Assembly: GCF_003944705.1 (NCBI RefSeq)
Contig: NZ_RWIS01000003.1
Span: forward strand, 310,001-374,000
Origin: Hymenobacter metallilatus
GTDB lineage: Bacteria; Bacteroidota; Bacteroidia; Cytophagales; Hymenobacteraceae
Length of the DNA stretch: 64,000 nt
Direction of reading: 5' to 3'
Shown: one piece after another, positions 1-64,000 of the stretch
How positions within the stretch are numbered: position 1 is the first letter of the stretch
Layout: every line of letters begins with the position of its first letter
Position numbers and translations under genes: made by a program
Notes under the pieces: model-generated
What the model was told of the DNA's origin: nothing
The model's input: only the letters and a program-made list of their open reading frames with translations
Databases searched by the model: none

Positions 1-1
1 G

Positions 2-94
2 CAGGGCAATATTGCGCTGCCTTTCAACTCAGCGGGTATGTACCGGGCCTACCGCAAAGCCAGCGGGGAGCGGCAGGTACTGATATATCGGTAA
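2..94 (+). CDS. C-terminal fragment of a CDS truncated by the window edge
   Basis: Open frame QGNIALPFNSAGMYRAYRKASGERQVLIYR* followed by a terminator hairpin; identity not determinable. Confidence 0.6.
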   Translation, partial: QGNIALPFNSAGMYRAYRKASGERQVLIYR

Positions 95-118
95 TGCGAA
101 CCGACATAATCAAAAAAT

Positions 119-156
119 AAAAAGGCTCCGTGCAACTACACGGAGCCTTTTTTGCC
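119..156 (+). terminator. Rho-independent terminator
   Basis: aaaggctccgtg-caactaca-cggagccttttttt stem plus T-tract. Confidence 0.85.
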
Positions 157-267
157 TTTACGCAGTGTTTTCTACGCAGAAAGCCCGACCTTTGCGGCCA
201 GATTGCAAAAAAACGGCGGAAACGCTGCCGATACTAACAGGAAGCCGGTTACCGGGGGGGGGAATGG

Positions 268-301
268 AAAAAGAAAAGGCGGCACCCACCCAGATGCCGC
301 C
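268..301 (-). terminator. Terminator of the minus-strand tRNA-like transcription unit
   Basis: Minus strand GGCGGCA-TCTGGGTGGG-TGCCGCC followed by TTTTCTTTTT. Confidence 0.75.
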
Positions 302-374
302 TCTCGATTCAGAACGTACCCACCCAGATACGTCCCGTTTTCCCTCCTCACATAGTCCACCCAATGTCGTAGTG

Positions 375-489
375 CTGTAGAAGAAGGAGTCGAACCTCCA
401 CGGAGTAGTTAGCCGGCCGCCGGACCAGTTTTTCCCGAATCTCCACCCCCGAGAGAGGAGGGCGTGTCTGCCAGTTTCACCATTCTACA
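375..489 (-). tRNA. tRNA-like gene, Leu/Ser-type body, apparent CUC anticodon and ~46-nt variable region; may be noncanonical or a pseudo-tRNA
   Basis: Perfect 7-bp acceptor TGTAGAA/TTCTACA, T8, D-arm GTG-AAACTGGCAGA-CAC, anticodon stem CCCTC/GGGGG with loop CTCTCTC, T-arm GGAGG-TTCGACT-CCTTC, discriminator G, no encoded CCA. Confidence 0.6.
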
Positions 490-528
490 GTGTTAAAACA
501 ATCCGCTGCCGCTTGCGTTGGATTATGA

Positions 529-536
529 CAAATGTA
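529..536 (-). promoter_or_regulatory. Bacteroidetes-type -7 box upstream of the tRNA-like gene
   Basis: Minus strand TACATTTG matches the TAnnTTTG consensus, ~40 nt upstream of the tRNA-like 5' end; no good -33 box seen. Confidence 0.45.
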
Positions 537-645
537 CTAGCCTGATCGAAGTAATAAAATAATTTCAGACATTTGCATTAAAATTTACATACTTTTTAAA
601 AAAGTAAAACTTTCATTGAAATATAGGTAATCAACACCCTGAAAA

Positions 646-1131
646 ATGGCTCGTAATTACGAACTTGACGACACCGACCGGAAGATTCTGGCCCTGTTGA
701 TTGATGATGCGAAAATGCCTTACACCGAAATTGCCCGCAAGGTGCATGTTTCGGGTGGCACAGTACACGTCCGGATGGCTCGGCTGGAGGAACTGGGTAT
801 TGTGCAGGGCGCAACGCTCAAGATTGATTACCAGAAACTTGGCTATGGTGTACGGGCATTTCTGGGAATCTATCTGCAGAAAAGCTCCGTGTACGAAAGC
901 GTAGTGACGGCACTGCGGCTGATTCCGGAAGTGGTTAGCATCGACTTCACGACGGGGGCTTACGGTATTTTTGCCCGCCTGATCTGCCGCGACACCAACC
1001 ATCTGCGGGAAGTGCTACACGAACAGATTCAGCTGATCGAGGGTATTGAGCGCACCGAGACTCTCATTTCCTTGGAAGAAGCCTTCAACCGGCCTATTCA
1101 GCTGCAGGAAATAGAGGAGGACGCCAGCTAA
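646..1131 (+). CDS. Lrp/AsnC family transcriptional regulator
   Basis: N-terminal HTH (LDDTDRKILALLIDDAKMPYTEIARKVHVSGGTVHVRMARLEELGIV) and a RAM-like C-terminal domain. Confidence 0.93.
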   Translation: MARNYELDDTDRKILALLIDDAKMPYTEIARKVHVSGGTVHVRMARLEELGIVQGATLKIDYQKLGYGVRAFLGIYLQKSSVYESVVTALRLIPEVVSIDFTTGAYGIFARLICRDTNHLREVLHEQIQLIEGIERTETLISLEEAFNRPIQLQEIEEDAS

Positions 1132-1350
1132 ACCTCCCGCCGGAACAATTTCCGGTTGTATGCCGCTGCTCCAGTCATGGAGTAGCGGCTTCTGTGTTTT
1201 ACGTAGGTCCATGCTTCCTCTGCCGAGAAGAAATTGGCCGGCTCCCAGCCTAAATAGTATTTTTCGGGTGAAGTTGAAGACTGGCTTGGGGGTTGATTCG
1301 TAGAGAGTTATATTTCGTATATCCGTGCAGATACTTTAAACGGCTACTCC

Positions 1351-2316
1351 ATGAGACTCCAGTACACTTTTATCCTGTTGGGGGTGCTGCTGACCCGCAT
1401 GGGCCATGGGCAAAGTTTGCCGGCGGTCTATCTGAACGACCGGGATGAGGCCACCGTGCCTGACAGTGCTACGCACTACCGGATTGTGGACCGCAAAAAT
1501 GAATTATTGGGCACCTATGCCATGCGTGAGTATGCGCTGTCGGGTACGCTGCTGCTAAAAGGCACACTCTCTTCCATTGACCCCCCCGTGCGCAATGGCT
1601 TGCTTACCTGGTACCACCCAACCGGGAGCAAGGCTGCCCAGGTGCACTACCACGACGATGAGGCGGAGGGCCTGTACGTAGGCTGGTACGAAGACGGCCG
1701 CGTAAGCCAGCGTGGTGACTATACCGATGGGCAGCGGGTAGGTCGTTGGATTACTGTTCACCGCAACGGACAGAAACGCTCGGAAGGCCGCTATAACAAC
1801 GGAAGGCCGGTGGGGGAGTGGCGCTACTATTACGATACGGGCGAGCTAAGCGCCATTGAAATGCCTGACCGCCATGGCAAGCCCTTGGCCCTGGCTTTTT
1901 TCAATAAGGATGGCTCTCCGTATATGGGCCGGGTCCGGACGCGGGAGCTACCACACTTTCCGGGAGGAGATGCGGCCCTACTGAACTATGTAGTTCGCAA
2001 CACTACGTACCCCCGCAACATTCGCCGGAAGGGAATTACCGGCAATGTGTATGTAAGCTACACCGTGGGTGAAGATGGGCACGTGAGCCAGGTGCGCGTG
2101 GTGCAGGGCTTGGCCCCCGATGCCGACCAGGAGGCCCGGCGGGTGGTGGCCAGCCTGCCGCCCTTTGAGCCGGGTCGGGAGTACAATCTTCCTACCGCCA
2201 TGACGTTCACCATCCCCATCTATTTCGCCCCAAACTTTTCCCTGGCCTCAGGCCTGAAACCCCCGCAGGTGCCGCCCTCCGAAGCCCGGGCGGCGGCTCC
2301 CGAAGCAGTTGAGTAA
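1351..2316 (+). CDS. TonB C-terminal domain protein with MORN/YwqK-type repeats
   Basis: Repeats GLYVGWYEDGRVSQRGDYTDGQRVGRW... and TonB-like C-terminus GITGNVYVSYTVGEDGHVSQVRVVQGL. Confidence 0.85.
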   Translation: MRLQYTFILLGVLLTRMGHGQSLPAVYLNDRDEATVPDSATHYRIVDRKNELLGTYAMREYALSGTLLLKGTLSSIDPPVRNGLLTWYHPTGSKAAQVHYHDDEAEGLYVGWYEDGRVSQRGDYTDGQRVGRWITVHRNGQKRSEGRYNNGRPVGEWRYYYDTGELSAIEMPDRHGKPLALAFFNKDGSPYMGRVRTRELPHFPGGDAALLNYVVRNTTYPRNIRRKGITGNVYVSYTVGEDGHVSQVRVVQGLAPDADQEARRVVASLPPFEPGREYNLPTAMTFTIPIYFAPNFSLASGLKPPQVPPSEARAAAPEAVE

Positions 2317-2436
2317 GTAGGTGAGCAGGGAAACGAGTAAGCAGGCCACGGCAAAAATTAACGGAGCGTATTAAACTCAGCCGGGTGTATGGCCTCTTAC
2401 CGACAAATGCTTTCCTAACTGTAACCCGCTACTTCC

Positions 2437-2748
2437 ATGAAAACCTCCGCCTTAATTGCCGCCTTCGCCCTGAGCGTGCTAACCAGTGTATCGGCTGCGG
2501 CCCAGGTGGCTCCCCGCCGTCCCGACCAGGCCCGCATCCGCCAGGGAGTACGCTCCGGCCAGTTGACCCCAGCCGAAGCAGCCCGCGCCCAAAAGCAACA
2601 AGCCGATGCCCGTCAGGCCCGGCAGGCAGCTCGGGCCGATGGAGTAGTAACGCCCACCGAGCGGAAAGTGGTCCGCCATGAGGAGCGCCAGGCCGACCGG
2701 GTATTGTACCGGCAAAAGCACGACGGCCAGACCCGCGTAGTGCGCTAA
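2437..2748 (+). CDS. small secreted Ala/Arg/Gln-rich hypothetical protein
   Basis: Signal peptide MKTSALIAAFALSVLTSVSAAAQ then charged helical sequence; terminator downstream. Confidence 0.7.
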   Translation: MKTSALIAAFALSVLTSVSAAAQVAPRRPDQARIRQGVRSGQLTPAEAARAQKQQADARQARQAARADGVVTPTERKVVRHEERQADRVLYRQKHDGQTRVVR

Positions 2749-2774
2749 CCCCTGCCCCGAACTAATACGCTAGA

Positions 2775-2820
2775 ACGCAAAAGCGCCCCGGTCTGCCAGC
2801 AGACCGGGGCGCTTTTGCGT
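2775..2820. terminator. Bidirectional terminator between convergent genes
   Basis: Perfect 21-bp arms acgcaaaagcgccccggtctg/cagaccggggcgcttttgcgt, 4-nt loop. Confidence 0.9.
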
Positions 2821-2835
2821 ATGACAGGGTAATGC

Positions 2836-3165
2836 TTAGGCTGTAACCTGCGCGTCCAGCTTCTGAGCCAGCACGTGCTTCGGCACGGCACCTACCTGCT
2901 TATCCACTACTTGGCCATTCTTGAACACCAGCAGCGTGGGGATGCTGCGGATGCCGAATTTGGCGGAAGTCTGGGGGTTAGAGTCAACGTCAACTTTGCC
3001 GATAACGGCTTTGCCTTCGTATTCGCCGGCCAGCTCTTCTACTACCGGGCCTACCATGCGGCAGGGGCCGCACCATTCGGCCCAAAAGTCTACCAGTACC
3101 GGCTTATCGGAGTTGATGATCTGGTCGAAGTTAGCATCGGTAATTTCGATGGCTTTATGTCCCAT
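2836..3165 (-). CDS. trxA: thioredoxin
   Basis: [15 protein letters not shown]...[22 protein letters not shown] active site; start moved to MGHKAI within the longer ORF. Confidence 0.96.
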
Positions 3166-3384
3166 AATTGTAGGGTTTTTGATGAAATGAGTCTGTACGC
3201 TTGTCTGAGCACCTTGTACGTACAAGCGGGCCGCAAGGTAGCAGATTGCGTTCCAACAAGCAGCGCGCCGGAAAGTTCACTTCGGCCAGAGTGGCAGAAG
3301 TCTGGCTGAGTCAACGCAGTTGCCCGCTACTGTTGGCTCGGGCAGGCCAACAATAGCGGGCGGTATTCGGCACACGGTATCAGG

Positions 3385-3753
3385 TTACGAGTGATAAGCC
3401 CGGGCGTACTCCTGCGCCCGGTTGCGTAGCTTATAAAACACATAGAGGTTGAAGAAGTGCATGCCGCCCAGAATCAGAATGATGGTCCCGATTTTGATGC
3501 TGAGCGTTTCCACGCTGTCCTGGTAGCTGGTTACGGCCTCCGTGGTGCGCAGCGTGAGCGTAGCGTAGCCGATGTTGACCAGGTAAAAGCCCGTCAGCAG
3601 CAGCTTGTTCACGGAGTCGGCCAGCTGCTCATTGCCGTGAAAAATATCGACCAGAAACAGCCGGCCGTTCTTGAACAGCGTGCGGGCCACCCAAATGGTC
3701 AGCAGCACCGTAACGGGCAAATACACTCCGTAAACCAGCAGATAGTAGTTCAT
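3385..3753 (-). CDS. hypothetical membrane protein
   Basis: 122-aa ORF with several hydrophobic segments. Confidence 0.7.
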   Translation of the reverse strand: MNYYLLVYGVYLPVTVLLTIWVARTLFKNGRLFLVDIFHGNEQLADSVNKLLLTGFYLVNIGYATLTLRTTEAVTSYQDSVETLSIKIGTIILILGGMHFFNLYVFYKLRNRAQEYARAYHS

Positions 3754-3881
3754 GACGTTGAAGGGTTTGAGGGTGAATGAAAAGTGATAAGGTGAAAAGT
3801 GAATGGGGACAGGTAAAGGCGCTTTGCGGCAGGAGTTGGGGCGGTTTTGCTGATAGCTTCAGTTGGTACCGGAGTCTGGTT

Positions 3882-4820
3882 TTAGGGCAGGTAAGCCGCG
3901 GAATCTATCTGCGGGAGTAAATCGGCTACTGCTTGCTGGCAGCTAGAGAAGCGGAACCGGAAACCGGCGTTCAGCAGCCGTTGCGGCACTACTTTGCGGC
4001 TTTTCAGGATCAGCTCGGTTTCAGTGCGCAGCAGGAAGGCCCCGATTTCCAGCAGCCACTGCGGCTGAGGCAAGTGCCAGCGCGGGCGGTAGTGCCGGTC
4101 GAGCAAGCCCATAAGTGTGGCGTTGGGCAGCGGCTCCGGAGCGCACAGGTTGAACGCGCCTTCCAGCGTCGGCCGGGCCACCAGAAACTCCACGGCCCGG
4201 CAGAAATCCGCTATGTGCAGCCAGCTCACCCATTGTTGCCCGGTGCCCTGGGGCGTACTCAGGCCCCAGCGGGCCAGCCGTGCCAGTACGGGCAGCGCCC
4301 CACCATCGGCGCCCAGCACAATGGCCGTGCGCAGCGCCACGCGCCGCGTGTGGGGCACGGTTGCCAGGTTGAACTCGGCTTCCCACTTCTGGGCTACCAT
4401 CTCCGAAAAGCCCCGCCCGATGCGGCCGGCGGCTTCTGTGTTGGCCGGGGCCGCGCCGGTGGTGTCTTCGTAAATGGTAGCGGTGGAGGAGTTCAGCCAC
4501 AGGGCGGGCGGGTTTAGGCACTGCGCCACGGCTTCGCCCAGTACCCGGGTGCTTTCAGTACGGCTGCGCACAATAGCGTACTTGTTGGCGGCGTAGTAGC
4601 GGCAATCCACCGATTTGCCGGCCAGGTTAATGAGCACTGCCGCCCCTTCCAGCTTGCTGGCCCAGGGCCCCAGCGTGCGGCCGTTCCAGGCTACTTCCCC
4701 AAATCGTTTGGCACGACGGGTAAGCGTGAGCACCTCGTAGCCCAATTGCCGGAAGTGCCGGGCCAAGTGCCGCCCCAGAAAGCCGTTGCCGCCAGCCAGA
4801 ATCATCAAGGGTTGGTTCAT
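3882..4820 (-). CDS. TIGR01777-type NAD-dependent epimerase/dehydratase-like protein (copy 1)
   Basis: ILAGGNGFLGRHLARHFRQLGYEVLTLTRR Rossmann motif and VVPQRLLNAGFRFRF C-terminus. Confidence 0.88.
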   Translation of the reverse strand: MNQPLMILAGGNGFLGRHLARHFRQLGYEVLTLTRRAKRFGEVAWNGRTLGPWASKLEGAAVLINLAGKSVDCRYYAANKYAIVRSRTESTRVLGEAVAQCLNPPALWLNSSTATIYEDTTGAAPANTEAAGRIGRGFSEMVAQKWEAEFNLATVPHTRRVALRTAIVLGADGGALPVLARLARWGLSTPQGTGQQWVSWLHIADFCRAVEFLVARPTLEGAFNLCAPEPLPNATLMGLLDRHYRPRWHLPQPQWLLEIGAFLLRTETELILKSRKVVPQRLLNAGFRFRFSSCQQAVADLLPQIDSAAYLP

Positions 4821-4867
4821 AAGAGTGATATTAAAGGTGAATGATTCAAATACTATTAATTTGAAAC

Positions 4868-4885
4868 TTTCAATAATTATTGAAA
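4868..4885. promoter_or_regulatory. Putative operator palindrome 1
   Basis: Perfect 18-bp palindrome TTTCAATAATTATTGAAA upstream of the 3882..4820 gene. Confidence 0.6.
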
Positions 4886-4914
4886 TATGATAGCAAAAAA
4901 ATAAGCACTTGCTA

Positions 4915-5433
4915 TTATCGTCGGCTCATAAGCTTCATAAAGGTGCTCACAAACCAATTTTCATCAGCTTTGATGAGCGTGGCAGCGGCCCTATCCGCGA
5001 AGTCGGCGAAGCTCTGGATGTTACCGATCATCTGGGTAAAGGCCTGGGTTTCCTCCGGCGTAGCAGTAGGGGAAGGCTCTACCTGCCGGACTTCGCCCAA
5101 CACACGCATGATGGGGGCCAGCTCCCGCTTGTGGCGCTCCTGCAGAATGAGCGTAGCCACCCGGTGAATGTCTTTTTCCGCCGAGAAGAACTCCCGCCGC
5201 TCCCCCGGCCGTAGCTCCTTGCGCACGAGGCCCCAATCCATGAGGGCGCGCACGTTCATGTTGGCATTGCCCCGGGAAATCTGCAGCTGCTCCATAATAT
5301 CCTCGGTGCTCAGGGCCCCGGCCGACACCAACAACAAGGCGTGCACCTGCGCCATCGTCCGGCTCACGCCCCAAGCCGAGCCTAGGGTGCCCCAGCCTTC
5401 AATGAACTTGCTTTTGGCCTCGTCGAGTTGCAT
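4915..5433 (-). CDS. GbsR/MarR family transcriptional regulator
   Basis: 172-aa wHTH protein (ALLLVSAGALSTEDIMEQLQISRGNANMNVRALMDWGLVRKELRPGERREFFSAEKDIHRVATLILQERHKREL). Confidence 0.85.
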   Translation of the reverse strand: MQLDEAKSKFIEGWGTLGSAWGVSRTMAQVHALLLVSAGALSTEDIMEQLQISRGNANMNVRALMDWGLVRKELRPGERREFFSAEKDIHRVATLILQERHKRELAPIMRVLGEVRQVEPSPTATPEETQAFTQMIGNIQSFADFADRAAATLIKADENWFVSTFMKLMSRR

Positions 5434-5461
5434 GGTTCAAATGTAGCAGAGTATTTCAAAC

Positions 5462-5479
5462 TTTCAATAAAAATTGAAA
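5462..5479. promoter_or_regulatory. Putative operator palindrome 2
   Basis: TTTCAAT-AAAA-ATTGAAA directly upstream of the regulator start; same arms and spacing as 4868..4885. Confidence 0.6.
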
Positions 5480-5487
5480 GAATCTTT

Positions 5488-5967
5488 TTAAGATATTTCC
5501 TGTACAGGCTGATTAGTGCATATACGCTCTATAGCCTTGGTGCCATCTTCGGCTATGTAACATAAGTAATCATCAAAGCCACCGTACACTCGCCCTGCAC
5601 CATCCATAAACAGAAGTAAATGATTGGAAAACGCTGTTCCAATAACGCAAAATTGTGAGTGACCAATCCGCCGGGCATAGTCCTCCTGAATCCAACTGAC
5701 ATCAACTCCGGCACTGGCATCACAAGCGTGAGTGTTCAGCGTATCTGACCCGCCCTCGTCTTGCTTGAATTTTATCGTTAAGTCGCCAAACTCTCCAAGG
5801 AATGCTGCTACCTCAGGAAACCAGCTGTATCTTTCATAGAAAGAAAGATACGCGCGGTATTTAAGGGTCAAAACCTTACGTCCAGCGTGCCAGCCAGCTT
5901 TCCGTAAGCAATCTTCTGTAAGAGGCGAGAACCTGCAACCTAGGGCACTATTCGGAATTTCCTGCAT
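5488..5967 (-). CDS. SUKH-3-like immunity-family protein
   Basis: FPEVAAFLGEFGDLTIKF...CVIGTAFSNHLLLFMDGAGRVYGGFDDYLCYIAEDG resembles the SUKH-3 pattern. Confidence 0.65.
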   Translation of the reverse strand: MQEIPNSALGCRFSPLTEDCLRKAGWHAGRKVLTLKYRAYLSFYERYSWFPEVAAFLGEFGDLTIKFKQDEGGSDTLNTHACDASAGVDVSWIQEDYARRIGHSQFCVIGTAFSNHLLLFMDGAGRVYGGFDDYLCYIAEDGTKAIERICTNQPVQEIS

Positions 5968-5983
5968 GATTGGCGAAAATGAA

Positions 5984-6029
5984 AACGAGGCGGATATTGC
6001 TTCTGAAGATAGAAGATATCCGCCTCGTT
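5984..6029 (-). terminator. Hairpin terminator downstream of dnaE
   Basis: Perfect 14-bp arms aacgaggcggatat/atatccgcctcgtt. Confidence 0.65.
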
Positions 6030-6050
6030 CAGCTTATTTCCCGCGCTAGC

Positions 6051-9000
6051 CTAAATCAACTGGCAGGCTTCAATCTCCATTTCGCGCATCTTGCGGATGA
6101 ACTCCTTAGGCTCGATGCGGTAGCGGCGGGAGTAGGTGTCCACGGTGAGGTGCTCGTGGGGCTCAGCAAACTTGATTTCCAGCTTTTTGGAGCCGGCGCA
6201 GCCTTCCACGGCTTCCATGAAACGGTCCATGAATGGCTCCGTGATGGTGCGCAGATCCAACTGTACCCGCACGCCGTTGGCCAGTTTCTCGGCCACGTTG
6301 AACAGCGGCTCCATGGTTAGAATCTTGAACTCGAACTGGTCGGAGTCGCGGAAACGCTGGGCGTACTTGCCGCGGATGTACATGGGCGGCACCTGCTCCT
6401 TATCGTAGTTGCGGGGGTTGATGAGGTTGCTGAAGCGCGAGTAGTCGTCGCGGAACAAAGCCAGGTTCAGTGATGACTCGTAGTCTTCCACGCTGAACGA
6501 CACGAAGGGCTGGCCGGTCTTGGTGGTTTTGAACATGACGTTGGAAATCAGGCCGGCTACCGTTACCTCGCGGTTTTTGTAGTTCTCCACCTTGTCCAGC
6601 CCGCAGGTGCAGTAAGAGTCGATTTCCAGCTTAAAGTCGTCGAGCGGGTGGCCCGAGAGGTAGAAGCCTACCACTTCCTTCTCGCGGCGCAGCAGCTCGG
6701 TGGCGGGCCAAGGCTCCATATCCTGCACTTTGGGCAGGGGCATGGCTACGGCCCCGAAGGCCCCGCCGCCAAACAGGCTCTGCTGGGCGGAGTCCTGGTC
6801 GGCCTGGTACTGCTGGCCCATTTTTACGGCCTTATCGATGAGGTTCTGGTCGCCCGAGGGCGCTTCCACGAACTGGCGGCGGTGGTAGCGCTCAAACGAA
6901 TCAAACGCCCCCGACAGGGCCAGGCTTTCAAACGTCTTTTTGTTCACGGCGCGCAGGTTCACGCGCTTCGAGAAGTCGAAAATATCGGTGTAGGGGCCTT
7001 TTTTGTCCCGCTCGGCCACAATGCTTTCAATGGCGGCCTCGCCCGCGCCCTTCACGGCGGCCATGCCGAAGCGGATCTGGCCCTTCTCGTTTACGTTGAA
7101 CTTGAGGATGGATTCGTTCACGTCAGGGCCGAGTACGGGCACACCCTGACGGCGGGCTTCCTCAATGAAGAAGGTCACCTTCTTGATATCCGACATGTTG
7201 TTGGTGAGCACGGCAGCCATGTACTCAGCGGGGTAGTTAGCTTTCAGATAACCAGTCTGATACGCTACCACCGAGTAGGCGGCGGAGTGGGAGCGGTTGA
7301 AGCCGTAGGCCGCAAACTTCTCCATCACGTCGAACACCTCGTTGGCCTTTTTGGGCTTGATGCCGTGCAGCTTCTCGGCGCCCTCGCAGAATTTCTCCCG
7401 TTCCTGGGCCATCTTCTTCATGTCCTTCTTGCCCATGGCCCGGCGCAGCAAGTCGGCACCGCCCAGGGAGTAGCCAGCCAGAATCTGGGCGGCCTGCATG
7501 ATCTGCTCTTGGTACACCATGATGCCCTGGGAGTAGTTCAGGATGGGTTCCAGCAACTCGTGCGGGTATTCAATTTCCTCGCGGCCGTGCTTACGGTTGA
7601 TGAAGTTCGGGATGAACTGCATGGGGCCCGGCCGGTACAGGGCGTTCATGGCAATCAGGTCCTCAATGTTGGTGGGCTTGAGGTCCTTGAGGTACATGCG
7701 CATCCCTTCCGACTCGAACTGGAACGTGCCGATGGTGTCGCCGCGCTGGTAGAGCTCGTAGGTTTTGGGGTCGTCGAGCGGGATGTCATCGATGTTGATT
7801 TCGACGCCGTGGTTTTTCTTGATGAGCTCCAGGGCATCGACGATAATCGTCAGCGTCTTCAGCCCCAGGAAGTCCATCTTGAGCATCCCGGCGGCCTCAA
7901 TCACCTTGCCATCGAACTGCGTCACCAGCAGGTCCGAGTCCTTGGAGGTGGACACGGGGATGTACTTGGTGATGTCGTCGGGGGCGATGATGACGCCGGC
8001 GGCGTGGATACCGGTGTTGCGCACCGAGCCTTCCAGCTTGTGGGCCAGGCGCAGAATGTGGCCGCGCAGGTTGTCGGGGGCCGTGTCGCGGACGATATAA
8101 TCCAGCTCGGGGTTTTCGGCAAAGGCCCCGGCCAGGGTGGTACCGGGCTTCTCGGGCACCATCTTGGCCAGCTCGTTGGTCTGGGGCAGGGGCAGCTCCA
8201 TGGCCCGGGCCACGTCCTTGATGCTGGACTTGGCGGCCATCGTACCGAAGGTGATAATCTGGGCCACCTGGGTTTTGCCGTACTTGTCCACCACGTAGTC
8301 AATCACCCGCTGGCGGTTCACGTCGTCAAAGTCGATGTCAATATCGGGCATGGACACGCGCTCCGGGTTCAGGAAACGCTCGAACAGCAGGCTGTACTTG
8401 ATGGGGTCGATGTTGGTGATACCCACGCAGTAGGCCACGGCCGAACCCGCCGCCGAGCCCCGGCCCGGACCCACGGCCACGCCCATATCCCGGCCTTTGT
8501 TGATGAAGTCCTGGGTGATGAGGAAGTAGCCCGCAAACCCCATCGTCTGGATGATGCGCAGCTCGTAATCCAGTCGCTCCTCAATTTCGGGCGTGCGCTC
8601 GGCGTAGCGCGGCGGCTTGGTCATCGTGACGATACCCTTACCGGCCGAGGGCCCGAACGCGCCCACGTAGGTCAGCTCGCGCAGGAATTCATCGGCATTA
8701 GCAAAGGCCGGCGGAATGGGGAAGTTGGGGAGCAGAATGTCGCGCGCCAGCTTGGGCGGCGTGATTTTATCAACGATTTCGTTGGTGTTGTCCAGGCTTT
8801 CGGGCACGTCCCGGAACAGCTGGCCCATTTCCTCCTGGCTCTTGAAGTAGAACTGGTCGTTGGGGAAACCGAAGCGGGAGCGGGGCCGGGGCATCTGGGC
8901 TTCCTCGTCGATGCGCATGAGCTGGCGGCGCACCTGGTCGTCGGACGAGGCGAGGGGGCGCAGGTTGTCGAGGTGGTCGTAGAGCACCTTGTTGTCGCCG

Positions 9001-9767
9001 GAAACCAGCCGGAAATACTTGGTCTGGAAGTCGCCCACCGGAATGCTGTGCTCCTCGCCGGTGTTCACGCACAACAGCAAATCGTGGGGCGCAAAGTCCT
9101 CCTGGTTGACGTAGTGCGAGTCGTTGGTGCAGATGACCTTGACGTTATACTTCTGGGCCCACTTCAGCAGAATCTGGTTGAGGTCCTCCTGGCTTTTGCC
9201 GGTGTTGTCGATGTTCTCGATGCCGTGGCGCTGGATTTCGATGTAGTAATCCTCGCCAAATACATCCAGCCACCACCGCAGCTGCTTCTCGGCTTCTTCC
9301 TCGGTTTTCCAGAGCAGCGCCTGCGGAATTTCGGCTCCAATGCAGCAGCTGGTGGCAATCAGGCCCTCGTGGTACTGCAGCAGCAGCTCCTTGTCAATAC
9401 GGGGGTACTTGCTGTACACGCCCTCGATGAAGCTCATGGAGCAGAGCTTGGCCAGGTTCTGGTAGCCGGCCTGGTCCTTGGCCAGCAGCAACTGGTGGTG
9501 ACGCACGTCCCGCTCGCCCTTTTCCCGGCTGAAGCTTTTCTTGTGCCGGTCCTCCACCAGATAAAACTCGCAGCCTACAATGGGCTTCACGTTGTACTTA
9601 TTGGCCTCGGCCACAAAGTTGAAGGCCCCGAACATATTGCCGTGGTCGGTGAGGGCTACGGCCGGCATACCATCGGCCTGGGCCTTCTTCATCAGGGCCG
9701 AAATGCTGGCCTGACCATCAAGCAGAGAATATTGGGTGTGGCAGTGCAGGTGCGAGAATACGGGCAT
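6051..9767 (-). CDS. dnaE: DNA polymerase III subunit alpha
   Basis: 1238 aa; PHP start [94 protein letters not shown]. Confidence 0.99.
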   Translation of the reverse strand: [1238 protein letters not shown]

Positions 9768-9966
9768 GGGCAGGCAGCTCCGCGCCGTTAGGGCCCGAAG
9801 CGGACAGTAAAGTTACCCACGAATCTGCGGCCGGGAAAGATTGCGCGACAAGGGATTTTGGCGTACTATCAAAGAATACGGGCGACTATATAGCCGCCCG
9901 TAGCAGGTGTAGCAACCATACTTGCTGCCACCTCAAGTAATGGGCAGGTGGGTAGATGGCAGGAAG

Positions 9967-10755
9967 TTATCGGCTACCCTCTACCACCAATACTTCCCCA
10001 ATCTTCACCGACGGCTCAGCCTTAGCATTCCACTGCTGGAGCTGGGCGGGGGTGGTGTTGTACTGGCGGGCAATGCTGAACAACGTTTCGCCTTTCTGTA
10101 CGGTATGGCGCTGACCGGATGGGCTGGCTTTGGGAGCCGCCGCGGCCTTGGCAACGGACACTACCGCCGGCTTAGCAGTAGCCGGCGCCAAGCTGGTAGT
10201 GCGCGGCTGGACTTTAGGCTTGGCAGTAGCCGGCGCGGCGGGCATAGAGATGGTGCCCATCGGGGCGGGGGCCGGGGCTTTGGCTGCTACGGGCTTGGCC
10301 GTGCCCATGAAGCCGGAGGCGTGCAGCCGCTCGGCCGCGGCTTGCAGTTCGGGCGTTTTGGCGGCCCGGGCATCAAACCCCTGGTACTGGGGGCTGCGCA
10401 GCAAGGTGTTCAGCTCTACCTGCCAGGGCTGCTGGCGAAGCCGCTGGGCCAGCCGCTGCTGCTGCTCGCGGGGTAGGCTGGCGGTGTAGCGGCTGAGGCG
10501 CTGGTTCAGGACCGGAATTTCTACCAGCGCCGCATCTACCAGCTGCACAGCTTTGGCGTCGTTGGGCTCAAAGTAAATGGCCCGGAGCCGCCGGACGCTG
10601 GTTTCCACTAAGCCCGACATTACCCGCACCGAATCTTCGGAGAGGGCTGGTGTTGGGACTATGGTAGCAGGCTGCCCGGAGGTTTGTTGGGCCTGGGTAG
10701 TAAAGGAAGCCAATGTACCGACTGTCAGCAGCAGGGGCGCAACAAGGAAACGCAT
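9967..10755 (-). CDS. secreted LysM domain protein
   Basis: Signal peptide and C-terminal LysM (RHTVQKGETLFSIARQYNTTPAQLQQWNAKAEPSVKIGEVLVV). Confidence 0.88.
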   Translation of the reverse strand: MRFLVAPLLLTVGTLASFTTQAQQTSGQPATIVPTPALSEDSVRVMSGLVETSVRRLRAIYFEPNDAKAVQLVDAALVEIPVLNQRLSRYTASLPREQQQRLAQRLRQQPWQVELNTLLRSPQYQGFDARAAKTPELQAAAERLHASGFMGTAKPVAAKAPAPAPMGTISMPAAPATAKPKVQPRTTSLAPATAKPAVVSVAKAAAAPKASPSGQRHTVQKGETLFSIARQYNTTPAQLQQWNAKAEPSVKIGEVLVVEGSR

Positions 10756-10783
10756 CGGAGAAGCCGAAATGAACGAATGGAAA

Positions 10784-13006
10784 CTACTTGGCCGGTTTGA
10801 TCAGCAGCACTTCCCCGGGCTTTACCGAGAAATCAGGCTTGCTATTCCACTCCATAATCTGCTTGATGGTGACGCCGTACTTGCGCGACACGCTGTACAT
10901 CGTTTCACCGGTTTGCACCGTGTGCTTCACCTCGGCCGGGGCCGCAACAGGAGCTGATAGGGCCGGTTTAGCAGTGGCCGGAGTAGGCTTGGCAGTAGTA
11001 GCCGGAGCGGGCAGGGGCGCGGCCATTGTATCGGGAGCCGTTAGGCGCAGCACCTGCCCAATGCGCAGGGCTGGCTGCTGCGGCAGGTTGTTCCAGAGCA
11101 CAATGTCGGCGGGGCGCAGGCCGAAGCGGCGGGCTACGGAGTAAAGGTTTTCCTTAGGCTGAACCGTATGCAGGCCACTGACCGGAACAGGTTCTACGGC
11201 TGTTGGCGGTGCTACCGGGGCGGGCGTAACGGGGGCTGCCGGGCGCGGAGCCGGCGTAGCAACCGGCGCCGGGGTGGGCGTAGCGGGAACTGCCGGGCGC
11301 GTTACAGGGGGAGTTGGGTTGATGCGCGGAGCCGGAGCAACAGGCTGAGTAGAAGGGCTGGCAACTGGTTCTGCTTCCGCCGACTCTGTTTCCGCTGGCT
11401 CGTCTGCAATTGGGGCGGCGGCGGGCAAGGGCTTTTTGGGGAGCGGGGAGGCAGGTTTAGGAGTGGCAGCGGGAGCAGGTATGGTTGCCGGCTGCGCAGG
11501 AGCCGGGGGCAGTTCATTCAAATTCTCGGTGTGCTCATCGGTGGCACTATCGGGCTGCACTACCGTTGTGGAGGTATCTTCCTCCACGGCATCCTCCAGA
11601 ATGCGGCTGGAGTTGGCCGTGCCACCCATGTAGGGCTCGGTATCATCCTGCTTCTTTTTCTTGGTCGGAGGTACGGCAAGCCCACCTTCCGGGGTGGCTG
11701 GGGAGGCTCCTACGGGTTTCTCGAAGGCAGCCAGGGCCGCGGGGTTGCTGCCGTCGGCGTACTCTACGGGTACATTCTTGGGGCGAGTGTGCTGCAGCCA
11801 CAGTACACGGCCGGGCCGTAGCTCCTCATTGCGGGCCATGCGGTTTTTGCTCCAGATGGCTTTGGCCCGGATACCGTACTTCTGCGAAATAGTAACAACA
11901 CTCTCGCCGGGCTGGGCCGCATGATACTCCACGGCAGCTTTGTCGCGCTTCTTCTGCACAAAGTAAGGCTGGCCGGCGGTGATATTGTCAAACGCGAACA
12001 GGTCGTTGAACTGCATGAACTTGCGCAGCTTCACGCCGGCCCGCTTGGCCAGGCTTTCCTTGGTGTCGCCGGGCAGCGCAACCACCGCCTTTAGCCCATT
12101 CACGCGCACAAAATCAGCGTTTTCGGGGTCGGCGGTAGGTTGGTTGAGGAGCTGGCCGGCGGTGGCGTTTTTTTGCTGGGCGGCCAAGGCAGTAAGCTGC
12201 AACGGGTCCGTAATGGGTACCAGCATGGTATACACCCGGTCGGTGGGCACGATGGGGGCCAGCAGCCAGCGGTTGTATTTGGCCAGTTCCTCGGGGTTCT
12301 GCTGCATAGCCTGGGCCATTACGCTCAGTGGCCGGCCGGCCGGAGCCGGAAATTCCTGCAGCAGCAGCGGGGGCTTGGTGTTCAGGCCAATGGCGGGCTC
12401 AAAGGCAATTTTGTGGGCCAGAAAGGTGAGAATGTAGGGGTGAGTCTTTTCCGAAATTTCCATTTCGGTGGCTCCGGCATCGGTGGGCAGGGTGTAGGGC
12501 TTGGTGCCGGTGAGGCCCAGGTTGTAGCTGAGCAGAGCGTTGGCCCAGTTGCGCAGCGTTTTGTTGTTGCGCAGCAGGTACTGCGCCGCAGCTTTCGAAG
12601 AAGCCGTAATGTGCTTCCGCTCGTCAATGGCTTCGTTCATCAGCAGCCCAAAATCCTGGGCCGACTCCCGCTTGAACTGCCAGTAGCCCACGGCATCGTG
12701 AATGCTCTGGGCGTCGCCCTGCAAGCCGCTTTCCTGGAGAGCCAGAAAGTGAAAATCCAGGGGCAGGCCTTCCTGCTGAAAAACCCGGTCGATGATGGGG
12801 AAATAGGCGTCGGCCAGCACCACCCGGGCCTGGAAGGAGGCGGGGTGACGGCGAAGGGCATCTACCTTTTGCTGAAGGGCAGTGCGGCCGCCTTCGGTGA
12901 GGCGCAGGCGCAGGCCCGCTACGCTCAGCTGGGTCGGTACTGGCAGGGTTTGGGCTGCTACCAGCAAGGGCAGCAGCAGTATCACCAGTAGTACTAGTCG
13001 TTTCAT
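10784..13006 (-). CDS. lytic transglycosylase (MltD-like) with multiple LysM domains
   Basis: SLT-like LDFHFLALQESGLQGDAQSIHDAVGYWQFKRESAQDFGLLMNEAIDERKHITASSKAAAQYLL; Pro/Ala linker; C-terminal LysM repeats. Confidence 0.9.
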   Translation of the reverse strand: MKRLVLLVILLLPLLVAAQTLPVPTQLSVAGLRLRLTEGGRTALQQKVDALRRHPASFQARVVLADAYFPIIDRVFQQEGLPLDFHFLALQESGLQGDAQSIHDAVGYWQFKRESAQDFGLLMNEAIDERKHITASSKAAAQYLLRNNKTLRNWANALLSYNLGLTGTKPYTLPTDAGATEMEISEKTHPYILTFLAHKIAFEPAIGLNTKPPLLLQEFPAPAGRPLSVMAQAMQQNPEELAKYNRWLLAPIVPTDRVYTMLVPITDPLQLTALAAQQKNATAGQLLNQPTADPENADFVRVNGLKAVVALPGDTKESLAKRAGVKLRKFMQFNDLFAFDNITAGQPYFVQKKRDKAAVEYHAAQPGESVVTISQKYGIRAKAIWSKNRMARNEELRPGRVLWLQHTRPKNVPVEYADGSNPAALAAFEKPVGASPATPEGGLAVPPTKKKKQDDTEPYMGGTANSSRILEDAVEEDTSTTVVQPDSATDEHTENLNELPPAPAQPATIPAPAATPKPASPLPKKPLPAAAPIADEPAETESAEAEPVASPSTQPVAPAPRINPTPPVTRPAVPATPTPAPVATPAPRPAAPVTPAPVAPPTAVEPVPVSGLHTVQPKENLYSVARRFGLRPADIVLWNNLPQQPALRIGQVLRLTAPDTMAAPLPAPATTAKPTPATAKPALSAPVAAPAEVKHTVQTGETMYSVSRKYGVTIKQIMEWNSKPDFSVKPGEVLLIKPAK

Positions 13007-13167
13007 AAGAGGGAAAAGCAACCAAGCGGAGCCGTAGGATGCGCTGAGTTGCTTTGCCGGCCCCGTTAGACTACAAAATAGAGGAAAAAAAGCCGGCTAA
13101 TCGGCCATTCCGCTGCAAATACAACAGAATGTCAGAATTCTACCGATTTATTGCTGCTAGCTTCACC

Positions 13168-16119
13168 CTACATGCCCCCGCCGGGGGGCGGGCCAAAACC
13201 ACCGGGGCCGCGCCGTTCAGGGCGACCTTCCTCGGAGCTGGGCAGGGCGTCGCTGCGGCCACCTCCCACGAAGCTGCGGATGTTGTAGGTGAACATCAGC
13301 ATGAAATAGCGCTGCAGAATGTTGGTCTGCACATCCTCGGTATAGGCGGCCGTAATATTGCGCTGGATGCTGTTATTCTGGCCCAGCAAATCGAAGGCGT
13401 AAAGCTTGAGTTCGGCCTGCTGCTTCGGCCCCAGCTTCTTGCCCAGGGAGGCATTCCAGAGCACAAAGTTCTGGTTATAGCCCGCCGACAGGCCCGTGTA
13501 CAGCTGGTGATTGACATCCGACTGCACCGTGAGGCCCTTGGTAATAATCCAGCTGAAACGCAGGGCCGTATTCTGGCGAAAAAACTGGCTGTTGAGCTGC
13601 TGGCGCAGGGTGTTGCGCACGTAGCTCTGGCTGGAGTTGCTGCTGAGTGTGAAATCCAGCTGGGGACTGATGTTGCTGCTCAGGGCTACGCCCAGGCCGG
13701 CGGTGGGCGTACGGCTGTAGTTCAACTCCCCGAATACAAGGCCCGGCGTCTGGGAGTAGGTACCACTGGCGTTCAGGTTCAGGTTCGACTTGATGAAGGC
13801 CAGCGGCAGGCTGTAGTTCAGGAAGGAGCGGAGCGTGTACTGCTGGTTCAGGTTCACGGGCCGGGTCAGCTGCCCGCCGGCCGGGATGGTGATGTTGTCA
13901 ACCGTCACAGGAGTGGTGCCAGCGTACACGGTGTTATTGGTGATGTAGCTATCCACGTAGGAGCCGCCCAGCAGCGCGAAAAACGAGCGGGACTTCTCGG
14001 GCACGGCCGCCGAGTAGCGCAGAAACACGTTGTGGCGGGTTTCCTGGCGCAGGTTGGGGTTGCCGGTGGTCAGCTGCAAGGGGTTGGCGTTGTTCACCAC
14101 TTCCTGCAGCTGGCTGATGCCGGGCGGGTTGGTGCTGGCCCGGTAGTTCAGGCGCAGGTTCTGCTGCCTGGAGAAGTTGTAGCGCAGCTGGGCATTGGGC
14201 AGCACGTTCAGGAAAGTGCGGCGGGTACTGCCCGGGCGCGGAAACTCTTGGTCACTGCGTAACTGGGCGCTTTGCACGGCCGCACCCACGGCCCACTGGA
14301 AATCCTTGTCCTGATACCGGTAGGTTACCTCGCCCGAGTTGGTCAGGTACTGGCTCTGGAACACGCTGCTGAGCGTATCGTTGAGGATGGTGTACTGCTG
14401 CTCGTTGGGCGAGAAGTTGTAGGTGCGCTTATCGGAGTTGTTGGGCGTGTAACCGAGCGAGTAGGCCAGCTGCAGGATGCTTTTCTGGCCCAGCGGCTCG
14501 GTATAGTTCACATTGCCGGTCCAGGCCCAGCCCGTCTGGTCCAGCTCCGAAAACTGATTCAACGTGGTCGTCCGGGGCTGGCTGTTCTGGAAAAAGGTGG
14601 TGCTGGACAGCAGGTTGTTGTCGCCGTTCTTGTCGTTGTAGGTAGTATTCAGACCCAGGGAAAACGTGCGGCCCCGGCGCTGAAACCGGTGCCGGTACAG
14701 CAGCTGGTTGGCGGCCGTAATGCCGGTGAGGGCCGAGCGGAAGGTGCTGTTGTTGGCACCCTGGTTGAGGTTGCTGGCATCAGACTGCACCTGAAATGTG
14801 CTGCCGTCGAGCAGGCTGTTGCCGGTGTTGCGCTGCACCGAGAGGCTGGGCCGCCACAGCAGGGAGTTCAGGGAGTCGAACTTGTGCTCCACCCGCAGGT
14901 TGAAGCGGTTGTTGATGTTGCGGCTGGTATTTAAGGATAGTTCATTATAGCGCAAATCCTGGGTCTGGCCGGCCGGGGCCACGTAGCGGCGCAGCAGGTT
15001 GGTACGGCTGGTGTTGTCGCTCAGGTTGAAGAAGTAGCTGCCCTGCACCTCTGTTTTCAGGCCCCAGGTATCGGCGTAGTTCAGGCCCAGGGCGTGGGTT
15101 TTGCTAATGCCGCCCTGCTGGCTCACCAGAAAGTCGCCGGCGTTGTTGCCGCCGCCCTGACCGCCGAAGTTGCCGCCGCCCCCGCCCACCCGGCCGCCTC
15201 CCTGTCCCCGCTGGCCCTGGCCGCCCCCGCCACCCTGGCGTGAGGTGCCCACCACGCCCAGCAAGTCCTCGGTGCCGAAGTTTTGCTCGTTCACGTTGTT
15301 GCTCTGGGCCACAATACTCAGCCGCCGCTTGCCCTTGAACACGTTGAGGTTGCCGCTGAGGCGGTACCGGTCGTCCTGGGGGCCGTACCCGGCCAGCACC
15401 CGCCCAAACTTGCCATTGCGGAAGCTGGGCTTGGTGACAATGTTGATGGTTTTCTGCTGGTTGCCGTCGTCGAAGCCCGTAAACTGGCTCTGGTCCGAGG
15501 ACCGGTCGTACACCTGAATCTTGTCGATGACCTCGGCCGGAATGTTCTTGAGCACGGCGTCGGGGTCGTTGCCGAAAAACTCCTTGCCATCTACCAGCAC
15601 CCGCTGCACCTGCTCGCCCTGGGCCTGTACCTTGCCGGTGCCGGGGTCCACGGTTACGCCGGGCATTTTGGTGATGAGGTCCTGGGCGTTGGCGTCGGGG
15701 TTGGTTTTGTAGGAGCCGGCGTTGAACTGGGCCGTGTCGCCCTTTTGCACGGCGGCGGCAGCCTGGCCCACCACTTCCACTCCTTTCAGGGCAATGCCGC
15801 CGCCCGCTTGCAGCGTGAGACTACCCAGACTGAGCGGCTGGCCGCTCACCTCTACGGTGCGCCGCAGGTTCTGGTAGCCCAGGAAGGAAACCGAAAGCAC
15901 ATAGCGGCCGGCTGGTACGCCCGATACCGAGAATGAGCCATCCGCTTCCACGGCCGCGCCGCGTTTAGTGGAATCGGGAATTTGAGTGAGCAGCACGTTG
16001 GCCCCAATCAGCGGCGACTGGTCTTTGGCGTCCAGCACCCGCCCGCTAACGGTGGTAGTCTGGGCCGCGCCGGCCAACGTGGTCAGCAGCAGCAATAACA
16101 GGAGGAAAGGTCTGAGCAT
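13168..16119 (-). CDS. TonB-dependent receptor-like outer membrane beta-barrel protein
   Basis: 983 aa; signal peptide; carboxypeptidase-regulatory-like domain (VSGRVLDAKDQSPLIGANVLLTQ); plug-like VLVDGKEFFGNDPDAVLKNIPAEVIDKIQVYDRSSDQSQFTGFDDG. Confidence 0.88.
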   Translation of the reverse strand: MLRPFLLLLLLLTTLAGAAQTTTVSGRVLDAKDQSPLIGANVLLTQIPDSTKRGAAVEADGSFSVSGVPAGRYVLSVSFLGYQNLRRTVEVSGQPLSLGSLTLQAGGGIALKGVEVVGQAAAAVQKGDTAQFNAGSYKTNPDANAQDLITKMPGVTVDPGTGKVQAQGEQVQRVLVDGKEFFGNDPDAVLKNIPAEVIDKIQVYDRSSDQSQFTGFDDGNQQKTINIVTKPSFRNGKFGRVLAGYGPQDDRYRLSGNLNVFKGKRRLSIVAQSNNVNEQNFGTEDLLGVVGTSRQGGGGGQGQRGQGGGRVGGGGGNFGGQGGGNNAGDFLVSQQGGISKTHALGLNYADTWGLKTEVQGSYFFNLSDNTSRTNLLRRYVAPAGQTQDLRYNELSLNTSRNINNRFNLRVEHKFDSLNSLLWRPSLSVQRNTGNSLLDGSTFQVQSDASNLNQGANNSTFRSALTGITAANQLLYRHRFQRRGRTFSLGLNTTYNDKNGDNNLLSSTTFFQNSQPRTTTLNQFSELDQTGWAWTGNVNYTEPLGQKSILQLAYSLGYTPNNSDKRTYNFSPNEQQYTILNDTLSSVFQSQYLTNSGEVTYRYQDKDFQWAVGAAVQSAQLRSDQEFPRPGSTRRTFLNVLPNAQLRYNFSRQQNLRLNYRASTNPPGISQLQEVVNNANPLQLTTGNPNLRQETRHNVFLRYSAAVPEKSRSFFALLGGSYVDSYITNNTVYAGTTPVTVDNITIPAGGQLTRPVNLNQQYTLRSFLNYSLPLAFIKSNLNLNASGTYSQTPGLVFGELNYSRTPTAGLGVALSSNISPQLDFTLSSNSSQSYVRNTLRQQLNSQFFRQNTALRFSWIITKGLTVQSDVNHQLYTGLSAGYNQNFVLWNASLGKKLGPKQQAELKLYAFDLLGQNNSIQRNITAAYTEDVQTNILQRYFMLMFTYNIRSFVGGGRSDALPSSEEGRPERRGPGGFGPPPGGGM

Positions 16120-16358
16120 TAGTCGGAGTGGATATATCTACAGGGGCAATAGACGCAAAACTGACCGCCGCGTTTAGCTTTTCACTTCTTCGGATCGGGG
16201 AAAAAAAGATGAGCCCCCGGAATCACTCTATGAACCGGCTGATTTTATCGAAGTTGTCCAGGAAATACAGTAGCCCGTCATTCCGATAATAAGAAGAATG
16301 CCATGCTGTTTACTTAGTAACAACTGTTTATGTTAACTAACTCACCACTATTGACCGC

Positions 16359-16421
16359 CATGCTGAGTATGTGACGCATCAAGCCAGGGTGCTTATCCGC
16401 AGTTGAAGCATCTTCGCTCCG
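16359..16421. repeat. REP-like family A (partial copy)
   Basis: catgctgagtatgtgacgcatcaagccagggtg... shares the run ATGCTGAGyATGTGrCGCATCAAGCCAGGGTG with 30744.. Confidence 0.7.
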
Positions 16422-16483
16422 TTTTCATGTTAAGTAATGAGCCCTGTGGTAAACACACTTCGACAAGCGGACGCCAGATGAGG

Positions 16484-16545
16484 CATGACGTTCCTCCTCC
16501 AAAAGCCTCAGCACGCGAGATTCCTCGGCTTCGCTCGGAATGACG
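16484..16545. repeat. REP-like family A (degenerate copy)
   Basis: catgacgttcctcc...gattcctcggcttcgctcggaatgacg. Confidence 0.5.
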
Positions 16546-16570
16546 TTTTTAGTATTAACCTGAACGTGTT

Positions 16571-17215
16571 CTATATTTTGCGCACCAAAAATAATCCGTC
16601 GCGCAGGGGCAGAAACACGTTTTCCACCCGCTTGTCAGCCTGCACTTTGTCGTTGAAGGCCCGCACTGCCAACGTGTCCTTATCTGAGGGCTTTATAGGG
16701 TAACTATCCAGCGCTTTGCCGCCCCACAGCACGTTGTCAATCAGCAGAAAGCCGCCGGGTCGCACCTGGGGCAGCACCAGCTCATAGTACGTGTCGTTGT
16801 TAATTTTATCGGCGTCGATGAACACCATGTCCCAGGTTTCAGCTAAGGTGGGCACAATGTCCCGGGCGTTGCCGATGTGCAGCTGAATGCGGGCTTCCTC
16901 GCCGGCCTCTTGCACGTAGCGCCGGATGCGGGTTTCCAGTTCGGGGTTCTGCTCCACGGTATGCAGCACGCCATCGGCCGTCATTCCCTCGGCCAGGCAC
17001 AGGGCCGAATAGCCCGTAAACGTGCCCAGCTCCAGTATCCGCCGCGGCCGGATCATGTGGCTCACCATACTCAGCAGCCGCCCTTGGGCGTGCCCGCTGA
17101 GCATACGGGCGTGCAGCAGCTGCACGTGGGTTTCCCGGTTGAGACGGGCCAGTAGCGGGCTTTCCGGGGTGGTGTGATGGTCGGCGTAGCGTTGAGCGTC
17201 GTCGGGGGAGTACAT
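16571..17215 (-). CDS. class I SAM-dependent O-methyltransferase
   Basis: ILELGTFTGYSALCLAEGM...MVFIDADKINNDTYYELVLPQVRPGGFLLIDNVLWGG. Confidence 0.92.
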   Translation of the reverse strand: MYSPDDAQRYADHHTTPESPLLARLNRETHVQLLHARMLSGHAQGRLLSMVSHMIRPRRILELGTFTGYSALCLAEGMTADGVLHTVEQNPELETRIRRYVQEAGEEARIQLHIGNARDIVPTLAETWDMVFIDADKINNDTYYELVLPQVRPGGFLLIDNVLWGGKALDSYPIKPSDKDTLAVRAFNDKVQADKRVENVFLPLRDGLFLVRKI

Positions 17216-17222
17216 GAGGAAA

Positions 17223-18107
17223 TTACGTGAACAGGGTGGCCGGCCGATAAATCCGCCGCCGATGGTAAAGCAAATGAGCCGGGTGCGGCTGATGCGTGGG
17301 GGCCACGGTTAGGCGTCCCGTCTCACCTAACAGGCGCCCATCGTCCTGAATGGCCCAGGCCCCTCGGTCGAAGGTAGCGTGGTGATTGGGGCACAGGCAA
17401 AGCAGGTTACTGATTTTGTCGGGGCCGTGATGTGCGCCCCCCAACGGACGAATGTGCGCTGCTTCGGCATAGGCTCCGCCCGGCACCGCAAGCCGGGCGC
17501 GGCACACTTGGCAGCGGTAATCGTACAGCTGCTTCACCGCGTGCATTACGGTTGTGTCGCGTACCAGCTGCTGTACCAGCCGCAGCCGGCGCGGGGCGGC
17601 AGTATAAATCGGTTCCGGTTCCTGCACGGCCGGAGTTTCAGGAGCCGCATCAGCAGGAGCGGAGCGTTGTTCCAGCCTGAACCGCCAGATGCAGTAGCCG
17701 GATTTGCCCACCTCCTGGCTGAACTGCGTCACGTAGTACAACCCGGCATACTGGTAAAACGACAGGCTGCCTTCCTGCACTTTGCGGATAACCCGCACCG
17801 GCGTTTGCTGAGCAAAGCTCAGGCTCAAGGCCAGGTTGCCGCCGCTCAGCTGCTGGTCGGCTACCTGACGGCCTTCCTGGTTGCCGCCTTCCCCGGTGTA
17901 CAGGATACAGCTGCCCAGGTCCATGTCGTCCTCGTAGCCGCCGGAAAGCACAATGGCCTCCGCGGGGTGGCTTTTCAGGCTGGATATGCCCTTGTATAAG
18001 TCCCGGTGCAGACCGGCGCTTTTCACATCCTGCCGGTTCAGGAACTCGTGGCCGGGAAGAATATCGGGTATAGCACCGAGGTGAACAGGTACCGGTTGAT
18101 GTCGCAT
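17223..18107 (-). CDS. SRA/YDG domain fused to HNH endonuclease
   Basis: N-terminal SRA signature (VLSGGYEDDMDLGSCILYTGEGGNQEGRQVADQQLSGGNLALSLSFAQQTPVRVIRKV) and C-terminal HNH (YRCQVCRARL...AEAAHIRPLGGAHHGPDKISNLLCLCPNHHATFDRGAW). Confidence 0.9.
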   Translation of the reverse strand: MRHQPVPVHLGAIPDILPGHEFLNRQDVKSAGLHRDLYKGISSLKSHPAEAIVLSGGYEDDMDLGSCILYTGEGGNQEGRQVADQQLSGGNLALSLSFAQQTPVRVIRKVQEGSLSFYQYAGLYYVTQFSQEVGKSGYCIWRFRLEQRSAPADAAPETPAVQEPEPIYTAAPRRLRLVQQLVRDTTVMHAVKQLYDYRCQVCRARLAVPGGAYAEAAHIRPLGGAHHGPDKISNLLCLCPNHHATFDRGAWAIQDDGRLLGETGRLTVAPTHQPHPAHLLYHRRRIYRPATLFT

Positions 18108-18122
18108 AAATAATAGACTTGC

Positions 18123-18569
18123 TTATAATTCGAGAGAATCCGGCTCCAGCCGAAATTTCCAGACCAGAAAACCCGACTTGCCGGCCTCATACACGGCATC
18201 CACCACGTGGTACAACCCCTCGTAGCGGTAGCCGCTGCCGGTTTCGTCGTTGATTTTGCGGAAGACACGCACGGGCTGGGTTGTTTCCAGGCTGCGGCGC
18301 AGCATCAGGTTGCGGCCGGTCATTTCCTGGTTTGTCACCTGCTTGCCGGTGCGCGGGTTGCGGCCGCCACTGCCGGAATAGATGATTTCCTCCTCCCGGA
18401 AATCGTCATCCTCGTACTGATCGGCCAGAATAATGGAATCGGCTCCTTCCGCCTCCGAGCCGCTCACGCCCGCGCGCGTGGGCCGGTGCAGCCCCGCCCG
18501 ACTCAGCGCCAGCCGGTTTTCCAGCACGTCGCCGGGCCGGTAGTAGCTGATGTGGCCGAAGATGGGCAT
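18123..18569 (-). CDS. stand-alone SRA/YDG domain protein
   Basis: FGHISYYRPGDVLENRLALSRAGLHRPTRAGVSGSEAEGADSIILADQYEDDDFREEEIIYSGSGGRNPRTGKQVTNQEMTGRNLMLRRSLETTQPVRVFRK matches the SRA pattern end to end. Confidence 0.85.
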   Translation of the reverse strand: MPIFGHISYYRPGDVLENRLALSRAGLHRPTRAGVSGSEAEGADSIILADQYEDDDFREEEIIYSGSGGRNPRTGKQVTNQEMTGRNLMLRRSLETTQPVRVFRKINDETGSGYRYEGLYHVVDAVYEAGKSGFLVWKFRLEPDSLEL

Positions 18570-18620
18570 GGGCGGTTAGGGTAGGAGGGTGTGCGGGTGG
18601 GAGGGTAGGAGTTGAGGTAG

Positions 18621-18756
18621 AAAAGCACGTCATGCTGAGCATGTGGTGGAGCCGTAGTCGAAGCATCTCTACTGCTTCGTTGGTACCGGCATTGATTAGC
18701 CAGAGGTAGAGATGCTTCGACTACGGCTCCGCCTCCGCTCAGCATGACGTGCTTTT
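18621..18756. repeat. REP-like family A, complete inverted pair
   Basis: aaaagcacgtcatgctgagc ... gctcagcatgacgtgctttt plus inner arms gtagtcgaagcatctctac/gtagagatgcttcgactac. Confidence 0.9.
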
Positions 18757-18769
18757 CTCAATTCCTATC

Positions 18770-20038
18770 CTACCCTCGCACCTTCTTACCCTCACGCCCC
18801 ACCTTCTCCTCCGGCACGTACTGCAGTACGCTCAGGTTGTCGTCGGTCAGGATTTCGTTGGCCAGCTCCAGCAGTTGCGGGGCGGTGATGCGGCGCACTT
18901 GGTCGAAGATTTCGTTGATGCTTTCGACGCGGCCGATGTCGAGGGTGCTTTTGGCCAGCAGCTGCATCAGGCCGCCGTTGCTTTCCTCGGCCATGGCCAG
19001 TTGGCCCATGAGCTGCTCCTTGGAGGTGTGCAGCTGGGAGGTGCCCAGGGGCTGCTCCCGCAGCTTCTTCAACTCCTTCTGCACCAGTGTAATCGTGCGG
19101 TTTACCTGCTTTTTCTCGGTGCCGAAGTAGATGCCGAACAGCCCCGTATCGGTGTAGGGCGAGTAGGTGGCGTCAATGGTGTACACCAGCCCATATTTCT
19201 CGCGCACGGCCAGGTTGAGGCGGGAATTCATGCCGGGGCCGCCCAGCAGGTTGCTGAGCAGGAAAAACGGAATCCGCCGCTCGTCGTGCAGGGCGTAGGC
19301 CGGGCCGCCAATGAGGCAGTGCGCCTGCGTGATGGGCTTGTGCTCCAGGCGCTCCAGCCGCTGGTAGCCGCTGAACGGCAGCCGGGGCCGCGCGCCCAGC
19401 CGGGCCGGCAGCGGGGCCAGAAACTTATCAGCCAGCCGCTTCACTTCCTTAAATGGCAGGTTGCTTACCGAGCTGAATACCAGCCGGTCGGTGCGTACAT
19501 TTTCGCGCAGAAACTGGTGGAAATCAGCCTGCTGAAAGCCCGAAACACTCTCGCGGGTACCTAGGATGTTGTGGCCCAGGGAATGACGGGCAAATACCAC
19601 GTCATCGAAGTCGTCGATGATGGCGTCTTCGGGGGCGTCGTGGTACATGGCCATTTCCTCCAGAATCACGCCGCGCTCCTTCTCAATCTCCTTTTCGGGG
19701 AAGATGGAGTTGAAGGTGAGGTCGGTGAGCAATTCGAAGGCCCGCTCAAAATGGGTGCTGAGCAGGGAGGCGTAGAAGCAGATTTTCTCCTTGGTAGTGT
19801 AGGCGTTCAGCTCTCCGCCCACAGTTTCGAGGCGGTTGAGGATGTGGAAGCTCTTGCGCTTCTCGGTGCCCTTGAAGGCCATGTGTTCCCAAAAGTGGGC
19901 CAGGCCCTGCTGGTGCGGCTTCTCGTCGCGGGAGCCAATATCCAGCAGGAAGCCGCAGTGGGCAATTTTGGTGTGCAGAACTTGTTTATGCAGAACCCGG
20001 ATGCCGTTGGGCAGCTCGTACAGGTCGTAATCGGACAT
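18770..20038 (-). CDS. M16 family zinc metallopeptidase
   Basis: GLAHFWEHMAFKGTEKRKSFHILNRLETVGGELNAYTTKEKICFYASLL (HxxEH motif). Confidence 0.93.
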   Translation of the reverse strand: MSDYDLYELPNGIRVLHKQVLHTKIAHCGFLLDIGSRDEKPHQQGLAHFWEHMAFKGTEKRKSFHILNRLETVGGELNAYTTKEKICFYASLLSTHFERAFELLTDLTFNSIFPEKEIEKERGVILEEMAMYHDAPEDAIIDDFDDVVFARHSLGHNILGTRESVSGFQQADFHQFLRENVRTDRLVFSSVSNLPFKEVKRLADKFLAPLPARLGARPRLPFSGYQRLERLEHKPITQAHCLIGGPAYALHDERRIPFFLLSNLLGGPGMNSRLNLAVREKYGLVYTIDATYSPYTDTGLFGIYFGTEKKQVNRTITLVQKELKKLREQPLGTSQLHTSKEQLMGQLAMAEESNGGLMQLLAKSTLDIGRVESINEIFDQVRRITAPQLLELANEILTDDNLSVLQYVPEEKVGREGKKVRG

Positions 20039-20200
20039 TGGATGGGGACTTAGGGACATGGGGACTCAGGGGCTTGGCTGTTGCGGCCAATACCCCGGCC
20101 CGGCCCGATATAACCACGCAGGGTGGCATGTAGTTGCAAAGGTACGAATGGTGAAATGGTGAATTTGTGAAGTTGTGAAGTTGCCGTTGTAGCAGCCGGA

Positions 20201-20283
20201 TCATTCATCCTGAGTATGCCTGGCATTACGCATGAACAAGTCGTTCCAACGTAGTAAGGTCCTTCGCTCCGCTCAGGATGACA
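20201..20283. repeat. REP-like family A (degenerate copy)
   Basis: tcattcatcctgag ... aaggtccttcgctccgctcaggatgaca. Confidence 0.6.
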
Positions 20284-20307
20284 GCCTCATTTTACAAATT
20301 CACCACT

Positions 20308-21336
20308 TCACAAATTCACCACCTCTGCTTCCGCCAGCACAGCCAGCAGCTGCTGGGTGCGGATGCCGTGGGCGCAGCGGAAATGGCCCAACGGGCAGGC
20401 TTTATAGCCATGCAGCCCGCAGGGACGGCATTCCAGATCTTTCTCAATTTCCACGATGCGCGAAAATGGGCTCAGCGGGCCGAACCCAAAAAACGGTACC
20501 GTGGAGCAGTACACGGCGCATACCGGTGCTCCCACGGCCGAACACAGGTGCATGGGGGCCGAGTCGTTGACGTAGTTGAGCACCGCCCCGCGCATGAGGG
20601 CGGCCGAGGCCAGCAGGGAAAGTTTGCCCGACAGATTCACCACGCCCGGCCGCGAGGTGCGCTCCAGCAGCTGCTGGCAGGCAGCCGTATCGGGGGGGCC
20701 GCCCAGCAGGTACACGGTATAGTGCGCAGGCAACGCGGCCAGCAGCTGCAGCCACTGCTCCTCCGGGAACTGCTTGGTAAACCACACTGAGGTAGGCGCA
20801 ATACAGATGTACGGGCCCCCGGCAGCATAGGGCGCGGCGGCGGCTTCATCCGGCGGGGTAGGGTAGAGGCGGGGCGGTACCACCGGGCCCTCGTAGGCGG
20901 GGGCAAGCAGGTGCAGGTTGCGTGACACCTCGTGCACGCCTGCCCCGATAACGTGCGGAATGGCGCGCGTAAACCGAAAGGCAAACGGGTTCTTGTCGAA
21001 TCCAATCCGCTCAGGCGCCCCCGAAAAAGCCGTCAACAGGCCCGTGGACGCAAACCGTTGCAGCGTCACCACCCGGCCGTAGTTGGTCTGCCGAATCTGC
21101 TGGAGCAGCTGCCAGAGGCCACCGTATTTGTTGGTTTTCTTATCCCACACCAGCACCCGGCGCACGTGCGGATGGCCCTGCACCAGCCCCTCGTTTCCCT
21201 TCCGCACCAGAAAGTCTACTGGCGTGGCAGGTTCCGTTTGGTGCAGGTACTCCAGCAGCGCCGTGGCCAGAATCACGTCGCCGATGAAGGCAGTCTGGAT
21301 CAGCAGGAGGGCGGGTGGGGCAGCGGATTCGGGCAT
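20308..21336 (-). CDS. glycosyltransferase family 9 (heptosyltransferase-like)
   Basis: LLIQTAFIGDVILATALLEYLHQTEPATPVDFLVRKGNEGLVQGHP...VNYVNDSAPMHLCSAVGAPVCAVY. Confidence 0.9.
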   Translation of the reverse strand: MPESAAPPALLLIQTAFIGDVILATALLEYLHQTEPATPVDFLVRKGNEGLVQGHPHVRRVLVWDKKTNKYGGLWQLLQQIRQTNYGRVVTLQRFASTGLLTAFSGAPERIGFDKNPFAFRFTRAIPHVIGAGVHEVSRNLHLLAPAYEGPVVPPRLYPTPPDEAAAAPYAAGGPYICIAPTSVWFTKQFPEEQWLQLLAALPAHYTVYLLGGPPDTAACQQLLERTSRPGVVNLSGKLSLLASAALMRGAVLNYVNDSAPMHLCSAVGAPVCAVYCSTVPFFGFGPLSPFSRIVEIEKDLECRPCGLHGYKACPLGHFRCAHGIRTQQLLAVLAEAEVVNL

Positions 21337-21416
21337 AGTGCAATATCAGACTACAAAGATACCGGTTCAGCGCAGGTACCCCGCTTTTTTGTCTTATTAA
21401 TGCCAGGCAGCTGTTT

Positions 21417-21570
21417 AGAGCTAGGTTCCCTCCCTGAAAGGAGGGACCAGGGGTGGTTGATGCTGCCAGAACAGATTTTAGCGCTAGTTCTCATCATCGT
21501 TCAGGAACAATCAACCACCCCTAGCCCCCGCCGCTTGATGCGCGGAATTTTTCAAGGAGGGCAACTAGCT
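21417..21570. repeat. Inverted intergenic repeat family B
   Basis: accaggggtggttgat (21447..) pairs with atcaaccacccctagc; outer ctaggttccctcc / ggagggcaactag. Confidence 0.7.
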
Positions 21571-21706
21571 TCTAGCTCTAGGCTGCTGTTCAAGCTGCAA
21601 CCATCCACCAACCCACCGCGCCTATTCACAACCCGCGTGCTTCTGCCTAACTTGGCCCGGCCGCTTTGGCGGCCTCCGTTTCTGCCACTCAACCCCCGCT
21701 GCCCCC

Positions 21707-22999
21707 ATGCGCTACGGCTCTATATCGCCTGACCTGTTTATTGAGAACCGCCGCCGCTTCCGCGAGCAGCTGCCCCCCGCTTCGTTGGCCATCTTCCACT
21801 CCAACGACATCATGCCGACCAATGCCGACGGCACCATGGCCTTCCGCCAGAACAACGACCTGTTTTACCTCTCTGGGGTTGATCAGGAGGAGAGCATCCT
21901 GGTACTTTTCCCGGATGCGGTGCTGCCTCAATACCGCGAAATCCTGTTTCTGAAGGAAACGAGCGAGCATATTCTGGTGTGGGAGGGCTATAAGCTCACC
22001 AAAGACCAGGCCCGGGAGCAGTCGGGCATTCCTACCATTATGTGGCTGGAGTCGTTCAAAAGTGTGCTGCCGGCCCTGATGAACGAGGCCGAAAACGTGT
22101 ATCTCAACTCCAACGAGCACATCCGGGCCGTGGTAGAGGTAGAAACCCGCGACGCCCGCTTTGTCAAGTGGATCAAGGAGGCCTACCCCTTGCACCAGTA
22201 CCGCCGTCTGGCCCGCATTATGCACCAGCTGCGTGCCATCAAAAGCCCCGAGGAAATCCGGTTGATGCAACGGGCCGCCGACATCACCGAAAAAGCTTTC
22301 CGCCGTCTGTTGGATTTTGTGCGGCCGGGCGTGATGGAATACGAAATCGAAGCCGAAATCTACCACGAGTTCCTGCGCAACGCCTCCCGGGGCCCGGCCT
22401 ACGGCAGCATCATTGCCTCGGGGGCCAATGCCTGCATCCTGCACTACGTCAGCAACGACCGGGAGTGCCAGGACGGCGACGTGCTGCTGATGGATTTCGG
22501 GGCCGAGTTTGCCAACTACGCCGCCGACCTCTCGCGCTCCATTCCTGTAAACGGTACTTTTACCAAGCGCCAGCGCGAGGTGTATGAGGCTGTGCTGCGG
22601 GTGATGAAGTTTGCCACCTCGCGCCTGGTGCCCGGGGGAAACATTGAGGAGTATCACGCCGCCGTGGGCCGCCAGATGGAGCAGGAGCTGATTGGGCTGG
22701 ACTTGCTCAATGCGTCGGATGTACAGAACCAGGACCCCGCTGCTCCGCTCTACAAAAAGTACTTTATGCACGGCACCAGCCATTACCTGGGCCTGGATGT
22801 GCACGATGTGGGCTTCAAGTACCGCACCTTCGAGCCAGGCATGGTGTACACCTGTGAGCCGGGTATCTACATCCGGGAGGAGGGGCTGGGCATCCGCCTC
22901 GAAAATGACATCCTCATCACCAAAACCGGCCCCGACGACCTGATGAAGAACATTCCGCTGGAAGCCGCCGACATTGAGCGGCTGATGCAGCAACGGTAA
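21707..22999 (+). CDS. pepP: Xaa-Pro aminopeptidase (M24, aminopeptidase P)
   Basis: LLMDFGAEFANYAADLSRSIPVNGTFTKRQREVYEAVL, HGTSHYLGLDVHDVG, MVYTCEPGIYI. Confidence 0.93.
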   Translation: MRYGSISPDLFIENRRRFREQLPPASLAIFHSNDIMPTNADGTMAFRQNNDLFYLSGVDQEESILVLFPDAVLPQYREILFLKETSEHILVWEGYKLTKDQAREQSGIPTIMWLESFKSVLPALMNEAENVYLNSNEHIRAVVEVETRDARFVKWIKEAYPLHQYRRLARIMHQLRAIKSPEEIRLMQRAADITEKAFRRLLDFVRPGVMEYEIEAEIYHEFLRNASRGPAYGSIIASGANACILHYVSNDRECQDGDVLLMDFGAEFANYAADLSRSIPVNGTFTKRQREVYEAVLRVMKFATSRLVPGGNIEEYHAAVGRQMEQELIGLDLLNASDVQNQDPAAPLYKKYFMHGTSHYLGLDVHDVGFKYRTFEPGMVYTCEPGIYIREEGLGIRLENDILITKTGPDDLMKNIPLEAADIERLMQQR

Positions 23000-23028
23000 G
23001 GGGCTGAAAGCCGGAGTAGGCCGCGGTA

Positions 23029-23060
23029 CCCCCCTTTGCTCGAACCCGGGCAAAGGGGGG
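23029..23060 (+). terminator. Terminator after pepP
   Basis: ccccctttgc...gcaaaggggg hairpin followed by atatctttttttggg. Confidence 0.75.
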
Positions 23061-23321
23061 ATATCTTTTTTTGGGAGTTGAGAGAACAGGTTTCAGGGCC
23101 GCAAAACCGGGCGGGTATAGCGGGTTTTTGGAGAAGTGTTAAGTATATAACCTATTGAATATGTAATAATTGGCTCAGGTCTGAGGAGGGTGTACAAGTG
23201 GAGCGAATAAGCCCAGGACAACTTTATTTCGGCTGGGTAGGTATAGGCGGTAGTCCGAAGCTAGGCTGGTAAAAGGCCTCCTGCTTCCACCCAAGCCATT
23301 TCTTCCACCTAATTTCGCCCC

Positions 23322-24788
23322 ATGAGACACCTTTTAGCAACCTCAACGGCCCTGGGTCTGACGCTTCTGGCGGCGGCCCCGCGGGCTCAGGCCCAGACGG
23401 CCGACCGGAAGACGGCCATTGGCCTCAACGTAAGCGCCATGCAGTACAAGGGCAACTTTGGCTCCGACTACTGGAAGTTTGGTGAAAACAAGTATGCCCC
23501 CGGCATTACCTTCAGCCGCTACCTCACCCCGGGGCTGGATCTGCAGCTGAGCGGCAACTACGTGGAGTTCAAGAAAGATGCTCCGGCGGGCGCGCCGTAT
23601 TTCGGTAGCAACTTTGCCACCAACGTGGTAAACGTGAACCTGGGCCTGAAATTCAAAGCATTCAAGGAAGAATCCCGGATTCGTCCTTACCTGCTGGCCG
23701 CCCCGGGCCTGACGTATACCAGCCGGGAGGGCACCATTAACCGCAATGGGCAGACCCTGCGCACCGACGAGGACAAGAGCTACTTCGACCTGTTTGGGGC
23801 GGCTGGTGTTGACTTCCGTTTGGGTGAGGCTGTAACCCTGTTTGTACAGACCGGCCAGCATATTCCCCTCAACGCCAACCTCGACGGAGACCCGGCCCGC
23901 GACGATAATAAGTTCGACGACCGGTTTCTGCAGCATACCGTGGGCCTGAACATTGCCCTGGGCAAAGCCAAGGACACGGACGCCGATGGTGTATCGGACC
24001 GCAAAGATAAATGCCCCGATACCCCCAGCGGCGTGGCCGTGGATGAAAACGGCTGCCCCCTCGATGGAGATAAGGATGGCGTGCCCGACTACCAGGATCA
24101 GTGCCCCACGGAGGCTGGTACTGCCGCTATGCAAGGCTGCCCCGACCGTGACAACGACGGCGTAGCTGATAAAGATGACCAGTGCCCCGACCAGGCCGGC
24201 CTGCCCGCACTGCGCGGCTGCCCTGATGCCGACGGTGACGGTATTGCCGACAGCGCCGACAAGTGCCCTGACACGCCTAAAGGCACCCAGGTAGACGCCA
24301 ACGGCTGCCCGCTGGTAGTTGATGCCGACGGTGATGGTATTCCGGACTCGGCCGATAAGTGCCCCGACACGCCCAAAGGCGCTAAGGTAGATGCCAACGG
24401 CTGCCCCATGGAAATTGATCCGGGTGTGCGCAAGCTGGAGCAACCCGTCCGCTTCGAAACCAACAGCACCGTTATCAAGCGCACCTCCTACGGTACGCTC
24501 GATAAGATGGTACAGGCCCTGAAAGACCACCCTGAGTATAGCCTGCGCGTAATCGGCCACGCCGATTCCCGTGGTACCGATGAGTACAACCAGGGCCTCT
24601 CGGAGCGTCGGGCTGGCTCGGTGAAGCGCTACTTCACTGGCAAGCAGGTGGACCCCGCCCGCGTGGTTACCGAAGGCCGTGGCGAATCGGAGCCGGCTGC
24701 GCCGAACACGTCGGCCGCCGGTATGTCGCAGAACCGTCGGGTAGAGTTCAAATTCGAATTCTTCATTCCTTCGGCCCCTCAGCCGTAA
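23322..24788 (+). CDS. OmpA family protein with thrombospondin type-3 repeats
   Basis: Signal peptide, barrel, repeated DxDxDGxxDxxDxCPDTPxG units, C-terminal OmpA peptidoglycan-binding domain. Confidence 0.95.
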   Translation: MRHLLATSTALGLTLLAAAPRAQAQTADRKTAIGLNVSAMQYKGNFGSDYWKFGENKYAPGITFSRYLTPGLDLQLSGNYVEFKKDAPAGAPYFGSNFATNVVNVNLGLKFKAFKEESRIRPYLLAAPGLTYTSREGTINRNGQTLRTDEDKSYFDLFGAAGVDFRLGEAVTLFVQTGQHIPLNANLDGDPARDDNKFDDRFLQHTVGLNIALGKAKDTDADGVSDRKDKCPDTPSGVAVDENGCPLDGDKDGVPDYQDQCPTEAGTAAMQGCPDRDNDGVADKDDQCPDQAGLPALRGCPDADGDGIADSADKCPDTPKGTQVDANGCPLVVDADGDGIPDSADKCPDTPKGAKVDANGCPMEIDPGVRKLEQPVRFETNSTVIKRTSYGTLDKMVQALKDHPEYSLRVIGHADSRGTDEYNQGLSERRAGSVKRYFTGKQVDPARVVTEGRGESEPAAPNTSAAGMSQNRRVEFKFEFFIPSAPQP

Positions 24789-24808
24789 GGCGGCGGAGTA
24801 ACTAACCT

Positions 24809-24845
24809 TAAAAAGCGGCGTACCATGTGGTGCGCCGCTTTTTTT
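24809..24845 (+). terminator. Rho-independent terminator
   Basis: aaaagcggcgtaccatgtggtgcgccgcttttttt. Confidence 0.85.
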
Positions 24846-24884
24846 GCATCATTGCCACTTTCTCACTTCATCCTTTATAGCTAC

Positions 24885-25439
24885 ATGAAACTTCGTTCTG
24901 CCTCTTTCCTGCTGGGTATGGTGCTGGTGCTGCTGGCCGGCTGCCGGGCCAGCGGACCCGGTACCCCGGCCCGTACCGTGGCTGAGTTTTTTAATAAGTA
25001 TGAAAACCGCTCGGGTTTTAAGGCCACCGACTGGAATGCTGGTCTGGCTACCCGGTTTATTTTGGGTCGTATTGCCAAAATAGGAGGGGATAATGACGTG
25101 AGTCAGGCCCTAACTTCCATCCGCACGGCCCGCATACTTACCTTCACCCCCACCAGCGGCACCGCCCGCGACTTGGTAGCGGAGGGGCTTAATAAGGAAG
25201 TGGATGGCTTGCTGGCCAACGAGCGGTATACCCCCCTGGCCACCGTCAACTCCGATATGCCAAACCAACTGCGGTATTCCGTGCGGGAACAGGGAGGCAA
25301 AATAACCGAGCTGGTTGCCGTTGGCAAACAGGAAACTACTGACTCCTTCGTGCTGATGGCGGTATCCGGTAGTTTTACCCGCGAGCAGGTAATGGCCCTG
25401 AGCAAAGTGCTGCCCAACGTTGTTAGTGGTGTGAACTGA
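24885..25439 (+). CDS. lipoprotein, probable DUF4252-like
   Basis: Lipobox LLAGC; FILGRIAKIGGDNDVSQALTSIRTARILTF...SFTREQVMALSKVLP; start chosen at MKLRSASF. Confidence 0.7.
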   Translation: MKLRSASFLLGMVLVLLAGCRASGPGTPARTVAEFFNKYENRSGFKATDWNAGLATRFILGRIAKIGGDNDVSQALTSIRTARILTFTPTSGTARDLVAEGLNKEVDGLLANERYTPLATVNSDMPNQLRYSVREQGGKITELVAVGKQETTDSFVLMAVSGSFTREQVMALSKVLPNVVSGVN

Positions 25440-25441
25440 TT

Positions 25442-25523
25442 GCCAGCTCAGTCACTGCCTACCAGAAAAGCCGGCCGCGCAGATGCGCGGCCGGCTTTTC
25501 TGGTAGGCAGTGACTGAGCTGGC
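25442..25523. terminator. Very long perfect inverted repeat between convergent genes
   Basis: 39-bp perfect arms gccagctcagtcactgcctaccagaaaagccggccgcgc / RC, loop agat. Confidence 0.85.
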
Positions 25524-25535
25524 CCGTTCGTATGC

Positions 25536-27119
25536 TTAAAACTCCAGGGTATTGAGAAAGAATACGTCCCGGCCGGGGCCCTTTTCGGAGCGCACGTGCT
25601 GGTAGCCCACGGCCAGAAACCGACTGCCATACCAGGCCATCAGGTGTTCCTGGGTAGTGTCGCTGGTTTTATCGGTGGGGTTGGCGGTTTGTAGGCTCAC
25701 CTGCCAGTCGTTGGGCGTGGTGGCGGCGCGGTCTACTATCTTGTAATGAAACTCATCATCCTTCAGGTAAGCAATGGCAATGCGCTGGCCGCCGGGTAGT
25801 GGCCGGATGCGCACAGTTTCCTGTAGCTGAGTATGCTCAATTTCCTTAAGGATAAAAGAGTTGTCCCAGAGTAGGTTGCCTTGCCGGTCAAAACCGCAGA
25901 TGAGGGCGTGGGATGTACGGAATCCTTCGGAGCCGCGGCGGGAGTTATAAAAGTTGTTGTAGCGGGAGGGATACCCAAAGCCGTTGTAGCCACCCAGCCC
26001 ATAGTTGTAAGGCATACCCCAGTTACCGTAGCTATAGCCCGTGTTGTTGTAGCGCGGATAATACACCTCCGACACCAGCACAAAACCCTCCGGAGTAGGC
26101 ACCATATCGTGCATCAGAAGCTGGTAATGGTGCCGGAACTGCCGGTCGGAGGCCCGCAGCCGCTCACTGCGCTGACGCATCCGGGCTACCTTGGCCGGCT
26201 TCATAAAATCGAAGAAATGCTTCAGGTTCAAGAAATCATAATAGCGCAATGAACGGCGCTGTCCGGTAGGCGTTACGCCGGCCGTGAGGTCGGATGCAAA
26301 CAAACCCTGGGAGTAGCGTGAGTCGCGGAGAGTATAGGTGCCGGCCAGCAGGCGGGCGGCGCTGTCGCCGGGGCTGAGCTGGGCATCCAGCAGGCCCCGC
26401 TCACTACCAGCCTGCACAAACTCGGAACGTAGCAAGCGCCCATCATCGTCCAGCTGCTTCAGCTGCAGGCGCGACTTAAACCCATTGGATTCGCTCAGAA
26501 TCAGCTCGGCCCGCTTGGTAGCCGAGTCGGCCATAAAGGTAAAGCGGGTGGGCAAGGGCTCGAATACCGAGGGCAGAAACTGAAACTGGGCCGTGTGCAG
26601 GTTCAGCAGCAAAATGGTCAGGTGCTGATCTACTACTACCGTCACAAAAAGATTTCCGTCCAACGCCTTCAGCTCGTGAATTTCGCGGGCCCGCTTGGTT
26701 TTGAACTCCCCGGTACCCAGCTCGCCGGTGCGTGTATCGTAGGCAGCTACCCATAAGGTGCCGGGTTCAGTGCCACTGAACACGGCGTACACATCGGTGC
26801 CCTCAGCGCAGAGCCGCTGAAAATCGTAGCCACGCGGTACCGGAATATCTACTTTGGTACGGGGCTGCAGCGCATGATTAAATTTCTGAAAGAAGTACTC
26901 CGTTTTACCCGCCAGGCGCGGGTCACGCTCCACCAGAAGTACCACGCTGCTGTCCTCTACCAGAGGCTGCACCTGTACGTCGCTGCTATAGGTTTCCAGC
27001 TCCAGCTCGGCCCGGTAGGACTGGCGTGGCTCTATTTCGGGTTTGGTGAGGGGTTTTTTCTGCGCGTACGCCCCCGCACTACCCACCAGAATGCAAAATA
27101 ACAGGTACACGTATTTCAT
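25536..27119 (-). CDS. secreted hypothetical protein (527 aa)
   Basis: Signal peptide MKYVYLLFCILVGSAGAYAQ; no recognised domain. Confidence 0.75.
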   Translation of the reverse strand: MKYVYLLFCILVGSAGAYAQKKPLTKPEIEPRQSYRAELELETYSSDVQVQPLVEDSSVVLLVERDPRLAGKTEYFFQKFNHALQPRTKVDIPVPRGYDFQRLCAEGTDVYAVFSGTEPGTLWVAAYDTRTGELGTGEFKTKRAREIHELKALDGNLFVTVVVDQHLTILLLNLHTAQFQFLPSVFEPLPTRFTFMADSATKRAELILSESNGFKSRLQLKQLDDDGRLLRSEFVQAGSERGLLDAQLSPGDSAARLLAGTYTLRDSRYSQGLFASDLTAGVTPTGQRRSLRYYDFLNLKHFFDFMKPAKVARMRQRSERLRASDRQFRHHYQLLMHDMVPTPEGFVLVSEVYYPRYNNTGYSYGNWGMPYNYGLGGYNGFGYPSRYNNFYNSRRGSEGFRTSHALICGFDRQGNLLWDNSFILKEIEHTQLQETVRIRPLPGGQRIAIAYLKDDEFHYKIVDRAATTPNDWQVSLQTANPTDKTSDTTQEHLMAWYGSRFLAVGYQHVRSEKGPGRDVFFLNTLEF

Positions 27120-27230
27120 AACTCAAACCAAAAGTGCCAAGGCATTCAAGGCATTAGGAAGATACTGCGAAACTTGCGTATCACCTAACGCTGGTGCTCT
27201 GGATAGGATGCCAGCACGAAACAAAATGCA

Positions 27231-27262
27231 CACGGCCTGCCCGAATTTTCGGGCAGGCCGTG
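27231..27262 (-). terminator. Terminator downstream of the EVE gene
   Basis: cacggcctgcccgaa-tt-ttcgggcaggccgtg. Confidence 0.7.
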
Positions 27263-27290
27263 GCCAAAGCACAAACACCAAGTGGGCGGG

Positions 27291-27698
27291 TTAGCTGCCC
27301 AGCTCCAGTAACCTATCAAATTCCTCCGGCCGCAGGGCCATTACTGAGAGGCGGGACTGGCGCAGCAGTCCAATCTGGCTGAGGCGCTCATCCTGCTTGA
27401 TGCGGGCCAGCGGCACAGGCCGGGCCAGCGCCTGCTGCGGCATCAGGTGCACGGCTACCCAGCCACTGCCGGCTTCGGCTGTAGCATCGGGAGCAGCGGG
27501 GGCCGCCACCTTTGCTACGCCCACTACCTGTTTTTCGGTTACGCTGTGGTAATACAGGACCAGGTCGCCGGGCTGCATCTGCTGCAGAAAGTTGCGGGCC
27601 TGAAAGTTGCGGACTCCGGTCCAGTCGGTGCCGCCGTCGCGCACGAAATCGGCCCAGGAGTATGCTGCCGGTTCTGATTTTACGAGCCAGTAATTCAA
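27291..27698 (-). CDS. EVE domain (PUA-like) protein
   Basis: MNYWLVKSEPAAYSWADF...DWTGVRNFQARNFLQQMQPGDLVLYYHS. Confidence 0.92.
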   Translation of the reverse strand: MNYWLVKSEPAAYSWADFVRDGGTDWTGVRNFQARNFLQQMQPGDLVLYYHSVTEKQVVGVAKVAAPAAPDATAEAGSGWVAVHLMPQQALARPVPLARIKQDERLSQIGLLRQSRLSVMALRPEEFDRLLELGS

Positions 27699-27775
27699 GA
27701 AAGAGGAGAAGTTGTCTGCGTGAGTGAATAAGGCAAAAGTATCACGGCAGACCGTAGCGGCAGCATTCCGGTGGG

Positions 27776-28165
27776 TTATTGTTCCCGTTTTGCCAGCAAT
27801 TTGCCGGCATCCACCGATTTTACCCGCAGGAGGTAGCCGCTGCGCTGAGGGTCGTTGAACTGAATGCGGTAAGTGCCGGAACCCAGCGCCTGCCAGGTAC
27901 CCGGATAGTCGACCGGCGCATCAACGGGTCCCAGGGCAGACTCAATGAAGGTATGATCAGACTTAAACTGTAGCACCTCGTACTGCCAGCCCGGCGAGGT
28001 CTGGTTGGTGGGCGTGTAGGTTGAAAAACCTTCCCGGGTGGCTTGGAACGTGTTATACCACCTAGGACCAACTAACTCAGCTGCCCCAACGGCATCACAC
28101 TCCTGCTTGGCGCAGGCACTCAGCAGGCCTGCCGCTCCTATAGCAAACACCATAAAGTAACGCAT
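27776..28165 (-). CDS. hypothetical lipoprotein
   Basis: Lipobox GLLSAC; 129 aa. Confidence 0.65.
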   Translation of the reverse strand: MRYFMVFAIGAAGLLSACAKQECDAVGAAELVGPRWYNTFQATREGFSTYTPTNQTSPGWQYEVLQFKSDHTFIESALGPVDAPVDYPGTWQALGSGTYRIQFNDPQRSGYLLRVKSVDAGKLLAKREQ

Positions 28166-28232
28166 ACCCGAAGAATTGCAGGTGAAAACTCTCCGGCAAG
28201 AGCCCGGTTTGCCCCCGAAAGGTTGCAGGCCC

Positions 28233-28628
28233 CTACCGCTCTACCCGGCGTACCTTCAGCACCTCATTCTCCAACGATACGATTTCCAGCGTGTAGTCGG
28301 GGTCCTTCTTGTCGTCGAGGGTAATCCGGAGGGTATGGTCGTTTTCGGCGGTCCAGCGGCCTTTACGGCCCTCAATGCCATCAGTAGGGGCAATATCGTA
28401 CTGCGTGAACATCCCATTGTGGTCGAAGGCAAAGCCGGTACGCCCCCGGGAAGGCGGAAAGGCGTACGTGTTGGGGCGATACACGCGCACGTCGCCCTGA
28501 TCCTCCTCGTGGGCGTGGAGCCAGGTCCGTTCCAGCTGCTTAATCTGAGAAGTCATATTGGCGTCGGGGTTGCAGGTGGCAGCCAGCAGCAGGATACTCA
28601 AAGAAGCCAGCAGAGTGAAGAGGCGCAT
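28233..28628 (-). CDS. hypothetical lipoprotein
   Basis: Start placed at MRLFTLLASLSILLLAATC (lipobox) inside the longer ORF. Confidence 0.65.
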   Translation of the reverse strand: MRLFTLLASLSILLLAATCNPDANMTSQIKQLERTWLHAHEEDQGDVRVYRPNTYAFPPSRGRTGFAFDHNGMFTQYDIAPTDGIEGRKGRWTAENDHTLRITLDDKKDPDYTLEIVSLENEVLKVRRVER

Positions 28629-28927
28629 GGTAGTTGAGGGTTGTGGGTAGAGCTTAGAACGAGGAGAAGCGCAAGGTAGTTGATTGGTGGTTGCTGATAG
28701 TTGGTTGCTGAAAGCAGCTGGATACGCCATGCCAGGCAGGCGGCGCGCTGGATAAGGATACGGAGCCCGTGCCGTTGCTAGGAGCCGAAAGAAGGCGTTG
28801 CCATTCCCGCGCGCAGATGCCAGCGTAACAGCGCACAGCGCCACTTTCACCCCAGCCCTTTGGCCCGATGCGCTAAATGAACTCTATACCGTAAGAACAA
28901 TCAACAACCCTCTACCTTTGCCAGCCT

Positions 28928-30682
28928 ATGGATAACCGTGCCCTCGTCCGCGCTTTTCGCCTCGCTGCCCAGCTACTGGAGCTGCACGAGGAAAACCCTT
29001 TCAAAATCCGGGCCTATGAGGGCACTGCCAACGCCCTGGAGCAGCTGAGCGTGCCGGTGGCCGACATTGAGCGCCACGGCCTGCCCGACCGCACCGGCCT
29101 GAGCAAAACCGCCGCCGCCAAAGTGGCCGAAATGCTGGATACCGGTTCGTTTGAGGAGTTGACCAGGCTGCTGGCCGCCACCCCACCCGGCGTAGTGGAG
29201 CTATTACGGGTGAAGGGCATCGGCCCCAAGAAAATCCGCAGCCTATGGAAGGAATTGGGCATCGAAAGCCCCGCGCAGCTGCGCGAAGCCGCCCAGCGCG
29301 ACGAGGTGAGCAAGCTTAAAGGCTTCGGGCAAAAAACCCAGCAGGCCATTCTGGAAGCCCTGGAATTCACCGACCAGAGCCGGGGCAAGCTGCTGTATCC
29401 GCAGGCCGAGGAGCTGGCCAACGACCTGGCTGGGCGCCTGCAAACTACTGAGGGAGTAGCACAGGCAGCCGTAGCCGGGGAGGTGCGCCGCCGCCTCGAA
29501 ACCGTGGAAACCATTACGCTGGTGGTAGGCACCAGCCAGCCGGCGGCGGCGCATCAGCTGCTCAACAGCCTGGAGGGCCTCACGCCCGATCCGCGCCGCA
29601 GCGGCCCGTTTGCCTGGCGGGGTACGGCCACGGTTTCCGACGTGAAGGTGGAAGTGCTGCTGGCCGCCCCGGCGGAGTTCATCAACCAGCTGCTGCTGCA
29701 TTCGGCCTCGGAAACCCACCTGCTGGAACCGCTGAGCGAAGAGCCCCGCCCCGGCCAGCCTGCCACCCTGCGCCACTGGCTGCGGCGGGAGCAGTTCGCC
29801 ACCGAGCAGGCTCTGTACGAGCGGGCCGGCCTGCAATACGTGGAGCCCGAGCTACGCGAAGGGCTGGGCGAGCTGGCCCTGGCCCGAGCCGGCCAGCTGC
29901 CCCGGCTGCTGGAAGATGCGGACCTGCGCGGCTCCCTGCACAACCACAGCACCTACTCCGACGGCAACCACAGCCTGCGCGAAATGGCCACGTTTCTGCG
30001 CGACCAGGGCTACGAGTACCTGGGTATTTGCGACCATTCGCAGGCGGCGCACTACGCAGGCGGCCTCTCGCCGGAGCGGGTGCGCCAGCAGCAGCGCGAA
30101 ATTGACGAGCTGAACCAGGAGCTGGCGCCATTCCGGATTTTCAAGGGTATCGAGTCGGATATCCTGTCGGATGGCGCCCTGGACTACCCGCCGGCCGTGC
30201 TCGAAACCTTCGACTTTATTGTGGCCTCGGTGCATTCCAACCTCAAGATGGATGAGCGGAAAGCCACTACCCGGGTGCTGCGGGCCATCGAAAATCCGTA
30301 CACCACCATGCTGGGCCACCCCACCGGCCGCCTGCTGCTGCGCCGGGAAGGGTATCCGCTCGACCACAAGGCCATCATCGATGCCTGCGCCCAGCACAAC
30401 GTCCTCATCGAAATCAACGCTAACCCCTGGCGCCTCGACCTGGACTGGCGCTGGGTGCGCTACGCCCTCGACAAGGGCGTGCAGCTCAGCATCAACCCCG
30501 ACGCCCACCACACCAATGGCTACGCCGACATGCGCTACGGTGTGCTGATGGGTCGCAAGGGCGGCCTCACCCGGGATATGACTTTCAACGCCAAGTCCGT
30601 GACGGAAGTAGCCGAGTTTTTTGCCCGGCGCAAAGCCGCCATCAAGCCCCCGCTGGAGTTTAAAGATTCGTTGTTTGGGTAG
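28928..30682 (+). CDS. PolX-type DNA polymerase/3'-5' exonuclease with C-terminal PHP domain
   Basis: HhH motifs (LLRVKGIGPKKIRSLWKELGI), PHP motifs (LRGSLHNHSTYSDGNHSLREMATFLRDQGYEYLGICDHSQ ... LGHPTGRLLLRREGYPLD). Confidence 0.93.
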   Translation: MDNRALVRAFRLAAQLLELHEENPFKIRAYEGTANALEQLSVPVADIERHGLPDRTGLSKTAAAKVAEMLDTGSFEELTRLLAATPPGVVELLRVKGIGPKKIRSLWKELGIESPAQLREAAQRDEVSKLKGFGQKTQQAILEALEFTDQSRGKLLYPQAEELANDLAGRLQTTEGVAQAAVAGEVRRRLETVETITLVVGTSQPAAAHQLLNSLEGLTPDPRRSGPFAWRGTATVSDVKVEVLLAAPAEFINQLLLHSASETHLLEPLSEEPRPGQPATLRHWLRREQFATEQALYERAGLQYVEPELREGLGELALARAGQLPRLLEDADLRGSLHNHSTYSDGNHSLREMATFLRDQGYEYLGICDHSQAAHYAGGLSPERVRQQQREIDELNQELAPFRIFKGIESDILSDGALDYPPAVLETFDFIVASVHSNLKMDERKATTRVLRAIENPYTTMLGHPTGRLLLRREGYPLDHKAIIDACAQHNVLIEINANPWRLDLDWRWVRYALDKGVQLSINPDAHHTNGYADMRYGVLMGRKGGLTRDMTFNAKSVTEVAEFFARRKAAIKPPLEFKDSLFG

Positions 30683-30740
30683 GGTAGTGATGGGGTGATG
30701 AGGGAATGAAGAATAAGGTGAAAAGGAGACGAAAAAAAGA

Positions 30741-30890
30741 ACGTCATGCTGAGCATGTGGCGCATCAAGCCAGGGTGGGCAGCCGGAATCGAAGCATCTC
30801 TACCTCTAACTAACTGATTAGCATTACAACGAAGCAGTAGAGATGCTTCGGCTTCGTTGCACTTCGCTCAGCATGACGCTCCCCTCATCC
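30741..30890. repeat. REP-like family A, complete inverted pair
   Basis: acgtcatgctgagcatgtggcgcatcaagccagggtg ... gtagagatgcttcggcttcgttgcacttcgctcagcatgacgct. Confidence 0.85.
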
Positions 30891-30913
30891 CCCCATTACC
30901 CCATCACTTCCTT

Positions 30914-31972
30914 ATGAAAATCCTCGTTCTGCGCTTTTCCTCCATCGGCGACATTGTGCTGACTACGCCCGTGGTGCGGGGCTTGAAGCTGCAAGTGGCA
31001 AACGCAGAAGTGCACTTTGCCACCAAGCCGGCCTTTCGGGGTATTCTGGAAGCCAATCCTTACGTGGACAAGGTGCACTGCCTCAATGGGGCGTTGGGGG
31101 AGCTGGTAGCCGCGCTGAAAGCTGAGCAGTTCGATTTCGTGGTGGATTTGCATCACAACCTGCGCACGACCCTCATTAAGGCTCAGCTGGGCGTAAAATC
31201 GGCCAGCTTTGATAAGCTGAACTGGCGCAAGTGGCTGCTGGTGAACCTGAAGATAGATACCCTGCCCCGGGTGCACATTGTGGAGCGGTACTTAGCCGCA
31301 GTGGCCCCGCTGGGCGTGCGCAACGACGGCAAAGGCCTCGATTATTTTATTCCGGCGGCCGATGAGGTAGCCGTGGATGAGGTGTTGCCGCCGGCCTTCC
31401 GGCAGGGGTACGTGGCTTTTGCCATCGGGGCCCAACACGCCACCAAGCGCCTGCCCGTGGAGCGGATCATTGAGCTGTGCGGGCTGCTGCGGCGGCCCGT
31501 GGTGCTGCTGGGAGGCCCCGCCGACGAAACCACCGGCCACGTGGTAGAGCTGGCCTTCGACCAGGGGGCAGCCACCTCGCCGCCCGCGCCCGGCCGCATC
31601 CCCGACAGCCCGTACTACTTCCCTAAGCAGTCAGCAACCACCAACCACCAATCCACACTCATTTACAACGCCTGCGGCCGGTTCAGCCTCAACCAATCGG
31701 CCTCCCTGGTGCGGCAGGCTAGTTTGGTAGTGAGTCACGACACCGGCCTGATGCACATTGCGGCGGCGTTCCGCAAGGAAATTCTGAGCGTGTGGGGCAA
31801 TACGGTGCCGGCGTTTGGTATGTATCCTTACCGTACCGAGTTCCGGGTGCTGGAAGTACAGGGGCTGGACTGCCGGCCCTGCTCCAAAATAGGCTACGAG
31901 CAATGCCCCAAGGGCCATTTTCGCTGTATGCGCGACATTCGCTTCGACCTGGAGCTGCCCGCAGCCCCTTAG
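30914..31972 (+). CDS. glycosyltransferase family 9 (heptosyltransferase-like)
   Basis: MKILVLRFSSIGDIVLTTPVVRGLKLQ...SLVVSHDTGLMHIAAAFRKEILSVWG. Confidence 0.92.
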   Translation: MKILVLRFSSIGDIVLTTPVVRGLKLQVANAEVHFATKPAFRGILEANPYVDKVHCLNGALGELVAALKAEQFDFVVDLHHNLRTTLIKAQLGVKSASFDKLNWRKWLLVNLKIDTLPRVHIVERYLAAVAPLGVRNDGKGLDYFIPAADEVAVDEVLPPAFRQGYVAFAIGAQHATKRLPVERIIELCGLLRRPVVLLGGPADETTGHVVELAFDQGAATSPPAPGRIPDSPYYFPKQSATTNHQSTLIYNACGRFSLNQSASLVRQASLVVSHDTGLMHIAAAFRKEILSVWGNTVPAFGMYPYRTEFRVLEVQGLDCRPCSKIGYEQCPKGHFRCMRDIRFDLELPAAP

Positions 31973-32066
31973 CACTGGCCAGCCCGTAACCTCAACAACA
32001 GAACCTGCCCGCTGCGCGTAAGGGAAGGCAGCGGCAACGGGGCCGCGGCAGCCAGAGTATTCGCCG

Positions 32067-32378
32067 ATGAGCTTTTTTGCCTACGACACCCTTACCGAGG
32101 CCATGCAGGATTTGCAGCGGCGCGGCTATACCCAGGATTTCAACCTCTCTAACCAATACCTGCACTGCCCCGGCCTCGACCTGGAGTTGTACCCGCAACA
32201 CTTCCAGGTGCGGGAGGTGTACCGGTTTGAGGGCGAAACCGACCCCGGCGACGAAAATGTGCTCTACGCCATTGAGTCGGACCAGGGAGTGAAGGGGCTG
32301 CTGGTGAATGCCTACGGGGCCTACTCGGAGCCAATTGCCGACGAGCTGATGCACAAGCTGAACCTGCCCGCTGCCTGA
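32067..32378 (+). CDS. small conserved hypothetical protein
   Basis: 103-aa ORF with coding character, 3 bp before the OsmC gene. Confidence 0.75.
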   Translation: MSFFAYDTLTEAMQDLQRRGYTQDFNLSNQYLHCPGLDLELYPQHFQVREVYRFEGETDPGDENVLYAIESDQGVKGLLVNAYGAYSEPIADELMHKLNLPAA

Positions 32379-32381
32379 GCC

Positions 32382-32825
32382 ATGACTGACACTCCCGAGA
32401 AAGCCGTAGTTGTGCGGGTTGGCCCCCAGGACCTGGTAGCCGACATCCGGGCTGGGCGGCACACCTGGCTGGCCGATGAGCCTACCACCGTGGGCGGGCA
32501 GGACCGGGGCCCCACGCCCTACGACCTGCTGCTGTCGGCGCTGGGGGCGTGCACAGCCATTACCCTGCGCCTGTACGCCACCCAGAAAGGCTGGCCCCTG
32601 GAAGGCATCGAAATCAGCCTGAGCCACCAGCGTGTCCATCGTCAGGATTGTGACCAGTGCGAACAGCCCGGCACGATGCTGGAGGAGGTACGCAAGGAGC
32701 TGCGGCTACTGGGGCCGCTGTCGGTGGAGCAGCGGCAGCGTCTGCACAATATCTCCGAGAAGTGCCCCGTGCAGAAAACCCTCGCCAGCGGCGCCCTGCG
32801 CATTGTGACGGTACTGGCCGAGTAA
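32382..32825 (+). CDS. OsmC/Ohr family protein
   Basis: GPTPYDLLLSALGACTAITLRLYATQKGWPLEGIEISLSHQRVH. Confidence 0.9.
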   Translation: MTDTPEKAVVVRVGPQDLVADIRAGRHTWLADEPTTVGGQDRGPTPYDLLLSALGACTAITLRLYATQKGWPLEGIEISLSHQRVHRQDCDQCEQPGTMLEEVRKELRLLGPLSVEQRQRLHNISEKCPVQKTLASGALRIVTVLAE

Positions 32826-32859
32826 TTATCTTGCCTTTTACACTCATGCTGCCTTCCGT

Positions 32860-33126
32860 ATGGCCCTTTGCACCCACCTCCAGGCTATTGCAGCCATTGT
32901 GCCCGCTCCTGCCGAGCACGTATGTCCGGAATGCGTAGCCCTTGGCGACACTTGGGTGCACCTGCGCGTGTGTCAGGAATGTGGCCACGTAGGCTGCTGT
33001 GACTCTTCCAAAAACCACCATGCCACCCGGCATTTCCAGGCTACGGCCCACCCGGTAGTGGCCTCGGCCGAGCCCGGTGAGCAGTGGGTGTGGTGCTACG
33101 CGCACGAGCAACTGGCTGAATACTAA
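32860..33126 (+). CDS. UBP-type zinc finger protein
   Basis: CPECVALGDTWVHLRVCQECGHVGCCDSSKNHHATRHFQATAHPVVASAEPGEQWVWCYAHEQ. Confidence 0.88.
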   Translation: MALCTHLQAIAAIVPAPAEHVCPECVALGDTWVHLRVCQECGHVGCCDSSKNHHATRHFQATAHPVVASAEPGEQWVWCYAHEQLAEY

Positions 33127-33259
33127 GCCCACTAGCCCGTCAGTGGCCTCTGGCTGGTGACCTGTTGCCTGTAGCGGAGCCCACAGCCGGATCTGTGCTA
33201 CATTTGCTTTTTATCCTGTAAGGCTGCTGTCTGGCAGTATCGTAGCAGCCTGTTCCTGC

Positions 33260-33829
33260 ATGACCTCTGTACCTGGTACCATTGATATTCTGGCGCGTCT
33301 CCGCCAGGAAACCCGTCCGCATCACGATGCCCTGGAAGCCAACGAGTTTAACCAAGCCCTGAAGCGTGGTGCCGCGTCGGAGGCTGGTACTGCTCGTTTT
33401 CTGGGTAAGCTGTACGGCTTTGTCGTGCCGTTTGAACAGGCCTTACGGTCCCGGAGCCATTTGTTCGGGCCCGAATGGGAGCTGGAGCGCCGCTTCCGGA
33501 GCCATTTGCTTCGGCAGGACCTGCCCACTGCCGATACGCTGCCACTGGCCTCCAATTTACCCCCGCTACACACCTGGCCGCAGCTGCTTGGGGCCCTGTA
33601 CGTGCTGGAGGGCTCCACGCTGGGCGGGCAGGTAATTGCCCGGCAGCTGGCTACGGCCGGCGTTTCGGCCCGGGCCTATTTCGGCGGCCATGCTGAGCAA
33701 ACCGGCCCACTCTGGAAATCCTTTGTGCAGCAGCTGGCGGCCGCCGCCACTCCCGCCACTGCCGACGAAATTGTAGAGTCGGCTTCTCTCACGTTTCAAC
33801 GCTTACACCAGTGGATAGAACAGGCATAA
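33260..33829 (+). CDS. biliverdin-producing heme oxygenase
   Basis: LRQETRPHHDALEANEFNQAL...LLGALYVLEGSTLGGQVIARQL; overlaps the phytochrome gene. Confidence 0.88.
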   Translation: MTSVPGTIDILARLRQETRPHHDALEANEFNQALKRGAASEAGTARFLGKLYGFVVPFEQALRSRSHLFGPEWELERRFRSHLLRQDLPTADTLPLASNLPPLHTWPQLLGALYVLEGSTLGGQVIARQLATAGVSARAYFGGHAEQTGPLWKSFVQQLAAAATPATADEIVESASLTFQRLHQWIEQA

Positions 33830-36120
33830 CGCTTACCGATGAAAGCTTGGTGGGGCAGGAAATCACCCTGACTAATTGCGACCGGGAGCCCATTCATATT
33901 CCCGGTCTGATTCAGCCGTACGGGTTTCTGCTGTGCCTGGACGAGCACAGCCACCGCGTGGTGCAAGCCAGTGCCAACACCTGGGAGCTGCTAGGCATGG
34001 CGGCCGAAGAGCTGATTGGGCAGGGGTTGGATTGGCTGTTTGAGCCCGCCCGGCTCATGGAAATCAACGCGCAGCTGGAGCAGTTGCGGGAGGGGCACCG
34101 CCTGCTGGGAGTACGCCTCGATCAGCTGCCTGGGCGGCCTTTCTACAAGTTGATCCTGCACCGCTTCGATGCGCTGCTGTGGCTGGAGTTTGAGCCGGTG
34201 GCAGCTTCTCCCGGCGAGTTGCTGGATATGCCTTCCCTCAACGATGCCCTGGGCCAGATGCTGGCCGCCGTATCAGTGGTGGAGTTTTGCGAACATGCCG
34301 TACAGCAAGTGCGTGCCATTACAGGCTTCGACCGGGTAATGGCCTACCGCTTTGCTGAGGATGAAAGCGGGGAGGTAGTGGCCGAAGCCCGCCGCCCGGA
34401 CCTGGAGTCGTTTTTGGGGCTGCACTACCCGGCTACCGATATTCCCAAGCAGGCCCGGGCCATGTACCTCAAAAACTGGCTGCGGTTTATTCCCGATGTG
34501 GGCTATCTGCCCGTACCCTTGGTGCCGGTGCGCAACCCCAGCAGCCAGCGCCCCCCCGATATGACGTACTCCGTGCTGCGGAGCGTGTCGCCCATTCATG
34601 TGGAGTACCTTCAGAACATGGGAGTAGGTGCCACCATGACCATTTCCCTGATTCGGGAAGGCAAGCTATGGGGGCTGTTGGTCTGCCACCATTATTCGCC
34701 CCGGCTGGTAAGCTACGAGCTGCGCGACCTGTGCCAGTTTATCGGTAAAACCTTTTCGGCTCTGCTTCGCAGCAAGGAGCAGGCCGATGATTTTGCCTAC
34801 CAGGTGCGGCTGCGCGAACACCAGGCCCGGCTGTTTGGCCTGCTGGCTGAGTTTCCCGATTTCCGCACTACCCTCTACCAGCATTTGCCCGTCGTAAAAG
34901 AAATTTTCGACTGTGGTGGCGTAGTGGTAAGTTTTGAGGGGGATATAGGCCTGTGTGGTAACACGCCTACCGAAGCCCAGGCCCGGGAACTGCTGGCCTG
35001 GCTGGACGCACATATGCCGGGCGAGCTGTTTCATACCAGTTCCTATACCCGCCATAACCCCGCTGGCGTAGTACTGCGGGCTACGGCCAGTGGCATTCTG
35101 GCCATCCGGCTCAGCCACAGTCCCGGCGACTACCTTATCTGGCTGCGCCCCGAGGTATTACAAACCGTTACCTGGGCCGGCAAGCAGCAGAAAGCCGAAA
35201 TCCAGAAAGATGGGGTGCTGCACCTCTCACCTCGTTCCTCCTTTGCGGCCTGGAGCCAGTCGGTGGAGAATACGGCCCTGGAGTGGAAGCCCCTGGAAAT
35301 AGACAGCGCTCAGGAAATCCGGCTGCGTATTGCCGATATTCGCCTGCGCCTGTTCAATGAAATACAGGAGCGCGCCCAGGTACTGACTCGTCTGAATGCC
35401 GAGCTGGAGCGCAGCAACGACGAGCTGGACTCCTTTGCCTACGTGGCTTCCCACGATTTGAAAGAGCCGCTGCGGGGCATCCACAATTACTCGGTTTTTC
35501 TGCTGGAGGACTACGCCGATAAGCTCGATGCGGAGGGTATTCACAAGCTGGAAACTCTGGTGCGCCTAAGCCAGCGCATGGAAGCGCTTATCGAGTCCTT
35601 GCTGCAACTCTCCCGGGTTGGTCGTCTGGAGCCCGAGGTGCAGCAGATTGACGTAAACCAAGTAGTGCGGGAGGTAGTGGAAATTTTGCGGCCGCGCTTG
35701 GAGCAGAACGGAGTGCAGCTTTCCGTGGCGCAACCCCTGCCCATTGTGCAGGCCGACCCCGTGCGGCTGCGGGAGGTATTCAACAACTTGCTTACCAACG
35801 CCATGCGCTACAACGATAGTGCCGTGAAAACCGTAGAGGTTGGGGTGGTAACGGATAAGGTTATTGGGCCACGCGGACCGATTGACCCGGCTGCGTATCA
35901 TACCTTTTACGTGCGTGACAATGGTATCGGCATCAATTCTCGCCACCACGAAAGCATTTTCAAGATCTTTAAGCGCCTGCACGGGCAGGACAAATACGGT
36001 GGGGGTACTGGCGCCGGGTTGGCCATTGCAAAAAAAATGATTGAAAAGAGCGGCGGTCAGCTCTGGGTTGAATCTCAACCGCAAGAGGGCGCTACTTTCT
36101 TTTTCTCAGTTCCGAAATAA
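33811..36120 (+). CDS. bacteriophytochrome histidine kinase
   Basis: N-terminal TNCDREPIHIPGLIQPYGFLL with candidate biliverdin Cys; PAS-GAF-PHY (FRFAEDESGEVVAEARRPDLESFLGLHYPATDIPKQARAMY); HisKA (DSFAYVASHDLKEPLRGIHNYS) and HATPase; GTG start. Confidence 0.95.
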   Translation: MDRTGITLTDESLVGQEITLTNCDREPIHIPGLIQPYGFLLCLDEHSHRVVQASANTWELLGMAAEELIGQGLDWLFEPARLMEINAQLEQLREGHRLLGVRLDQLPGRPFYKLILHRFDALLWLEFEPVAASPGELLDMPSLNDALGQMLAAVSVVEFCEHAVQQVRAITGFDRVMAYRFAEDESGEVVAEARRPDLESFLGLHYPATDIPKQARAMYLKNWLRFIPDVGYLPVPLVPVRNPSSQRPPDMTYSVLRSVSPIHVEYLQNMGVGATMTISLIREGKLWGLLVCHHYSPRLVSYELRDLCQFIGKTFSALLRSKEQADDFAYQVRLREHQARLFGLLAEFPDFRTTLYQHLPVVKEIFDCGGVVVSFEGDIGLCGNTPTEAQARELLAWLDAHMPGELFHTSSYTRHNPAGVVLRATASGILAIRLSHSPGDYLIWLRPEVLQTVTWAGKQQKAEIQKDGVLHLSPRSSFAAWSQSVENTALEWKPLEIDSAQEIRLRIADIRLRLFNEIQERAQVLTRLNAELERSNDELDSFAYVASHDLKEPLRGIHNYSVFLLEDYADKLDAEGIHKLETLVRLSQRMEALIESLLQLSRVGRLEPEVQQIDVNQVVREVVEILRPRLEQNGVQLSVAQPLPIVQADPVRLREVFNNLLTNAMRYNDSAVKTVEVGVVTDKVIGPRGPIDPAAYHTFYVRDNGIGINSRHHESIFKIFKRLHGQDKYGGGTGAGLAIAKKMIEKSGGQLWVESQPQEGATFFFSVPK

Positions 36121-36124
36121 TATC

Positions 36125-36568
36125 ATGAGCTCAGCTTCTCTCAAGCCCATTTTAGTGGTAGAAGACAGCGCAGAGGATTTCACGGCTCTAGGCCGGGCTT
36201 TCCGGAAACACGCGCTCCAAAACCCCGTGCTCCGGTGCGCCGACGGCGACCAGGCACTGGAGTACCTGCAGGGCTATGGGCGCAATGCCAACTGGCCCTC
36301 AGTATTGCCGGCCATTATTCTGCTGGATTTGAATATGCCCGGTACCGACGGGCGCCAGGTGCTGGAAATAGTAAAACAGGATAGTATACTCAGCACCATT
36401 CCGGTTATCATCTTCAGCACCTCATCTAACTCCCGCGACATTGAGGATTGCTATCAGTTGGGTGCTAACAGCTACCTTACCAAACCCATTGGCTACGCCG
36501 AAATGGAGGAGAAAGTGCGCCTGATTGTGCAGTATTGGCTGGAGGCCGTTGAGCTGCCCGTTGCCTAG
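36125..36568 (+). CDS. response regulator (Rcp1-like receiver)
   Basis: PILVVEDSAEDFTALGRAF...IILLDLNMPGTDGRQVLEIVKQD...SYLTKPIGYAEME. Confidence 0.93.
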   Translation: MSSASLKPILVVEDSAEDFTALGRAFRKHALQNPVLRCADGDQALEYLQGYGRNANWPSVLPAIILLDLNMPGTDGRQVLEIVKQDSILSTIPVIIFSTSSNSRDIEDCYQLGANSYLTKPIGYAEMEEKVRLIVQYWLEAVELPVA

Positions 36569-36582
36569 ATGAACCCCCGCCT

Positions 36583-37797
36583 GTGAAAAAAATACTGCTG
36601 GCCGATGACAACGAAATAGACCGGATGCTTTACCGCCGCTTTCTGGGAAAGCAGCTGGGGCACGAGAGTCTGGAGTTTCATGAGGCAACTTCCGGCGAGC
36701 AGGCCATTGCTCTGTATAAGTCGCTACGGCCCGATTGTATGCTGCTGGACTACAACCTGCAGGATATTGACGGGCTAACGGTGCTGGAGCAATGCCGCCA
36801 GCATGCTCCTTCGGAGGGGATGTGCGTGGTGATGATAACAGGCAGCGGCAACGAGAAGCTGGCGGTGCGGGCGCTCAATGGCGGGGCATCCGACTACTTG
36901 GTGAAAGGCCAGTTCGACCGGGAGTTGCTGGCCAAAACCATCACCCATGCCATTGAAAAAACAGAATGGCAGCACTATCAGTCGCGCTACCATACCCAGC
37001 TTCAGGCCATCAATCAGCAGCTCCGGGATTCGCTGACTGAGCTTACTGATACCCGGCAGCAGTTGCAGGTGCGTAACCAGGAGCTGGCAAACACCAACCG
37101 GGAACTGGCCCGCACCAACGCGGACCTGGACAATTTCGTGTATGCGGCTTCCCACGATTTACGCCAGCCTGTTCATAACCTGCAAGGGTTGTTTGATGAG
37201 CTCCGTCGGGTGGCCATCTTTCCCGATCCGGAAGACGCGCAGGTGCTGCGGCTGGTAGATGTTTCCCTGCAGGCCCTCACCACTACTATTACCGATTTGG
37301 CCACGGTTGTACAGGAGCAGCGGGCCACTGGCAACCAGGCGCCCGAGCACGTCAATATTCGGGAGCTGATGGCGGAGGTGGCCAGTTCACTCCGCGCGCA
37401 GATCCGTAGCACCCAGGCCCACATTAGGCTGGAGGTAGAGGAGGTGGAACAGGTTGAATACGTGCGGGCTAACCTGCGGACTATTCTGCAGAACCTGACC
37501 TCCAACGCCCTGAAATACCGCCACCCCGACCGTCGTCCGGAAGTAACTATTCGTACCTGCCTGCAGGCCGGTCAGCCGGTGGTAGAGGTACAGGATAACG
37601 GATTAGGAATTGATATGAGCCGGCACGGAGCCGAGTTATTCCAGTTGTTTCGGCGGTTTCACCCCGGTGTAGAGGGTACTGGGGTCGGCTTGTTTCTGGT
37701 GAACCGCCTGGTGCTCACCGGAGGCGGCCACGTAGAAGTTGACAGCCAGGAAGGGGAGGGAACTACCTTCCGGGTGTATTTGCGCCAGGAGGGCTAG
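36583..37797 (+). CDS. hybrid receiver-histidine kinase
   Basis: Receiver KILLADDNEIDRMLYRRFLG...LLDYNL; HisKA DNFVYAASHDLRQPVHNLQGL; HATPase VEVQDNGLGIDMSRHG; GTG start. Confidence 0.92.
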   Translation: MKKILLADDNEIDRMLYRRFLGKQLGHESLEFHEATSGEQAIALYKSLRPDCMLLDYNLQDIDGLTVLEQCRQHAPSEGMCVVMITGSGNEKLAVRALNGGASDYLVKGQFDRELLAKTITHAIEKTEWQHYQSRYHTQLQAINQQLRDSLTELTDTRQQLQVRNQELANTNRELARTNADLDNFVYAASHDLRQPVHNLQGLFDELRRVAIFPDPEDAQVLRLVDVSLQALTTTITDLATVVQEQRATGNQAPEHVNIRELMAEVASSLRAQIRSTQAHIRLEVEEVEQVEYVRANLRTILQNLTSNALKYRHPDRRPEVTIRTCLQAGQPVVEVQDNGLGIDMSRHGAELFQLFRRFHPGVEGTGVGLFLVNRLVLTGGGHVEVDSQEGEGTTFRVYLRQEG

Positions 37798-37817
37798 CCT
37801 ATTTTTTCGGAGGACAT

Positions 37818-37855
37818 AAAAAAAGCGCCGCTCTGCTACAGAGCGGCGCTTTTCT
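37818..37855. terminator. Bidirectional terminator
   Basis: aaaagcgccgctctg-ctac-agagcggcgctttt. Confidence 0.85.
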
Positions 37856-37870
37856 GCGTCATCTGGCTAT

Positions 37871-39145
37871 CTATCCAATTCGGCTGAATCCGCAGTAGCT
37901 GTGCAGGGCCGCCGGCAGCCGGATGCCTTCGGGCGTCTGGTTGTTCTCCAGCAAGGCCGCCACAATGCGGGGCAGGGCCAGTGCCGAGCCGTTGAGCGTG
38001 TGCAGCAGCTGGGTTTTACCGCCCTCAGTACGGGTGCGTAGCTTGAGGCGGTTGGCCTGGTAGGTTTCAAAGTTGGAGGCCGAGCTCACCTCCAGCCACC
38101 GCTGCTGGGCGGCGCTCCATACTTCCAGGTCGTAGGTAAGGGCCGAAGTAAAGCCCATATCGCCGCCGCAGAGGCGCAGTACGCGGTAGGGCAGCTCCAG
38201 CTTCTGCAGTAGTCCCTCAATGTGAGCTACCATGCCTTCCAGGGCCGCGTAGCTGTTTTCGGGCTGTGTGATTTGTACAATTTCTACTTTATCGAACTGG
38301 TGCAGACGGTTGAGGCCGCGCACGTGCGCCCCCCAGCTGCCTGCCTCCCGCCGGAAGCAGGGCGTGTAGCCGGTATTGAGAATGGGCAGCTGAGCCGGGG
38401 CAATAATTTCGTCGCGGTAGAGGTTGGTAATAGGCACCTCGGCCGTCGGAATCAGGTACAGGTCGTCGGCGGTGGCGTGGTACATCTGGCCCTCCTTATC
38501 GGGCAATTGGCCGGTGCCGTAGCCGCTGGCCTCGTTCACCAGTATCGGGGGCTGGATTTCGGTGTAGCCGGCTTCCCGGGCCTCATCCAGGAAAAAGTTG
38601 ATGAGGGCACGCTGAAGGCGGGCACCCTGGCCCTTGTACACCGGAAAGCCCGCGCCCGTAATCTTGTTGCCCAGCGCGAAGTCGATGATGTCGTACTGCT
38701 CAATCAGCTCCCAGTGCGGTTTGGCCCCGGCCGGCAGCTCCGGCTTGGCGCCCACTTCCCGTACCACCTCGTTATCCTCGGCCGAGCGGCCGGCCGGCAC
38801 GCTGCTATGTGGCACGTTGGGCAGCTTATACAGGGCCTGCTGCAGCTCTTTTTCCACGTCGGCCAGTTCTTCGGCGTGGGCTTTGGTGTGCTGCTTCAGC
38901 TCGGCCGTGCGGGCTTTCAGGGTTTCCGCCTCCGCCTTGTTGCCGGCTTTCATCAGGCCGCCAATCTGCCGGGCCAGCTCATTGGCTTCAGCCTGCGCCT
39001 GGTCGTGGGCGGTTTGCAGCTCCTTGCGCCGTTGGTCCAGACCCAGAATGGCCTGCACGTCGGCTTCGGCGGTGGCGTAGTGGCGTTTGGCCAGGCCCGC
39101 CAGCACGGCGGCGGTGTGTTCTCTCAGGACGGAAACTTGCAGCAT
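37871..39145 (-). CDS. serS: seryl-tRNA synthetase
   Basis: MLQVSVLREHTAAVLAGLAKRHY; class II motifs (CFRREAGSWGAHVRGLNRLHQFDKVEIVQI). Confidence 0.97.
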   Translation of the reverse strand: MLQVSVLREHTAAVLAGLAKRHYATAEADVQAILGLDQRRKELQTAHDQAQAEANELARQIGGLMKAGNKAEAETLKARTAELKQHTKAHAEELADVEKELQQALYKLPNVPHSSVPAGRSAEDNEVVREVGAKPELPAGAKPHWELIEQYDIIDFALGNKITGAGFPVYKGQGARLQRALINFFLDEAREAGYTEIQPPILVNEASGYGTGQLPDKEGQMYHATADDLYLIPTAEVPITNLYRDEIIAPAQLPILNTGYTPCFRREAGSWGAHVRGLNRLHQFDKVEIVQITQPENSYAALEGMVAHIEGLLQKLELPYRVLRLCGGDMGFTSALTYDLEVWSAAQQRWLEVSSASNFETYQANRLKLRTRTEGGKTQLLHTLNGSALALPRIVAALLENNQTPEGIRLPAALHSYCGFSRIG

Positions 39146-39627
39146 AACAGCAGAAAGGCGAAAAGAATAGGCAAAAGTAGAAGTTTGCCGTTGCAGATAC
39201 AGCACAAATCAACGGCCCTCCGGAATTTAGCGGGCCAGGCACCCTGCCGGGCGAAACGGAACTGTTTGGTTGCAGGTAGGGGTTTCCTGAAAAAGCACCG
39301 CTTTCTAACTGATTGGAGGGCTGTATCCTTTGGCTTCTGTGGCACGTATGCAGGCTAGGCCGCTAAATCTGAAATACGATTTGGCAGTTCCCCGGTATTC
39401 CGCTAACATTGCACATACAAGCCAGCTCTGGTTGGCGGACCCACTGGCAGTTTTTTCCGCGCCTGGTCTGCACTCCGCTTTTTGCACCAGCTGGTTCCAC
39501 CCACGGTTTTTACTTCTCGCTTTTTTCTGCGTCGGGCGCCGCGCTGCGGCTACCTTCTGTGCCCGGAATGGCCTGTGCTGCCCTGTTGTAGGCTGTTTAG
39601 CCGCCCCCTTTTCGCTCCGCTTCTTAT

Positions 39628-41859
39628 ATGTACACTATTGACGAGTTAAAGGACCGTTTGCTGTCCGAATTGAAGGAAATTGCTGAAAATCTGAAAGTCG
39701 GCAATTTCAAGAAACTCAGCAAGCAGGATCTGATTTACAAGATTCTGGATCAGCAGGCCATTACGCCCGCCGACAAGCTTCCCCAAAAAGTGAAATCCGG
39801 CGAAGCTCTTGCTCCGGAAGCCGACGCCCCGGCCCCGGCGGCCAAACCGGCCGCGGCCCCCAAGGCTCCGGCTACCCGGGCGGCCCGGCCGGCGGCAGCA
39901 CGTCCGGCCCGTAGCAAAGCTCCGGCCGCACCAGCTGCCCCAACCGAAGCCACCCCGGCCGCTGAGCCGGTTGCCGCGGCTGCCGAAGCGGCAGCTGTTC
40001 CAGCACCAGCTCCCGCTCTGGAGGCAGCTCCTGCCGCCACCCCGGCGGCCGAGCCAGCTGCTTCGGAAGCCGCCGCTGAGCCTGCCACGGCGGTAGCCGG
40101 TATGGAGGAGGCCAGCGCCGAGCGTCCCGTAAAGCTGTACCAGCGTCCGGAGCGCCGCACCCGCACCGACCGCGCCGGCCGGCCCATTGTAGCGGCTCCG
40201 CTAGCCGCTTCGGATGTAGCCGTTTCCATCGAGCTCTTCGACGTGGCCCCGGTAGCGGCGGAAGTAGCCGTAGCACCGGCCCGCGACCCGCGCCCCATCG
40301 ACCCGACGGCCCCGGCTCCCATCCGGGACGGGCGGCCCGAGCAGCCCCGTATTTTCCGGGAAGGCCGCGAATACCGCAATGACGCCCCCCGCGAAAACCG
40401 CAACGAGCCCCGGCCCGAAAGCAACGGCCGCGCCGAGCAGCTCCCCCGGGAGTTCCGGGCCGACCAGCCCCGCACCGACCAGCCGCGCGCCGATTTTCGG
40501 CAAGAAGGAGCCGCCCCGCGCGAGGGCCGCAACGACCAGCCCCGTAACGATCAGCCTCGTAGCCTGCGCGACGGCAGCCGCCCCGATGCCCGCGAGCAGC
40601 GGGAGCAGCGTCGGGAGGAGCGCTACGCCGCCCGTGAGCTACAGCGCCAGCAGCGCCAGGAGCAGCGCCTGAACAACCCCGACCAGCCCCGCGCCGACCG
40701 TCAGGAACAGCGCCAGGAGCAGCGCCCGGCCCGGCAGGAGTTTGATATTACCATCCCCGGCGACGGTACCTTGGAAATGATGCCGGATGGCGGCTACGGT
40801 TTCCTGCGCAGCCCCTTCTACAACTACCTGGCCTCGCCCGACGATATTTACGTGGCCCCCCAGCAGGTAAAGCAATTTGGCCTGAAAGCCGGCGACACGG
40901 TAAAATGCACTATTCGTCCCCCACGCGACGGGGAGAAATACTTTGCTTTGGTTAGCGTGGAGGGTATCAATGGCCGCTCGGTAGAAGAAGCCCGGGACCG
41001 GATTCCGTTCAACAACCTCACGCCGCTGTTTGCTGAGGAGCGCCTCAAGCTTACTACTAAGCCCAGCCAGTACAGCACCCGCATTCTGGATTTGTTTGCG
41101 CCCATCGGCAAAGGCCAGCGCGGCCTGATTGTGGCCCAGCCCAAAACCGGCAAAACGGTGCTGCTCCAGGAAATTGCCAACGCCATTTCGGAAAATCACC
41201 CCGAGGTGTATTTAATGATTCTGCTCATTGATGAGCGCCCGGAGGAAGTAACGGATATGGCCCGCTCGGTGAAAGCCGAAGTGCTCAGCTCCACCTTCGA
41301 CGAAACGGCCGACCGCCACGTCAAAATTGCCACTATTGCCATGGAAAAGGCCAAGCGCCTGGTGGAGTGCGGCCACGACGTGGTAATTCTGCTCGACTCC
41401 ATCACCCGCCTGGCCCGCGCCTACAACACAGTGCAGCCCGCTTCCGGCAAAATTCTGTCGGGTGGGGTGGATGCCAACGCCCTGCACAAGCCCAAGCGCT
41501 TCTTTGGGGCGGCCCGCAACGTGGAAGACGGCGGCTCGCTCACCATCATTGCCACGGCCCTCATCGAAACCGGCTCCAAGATGGACGAAGTAATCTTCGA
41601 GGAATTCAAAGGCACCGGCAACATGGAATTGCAGCTGGACCGCAAGCTGGCCAACAAGCGCATCTTCCCGGCCATCGACGTGCCGGCTTCCGGTACCCGC
41701 CGCGAAGATTTGCTGATGAGCAAGGACGAGTTGAACCGCATCTGGGTGCTGCGCAAGTTTATGTCCGACATGACGGCCTCCGAAGCTATGGAGTTCCTGA
41801 AGGACCGCATGAAAGGCACCCGTGACAACGAGGAATTCCTGCTGGCCATGAACGGCTAG
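39628..41859 (+). CDS. rho: transcription termination factor Rho with long low-complexity insertion
   Basis: N-terminal helical domain; [36 protein letters not shown]-loop [42 protein letters not shown]. Confidence 0.98.
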
Positions 41860-41879
41860 TAGTACTACTACGTCCACAG

Positions 41880-41921
41880 AAAAGGCCTCCGCTGCAGTTA
41901 CAGCGGGGGCCTTTTCTGTGA
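41880..41921. terminator. Terminator after rho / T9SS protein gene
   Basis: agaaaaggcctccgctgcagttacagcgggggccttttct. Confidence 0.8.
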
Positions 41922-41935
41922 GTGCCGTAGCTGAA

Positions 41936-43144
41936 TTAGTGCCGCACGAAGCGCTGCACATTGCGTTTGCCACCGGCCGTTAGCTCAAGAAAGTAGATGC
42001 CTGCCGGAATTGCCTCGACTGCCACGGTAGTATTGCCAGAACCTTTACCGCTGACCAGTACTTGTCCAGTAACTGAGTGGACGCGGTATTCTACTACGCC
42101 GCCCACGGCCGGCAGTGTAATGCTGGAGTTGCTGGGATTAGGATAAAAGGTAGCGGCTAGTTCGTCGGTTGCCACCACCACTATCACCGAGGAAAGGCTG
42201 GCTGTCCCATCGGCATCTACCTGGCGCAGCTGGTAGTATGAAAGCCCGGCCGGCGCGGTATAATCGGTGAAGGCGTAAGTGGTACTGGCAGTAGTGGTGC
42301 CGCGGCCTTTCACGCGCCCCAGCGCATCGAACGATTTTCCATCAGCACTACGCAGAATCTCGAAATAGGCATTATCCTTTTCGGTAGCTGTAGCCCAGCT
42401 TACCGCCACCGATGAACCCTGCCGTTCGGCTGAAAAATGAGTAAGGGTAACCGGCAGGGGGCCAGCGCTGCTAATAACAACATCATCAATCACTATGGCA
42501 GTTTTATCATTGGCATTAGCGACAATCCTGACTTTGGCCTGCGTGACTGTAGCTGGTAGAGCAAGCTGAATAAAGGAGTATCTGGTAGCGCTGGTAGTGC
42601 CAGCGGTATAGGTAGGTGCCCCAGCGCCAACAGTGGCAGTAGCAGTAGCGGTGGCAGAAAAATCCCAAATCACGTCACGTCCGTTGCCATTTCCTACAAT
42701 AGTGAGGGCTGTGTTATATGAAGATCCACCATTTGTGCTAACACTTACAATTACACTCCCGTTGGATGCCAGTCCACCATTCTGATTTGTAGCAAATACA
42801 GCTAAGCGAAAATTGATGGAGTTATTCGAGAAATTTGTGAAGGATACATTGCGGAAATCCATGGTGGTGGCTACAATACCACTTCCGGTATTGTTTTGAG
42901 CCCCATACGAACGAGTACCGCTTGTACTCACTGAGCTATTGTTCGGGGAAGGATTAGGACCCGCAAAAGCAGAACCAGAGTTGCCCGTAAAATATTGCCC
43001 CCCGGAAACAGTGAAGCTTAAACTACCTGCCGTATTAGCGCCCTCAAAATCCTGGGAAGCAGTTGTACTTTGTCCAAAAGCTGAGAAGAGCCTTCCTAAT
43101 AAAAGGGCCATCAGCAAAGAAGTAGAGAAGAGTTTCTTACTCAT
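41936..43144 (-). CDS. secreted protein with T9SS type A C-terminal sorting domain
   Basis: Signal peptide; YPNPSNSSITLPAVGGVVEYRVHSVTGQVLVSGKGSGNTTVAVEAIPAGIYFLELTAGGKRNVQRFVRH. Confidence 0.9.
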   Translation of the reverse strand: MSKKLFSTSLLMALLLGRLFSAFGQSTTASQDFEGANTAGSLSFTVSGGQYFTGNSGSAFAGPNPSPNNSSVSTSGTRSYGAQNNTGSGIVATTMDFRNVSFTNFSNNSINFRLAVFATNQNGGLASNGSVIVSVSTNGGSSYNTALTIVGNGNGRDVIWDFSATATATATVGAGAPTYTAGTTSATRYSFIQLALPATVTQAKVRIVANANDKTAIVIDDVVISSAGPLPVTLTHFSAERQGSSVAVSWATATEKDNAYFEILRSADGKSFDALGRVKGRGTTTASTTYAFTDYTAPAGLSYYQLRQVDADGTASLSSVIVVVATDELAATFYPNPSNSSITLPAVGGVVEYRVHSVTGQVLVSGKGSGNTTVAVEAIPAGIYFLELTAGGKRNVQRFVRH

Positions 43145-43347
43145 AAAAAAGGTGTGTTGAGCGAGTGAGAGGCGGCATTCAGCTAAAAAGCCAAACTATT
43201 TCGAAGAGAGTGTGTACGAGTATAGTCTTATTAATTGAATAAAACTAATAATGTTTGTAAGGTAGTTAAGCGTTTGATTTGTTTTTAAACAGTGCAAGTA
43301 ATTGACTATTTGGGCTATATAGAGTATGTATTGTTAAAGAATACAAT

Positions 43348-43378
43348 CAATTATATTATAAATATTATAATATAATTG
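43348..43378. repeat. AT-rich inverted repeat
   Basis: CAATTATATTATA-aatat-TATAATATAATTG, 13-bp perfect arms. Confidence 0.7.
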
Positions 43379-43531
43379 TACTTTTTTTATCTTGAATTAG
43401 CCTTGTCTTCGTATTAATGTACTTGTGGCTATCAGGCAGCCTTGGTACACCTGCTGCAGCTACATTTCAGTGTCCTCTTATGCAAGCAGAGTAGGGTCAA
43501 CTCACACTCTCTACTTCCAACACGTTATCCT

Positions 43532-44968
43532 ATGTCTTTCACTAATGAGCTATTAAGTACCGTGCTGCATCACGCCGGCCGGGAGGTATCTCGCAAAGAG
43601 TTTCTGAGTCTGGCTGGCCGAGGGCTGGCCGTAAGCGTAGCGGCCGGGGCGCTGGGTAGCTGCCAGTCGGAGGGCCCGGGTGCCAAAGCGGCGGGTACGC
43701 CTACCACGGGCACGCCCGCTTCGGAAGTTGACGCTGCCACCACTTTCACCTCACCGGAGGGCACAAAAGTAGCTTCTTCGGAAGCCGTGTCGCCGCCGGC
43801 CAAGGTGCCCGCTGAGGTGAGCAAGCCCATCGAGCTGGAAGCCTGGAAGTCGGATGTAGACCCCCAGTCGGGGCCGGTGCCCACGCCGCTGCCGCCCGAC
43901 CAGCGCGTGGGCTACGCCATTGTGGGGCTGGGGCATTTGTCGCTGGAAGAAATCCTGCCCGCCTTCGGGGAGTGCAAGAAGTCGAAGCCGGTGGCGCTGG
44001 TAAGCGGCTCGCCGGAGAAGCTGAAAAAAGTGGCCGCCCAGTACGGCATCAAGCCCGAAAGCTGCTACAGCTACCAGGACTACGACAAGCTCAAGGATAA
44101 CCCGGAGGTGAAGGCCATTTACATCGTGCTGCCCAACTCCATGCACGCCGAATACGTGCTACGGGGGGCCAAAACCGGCAAGCACATTCTCTGCGAAAAG
44201 CCCATGGCCGTATCGGCGAAGGAGTGCGAGCTGATGGTGGACGCCTGCAAAAAGGCCGGCGTGAAGCTGATGATTGCCTACCGGATTCAATACGAACCCT
44301 ACAACCGCTTGGTACACGACATGGTGCGCGCCGGCAAGTTCGGCAAGCCCAAGTACATCCAGGCCCAGAACAGCCAAAGCTCCGCCAACCCCGACCACTG
44401 GCGCCACAAGAAAGCCCTGGCTGGAGGCGGGGCCCTGCCCGACATCGGCCTGTACTGCCTGAACACCAGCCGCTTTCTGCTGGGCACCGAGCCCACGGAG
44501 GTATTTGCCTACACCTACAGTACGCCCGGTAACCCGCTGTTCAAGGAGGTTGAGGAAACCATGTCGTTTCAGCTGCGCTTCCCGGAGGGAGTAATAGTAG
44601 ACAGCATCACCCACTACAACACCCACGACTCGCGCTTCTACCGCGTGAATACCGAGCGGGGCTGGATCCACCTGGATAATGCCTACGCCTACACCGGCCA
44701 GAGGCTGCAAACCTCGCAGGCGGAGGGCAAGGCCAAAATGCAGAACCAGATTACCATTCCGGCCCAAAACCAGTTTGCCACCGAAATGGACCATTTTTCG
44801 GAGTGCATTCTGGAAGACAAGCGCCCCCGCACGCCCGGCGAAGAAGGCTTGCAGGACCATCGGATTATGGAGGCTCTGTACCAGTCGGCCCGGGAGGGGC
44901 GGCCCGTAAAGCTGCCGGCGGTGCAGGGCACAGATGTGTTCCGGGGGCCGGAGCCCAAGCAGACGTAA
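43532..44968 (+). CDS. Gfo/Idh/MocA family oxidoreductase with Tat-like lipoprotein signal
   Basis: SRKEFLSLAGRGLAVSVAAGALGSCQ; VGYAIVGLGHLSLEEILPAFGECKKSKPVALVSG...GKHILCEKPMAVSAKECELMVDACKKAGVKLMIAYRIQYEP. Confidence 0.93.
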   Translation: MSFTNELLSTVLHHAGREVSRKEFLSLAGRGLAVSVAAGALGSCQSEGPGAKAAGTPTTGTPASEVDAATTFTSPEGTKVASSEAVSPPAKVPAEVSKPIELEAWKSDVDPQSGPVPTPLPPDQRVGYAIVGLGHLSLEEILPAFGECKKSKPVALVSGSPEKLKKVAAQYGIKPESCYSYQDYDKLKDNPEVKAIYIVLPNSMHAEYVLRGAKTGKHILCEKPMAVSAKECELMVDACKKAGVKLMIAYRIQYEPYNRLVHDMVRAGKFGKPKYIQAQNSQSSANPDHWRHKKALAGGGALPDIGLYCLNTSRFLLGTEPTEVFAYTYSTPGNPLFKEVEETMSFQLRFPEGVIVDSITHYNTHDSRFYRVNTERGWIHLDNAYAYTGQRLQTSQAEGKAKMQNQITIPAQNQFATEMDHFSECILEDKRPRTPGEEGLQDHRIMEALYQSAREGRPVKLPAVQGTDVFRGPEPKQT

Positions 44969-44977
44969 CCTCGGTTC

Positions 44978-45112
44978 CGTTATTCTGAGACAGTAGACGA
45001 AAGACCTTATGGTAGTAGAATGGGTTTTCTCACAGAGGTTCGCGGAGGGATGCACTGAGGGTCGCGGAGGCCGTTCAATTGCTATAAGGTCCTTCGCAGG
45101 CTCACGATGACA
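44978..45112. repeat. REP-like family A (degenerate copy)
   Basis: ccgttattctgag ... ataaggtccttcgcaggctcacgatgacagc, shares TAAGGTCCTTCGC with the 20201 copy. Confidence 0.5.
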
Positions 45113-45160
45113 GCGGAAGGATGGCGGGGAGAAACAGCCCGACGCCCTACCTTTGCCCGT

Positions 45161-45811
45161 ATGGAACAACAACCCGACCTACCCGAGCTGCTCTATATTT
45201 CGGACCCATTGTGCAGCTGGTGCTACGGCATGAGCCCGGTAGTGCAGCAGGTACAGGCGCAGTTCGCCGGACGAGTGGTGGTGTCGGTGCTGTGCGGAGG
45301 CATGATAACCGGGGAGCAGGTTGGGCCTATCCGGGAGGAGTGGCCGTTGCTTTCGGGGGCGCTGGGACAGGTGCAGCAAGTAACGGGCGTGGTATTCGGG
45401 CCAGCTTTCCGGGCCCGGGGCGAAGAGGGCAGCTACGTGCTGAACTCGGAGCCGCCGTGCCGGGCCATTCATGCGTTTCGGCAGCTGCGGCAGGAGCAGG
45501 CCGCCCAGTTTGCCCACAAGGTGCAGCAGGCCTACTTCCGCGACGGTGCCGACCTGAACGACCCCGCCACCTACGCGGCCCTGGTTGCGCCCTACGGCCT
45601 TGATGCGGCCGATTTTCAGGCACGGATGCAGAGCCGGGAGATTATCCGGGGTACCATTCTGGAGTTTGCAGCCGTGGGCAAAATTGGGGTTCAGGGCTAT
45701 CCTACCACCATTTTGCGGCTGGGCTCCCAGGGCCTGATACTGGCCCGCGGCTACCAGCCCTACGACTTGTTTGCGGCCCGGCTGGAGGAGGCGCTACGCC
45801 AGGCTGACTAG
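45161..45811 (+). CDS. DsbA family oxidoreductase-like protein
   Basis: LLYISDPLCSWCYGMSPVVQQV (CxxC) and DsbA-type helical insertion; start chosen at MEQQPDLPE. Confidence 0.85.
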   Translation: MEQQPDLPELLYISDPLCSWCYGMSPVVQQVQAQFAGRVVVSVLCGGMITGEQVGPIREEWPLLSGALGQVQQVTGVVFGPAFRARGEEGSYVLNSEPPCRAIHAFRQLRQEQAAQFAHKVQQAYFRDGADLNDPATYAALVAPYGLDAADFQARMQSREIIRGTILEFAAVGKIGVQGYPTTILRLGSQGLILARGYQPYDLFAARLEEALRQAD

Positions 45812-45831
45812 AGCCCGAGTCGTCAGAACGT

Positions 45832-45908
45832 GTACCCCAGAGCTGTGCTCCGGCTTGCGTAAGAAGGTAATTACCCCTAGTGCGGGCCGGAGCACAGCTC
45901 CGGGGTAC
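45832..45908. repeat. Inverted intergenic repeat family C
   Basis: GTACCCCAGAGCTGTGCTCCGGC ... GCCGGAGCACAGCTCCGGGGTAC. Confidence 0.8.
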
Positions 45909-45975
45909 AAGGGCAACGACGGCCGAGGCAGGGCTTCGGGGTACAACTCCTGATGGCGTGAGGTACCCGTTCTTC

Positions 45976-46602
45976 TTAGGGAATATGCACCACCTGCTTG
46001 CGCAGCGGCGACCAGGCAATGCGCTGCCGGTCTTCCTTACCGACCAGGTAAATAAATGCCACCGCGTCGGGGCGGCGGTGCAGGTCGTCCCAGGCGGCGC
46101 GGTCGAGGCCGGCGGGTACATCGGTTGCCGGGAAAGTGGCCGATTTAGCTACGGCCGGCCGCTGGAAGTTCTTGTCGGCAAAAAACTCCTTCACCCGTTT
46201 CCGCACGTAGGCTTCCCGCTCGGCCTGGGTAGCGGTGGAGCCTTTCATTTCGTACACCATAGCCGCCTCCAGGTCCGGCGACGACAGCACTTCCCGGAAA
46301 ATAACCTGGCCGCTGGCCGTGGTGATGGTAAACGTAGCTTCCCCACTCAGCACCGAGGAGCCGCGCAGCACCAGCGAGAATACGTCGGGCGAGGCCGCCG
46401 AGGAGAACTGATGGCGGCTGCGGCTGGTCAGCAGCGTATCGGCCTGGGCATCAACGGGGGCCGGGCGGGCCGTATCCAGGGGCTCGGGCCGGGCCGCCGA
46501 CGAATCGGGAGCGGTGGTAGCGGGGGATGAGGTAGCCGTTTGCTCGGGCGAGGAGCAGGCCGCGGCAACTAGCAGGAGCGGGAATAAGGCAGTAAAACGC
46601 AT
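45976..46602 (-). CDS. hypothetical lipoprotein
   Basis: Lipobox LVAAAC; 208 aa. Confidence 0.7.
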   Translation of the reverse strand: MRFTALFPLLLVAAACSSPEQTATSSPATTAPDSSAARPEPLDTARPAPVDAQADTLLTSRSRHQFSSAASPDVFSLVLRGSSVLSGEATFTITTASGQVIFREVLSSPDLEAAMVYEMKGSTATQAEREAYVRKRVKEFFADKNFQRPAVAKSATFPATDVPAGLDRAAWDDLHRRPDAVAFIYLVGKEDRQRIAWSPLRKQVVHIP

Positions 46603-46662
46603 GGCGCTGGAAATAGGGTGAGGCTGATTGTACGCAACGGGCAGCTCAGCCGTTGGCCGCGG

Positions 46663-47538
46663 TTACCAGATTAGCATCAGGGCAAACGCCAGGCTCAGGC
46701 AGATGGAAGATACCTGGTTCATGCGCATGGTGTGGTCGAAGTCGGCGGCGGCCGGGTGCTGCCACACGCCCCGCGCCCAGGTGGCAAACAGCCCCACTAC
46801 CGGCCCCGTAGCCACCAGAAATACCAGTAAATGGCGCAGCTCCTGGCGCTGCACGTACACCAGCGCCAGCAAAGCCGCCCCCGCCGCCAGCGCCACTCCC
46901 GCCCAGATAAACGTACCCCGAATCCCCAGCCGTAAGCTCAGTGTCCGGTCGCCGCGTCGGGCGTCTTCCTGGTGCTGATACACCTGGGTAAGCGGGTAGG
47001 AGCCACACAGAAACAAGCTGCTGACCAGGGCCAGCAGCAGATTGGTGGGCTCCAGCAGCTGGGCCGGGCCGGCGCCTACGCCTACCTGGGTCATCAGAAA
47101 GGTGTAGGCCCCCTGAAACACCACCACCACGGCTGTGCTCAGCAGGGGATACTTTTTGAGGCGGATTCCCTCGTAGCTGTAGGCCTTCGATACGAGCAGA
47201 TACCCGGCCACCAGGCCCGCAAACGGCAGGCTCAGCAGCGCGGCCCCCAGCACGGCCAGCCCATCAAACAGCCACACCAGATGCAGCAGCTCCGCCGATA
47301 CTTTCGGGGGGTGCCGCAGCCCCCCGATGCTGCCCTCGTCCCGGTCGTAGTAGCTGTTGTAGCCGTTGGAGGCCGGGTAGGCCAGCAGGTGCAGCACCAC
47401 AAACACGCCCGCCGCCCGCCCCCAGCTGAACGGCTCCCGCAGGGCGCTCAGCCCAAACCAGAATACCGGCATCAGGTACACTGAAAACGGAATGCGCAGC
47501 AAAGGCAAGGCGCGGCGGTAGGGCAGAAGCAAGGACAT
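46663..47538 (-). CDS. UbiA-like prenyltransferase family membrane protein
   Basis: Multi-TM; NGYNSYYDRDEGSIGGLRHPPKV (NxxxDxxxD-like) and YPLTQVYQHQEDARRGDRTLSLRLG; start chosen at MSLLLPYR. Confidence 0.8.
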   Translation of the reverse strand: MSLLLPYRRALPLLRIPFSVYLMPVFWFGLSALREPFSWGRAAGVFVVLHLLAYPASNGYNSYYDRDEGSIGGLRHPPKVSAELLHLVWLFDGLAVLGAALLSLPFAGLVAGYLLVSKAYSYEGIRLKKYPLLSTAVVVVFQGAYTFLMTQVGVGAGPAQLLEPTNLLLALVSSLFLCGSYPLTQVYQHQEDARRGDRTLSLRLGIRGTFIWAGVALAAGAALLALVYVQRQELRHLLVFLVATGPVVGLFATWARGVWQHPAAADFDHTMRMNQVSSICLSLAFALMLIW

Positions 47539-47550
47539 GCGGCGGGAAAG

Positions 47551-47611
47551 TAGCACACGCTTCAGCTTGTGCCGGATGAATAGTAATAGCACACGCTTCA
47601 GCTTGTGCCGG
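47551..47611. repeat. Tandem hairpin repeat family D in the leader of the prenyltransferase gene
   Basis: TAGCACACGCTTCAGCTTGTGCCGG at 47551..47575 and 47587..47611 (36-bp period). Confidence 0.85.
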
Positions 47612-47676
47612 GTGACAACATACCCATTGAACCAGGCGGCTCACGGCGCAAGCTAAAGCTTACGCCCCGATTCAGC

Positions 47677-48468
47677 TTAGGCCACGTTGTTGGGTATACC
47701 GATGAGGTAGGTTACCTCGGGGCCCCAGTGGTGGCGGACCTTCCCGGCCTGCCAGGTAAATGCCCCACTTGGGTCGGCGCGGTGGGCCAGCCGCAGCAAC
47801 TGCTCCGGCGGGTACATCCGCAGAATGCTCACGCATCCGTCCCAAATGGTAAATAGCGGAATCAGCGGGATAAGGTAAGTGAACAGCAGCCGGCTCAGGC
47901 TGAACGGCCGGATAAAGGGCGTAATCAGAAGCTGGGCAACGGGCAGTACGGTGCAGGCCAGCAGTAGTTCCAGCCAGTGCTTGCCGGCCCCCTCGAACAC
48001 GCCAATGCCCGTACGCTGCCGCACCGCATCGGCCAGTAGCGCCTCGGCCGCTGTCGGCGGGAAATGGTGAAAGGCCGAAAACACCACCCGAAACCCCGCC
48101 AGCCCGGCTGGCACGGCAGTAGCATCGACGGGCGCTGGCTCGGCATCGAGCCCAGGCGTAGTAGCCTGCAACTCCTGCCAGGCCGCTGGCTGGGGGTATA
48201 AATCGGTGAGGCGAACCTGGGCCTGGGGCAGACCGGCCGCACGCAGCTGCCGTAGCACGCCCGCCGTGCCGCCTCCGGCTCCGGCGCATAACTCCAGCAG
48301 TTGATGGTGGCCGGTGCGCAGTAAGGCGTCGCGCAGCAGGGGCACAATAGGCTGGTAGATGCGGAGCCCCGAAATCATAAAGCGCAGATAATCCATCATG
48401 CCCGCCCGGATTACCCGCGGAAACCAAGGCAGGTCTTCAAACTCGAACAGCTGGAGGCGAAGCTTCAT
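47677..48468 (-). CDS. class I SAM-dependent methyltransferase-like protein
   Basis: HHQLLELCAGAGGGTAGVLRQLRAAGLPQAQVRLTDLYP; start chosen at MKLRLQLFEFEDLPW. Confidence 0.8.
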   Translation of the reverse strand: MKLRLQLFEFEDLPWFPRVIRAGMMDYLRFMISGLRIYQPIVPLLRDALLRTGHHQLLELCAGAGGGTAGVLRQLRAAGLPQAQVRLTDLYPQPAAWQELQATTPGLDAEPAPVDATAVPAGLAGFRVVFSAFHHFPPTAAEALLADAVRQRTGIGVFEGAGKHWLELLLACTVLPVAQLLITPFIRPFSLSRLLFTYLIPLIPLFTIWDGCVSILRMYPPEQLLRLAHRADPSGAFTWQAGKVRHHWGPEVTYLIGIPNNVA

Positions 48469-48512
48469 GGGATGCGCATACGCAGAAGTGCCGCAAAAGA
48501 CAATCCGGCACC

Positions 48513-48980
48513 TTACGGGCGGGCATACCACCCCGACACGGCAGACGCGACTATCCAGGGCAGCATAGAGAAAAACACCCGGATTGCATCGTCGGGAGCG
48601 GCAGCGGCCCACACAAGCAGGCCGGCCGTTAGCACACTAACCAGGCCCGCCGTACCACTCAGGGCGTATTGCCGCATCGAAGCCGACAGATGAGAGGTGC
48701 CCCGCAGCACCAGACGAACCACAAACATGTAGGGTACCACCAGAAAAAAGGTGCAGATTAAGCTAATAGTTATGGCCCCTGCCCAGGCCTCCAACACTAC
48801 GGTTGCCTGGTGCCAGGCCGGAGGATGCCGCACAACCGTATACAGGGCAAACAATGAACAGCCTCCTGCTACTGTACCCGCCCATTGTTTAATAGCTACA
48901 TAAAAGGCTTGAGAAGTAACTGTATCAGTCTGCACGTACTTGAACAGGTTGCGGAGTACACACGCAATATAGTGGGGCAA
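48513..48980 (-). CDS. hypothetical membrane protein
   Basis: 155-aa ORF with several hydrophobic segments. Confidence 0.55.
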   Translation of the reverse strand: MPHYIACVLRNLFKYVQTDTVTSQAFYVAIKQWAGTVAGGCSLFALYTVVRHPPAWHQATVVLEAWAGAITISLICTFFLVVPYMFVVRLVLRGTSHLSASMRQYALSGTAGLVSVLTAGLLVWAAAAPDDAIRVFFSMLPWIVASAVSGWYARP

Positions 48981-49091
48981 GGCCGTTTGTTGTAGGAGGT
49001 AGAATGGCCCTGAAGCAGGAGGATAGTTTCCTCAAGTGACGTGCTCGAGTAAGCTCCCCCTCGGAAAAAGAGGGCAACGAGTTTTTTAGCA

Positions 49092-49640
49092 TTAATGGTG
49101 CGCCGCCACTGCAGCCCGCTGGGCCGGACCATAGAGCCAGAATACGGCCAGCACTGCCGCCACACCGTAAGGCAATGAAAGCGGCAATACGGCCTGCATT
49201 GAGTCGATGGGCGACAGTAGCACCAGCAACTGATTGGCTAGCAGAAAAAACAGCACCACGCCGCCTAGCGCCATGCTTCGCCGCGACCAGCCGGGTTTAA
49301 CCCGACTCATCATGGTGAAAAACGGAATAACCAGCGGCACAACAGCCAGCGAAACCAATGCAGCCAGCAGCCCTGCCAGCAAGGCAATTGAATAGTCGGC
49401 CAGGCGGGCCGAGGCGAAATCCAGCAGTAACCACAAAGTACCGCCAGCGTTACTAAGCAGCCACAGAATGAAGGTGCGAACAGTGGTAGAGTGGCTGGTA
49501 GTGGCGTAGTGATGAAGCATAATGCAGATAAATAAAGGCGGAAACAGAGAAAAAGTGTACCGATAACACCCCGAACGTACGCACCGCCAAACAGCCCTGG
49601 TTTCCTGAAAACGGGCTTTTGTTGGGAATTCGGATGCCAT
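49092..49640 (-). CDS. hypothetical membrane protein
   Basis: Multi-TM ORF; start uncertain (MLHHYATTSH possible). Confidence 0.55.
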   Translation of the reverse strand: MASEFPTKARFQETRAVWRCVRSGCYRYTFSLFPPLFICIMLHHYATTSHSTTVRTFILWLLSNAGGTLWLLLDFASARLADYSIALLAGLLAALVSLAVVPLVIPFFTMMSRVKPGWSRRSMALGGVVLFFLLANQLLVLLSPIDSMQAVLPLSLPYGVAAVLAVFWLYGPAQRAAVAAHH

Positions 49641-49970
49641 TTTGGGATGCCGACGGTGTCCCGCAGTCTAACAACTGTAGTTGGTGAGTAGGCACGTCAG
49701 CAGCTTCAGGGAAATGATGAGGTGTAAGAGGCGTTTGGAGTAGTAGTCAAGCTTGCCGGCTCACATCCCTTGCATGAAGCTCACTGCACCAAAACGTGCG
49801 TCGGATGAATGACCACGCCAGCCTCTGCACGCAAAAGCCCTTGATAGTGCATATAGGTCAGCCCGTCACTCCCAGCCCCGCATTGGAAGCACGTCAAAAA
49901 AATTATTGGCTGGATGTGTTGGAAACCACCCCCAACTTGTGTTGCTTTGTAACGCAAAGTGCTTTATTCT

Positions 49971-50627
49971 ATGGCCAAGCCCACCATCGACCCGCTCGCT
50001 CAGCTTACCGAAATCCGTTCCATCATGGAACGGTCGTCGCGCTTTATTTCGCTCAGCGGCCTTTCTGGGGTAGGGGCTGGGGTGGTGGCACTGGTGGGAG
50101 CCGGCGTGGGGCACTGGTATTTGCAGCAGCGCTATGCCGCCGAGGGCTATTCCTACGGCGGCTTCATGCGCCTGCTGCAAAGCACGCCCCAGGAGCGGCT
50201 GGCGGTGCTGCCATTTCTGGCGCTGCTGGCCGCGGGTATTGTGGGTGCGGCGCTGGCCGTGGCTACTTTTTTCACGGTGCGCCGGGCTAGGCGGGCCGGT
50301 CAGCCGGTGTGGAGTGCCCTGGGGCGGCGCCTAGCCATTAGTCTGGCTATTCCGCTGGTGGCGGGCGGACTGTTCTGCATCGCCCTGTTTGTGCAGGGGG
50401 CGGTGGGGTTGGTAGTACCGGGGTTGCTGCTATTCTATGGCCTGGCTTTGCTCAACGGCAGCAAGTATACCCTGGATGAAATCCGTTGGCTGGGCCTCAC
50501 CCAAATTGTGCTGGGGCTGGTGGCCGTGTTGTTCCCTGGCTTCGGCTTGGCGTTCTTTGCCCTCGGTTTCGGCCTGGGCCACATCGGCTACGGCATTCTG
50601 ATGTATAACCGGTATGAAAGAGGGTAA
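49971..50627 (+). CDS. hypothetical multi-TM membrane protein
   Basis: MAKPTIDPLAQLTEIRSIMERSSRFISLSGLSGVGAGVVALVGAGVGHWYLQQR, repeated hydrophobic segments. Confidence 0.75.
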   Translation: MAKPTIDPLAQLTEIRSIMERSSRFISLSGLSGVGAGVVALVGAGVGHWYLQQRYAAEGYSYGGFMRLLQSTPQERLAVLPFLALLAAGIVGAALAVATFFTVRRARRAGQPVWSALGRRLAISLAIPLVAGGLFCIALFVQGAVGLVVPGLLLFYGLALLNGSKYTLDEIRWLGLTQIVLGLVAVLFPGFGLAFFALGFGLGHIGYGILMYNRYERG

Positions 50628-50841
50628 TGAAAAGGATGAAGTAAAAAGTGACAAGTGCAAGTAAGCCTCTGTATGGTTCCAGGTTTATAGAATCCCAGAC
50701 ATTATTTGCATGACACACTGCGTCGTGGCACCCGAACCTCGCCTTTCTTCTGTTAACCTCAGGCCGCTCAGACCCCATCCGTTCCTCTCAACTGCATACT
50801 TCTCCCCCGTCACCTTTTACCTCATCACTTCATAACTCCCT

Positions 50842-51135
50842 TTGAAACACCTCATTCACACGCTCAATAAGGCTTTCGACAACCGCGTCCGGTTGGGCGT
50901 AATGGCCGTGCTGATGGCGAATGAATCGGTGAGCTTCAATGAGTTGAAAGAAGCCCTGGACCTGACGGATGGCAACCTGGCCAGCCACGTAGCGGCCCTG
51001 GAAAAGGCCGGCTACGTAACGGTGAGCAAGCAATTCATCGGCAAGAAACCCAACACCACCTATGCTGCTTCCATCGAAGGAAAAACCGCATTTCAAGACC
51101 ATCTGTTGGCCCTGGAGAAGTTGTTGCGCGGGTAA
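50842..51135 (+). CDS. small winged-HTH transcriptional regulator
   Basis: LNKAFDNRVRLGVMAVLMANESVSFNELKEALDLTDGNLASHVAALEKAGYVTVSKQFIGKKPNTTYAASIEGKTAFQDHL; TTG start. Confidence 0.88.
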   Translation: MKHLIHTLNKAFDNRVRLGVMAVLMANESVSFNELKEALDLTDGNLASHVAALEKAGYVTVSKQFIGKKPNTTYAASIEGKTAFQDHLLALEKLLRG

Positions 51136-51159
51136 GGTCTCTTTTTTTGCCCTTAAACT

Positions 51160-52824
51160 TTGAAATACAAAGTTCTTTCAGAATACCTCTTACTGCTTAT
51201 GACCACCTTCACTGCCACCGTGCCTGCTGCCGGGCCGGTTCCCTTCACCCACCGCAGTCCGGTGGTACTCACAGCCCTCCAAAAGCTGCTGATTCCGGCC
51301 GGCACCGTGCTGTTCGATGTGCTGTTCTGGAACCAGGAAATTGGCCTGAACCTGGCGCTGTACACGGTATTTGTGCTGGCGGCCACGTTGCTGGGGCAGC
51401 CCCGGCAGGCGGCGGTATGGCGCTCCGGCTACTTCCGGCTGATGGTGGCGGGTACGCTGGTTAGCGCCGGCTGCGTGGTGTGGCTGGGCTCCGGCGCTGC
51501 CCGGCTGGCCTGCGTAGCTTCCCTGCTGATGGTGTTAGGCTACGTAAACCAGCCCCATCTGAAACTGGTGGCCTACGCCCTGCTGACGGCCCTAACGGCC
51601 GCCACGCGGGTGCTGCCGGGCCTGTTGCCCTACCTGAGTTTGCCCCAGGGCGGGGCCGGCCGCTGGCCGCGCGTTCGGTTTTATGGCCGCCTGCTGCTGC
51701 TGCCGCTGGTGGTGCTGGGCGTGTTTCATGTGCTGTTTGTGCTGGCTAACCCGCACTACGAAGCCCTGACCGACCACTTAGTGGAGAAGCTGGGCGAGTG
51801 GCTGCTGGCGCTGTGGCCGGCTTTTTCGCTGCCGCATCTGCTGTTTTTTCTGCTGGGGCTGGTGCTTACGGCTGGGGCGTTGGTGATAGTGCCCCAGCAT
51901 TTTTTCCTCGACCATGAGTCGCGCTTCGGGGAGTTTGTGCGGCGGCAGCGCGACCGGGTAGCTTCCTTCGGAGTGCGCCGCCCCGATTTCCGCGTCAAAA
52001 GCCAGGGCCCGCTCGACTTGCGCAAAGAGTATCTGGCGGCCCTGGCCGTGTTTGGGCTGGTAAATGTGCTGCTGCTGGTGGTCAACACGCTGGATGTGCG
52101 CTGGATCTGGTTCGGCTTCACGCCCGAGCCCGGCTTCGACCTTACGCAGTTTGTGCACGAGGGTACCTACGTGCTGATTCTGAGCATTCTGCTGGCCATG
52201 GGCATTGTGCTGTGGTTTTTCCGCCGCAACCTCAACTTCTACCAGCCCGGGCTGCCGGCACTGCGCTGGGGCGCTACCGTGTGGGTGGTGCAAAACGTGG
52301 TCCTGACGGTGTCGGTGGGGCTGCGCAACTACTATTACATTCTGCACACGGGGCTGGCTTACAAGCGCATTGGGGTGTATGGCTTCCTCCTGCTCACCCT
52401 GTTCGGGCTGCTAACGGTGCTGCTCAAAATCTGGCAGCGCCGCTCGGCCTACGCCCTGGTGCGCCTGAACGGACTGGCCGCCTACGCGCTGCTGCTGGTG
52501 CTGGCCCTGGGCAACTGGGAAATCTGGATTGCCCGCTACAACCTCAGCCCCCGCTTCCGCACCGTCGACCTGGGTTTCCTGCTGGCTATGCCTGAGCGGG
52601 TGCTGCCCGAGCTGGCTACCCGCCAGGACGTGCTGGATGGGGCCACGCGCATTATCATCAGCCCACCCGGGGCTTATTACGAAAGTACCGCCACGCCCGA
52701 GCAAGCCAAAGCCGCCATCCGGCACCGCATTGCAGCCTGGCAGCGCAACTACCCCGAGTACCACAGCTGGCAAAGCTGGACGCAGGCCGAGGCAGCAGCT
52801 TATGAAGCTCTGCGCAACCAGTAG
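51160..52824 (+). CDS. multi-TM protein, probable DUF4173/DUF4153-like
   Basis: 554 aa, many TM segments, LRNYYYILHTGLAYKRIGVYGFLLLTLFGLLTVLLKIWQRRSAYALVRLNGLAAYA; TTG start or ATG at 51199. Confidence 0.75.
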   Translation: MKYKVLSEYLLLLMTTFTATVPAAGPVPFTHRSPVVLTALQKLLIPAGTVLFDVLFWNQEIGLNLALYTVFVLAATLLGQPRQAAVWRSGYFRLMVAGTLVSAGCVVWLGSGAARLACVASLLMVLGYVNQPHLKLVAYALLTALTAATRVLPGLLPYLSLPQGGAGRWPRVRFYGRLLLLPLVVLGVFHVLFVLANPHYEALTDHLVEKLGEWLLALWPAFSLPHLLFFLLGLVLTAGALVIVPQHFFLDHESRFGEFVRRQRDRVASFGVRRPDFRVKSQGPLDLRKEYLAALAVFGLVNVLLLVVNTLDVRWIWFGFTPEPGFDLTQFVHEGTYVLILSILLAMGIVLWFFRRNLNFYQPGLPALRWGATVWVVQNVVLTVSVGLRNYYYILHTGLAYKRIGVYGFLLLTLFGLLTVLLKIWQRRSAYALVRLNGLAAYALLLVLALGNWEIWIARYNLSPRFRTVDLGFLLAMPERVLPELATRQDVLDGATRIIISPPGAYYESTATPEQAKAAIRHRIAAWQRNYPEYHSWQSWTQAEAAAYEALRNQ

Positions 52825-52849
52825 CCACTCACCCGATTTCTTTTCTCCC

Positions 52850-53089
52850 ATGAACTTCCTGCAACTCGGATTTTCCCTGTTGGGCCTGCTCTGGTGCGCC
52901 GGCAGCGTGGCCGCCCTGGCCGCTTTGCTCACCTGGCGCGAACGGGCCGCCACCTTCGCCGCCCGTACCCAGCGCCTGTTGGTAGTCGTGCTGCCCTGCG
53001 CCACCTTGCTGCTGGGCTCCGTGCTCTGGACGCTGCTGCACATGATGCTGCTCTGGGGACATGCCGCGCCGGCCGTGGCAGTTCGCTAA
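52850..53089 (+). CDS. small membrane protein
   Basis: MNFLQLGFSLLGLLWCAGSVAALAALL..., two hydrophobic segments. Confidence 0.6.
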   Translation: MNFLQLGFSLLGLLWCAGSVAALAALLTWRERAATFAARTQRLLVVVLPCATLLLGSVLWTLLHMMLLWGHAAPAVAVR

Positions 53090-53101
53090 CATTTCTTCCG
53101 C

Positions 53102-53485
53102 ATGAAAACTGAGCATATCAAACCCCACTCCGCCGGCCGCAGCCTGGCCGTGCTGCTGGCCGCCTGCGCCGTGCTCTGGACGTGGTGGCAGATACCCGGC
53201 TGGTATCAGCTGGGCTCCACCAACGCGGCCCAGTTGGCGCAGCTGATGCACGTTTGGCAGCAGGCGTGGCTGCTGGGGCTATGGGTAGCGGGGGCCAACG
53301 CCGTGGTGCTCTACCAGGCCACGCTGCCGCTGGCCCTGCCTTCGTCGCCGGGCAGCCTGCTGGATACCCGCCGCTACCTGCCCAACTTTGTATTCTGGCT
53401 GTGCGTGGTGTTCCATTTGGGAAGCCTGCTGGGCCTGCTACTGCTGGGCGCCGGTCAGGTTACGCTACATCCGCTGTGGGTATGA
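53102..53485 (+). CDS. small multi-TM membrane protein
   Basis: 127 aa hydrophobic ORF; stop overlaps the next start. Confidence 0.65.
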   Translation: MKTEHIKPHSAGRSLAVLLAACAVLWTWWQIPGWYQLGSTNAAQLAQLMHVWQQAWLLGLWVAGANAVVLYQATLPLALPSSPGSLLDTRRYLPNFVFWLCVVFHLGSLLGLLLLGAGQVTLHPLWV

Positions 53486-53862
53486 TGGACTGGCTGGATT
53501 CGCTCGTGGCCCGGCTACGGTACTTCGTATGCCGTACCGTGCTGCCGGCTGTGCCCCGGGCGGCGTGGTGGGTTGCCGGTGGCATGGTTTTCTGTGCTTT
53601 AAATCTGGTGTTCGAGCAGGAAATATGGCCGAATCACCCGCAGACCGGGGTGTGGTTTGGCGTGACGTTCATCGGATGCATGGTGAGCTTGCCGTGGCTG
53701 GCGGCTCTTGCAGCGGGCCGCATAGCTGCAATGCTCAAGAATCAGGCTTGGCGGTGGTTATGGTGCCTGGCCTCCTGGTGCGGATACGCCGGCGCGGCTT
53801 GCATAACTGTAGCAGTGGGTATCGGATTAGTAATTCTATTCAGTGGGCGGATGACGGACTAA
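53482..53862 (+). CDS. small multi-TM membrane protein
   Basis: MMDWLDSLVARLRYFVCRTVLPAV..., ATGA-type coupling with the upstream gene. Confidence 0.55.
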   Translation: MMDWLDSLVARLRYFVCRTVLPAVPRAAWWVAGGMVFCALNLVFEQEIWPNHPQTGVWFGVTFIGCMVSLPWLAALAAGRIAAMLKNQAWRWLWCLASWCGYAGAACITVAVGIGLVILFSGRMTD

Positions 53863-54052
53863 GGGGTCTGGAACCAACCCTATAGGTACGGAAGTAAAAG
53901 GCAGGCAAGGGAGGTGTGTGCGGCCTCCATTCGGTTAGCTGCCGCACACACCTCTCCGCCAACTGATAAACTACGCACGACCCCGCCGCAACTGGTATAT
54001 TTGCGTCTCCCAAACCGGCTCCGCCGGTTCTGCTCGCCTCATTGCGCTCTGC

Positions 54053-56440
54053 ATGTCCGCTTCTACGCCGCTAAAGAAAACTACTTCCGCTGTTCCCACC
54101 CGTCGTTGGCCCAACCGCACCTCCCGTGCGCTGTGGGCATTTTTTGTGGTAGGAGCGGGGCTGTTTCTGCTGTACCCGATTCTGGTGAGCATGAACTTTC
54201 TGTTCCTGTTTGGCAAGTCGCCGAGTTTGGAGGAGCTGGAAAACCCCCGGGTGGAACAGCCCTCCAAGGTATTTACCGCCGACGGCGTACTGATTGGCCG
54301 CTACTTCCGCGAAAACCGCTCCCCGGTGCCGCTCAGCAAAATGTCGCCCTGGCTGATCAAAGCCCTGGTTTCAACGGAAGATGTGCGCTACCAGCAGCAT
54401 TCCGGCATCGACCCCGTGGCCATTGCCCGGGCCGTGGCAGGCGTAGCTACCGGCGGCAGTGGGGGTGGGGGCTCCACCATCACGCAGCAGCTGGCCAAAA
54501 ATCTCTACAAAACCCGCCGCAAGGAAAATACCGGCCTGCTGGGCCATGTGCCCCTGTTGGGCACTATCATCAGCAAAACCAAGGAGTGGCTCACGGCCGT
54601 GGAGCTGGAGCGCCGCTACACCAAGGACGAAATTCTGGCCCTCTACTTCAACACTGTGGAGTACGGCTCCCAGGCCTACGGCGTGAAAGTGGCCGCCAAA
54701 ACCTTCTATAGTACTTCCCCCGACAGCCTCACCATTGAGCAGGCCGCCATGCTGGTGGGTATGCTCAATAACCCCACGGCCTTCAACCCCAAGTTTCATC
54801 CTCAGGCTGCCCAGCGTCGCCGCAATCTGGTGCTCACGCGCATGGGGCAGGCGGGCGTGCTCACGGCCGCCCAGGTACAGCAGGAGCAGGCCCGGCCCAT
54901 TGCCCTGAAATACCAGGTAGAAAAGCACGTGGACGGGCCCGAAACCTACTTCCGTGGGGCCGTGAGCCAGGCCGTGAACGAGTGGTGCAAGCAGAACGGC
55001 TACGATATGTACCGGGACGGCCTGCGTATCTACACCACCATCGACTCGCGCATGCAGCAGTACGCCGAGGAGGCCGTGCAGAAAAAAATGAAGTCCCTGC
55101 AGCGTACTTTCGACAACTTCTGGCGCAACCGGGACTCCAACCCCTGGGTGGACGAGGACGGCAAGGAAATTCCCGACTTCATCGAAACTCAGATGAAGCG
55201 CACCGAGCAATACAAGGAGCTGGCCGCCCGCTACCGGGGCCGCCCCGATCTATTAGACTCAGCATTGCACCGCAAGCACCCTACCAAGGTATTTACCTGG
55301 AAAGGTGACGGCGACACCACGCTCATGCTGTCCCCGCTCGACTCGCTGGCCTATTACAAGCACTTCCTGCACGCCGGCATGATGACCATGGACCCCTTCA
55401 CCGGTCAGGTAAAAGCCTGGGTGGGGGGGCTCAACTACCGCTTCTTCCAGTACGACCACGTAAAGCAGGGCAAGCGCCAGGCCGGCTCCACCTTCAAGCC
55501 CTTCGTCTACCTCACGGCCCTGGATAACGGCTACTCGCCCTGCGACCGAATCCGGGATGAGCGGGTAACCATCAACTACGTGGAAAACGGCAAGCCCATG
55601 GAGTGGCAGCCCGACAACGTAACCCGTGAGTACACCGGCATGAACATGACGCTGCGCTACGCCATGGCCCGCTCCGTCAACTCCGTCACGGCCCAACTCA
55701 CTGAGAAAGTCGGCTGGGATAACGTGGCCAAGTACGCCAACAAGGTCGGTATCCGGAGCAAGCTGCTGCCGGTGCCCAGCATCGGGCTGGGCTCGGGCGG
55801 TGACGTGAGCGTGTTTGAAATGGTGAATGCCTACAGCACCTTCGTCAACCAGGGCTTCCGCACCGAGCCCATGCTGGTCACGCGCATTGAGGACGTGAAC
55901 GGCAACGTGCTGGCCCAGTTCGACCCCCAGCAGAAGCGCGTAATTCCGGCCGAAACGGCCTGGCTGATGACCTACATGCTGCGTGGCGGCATGGAGGAGC
56001 CCGGCGGCACCTCCCAGGCGCTATGGGACTATGAGCTCTGGAAGAAAAACAACCAGATTGGCGGCAAAACCGGTACCACCAGCAACTACTCCGACGGCTG
56101 GTATATGGGCATTACCAAGGACCTGGTAACCGGCGTGTGGGTAGGCGGCGAAGACCGGAGCATCCACTTCCTGAACTCTCAGCAGGGCGAGGGGGGCCGC
56201 ATGGCCCTGCCCATCTTCGGCACCTACATGGAAAAGGTGTACCAGGACCCCGACCTGGATATCCGGATGGGGCCCTTCCCCAAGCCGACCGTTACCATCA
56301 CCAAAAAGTACATTTGCGTAACCGAAGAGCCGCGCCGCCGCCGCCGCGAGGAGCCCGTGGATACCATTGTGGTCGACAATCTGCTGGAGGAGCTCAATAA
56401 CGGTACCGTACCTCTTCCCGACAGCCTGGGCGGGCAGTAA
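54053..56440 (+). CDS. class A penicillin-binding protein (PBP1A-like)
   Basis: GT51 (VSTEDVRYQQHSGIDPVAIARA...GGSTITQQLAKNLYKTRRKEN) and transpeptidase (KQGKRQAGSTFKPFVYLTALDNG; SVN; GGKTGTTSNYSDGW). Confidence 0.97.
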   Translation: MSASTPLKKTTSAVPTRRWPNRTSRALWAFFVVGAGLFLLYPILVSMNFLFLFGKSPSLEELENPRVEQPSKVFTADGVLIGRYFRENRSPVPLSKMSPWLIKALVSTEDVRYQQHSGIDPVAIARAVAGVATGGSGGGGSTITQQLAKNLYKTRRKENTGLLGHVPLLGTIISKTKEWLTAVELERRYTKDEILALYFNTVEYGSQAYGVKVAAKTFYSTSPDSLTIEQAAMLVGMLNNPTAFNPKFHPQAAQRRRNLVLTRMGQAGVLTAAQVQQEQARPIALKYQVEKHVDGPETYFRGAVSQAVNEWCKQNGYDMYRDGLRIYTTIDSRMQQYAEEAVQKKMKSLQRTFDNFWRNRDSNPWVDEDGKEIPDFIETQMKRTEQYKELAARYRGRPDLLDSALHRKHPTKVFTWKGDGDTTLMLSPLDSLAYYKHFLHAGMMTMDPFTGQVKAWVGGLNYRFFQYDHVKQGKRQAGSTFKPFVYLTALDNGYSPCDRIRDERVTINYVENGKPMEWQPDNVTREYTGMNMTLRYAMARSVNSVTAQLTEKVGWDNVAKYANKVGIRSKLLPVPSIGLGSGGDVSVFEMVNAYSTFVNQGFRTEPMLVTRIEDVNGNVLAQFDPQQKRVIPAETAWLMTYMLRGGMEEPGGTSQALWDYELWKKNNQIGGKTGTTSNYSDGWYMGITKDLVTGVWVGGEDRSIHFLNSQQGEGGRMALPIFGTYMEKVYQDPDLDIRMGPFPKPTVTITKKYICVTEEPRRRRREEPVDTIVVDNLLEELNNGTVPLPDSLGGQ

Positions 56441-56470
56441 AAACTTGTAATCCAGAGCCGGATTTACCAG

Positions 56471-56560
56471 GACGTGCACCCCGAAGCTGCGCTTCGGCCC
56501 GCCTGAGGAGGGTATCCAATTACGCAGTAAAATAATTACCTTCTCCCGTGAGGCACAGTA
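56471..56560. repeat. Inverted repeat family C, degenerate copy
   Basis: cgtgcaccccgaagctgcgcttcggcccgcctgaggagggta resembles cgtgtaccccagagctgtgctccggcttgcgtaagaaggta. Confidence 0.45.
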
Positions 56561-56570
56561 TAGTTCCGAG

Positions 56571-57782
56571 CTATCTGTTCGGGCTCAGCTTGCGCCATAG
56601 CAGCACGGTGCCCACCACTACGAGCCCGGAAAGTAGTTGAAACGTGCGCCGCCAGGGGTGCGTGGTGTGCAGCGTGCGGTGTACTTCCAGCGAGTTACTC
56701 CAGGCAATAAAGGCATCGGCAATGGGCAGCTGACCCAGTAGGTAGGATTTGCCGCTACCACCGTGCCAGGGTAGACCAAACGCCTCAATGCTGTTGCGCA
56801 GGCCCACGGCGGTAGTAGTGTCGCCGAAGCGCTGCATAGTACGCCGGCCCACCAGAGAAGCCGCCCCGCCCACACCCCAGATAACCGGGCCGGAATCTAT
56901 ATCCTCCGTGGCCGCCGTGCCCTTGGCCGATTCCAGCAGGCCTGGCAGGCCCAGCCGGCTCGTCAGGAACAGGGCGCGGTAACGCTGGAAATGCGGCTGC
57001 GCATAGGCAGAGTCAATTTCAACAAGGAAGGTAAGCAGCTGGCTTTGCGAAGAGCCGCGGGCGGGCGTGAGTACAGCCCCGGAGCCGGCCTTCACCTCGT
57101 GCGGAATTAGCTGCCGGGCATCCAGCCGGGAGTTCACCGCCCGCAGCCACTGCCGGATTACCCTATGGTACTGCGGCGGTTGTAGCCGGTCGTGCCAGGC
57201 CAGGGCCGCCACGCCCAGCACGCCATCGGCGGGCCAGGCTGCACCGCGGTACGATTCCAGGTAAGGCGAAGGGCTGGCAGCCAGGGCAGCGGCAATCAGG
57301 GCGCATTGCCGGTCGAAGCGGTGCAGGTCGGCCGTATCCCGCTGGGCCGGGGGCAGGGCGTACAGGTAGCGCCCCAAGCAGTACGCCGACCAGCCCTGGT
57401 AGAAAGCCCCGTAGGGCAGGGGCAAATCCGGCTCAAAAATAGCCTGTGCGGCCGGGCTTTGCATCTCGCCCAAGGCCCATTTGGTTTCCCGGCTGGCCTG
57501 TTGGTGCAGGGCAGATGCTGGCGGTACGTGAGCGAGCAGCTCCGTCCAGGTAAGCGCATACAGCGCATTCAGGTATACAAAACCTTCCGGGTACAACTCC
57601 TGCATCTGCTGCCCCGCCCCGCTGTGCATGCGGTCCTGCAGAAACTGTAGCTGCCCTATAACTTCCGCATTGACGGGCCGGCCTTGTACTGGCACCAGCC
57701 GGGGCGTATACAGCAGCTGATAGTTCAGGTAGGCAACAAGTAACAAAATGCTCCCTAGCGGGACCCGGAGAAGAAAACGCAC
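56571..57782 (-). CDS. hypothetical membrane-anchored protein
   Basis: 403 aa, N- and C-terminal TM segments. Confidence 0.75.
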   Translation of the reverse strand: MRFLLRVPLGSILLLVAYLNYQLLYTPRLVPVQGRPVNAEVIGQLQFLQDRMHSGAGQQMQELYPEGFVYLNALYALTWTELLAHVPPASALHQQASRETKWALGEMQSPAAQAIFEPDLPLPYGAFYQGWSAYCLGRYLYALPPAQRDTADLHRFDRQCALIAAALAASPSPYLESYRGAAWPADGVLGVAALAWHDRLQPPQYHRVIRQWLRAVNSRLDARQLIPHEVKAGSGAVLTPARGSSQSQLLTFLVEIDSAYAQPHFQRYRALFLTSRLGLPGLLESAKGTAATEDIDSGPVIWGVGGAASLVGRRTMQRFGDTTTAVGLRNSIEAFGLPWHGGSGKSYLLGQLPIADAFIAWSNSLEVHRTLHTTHPWRRTFQLLSGLVVVGTVLLWRKLSPNR

Positions 57783-57791
57783 GGCGCTGCC

Positions 57792-58703
57792 CTATTCCTC
57801 GCTGTAAAATGACTCCAGCGCCCCGCGCAGCTTCGGAAACTCAAAGGTGAAGCCCTGCTGCAGGGTTTTTTCGGCACTAACGCGCTGGGAGGCCAGCACT
57901 ATCTCGCTCATTTCGCCCATTACCAGCTTCAGGCCGAACTCGGGCACCTTAGGCAGCACCAGCGGGCGGTGCAGCACATCGGCCAGGGTGCGGGTAAACT
58001 CCTGGTTGGTTACGGGGTTGGGTGCCACGGCATTGTAAGTGCCCTGCCACTGCGGCTCCTCCAGAGCCTGAATAAACAGGCGGCACAGGTCGTCGAGGTG
58101 AATCCAGGACATATACTGCTTGCCCGAGCCCAAGGCTGCCCCAGCCATGAGCTTCACGGTACGGGCCAGGGGCACCAGCGCGCCGCCCTCAGGGCTCAGT
58201 ACGATGCCAATCCGGAAAATAGCCGTTCGGACGCCGTATTCCGCTACCCCCTGGGCCGCAGCTTCCCAGCGCTGGCACACTTCCGCCAGAAAATCGTCGG
58301 TAGCCGGTGGAGTTTCTTCGTTTACCAGTTGACTGTCCCGGTCGCCATAAATGCCAATGGCCGAGGCCGAAATGAACGTCCGGACGTGGTGGTTCTGCTT
58401 GGCCAGTTCCCGCGCCATCAGCTGGGTGCCGGCCAGGCGGCTCGACAAAATTTCCCGCTTTTTTTCCTGCGTCCACTTGCCGTCCGACACGCTGCTGCCC
58501 GCCAAGTTGATGATGTAGTCGGCGTAGGGTACGGCGGCCTCGTCGATGGTGCCTGCCAGCGGGTCCCAGCGGAAGCTGCGGAACCGGCCGCTACCGGACG
58601 TGCGGCTGAGCAAGGCCACTTCGTAGCCCCCGTCAATCAGCATTTCCGCCAGGCGGGTGCCAATCATGCCGGTACCACCGGTAATCAGAACTTTACGGGA
58701 CAT
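57792..58703 (-). CDS. TIGR01777-type epimerase/dehydratase-like protein (copy 2)
   Basis: KVLITGGTGMIGTRLAEMLIDGGYEVALLSRT...VSAEKTLQQGFTFEFPKLRGALE. Confidence 0.93.
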   Translation of the reverse strand: MSRKVLITGGTGMIGTRLAEMLIDGGYEVALLSRTSGSGRFRSFRWDPLAGTIDEAAVPYADYIINLAGSSVSDGKWTQEKKREILSSRLAGTQLMARELAKQNHHVRTFISASAIGIYGDRDSQLVNEETPPATDDFLAEVCQRWEAAAQGVAEYGVRTAIFRIGIVLSPEGGALVPLARTVKLMAGAALGSGKQYMSWIHLDDLCRLFIQALEEPQWQGTYNAVAPNPVTNQEFTRTLADVLHRPLVLPKVPEFGLKLVMGEMSEIVLASQRVSAEKTLQQGFTFEFPKLRGALESFYSEE

Positions 58704-58837
58704 CTGAAATAGTTTCTGGGTACTTGTTTCTCGTTCGTGTTCAGTTTACGCCCATCAGCAGATTTGCATGACCGACACGGAGAACTTGCCGATTCCTAAG
58801 CACCAAAACTAGAAACAAGTAACTAGAAACCAGAAAC

Positions 58838-59521
58838 TCATTTCCCCAACAACCGCAAAAACTCGTGGCGTAGCGTTTCGTCGCGCCCAAAGGCGCCGCC
58901 GTATTCGGCCGTAATGGTACTGCTGTTGGTGTCATTCACGCCCCGGCTCATTACGCAGAGGTGGTCGGCCTCAATCAGCACGGCCACATCTTCGGTGCCC
59001 AGCGCGTTTTTTAGCTCCTCAGCAATCTGGCGGGTGAGACGCTCCTGCACTTGGGGGCGGCGGGCAAAGTACTGCACCACGCGGTTCAGCTTACTGAGTC
59101 CCACTACGTGCGTACCCGGCAGATACGCCACGTGGGCCTTGCCGATGATGGGCACAAAATGGTGCTCACAGCACGAAAATACCGTAATGTCGCGCTCCAC
59201 CAGCAGGTTCTGGTAGTGGTAGCGGTTGTCAAACAACCGTACCTCGGGACGGTGCTTGGGGTCGAGGCCCCTAAACCATTCCTGCACGTACATTTTAGCG
59301 ACGCGCCGGGGGGTGCCGCTCAGGCTGTCGTCGGTCAGGTCCAGGCCCAGCAGCTGCATAATCTGCTCAAAATGCCCGGCAATGGCCGTAATCTTCTCGT
59401 CGTCGCTGAGCTGAAAAGCATCGGCACGAAGAGGGGTGCGCAGGTCGGCCGGTAGTTGGGCATCAACAACGGGGCGGGCGGCACCGTCCGCGGCAAAGGC
59501 CGCAGGCACGGGGTTATCCAT
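58838..59521 (-). CDS. folE: GTP cyclohydrolase I
   Basis: RDITVFSCCEHHFVPIIGKAHVAYLPGTHVVGLSKLNRVVQYFARRPQVQERLTRQIAEEL. Confidence 0.97.
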   Translation of the reverse strand: MDNPVPAAFAADGAARPVVDAQLPADLRTPLRADAFQLSDDEKITAIAGHFEQIMQLLGLDLTDDSLSGTPRRVAKMYVQEWFRGLDPKHRPEVRLFDNRYHYQNLLVERDITVFSCCEHHFVPIIGKAHVAYLPGTHVVGLSKLNRVVQYFARRPQVQERLTRQIAEELKNALGTEDVAVLIEADHLCVMSRGVNDTNSSTITAEYGGAFGRDETLRHEFLRLLGK

Positions 59522-59930
59522 GGTATTCTACAAAATTGCGTTCGGTCTCATACAGCGTAACCGATAAGGCTAGGCTGTCCGCTAGGTGAGGACGCAAACG
59601 GTTCCAGATAACCACGGCAATATTCTCGGCCGTGGGGTTGAGGTGACGGAATTCTTCAGTGTCCAGATTCAGATTCCGGTGGTCAAAGGTATCCAGAATC
59701 TCGCGTTTGATCAGGTCACTCAAGCGCTTCATATCATACACGTACCCGGTCTCCGGGTCGATGCTGCCGGTCAGGCGGACAATCAACTCGTAGTTATGTC
59801 CGTGATAATGAGGGTTGTTGCACTTGCCGAAGATGGCCCGGTTGTGCTCCTCGCTCCAAGCTGGGTTGTGCAAACGGTGCGCGGCGTTGAAGTGCTCTTT
59901 ACGGCAGATCGTAATGGTCATAGTCGGCAA
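59514..59930 (-). CDS. queD: 6-carboxytetrahydropterin synthase / 6-pyruvoyl-tetrahydropterin synthase family
   Basis: FNAAHRLHNPAWSEEHNRAIFGKCNNPHYHGHNYELIVRLTG; overlaps folE by 8 bp. Confidence 0.93.
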   Translation of the reverse strand: MPTMTITICRKEHFNAAHRLHNPAWSEEHNRAIFGKCNNPHYHGHNYELIVRLTGSIDPETGYVYDMKRLSDLIKREILDTFDHRNLNLDTEEFRHLNPTAENIAVVIWNRLRPHLADSLALSVTLYETERNFVEYHG

Positions 59931-60195
59931 TGAACAGCGTGGGGTTGCTTTTGTTCAGCAGGTTCGCAAAGATTCATAAGTGGTTAAACGTAGCAGTATC
60001 TGTATATGAGAATAGTTTTATGGTACCTAAGTAATGCGAAATAGTAATTTTCAAGCAAAACACAGCTTTCTTCAAAAAAATCAATCGGGGGCCTAGTATG
60101 GTGCTGGTAGTCTGGTTAAATTTGGTCAGTCGGATACAGTAAGCCGGCATTTACTTCCTGCACATCATTTCTTTTTCACTCTATTTCATTCCCCT

Positions 60196-60906
60196 ATGAA
60201 ACGAGGCCTACTCTTCTCCCTGCTGCTCCTATTGGCAACAACGGTGACCAGCTTCGCGCAAAAGTCGCCCGTTGACGAAACGGATATGGCCATCAAAGGC
60301 ATTCCGCGCAAGGGGCAACGAGTTTCTATGCAGCTGGATAGCAAGCGCGTGGAAGACTCCTGGAAAAAACAGCTGGATGAGCAGTTCGGCAGCAAGGTGA
60401 AAGCCGATAAGGGCGTATATACCATGGATGGCGTCGTTATTGAAGCCATTTCCAAAACCCCCATCCGCGTAATCAGCAAGGTAGATGCCGTGCCAACCGG
60501 TACCACCGTATGGTGGTCGATTGACCTGGGCAACGCTTACCTGAGCAAAGATGCCACTCCCGTGCAGTGGAAAGCCGCCGAAGGCTACCTGAAGGACTTC
60601 GCCCGCAAGCTCTACCGTGAGGATTTGGCCCTGCAGGTTGCTACCGCTGAGAAAGCCCTGGTACAGTCGCAGGACAACCACATGGCCGTTATTGCCAAGG
60701 CTGATGCCATCAAGAAGGACATCGAAAAGAACAAGCAGCGCAAAATTGAAATTCAGCAGCAGCTGGCACAGAACGCCGCCGAGTTGCAGCAGTTCAACAA
60801 CCAGGTTGACCTGAACCTGAAAGAGCAGGAAGCTGCCCGCGCCGACATTGTGAACATGCGCGTGGCCCTGGAAGCCGTAAAGGAGCGCATGAACAAAATC
60901 GAATAG
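60196..60906 (+). CDS. secreted coiled-coil hypothetical protein
   Basis: Signal peptide then helical Gln/Lys/Glu-rich C-terminus. Confidence 0.75.
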   Translation: MKRGLLFSLLLLLATTVTSFAQKSPVDETDMAIKGIPRKGQRVSMQLDSKRVEDSWKKQLDEQFGSKVKADKGVYTMDGVVIEAISKTPIRVISKVDAVPTGTTVWWSIDLGNAYLSKDATPVQWKAAEGYLKDFARKLYREDLALQVATAEKALVQSQDNHMAVIAKADAIKKDIEKNKQRKIEIQQQLAQNAAELQQFNNQVDLNLKEQEAARADIVNMRVALEAVKERMNKIE

Positions 60907-60939
60907 TAGCCGCAGTATACCGCCGCTTCTCTCCGGTTA

Positions 60940-60980
60940 CAACAACAAAGGCCGCCCTAGTGGGTGGCCTTTGTTGTTGT
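60940..60980 (+). terminator. Rho-independent terminator
   Basis: acaacaacaaaggcc...ggcctttgttgttgt. Confidence 0.85.
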
Positions 60981-61138
60981 AAGCCTTTATGTGCTGTGGC
61001 GCGGACTTCGGCCCGCCGCTCACCTCACATAAAACGGTATTCAGGACGCCTTTTACAGTCCGAAGGGCGGCTCCTGTGGTAGATAGTATACTGTGTGGAG
61101 GCGGCGGACAGAAGATCACGCCACAGTATACCGGCTCC

Positions 61139-61741
61139 TTACTCCAGGTGGCTGCGGAGGAATTTTTCGGCCTCTTTCTCGTTTTTCCAGCCTACAATGC
61201 GGGTTTCGGCCGGGCGGTAGCGGTGCTGAAACCATAGGCTCAGGGAAGGCCGCACACCCGGGTAATGCTGATTGAGCGTGGCCCAGTCAGTGGCATCGGG
61301 GAGGGTGCGCTGAGCGGGGCGGGCAGGCACGGCCAGCAGCACAGTTTGCAAGGCGCCTTTCACGTCCAGCGTGAGCAGGGCCAGGGGCGTCACTTCTACC
61401 ACCGTGCCCGCGGGCTGGGTTTCGGCCAGCACCAGCGCTGCCAGCGGAGCCTCCGCCCCGCCCATACCCGTGGCTACCCGCGTACCCGGTACGAAGCCCA
61501 GATTACCGGGCACCGGCAGAAACTCAATTACCTCCTCGGTACCGGCTTCCTGCTGTCGCTCAAACGTGTGCGTGGCCGGGTTGTAGTGCTGCTCGTGGTT
61601 GGTACCGGCGGGCATGGCCACGACCACCTGAAGCAGCTTCCGTTCCGCCGAGAAAGTGGGGAGCTCGGCGTAGTTAGTGTGGCAGCCGCTCAGCAGGCCA
61701 GGGAGGAGCAGAGCAGGAAACAGCAGGGCAGAGGCACGCAT
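61139..61741 (-). CDS. lipoprotein resembling inorganic pyrophosphatase
   Basis: Lipobox LLSGC; LLQVVVAMPAGTNHEQHYNPATHTFERQ...IEFLPVPGNLGFVPGT resembles the family I PPase core. Confidence 0.65.
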   Translation of the reverse strand: MRASALLFPALLLPGLLSGCHTNYAELPTFSAERKLLQVVVAMPAGTNHEQHYNPATHTFERQQEAGTEEVIEFLPVPGNLGFVPGTRVATGMGGAEAPLAALVLAETQPAGTVVEVTPLALLTLDVKGALQTVLLAVPARPAQRTLPDATDWATLNQHYPGVRPSLSLWFQHRYRPAETRIVGWKNEKEAEKFLRSHLE

Positions 61742-61843
61742 GGCAATGAGGGATAAGCCGAAAGACTGGTCCGGAAGATAAGAAGCCCGGCCAGCATGTA
61801 CTATGCCGGGCCGGGCTTCACCCTGTACAGGATTTCAGTAGAG

Positions 61844-64000
61844 TTACTGCGCCAGCTGTTCGTCGAGGAGGCGGAAGGGACTCAGCTGCTCCAGGTGCAG
61901 CACAAAGCGAATGTTACGCGCGAAATCTTTGCCACTGCCGGGCAGTCCGTTCTCGTACTGGGAGCCGGCCACGGGCAGGTACAGACGCAGGATGTTCTTG
62001 GCCAGAGGCAATACCAGGCCCGCCCCGTAGTAGCCCCGGGTCCGGGCGCTGAAGGAAAGGCCAGCTACTATTTTGCCTAGCCCCACATCACCGTACACGG
62101 CCAGGGAGGTAACCGGCAGGTCGGCTTCCAGGTTGAGAGTGGTAAGCCAGTTCTGAGTGCTAACGGGCACGTAGCCTTTAAAGCCCCCGTCCCGGTCGTC
62201 GGTCTGGTGCACCTGGGCGGTGAAGGCATCGGAAATCTGCTGCCGGTCGAGGTAGGTGTTCTGGTAGCGGTAGTCGTAGCTGCCGCTCAGGCCCATCCGG
62301 AAGTCGGCGCTGGATTTCAGGAAGGTGCCCCCGAACACGCGCGCCCGCACCTGCTTCCGGGCGTTGTAGTAGCGGCCGTAAGTGGCCGTGGCCCGGAGCA
62401 GGCTGGCCTGCCGGGCACTGTTGTCACTGGAAACATCCGATGACAGGAAGTTCAGCTCCAGGTGGCCCGACCAGTTCTGGAGGGCATTCCCGTCGCTGAT
62501 GCGGTATTCCGCCGTCTGAATGCTGCTGGTACGGTTCAGGAAGTCGCTCTGCACGGAGGTATTGGCAAACCGGACCCAGTGCTGGGCGCGGTTATAGGCC
62601 GAATGCGGCAGCTGCAGGGTGAGGCTGGGCTCAATTTTGCTGAACCGCTCAAACCGCGTCAGCTGTACCTTGGTGATAAGCTGGCGCACATTGGTGCGGG
62701 GCAATACGTTCAGCGACACGCTGCCGATGCCGTTTATCTCCGCCCGGTTGAAGCTGAACATGGGCATGGCCAGGAAATTCAGGCGCTTCGGGGCCAGCAG
62801 GTTCGTGTAGAAGGCCGCGCCCAGCATAAACTTATCGGCGGTGTTGGCCCCCAGCACCGGCACCCAGTTGATGAAGTGCCGGTCCCAGCGCTCCACGCTG
62901 GCCAGGGGCTTCAATTGCAGGGGCTCCCAGGTCGGGAAGCTGCCCTCCAGCTGGCGCTGGTCGTCGCGGCGGTTGAGCTGGGGCGTGAGGTAGCCGGGGT
63001 CGACTACCACGGCCGCCACCCCCTGGCGCTGGAAGTTGAGCTGGGTTTCGTCCTGCTCTTCATCCTCGGTGCCGCCGAATACGGGCGTCCACTTCAACTC
63101 CAGTACTTTCCCCTGAGCATCCAGGGAGGCCACGGGCACGGCCAGGGGCGCGGGAGAGTCGTTGCGTACCAGCACCTTTACCGTACCGTTCTGCACCAGC
63201 ATATCCGACAGCGCTACCTCGTAGTGGTTCTGGGTAGTGAGCATCTGCTGAAAAAACCAGCCGAGCTTCTGGCCGCTGACTTCCTCAAACACGGCCTGCA
63301 TGTCGGCCGGGTAGGGGTGGCGGAACTGCCACCGCTGGTAGTAGGTGTGCATGGCCTCGTCGAACTTCTCCTGCCCCAGGTAGCCGGCCAGGTATCTCAG
63401 CAGGGAGGCCGTTTTGCCGTACACAATCAGGCCGTAGTTGAGCTTGCCGAATTCCGCCGAAATGGGGCCACTCACCGGCTGGTCGAGGCCCCGGGAGGCC
63501 ATGGCCTGGTAGGGAATCTGGTTGAGGGCGGCGGCCGGCAAACCATCTACGCCCAGCTTACCAGCAATTTTGGGCGACTTCGCCAGAAACTCGAACTGCC
63601 CGGCGGTGGGGTTATCCCGCTCCGCCACCCGGTTTTCGATGTAGGAGTTCACACCCTCATCCATCCACGGAAAATCCCGCTCGTTGGAGCCCAGAATCCC
63701 GTAAAACCAGTTGTGGCCCACCTCATGCACAATGGCCGCAGGTTGCGTTACCGTCACCATCGGGTACTCCATACCTGAGCCGGCGCTTAGGGCTCCATCC
63801 ACGGCCGTGGCGGAGGCGTAGGGATACTCGCCCACCCACTGCGAGTAGTAGGTGAGGGCGTCATTCACATCCTGCAGGCCCTTAATCCACTTCTGCGCAT
63901 CCTTGTTGGTGAAAAGCACCCAGGAAGTTACCTGCCGACCCGAGGGTAGTGTGACGCCGCCTTTCAATACGTTAAACCGCTTATCAGCAAACCAGGCAAA
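61844..64000 (-). CDS. M1 family metallopeptidase (5' end beyond window)
   Basis: HEVGHNWFYGILGSNERDFPWMDEGVNSYIENR (HExxH-x18-E); frame stays open to the right edge. Confidence 0.92.
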   Translation of the reverse strand, partial: FAWFADKRFNVLKGGVTLPSGRQVTSWVLFTNKDAQKWIKGLQDVNDALTYYSQWVGEYPYASATAVDGALSAGSGMEYPMVTVTQPAAIVHEVGHNWFYGILGSNERDFPWMDEGVNSYIENRVAERDNPTAGQFEFLAKSPKIAGKLGVDGLPAAALNQIPYQAMASRGLDQPVSGPISAEFGKLNYGLIVYGKTASLLRYLAGYLGQEKFDEAMHTYYQRWQFRHPYPADMQAVFEEVSGQKLGWFFQQMLTTQNHYEVALSDMLVQNGTVKVLVRNDSPAPLAVPVASLDAQGKVLELKWTPVFGGTEDEEQDETQLNFQRQGVAAVVVDPGYLTPQLNRRDDQRQLEGSFPTWEPLQLKPLASVERWDRHFINWVPVLGANTADKFMLGAAFYTNLLAPKRLNFLAMPMFSFNRAEINGIGSVSLNVLPRTNVRQLITKVQLTRFERFSKIEPSLTLQLPHSAYNRAQHWVRFANTSVQSDFLNRTSSIQTAEYRISDGNALQNWSGHLELNFLSSDVSSDNSARQASLLRATATYGRYYNARKQVRARVFGGTFLKSSADFRMGLSGSYDYRYQNTYLDRQQISDAFTAQVHQTDDRDGGFKGYVPVSTQNWLTTLNLEADLPVTSLAVYGDVGLGKIVAGLSFSARTRGYYGAGLVLPLAKNILRLYLPVAGSQYENGLPGSGKDFARNIRFVLHLEQLSPFRLLDEQLAQ

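Follow-up and report, generated by a model that had tools for sequence, protein, structure and literature searches.

Sequence comparison identifies a real, unannotated family of tRNA-shaped RNAs that is found across the phylum Bacteroidota and is represented by a 115-nt gene in the window, the 64,000-nt stretch of Hymenobacter metallilatus DNA analysed here. Taken with published determinants, the fixed positions of the RNA unite the charging signals for aspartate with the signal for entry into GatCAB, a combination carried by no ordinary tRNA of the window genome, and the RNA may be a non-decoding carrier on which asparagine is made. The gene, its parts and its neighbours lie in the window as follows.

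375 to 489, minus strand: tRNA-like RNA gene of 115 nt, U1 through G73, CCA not encoded; scores 135.7 bits with model R1
483 to 489, minus strand: acceptor 5' strand TGTAGAA; U1-A72, G2-C71 and U3-A70 invariant (n = 135)
375 to 382, minus strand: acceptor 3' strand TTCTACA and discriminator G73 (375); G73 invariant
464 to 480, minus strand: D-arm GTG-AAACTGGCAGA-CAC; G18G19, then C20 and A21, with 20a absent; Leu/Gln-like
446 to 462, minus strand: anticodon arm CCCTC-CTCTCTC-GGGGG, loop at 451 to 457; U35, C36 and C38 invariant
400 to 445, minus strand: 46-nt variable region with a GGAG/CTCC stem, an A-rich internal loop with CTAAC, and the inner hairpin CTGGTC/GGCCGG
383 to 399, minus strand: T-arm GGAGG-TTCGACT-CCTTC
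529 to 536, minus strand: Bacteroidota-type -7 box TACATTTG, upstream of the RNA gene
267 to 301, minus strand: intrinsic terminator GGCGGC-ATCTGGGTGGGT-GCCGCC followed by a T-rich run, downstream of the RNA gene
646 to 1131, plus strand: Lrp/AsnC-family regulator gene, 161 aa, divergent
1 to 94, plus strand: end of an Asparaginase_2 / beta-aspartyl-peptidase gene that starts to the left of the window

The initial annotation, made from the sequence of the window, had described a noncanonical tRNA-like gene here. Its acceptor, T8, D-arm, CTCTCTC loop, U1-A72 pair, G73 and T-arm are all in place, as is the 46-nt variable region with its GGAG/CTCC stem and inner hairpin, and the TAnnTTTG box upstream and terminator (GC hairpin and T-run) downstream are present as sequence signals. 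That annotation did not extend to the family's spread across the phylum, the determinants for AspRS and GatCAB, the AsnC-type gene on the opposite strand or the co-occurrence with GatB.

Structure of the RNA

The RNA has the hallmarks of a cloverleaf, namely a 7-bp acceptor (483-489 paired with 376-382 in the window), a T-arm of the form TTCRANY and G18G19 in the D-arm. In a 25-sequence alignment all six helices were supported, with 54 two-sided compensatory cells against 18.7 in shuffles. Among 135 distinct sequences from across the phylum there were 556 compensatory cells against 168.9 in shuffles, and 97.6% of cells were paired, compared with 52.9-61.0% when the partner was slid; because the structure was fitted by a covariance model, these pairing and compensation counts are biased in its favour. 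The folding energy (z = +0.59) is uninformative as evidence.

The variable region ranges from 40 to 122 nt in relatives, and its covarying inner hairpin is flanked by the motifs A-Y-AAA and CUAAC. Long variable regions in several families (L200, L206, L215, L218, L236 and L237) hold a motif similar to GGGTTGACCAC(T)A, which suggests an extra conserved subdomain. Pairing of the UCUC loop with a variable-region GGGAUA was considered and rejected, since the GGGA is not conserved (e.g. AAGUAUAAA, CAGCAUAAA) and is absent from the short form described below.

Detection and distribution

The RNA at 375-489 was not reported by ARAGORN, matched none of the 4227 families of Rfam 15 at the gathering score, and was not reported when RF00005 was run over the whole genome at E<=10, a search that returned 43 other tRNA genes. 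Several divergent members of the family likewise matched no Rfam family, and we found no description of the RNA in open-licence papers. The window genome's 43 tRNAs are an unremarkable complement, with five for Leu, four for Ser and two Glu(ttc) among them, so there is no obvious translational need for the additional gene. ARAGORN also called a 95-nt tRNA-Pro(ggg) at 31055-31149, where Rfam gave no match and the sequence is protein-coding-like; this call is probably a false positive.

The initial annotation had suggested looking for the locus in relatives and checking covariation. Within the genus (Hymenobacter and relatives), BLAST detected the RNA in 94 of 120 genomes, and all helices covary strongly. 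A covariance model built from the RNA showed that the long form also occurs in other genera of the home family, in most Cytophagales genomes and in additional families of both class and phylum, including Cyclobacteriaceae, Saprospiraceae, Chitinophaga and Flammeovirga. Of the genomes sampled from the order Cytophagales, 304 of 391 matched at E<=1e-11; short forms are counted here, and the weakest matches may include a few ordinary tRNAs. Phylum-wide matches of about 60 bits (E <= 1e-11) were rejected as family members: the six inspected (L230-L235) are ordinary tRNA-Leu, and three other genomes in this band were excluded by analogy. A mobile or phage element was also rejected, as phage and plasmid collections gave no match. 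The earlier option of a decayed tRNA is refuted by conservation and covariation throughout the phylum, true decay being seen in a few lineages only (L035, L038, L046 and L054).

About 25 genomes of the genus carried only a 76-nt form (e.g. L162:6026-6101, minus; L163:5691-5766, plus; L165:5807-5882, plus), in which the variable domain is absent, the loop is CUAUCUC and the stem is fully changed (CUAGC/GCUAG). ARAGORN calls this form tRNA-Asp(atc), whereas the long form goes uncalled. The two forms are mutually exclusive in the genus, and at the Lrp loci of five short-form genomes only a degenerate remnant of the RNA is left. This replacement suggests that the essential function lies in the body and loop and not in the variable domain. 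The gene also occurs in tandem arrays of four to seven copies, tens of bases apart (L179:5368-6398, L188:5703-6450, L194:5287-6062).

Fixed positions and identity determinants

Invariant in all 135 sequences were U1-A72, G2-C71, U3-A70, U8, G73, U35, C36 and C38, within an anticodon-loop consensus of Y-N-N-U-C-U/C-C; nucleotide 20a was absent from the D-loop in 139 of 140. Position 34 varies (G 98, A 25, C 7, U 5); among the 58 loops of the window's genus that were resolved and end in the conserved UCUC, it was C in 45 and A in 13. The home genus therefore shows CUC or AUC as its apparent anticodon and other lineages mostly GUC, and CUC, which the initial annotation had read, is not a fixed anticodon. 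Position 33 was U in 108 sequences and another nucleotide in 27, and position 37 was U in 122, C in 11 and G in 2, never A. With no dependable U33 and no A37, the loop is by its sequence ill suited to decoding, in support of the earlier suggestion of a non-decoding tRNA-like RNA. The alternative put forward with it, a Leu/Ser-type missense tRNA reading GAG, finds no support: the leucine discriminator A73, as in the genome's own tRNA-Leu, is never present, and G73, the variable position 34, the non-decoding loop and the full Leu/Ser/Glu tRNA set are grounds for rejecting it.

The published determinants for aspartate are G73, G34, U35, C36 and C38, with G2-C71 as a minor one; G1-C72 is described as crucial in bacterial tRNA-Asp (PMC9976931). 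For GatCAB, U1-A72 is the determinant for amidation, and G1-C72 and U20a are the antideterminants in tRNA-Asp; U1-A72 likewise marks Glu-tRNA-Gln (PMC9976931). The RNA has G73, U35, C36, C38 and the minor G2-C71 in 135 of 135 sequences and, in place of G1-C72, U1-A72 in all of them. U1-A72 together with the absence of U20a gives it the features of a GatCAB substrate.

Among the tRNAs of the window genome, only tRNA-Asp (loop CUGUCAC, G73, G1-C72, U20a) also has the U35-C36-N-C38 loop together with G73. The tRNA-Asn has G1-C72, the tRNA-Gln has U1-A72 but A73, and the tRNA-Glu has A73. Given the cited determinants, the fixed positions therefore unite the signals for aspartate charging with the GatCAB entry signal, as no ordinary tRNA of this genome does. 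The C or A at position 34 weakens the aspartate reading in the window's genus.

Co-occurrence with GatB and absence of AsnB

In a 72-genome set, all of which have AsnRS, GatB was present in 41 of 41 RNA-bearing genomes. GlnRS is missing from all 32 home-family genomes tested and from a few others, so that GatCAB is needed for Gln-tRNA in these genomes, in the home family regardless of the RNA; many related families do have GlnRS. Where GlnRS and AsnRS are both present, GatCAB is dispensable for making Gln-tRNA or Asn-tRNA. Across the 33 such genomes, 19 had the RNA and GatB, 13 had neither, one had GatB only and none had the RNA only, an agreement in 32 of 33 (p = 2e-8, a value that takes no account of descent). 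In a sample of 346 genomes from the phylum, 34 of 34 RNA-bearing genomes had GatB (excluding nine genomes whose sole match scores about 60 bits), and all 70 genomes without GatB were without the RNA.

The co-occurrence is confounded by descent, and the independent contrasts are few: five genomes with both and two with neither in one family (f23, p = 0.048), and eight with both, two with neither and one with GatB only in another (f24, p = 0.055). A published survey found that genera with AsnRS, GlnRS and GatCAB carry a U1-A72 tRNA-Asn (PMC4206432), so tRNA-Asn could itself be a GatCAB substrate in some such genomes. A GatB-less genome (L272) also has a U1-A72 tRNA-Asn, which means that the pair is not diagnostic by itself.

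True AsnB (E. coli type, NF006949) was found in none of the 41 RNA-bearing genomes and is present in most genomes that have neither GatB nor the RNA. In the set with both GlnRS and AsnRS it occurred in 0 of 19 genomes with the RNA versus 10 of 14 without (p = 1e-5); two AsnB proteins were checked by HMM (908 and 920 bits, cut-off 499) and the rest were classed by alignment pattern and sequence. In RNA-bearing genomes, those AsnB-family proteins that were scored fell below the AsnB cut-off, and matches in G237 and G220 were rejected because their sequence is not of AsnB type. Several home-family genomes have neither the RNA nor AsnB (e.g. G003, G029, G117, G148 and G151), and their asparagine must have another source.

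Genomic neighbourhood and transcription signals

A divergent gene of the Lrp/AsnC family stands upstream of the RNA, at a distance of 100-330 bp, at 44 of 94 loci spread over many families. The best curated match of this gene is AsnC, with a score below the cut-off. In one genus (g2) aspS stands directly behind this regulator, and in several lineages genes of 481 aa and 252 aa, which by eye resemble SufB and SufC, lie behind it. In the window the other neighbour of the RNA is the Asparaginase_2 gene. Neighbours seen in a single genus are weak evidence, and many copies of the RNA lie far from the AsnC-type regulator.

A terminator-like hairpin is found in the 3' flank of 97 of 140 relatives, compared with 6.8 in shuffles, and 28 of 140 have a TAnnTTTG box no more than 25 nt upstream, compared with 2.2 in shuffles. 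In the window the -7 box is farther out, 39 nt from the RNA, a spacing that implies a processed 5' leader. To judge from these sequence signals, promoter and terminator are those of a free-standing gene. Two hairpins lie 3' of the RNA on the minus strand (278-301 and 312-334), with the loop ATCTGGGTGGGT common to both and with different stems. The paired CTGGGTGG motif is found at 44 of 69 loci of the genus and at 0 of 140 loci of other genera, and it is kept where the RNA has decayed.

Proposed function

From these observations we infer that the RNA is expressed, charged with aspartate and amidated, and we likewise infer the fate of the asparagine and the regulation of the gene. AspRS would recognise G73, U35-C36 and C38, with G34 in most lineages, and attach aspartate. 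GatCAB would recognise U1-A72 and amidate the aspartyl-RNA to asparaginyl-RNA, and the asparagine would be released or handed on, supplying the cell without AsnB. An asparagine-charged RNA with an aspartate-like anticodon would have to be kept off the ribosome, where Asp codons would be misread; the unreliable U33, the missing A37 and the large variable domain are proposed to keep it off. In E. coli, AsnC is an activator of asnA that responds to asparagine (PMC8707732), and by analogy the divergent AsnC-type protein probably controls the RNA gene.

Judged from the sequences, this model, in which aspartate attached by AspRS to a non-decoding RNA is amidated by GatCAB, is on balance just probable. 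What counts against it is the C or A at position 34 in the genus of the window, the absence of G1-C72, the home-family genomes with neither the RNA nor AsnB, and the U1-A72 tRNA-Asn published for genera with AsnRS, GlnRS and GatCAB. The further-reaching claim, that Bacteroidota make asparagine on a dedicated non-decoding tRNA-shaped carrier under the control of an AsnC-type regulator, is more tentative and falls somewhat short of probable.

An unlikely alternative is that GluRS charges the RNA with glutamate and GatCAB amidates it to Gln-RNA, or that the charged amino acid is supplied to a transferase acting on peptide, lipid or cell wall. The U1-A72 pair also marks Glu-tRNA-Gln, the CUC seen in the home genus would be an anticodon for Glu, and the tRNA-Gln of the window genome has UGU/ACA and a similar D-arm in common with the RNA. 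However, most lineages have G at position 34, with U in only 5 of 135 sequences, C38 and G73 are invariant, whereas the tRNA-Glu and tRNA-Gln of the window genome carry A73, and the AsnC-type neighbour and the complementarity with AsnB favour asparagine.

About as unlikely is a regulatory tRNA mimic that signals amino-acid or charging status by binding to AspRS, GatCAB or the AsnC-type protein, with no role as a metabolic carrier. The conserved divergent AsnC-type gene, the free-standing gene with its promoter and terminator signals, and the large variable domain, in which AYAAA and CUAAC are conserved, would all suit such a mimic. The invariant acceptor end, G73 and U1-A72 suit a substrate better than a decoy, though, and the tandem copies (up to seven, L179) suggest that quantity is needed, while many copies are distant from the regulator.

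It is improbable that shared ancestry alone explains the co-occurrence with GatCAB and that the function of the RNA is unrelated. Genomes without either trait do belong for the most part to a few families, f26 among them, and the contrasts within families are small. Nevertheless, the association persists within two families and also in another class (f66), and the RNA itself separately bears the known GatCAB determinant. An additional decoding tRNA of Asp or Glu type with an enlarged variable arm is very improbable, for despite a complete cloverleaf with canonical T-arm and D-arm and a GUC anticodon in most lineages, the loop lacks A37 always and U33 often, the window genome already has full ordinary tRNA sets, U1-A72 would send the RNA to GatCAB and cause Asp-to-Asn misreading, and the entire RNA is absent from many relatives.

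If the carrier reading is true, it would explain why many Bacteroidota with both GlnRS and AsnRS retain GatCAB, and it would give genomes without AsnB a route to asparagine. A tRNA-like RNA would then have been retained as a dedicated carrier in primary metabolism, with a housekeeping pathway running on a noncoding RNA that evolved to avoid the ribosome. Whatever the function, this is a conserved and often multi-copy RNA family that is absent from Rfam 15 and whose long form ARAGORN does not call.

Comparison with known systems

The tRNA-Leu of type II resembles the RNA in D-arm sequence, long variable arm and general cloverleaf, but the RNA has G73 for A73, no leucine anticodon and a far longer variable region. 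Bacterial tRNA-Asp shares G73, G2-C71, U35, C36 and C38, and G34 in most lineages; unlike it, the RNA has U1-A72 for G1-C72, no U20a, a nucleotide other than A at position 37, a Leu/Gln-like D-arm and a long variable arm. Exceptional tRNAs such as tRNA-Sec, allo-tRNAs and other unusual cloverleaves also have an expanded variable arm, whereas the RNA combines an ordinary 7-bp acceptor and 5-bp T-stem with a loop unfit for decoding. The tRNA-like domain of tmRNA is a charged, non-decoding tRNA-like RNA, as is proposed here; the RNA described here differs in having no reading frame, in not being called as tmRNA by ARAGORN, and in its complete D- and anticodon arms.

In the E. coli asnC-asnA pair, as here, a divergent AsnC-family regulator stands by a gene that produces asparagine (as proposed for the RNA), although the partner there is asparagine synthetase A and here an RNA gene. 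Synthesis of asparagine on tRNA-Asn is known from Deinococcus, Thermus and Bdellovibrio (PMC4206432). The transamidosome, in which a non-discriminating AspRS and GatCAB act with tRNA-Asn, is alike in that GatCAB is kept despite GlnRS and AsnRS, asparagine synthetase is lacking (here judged by AsnB), and the RNA bears U1-A72 and G73. It is unlike in that the RNA here is not tRNA-Asn, having C36 for U36, a non-decoding loop and a variable region of 40-122 nt, and in that a discriminating AspRS could suffice. The making of asparagine on an RNA is thus a type of pathway already known; a dedicated non-decoding RNA for such a pathway would be new.
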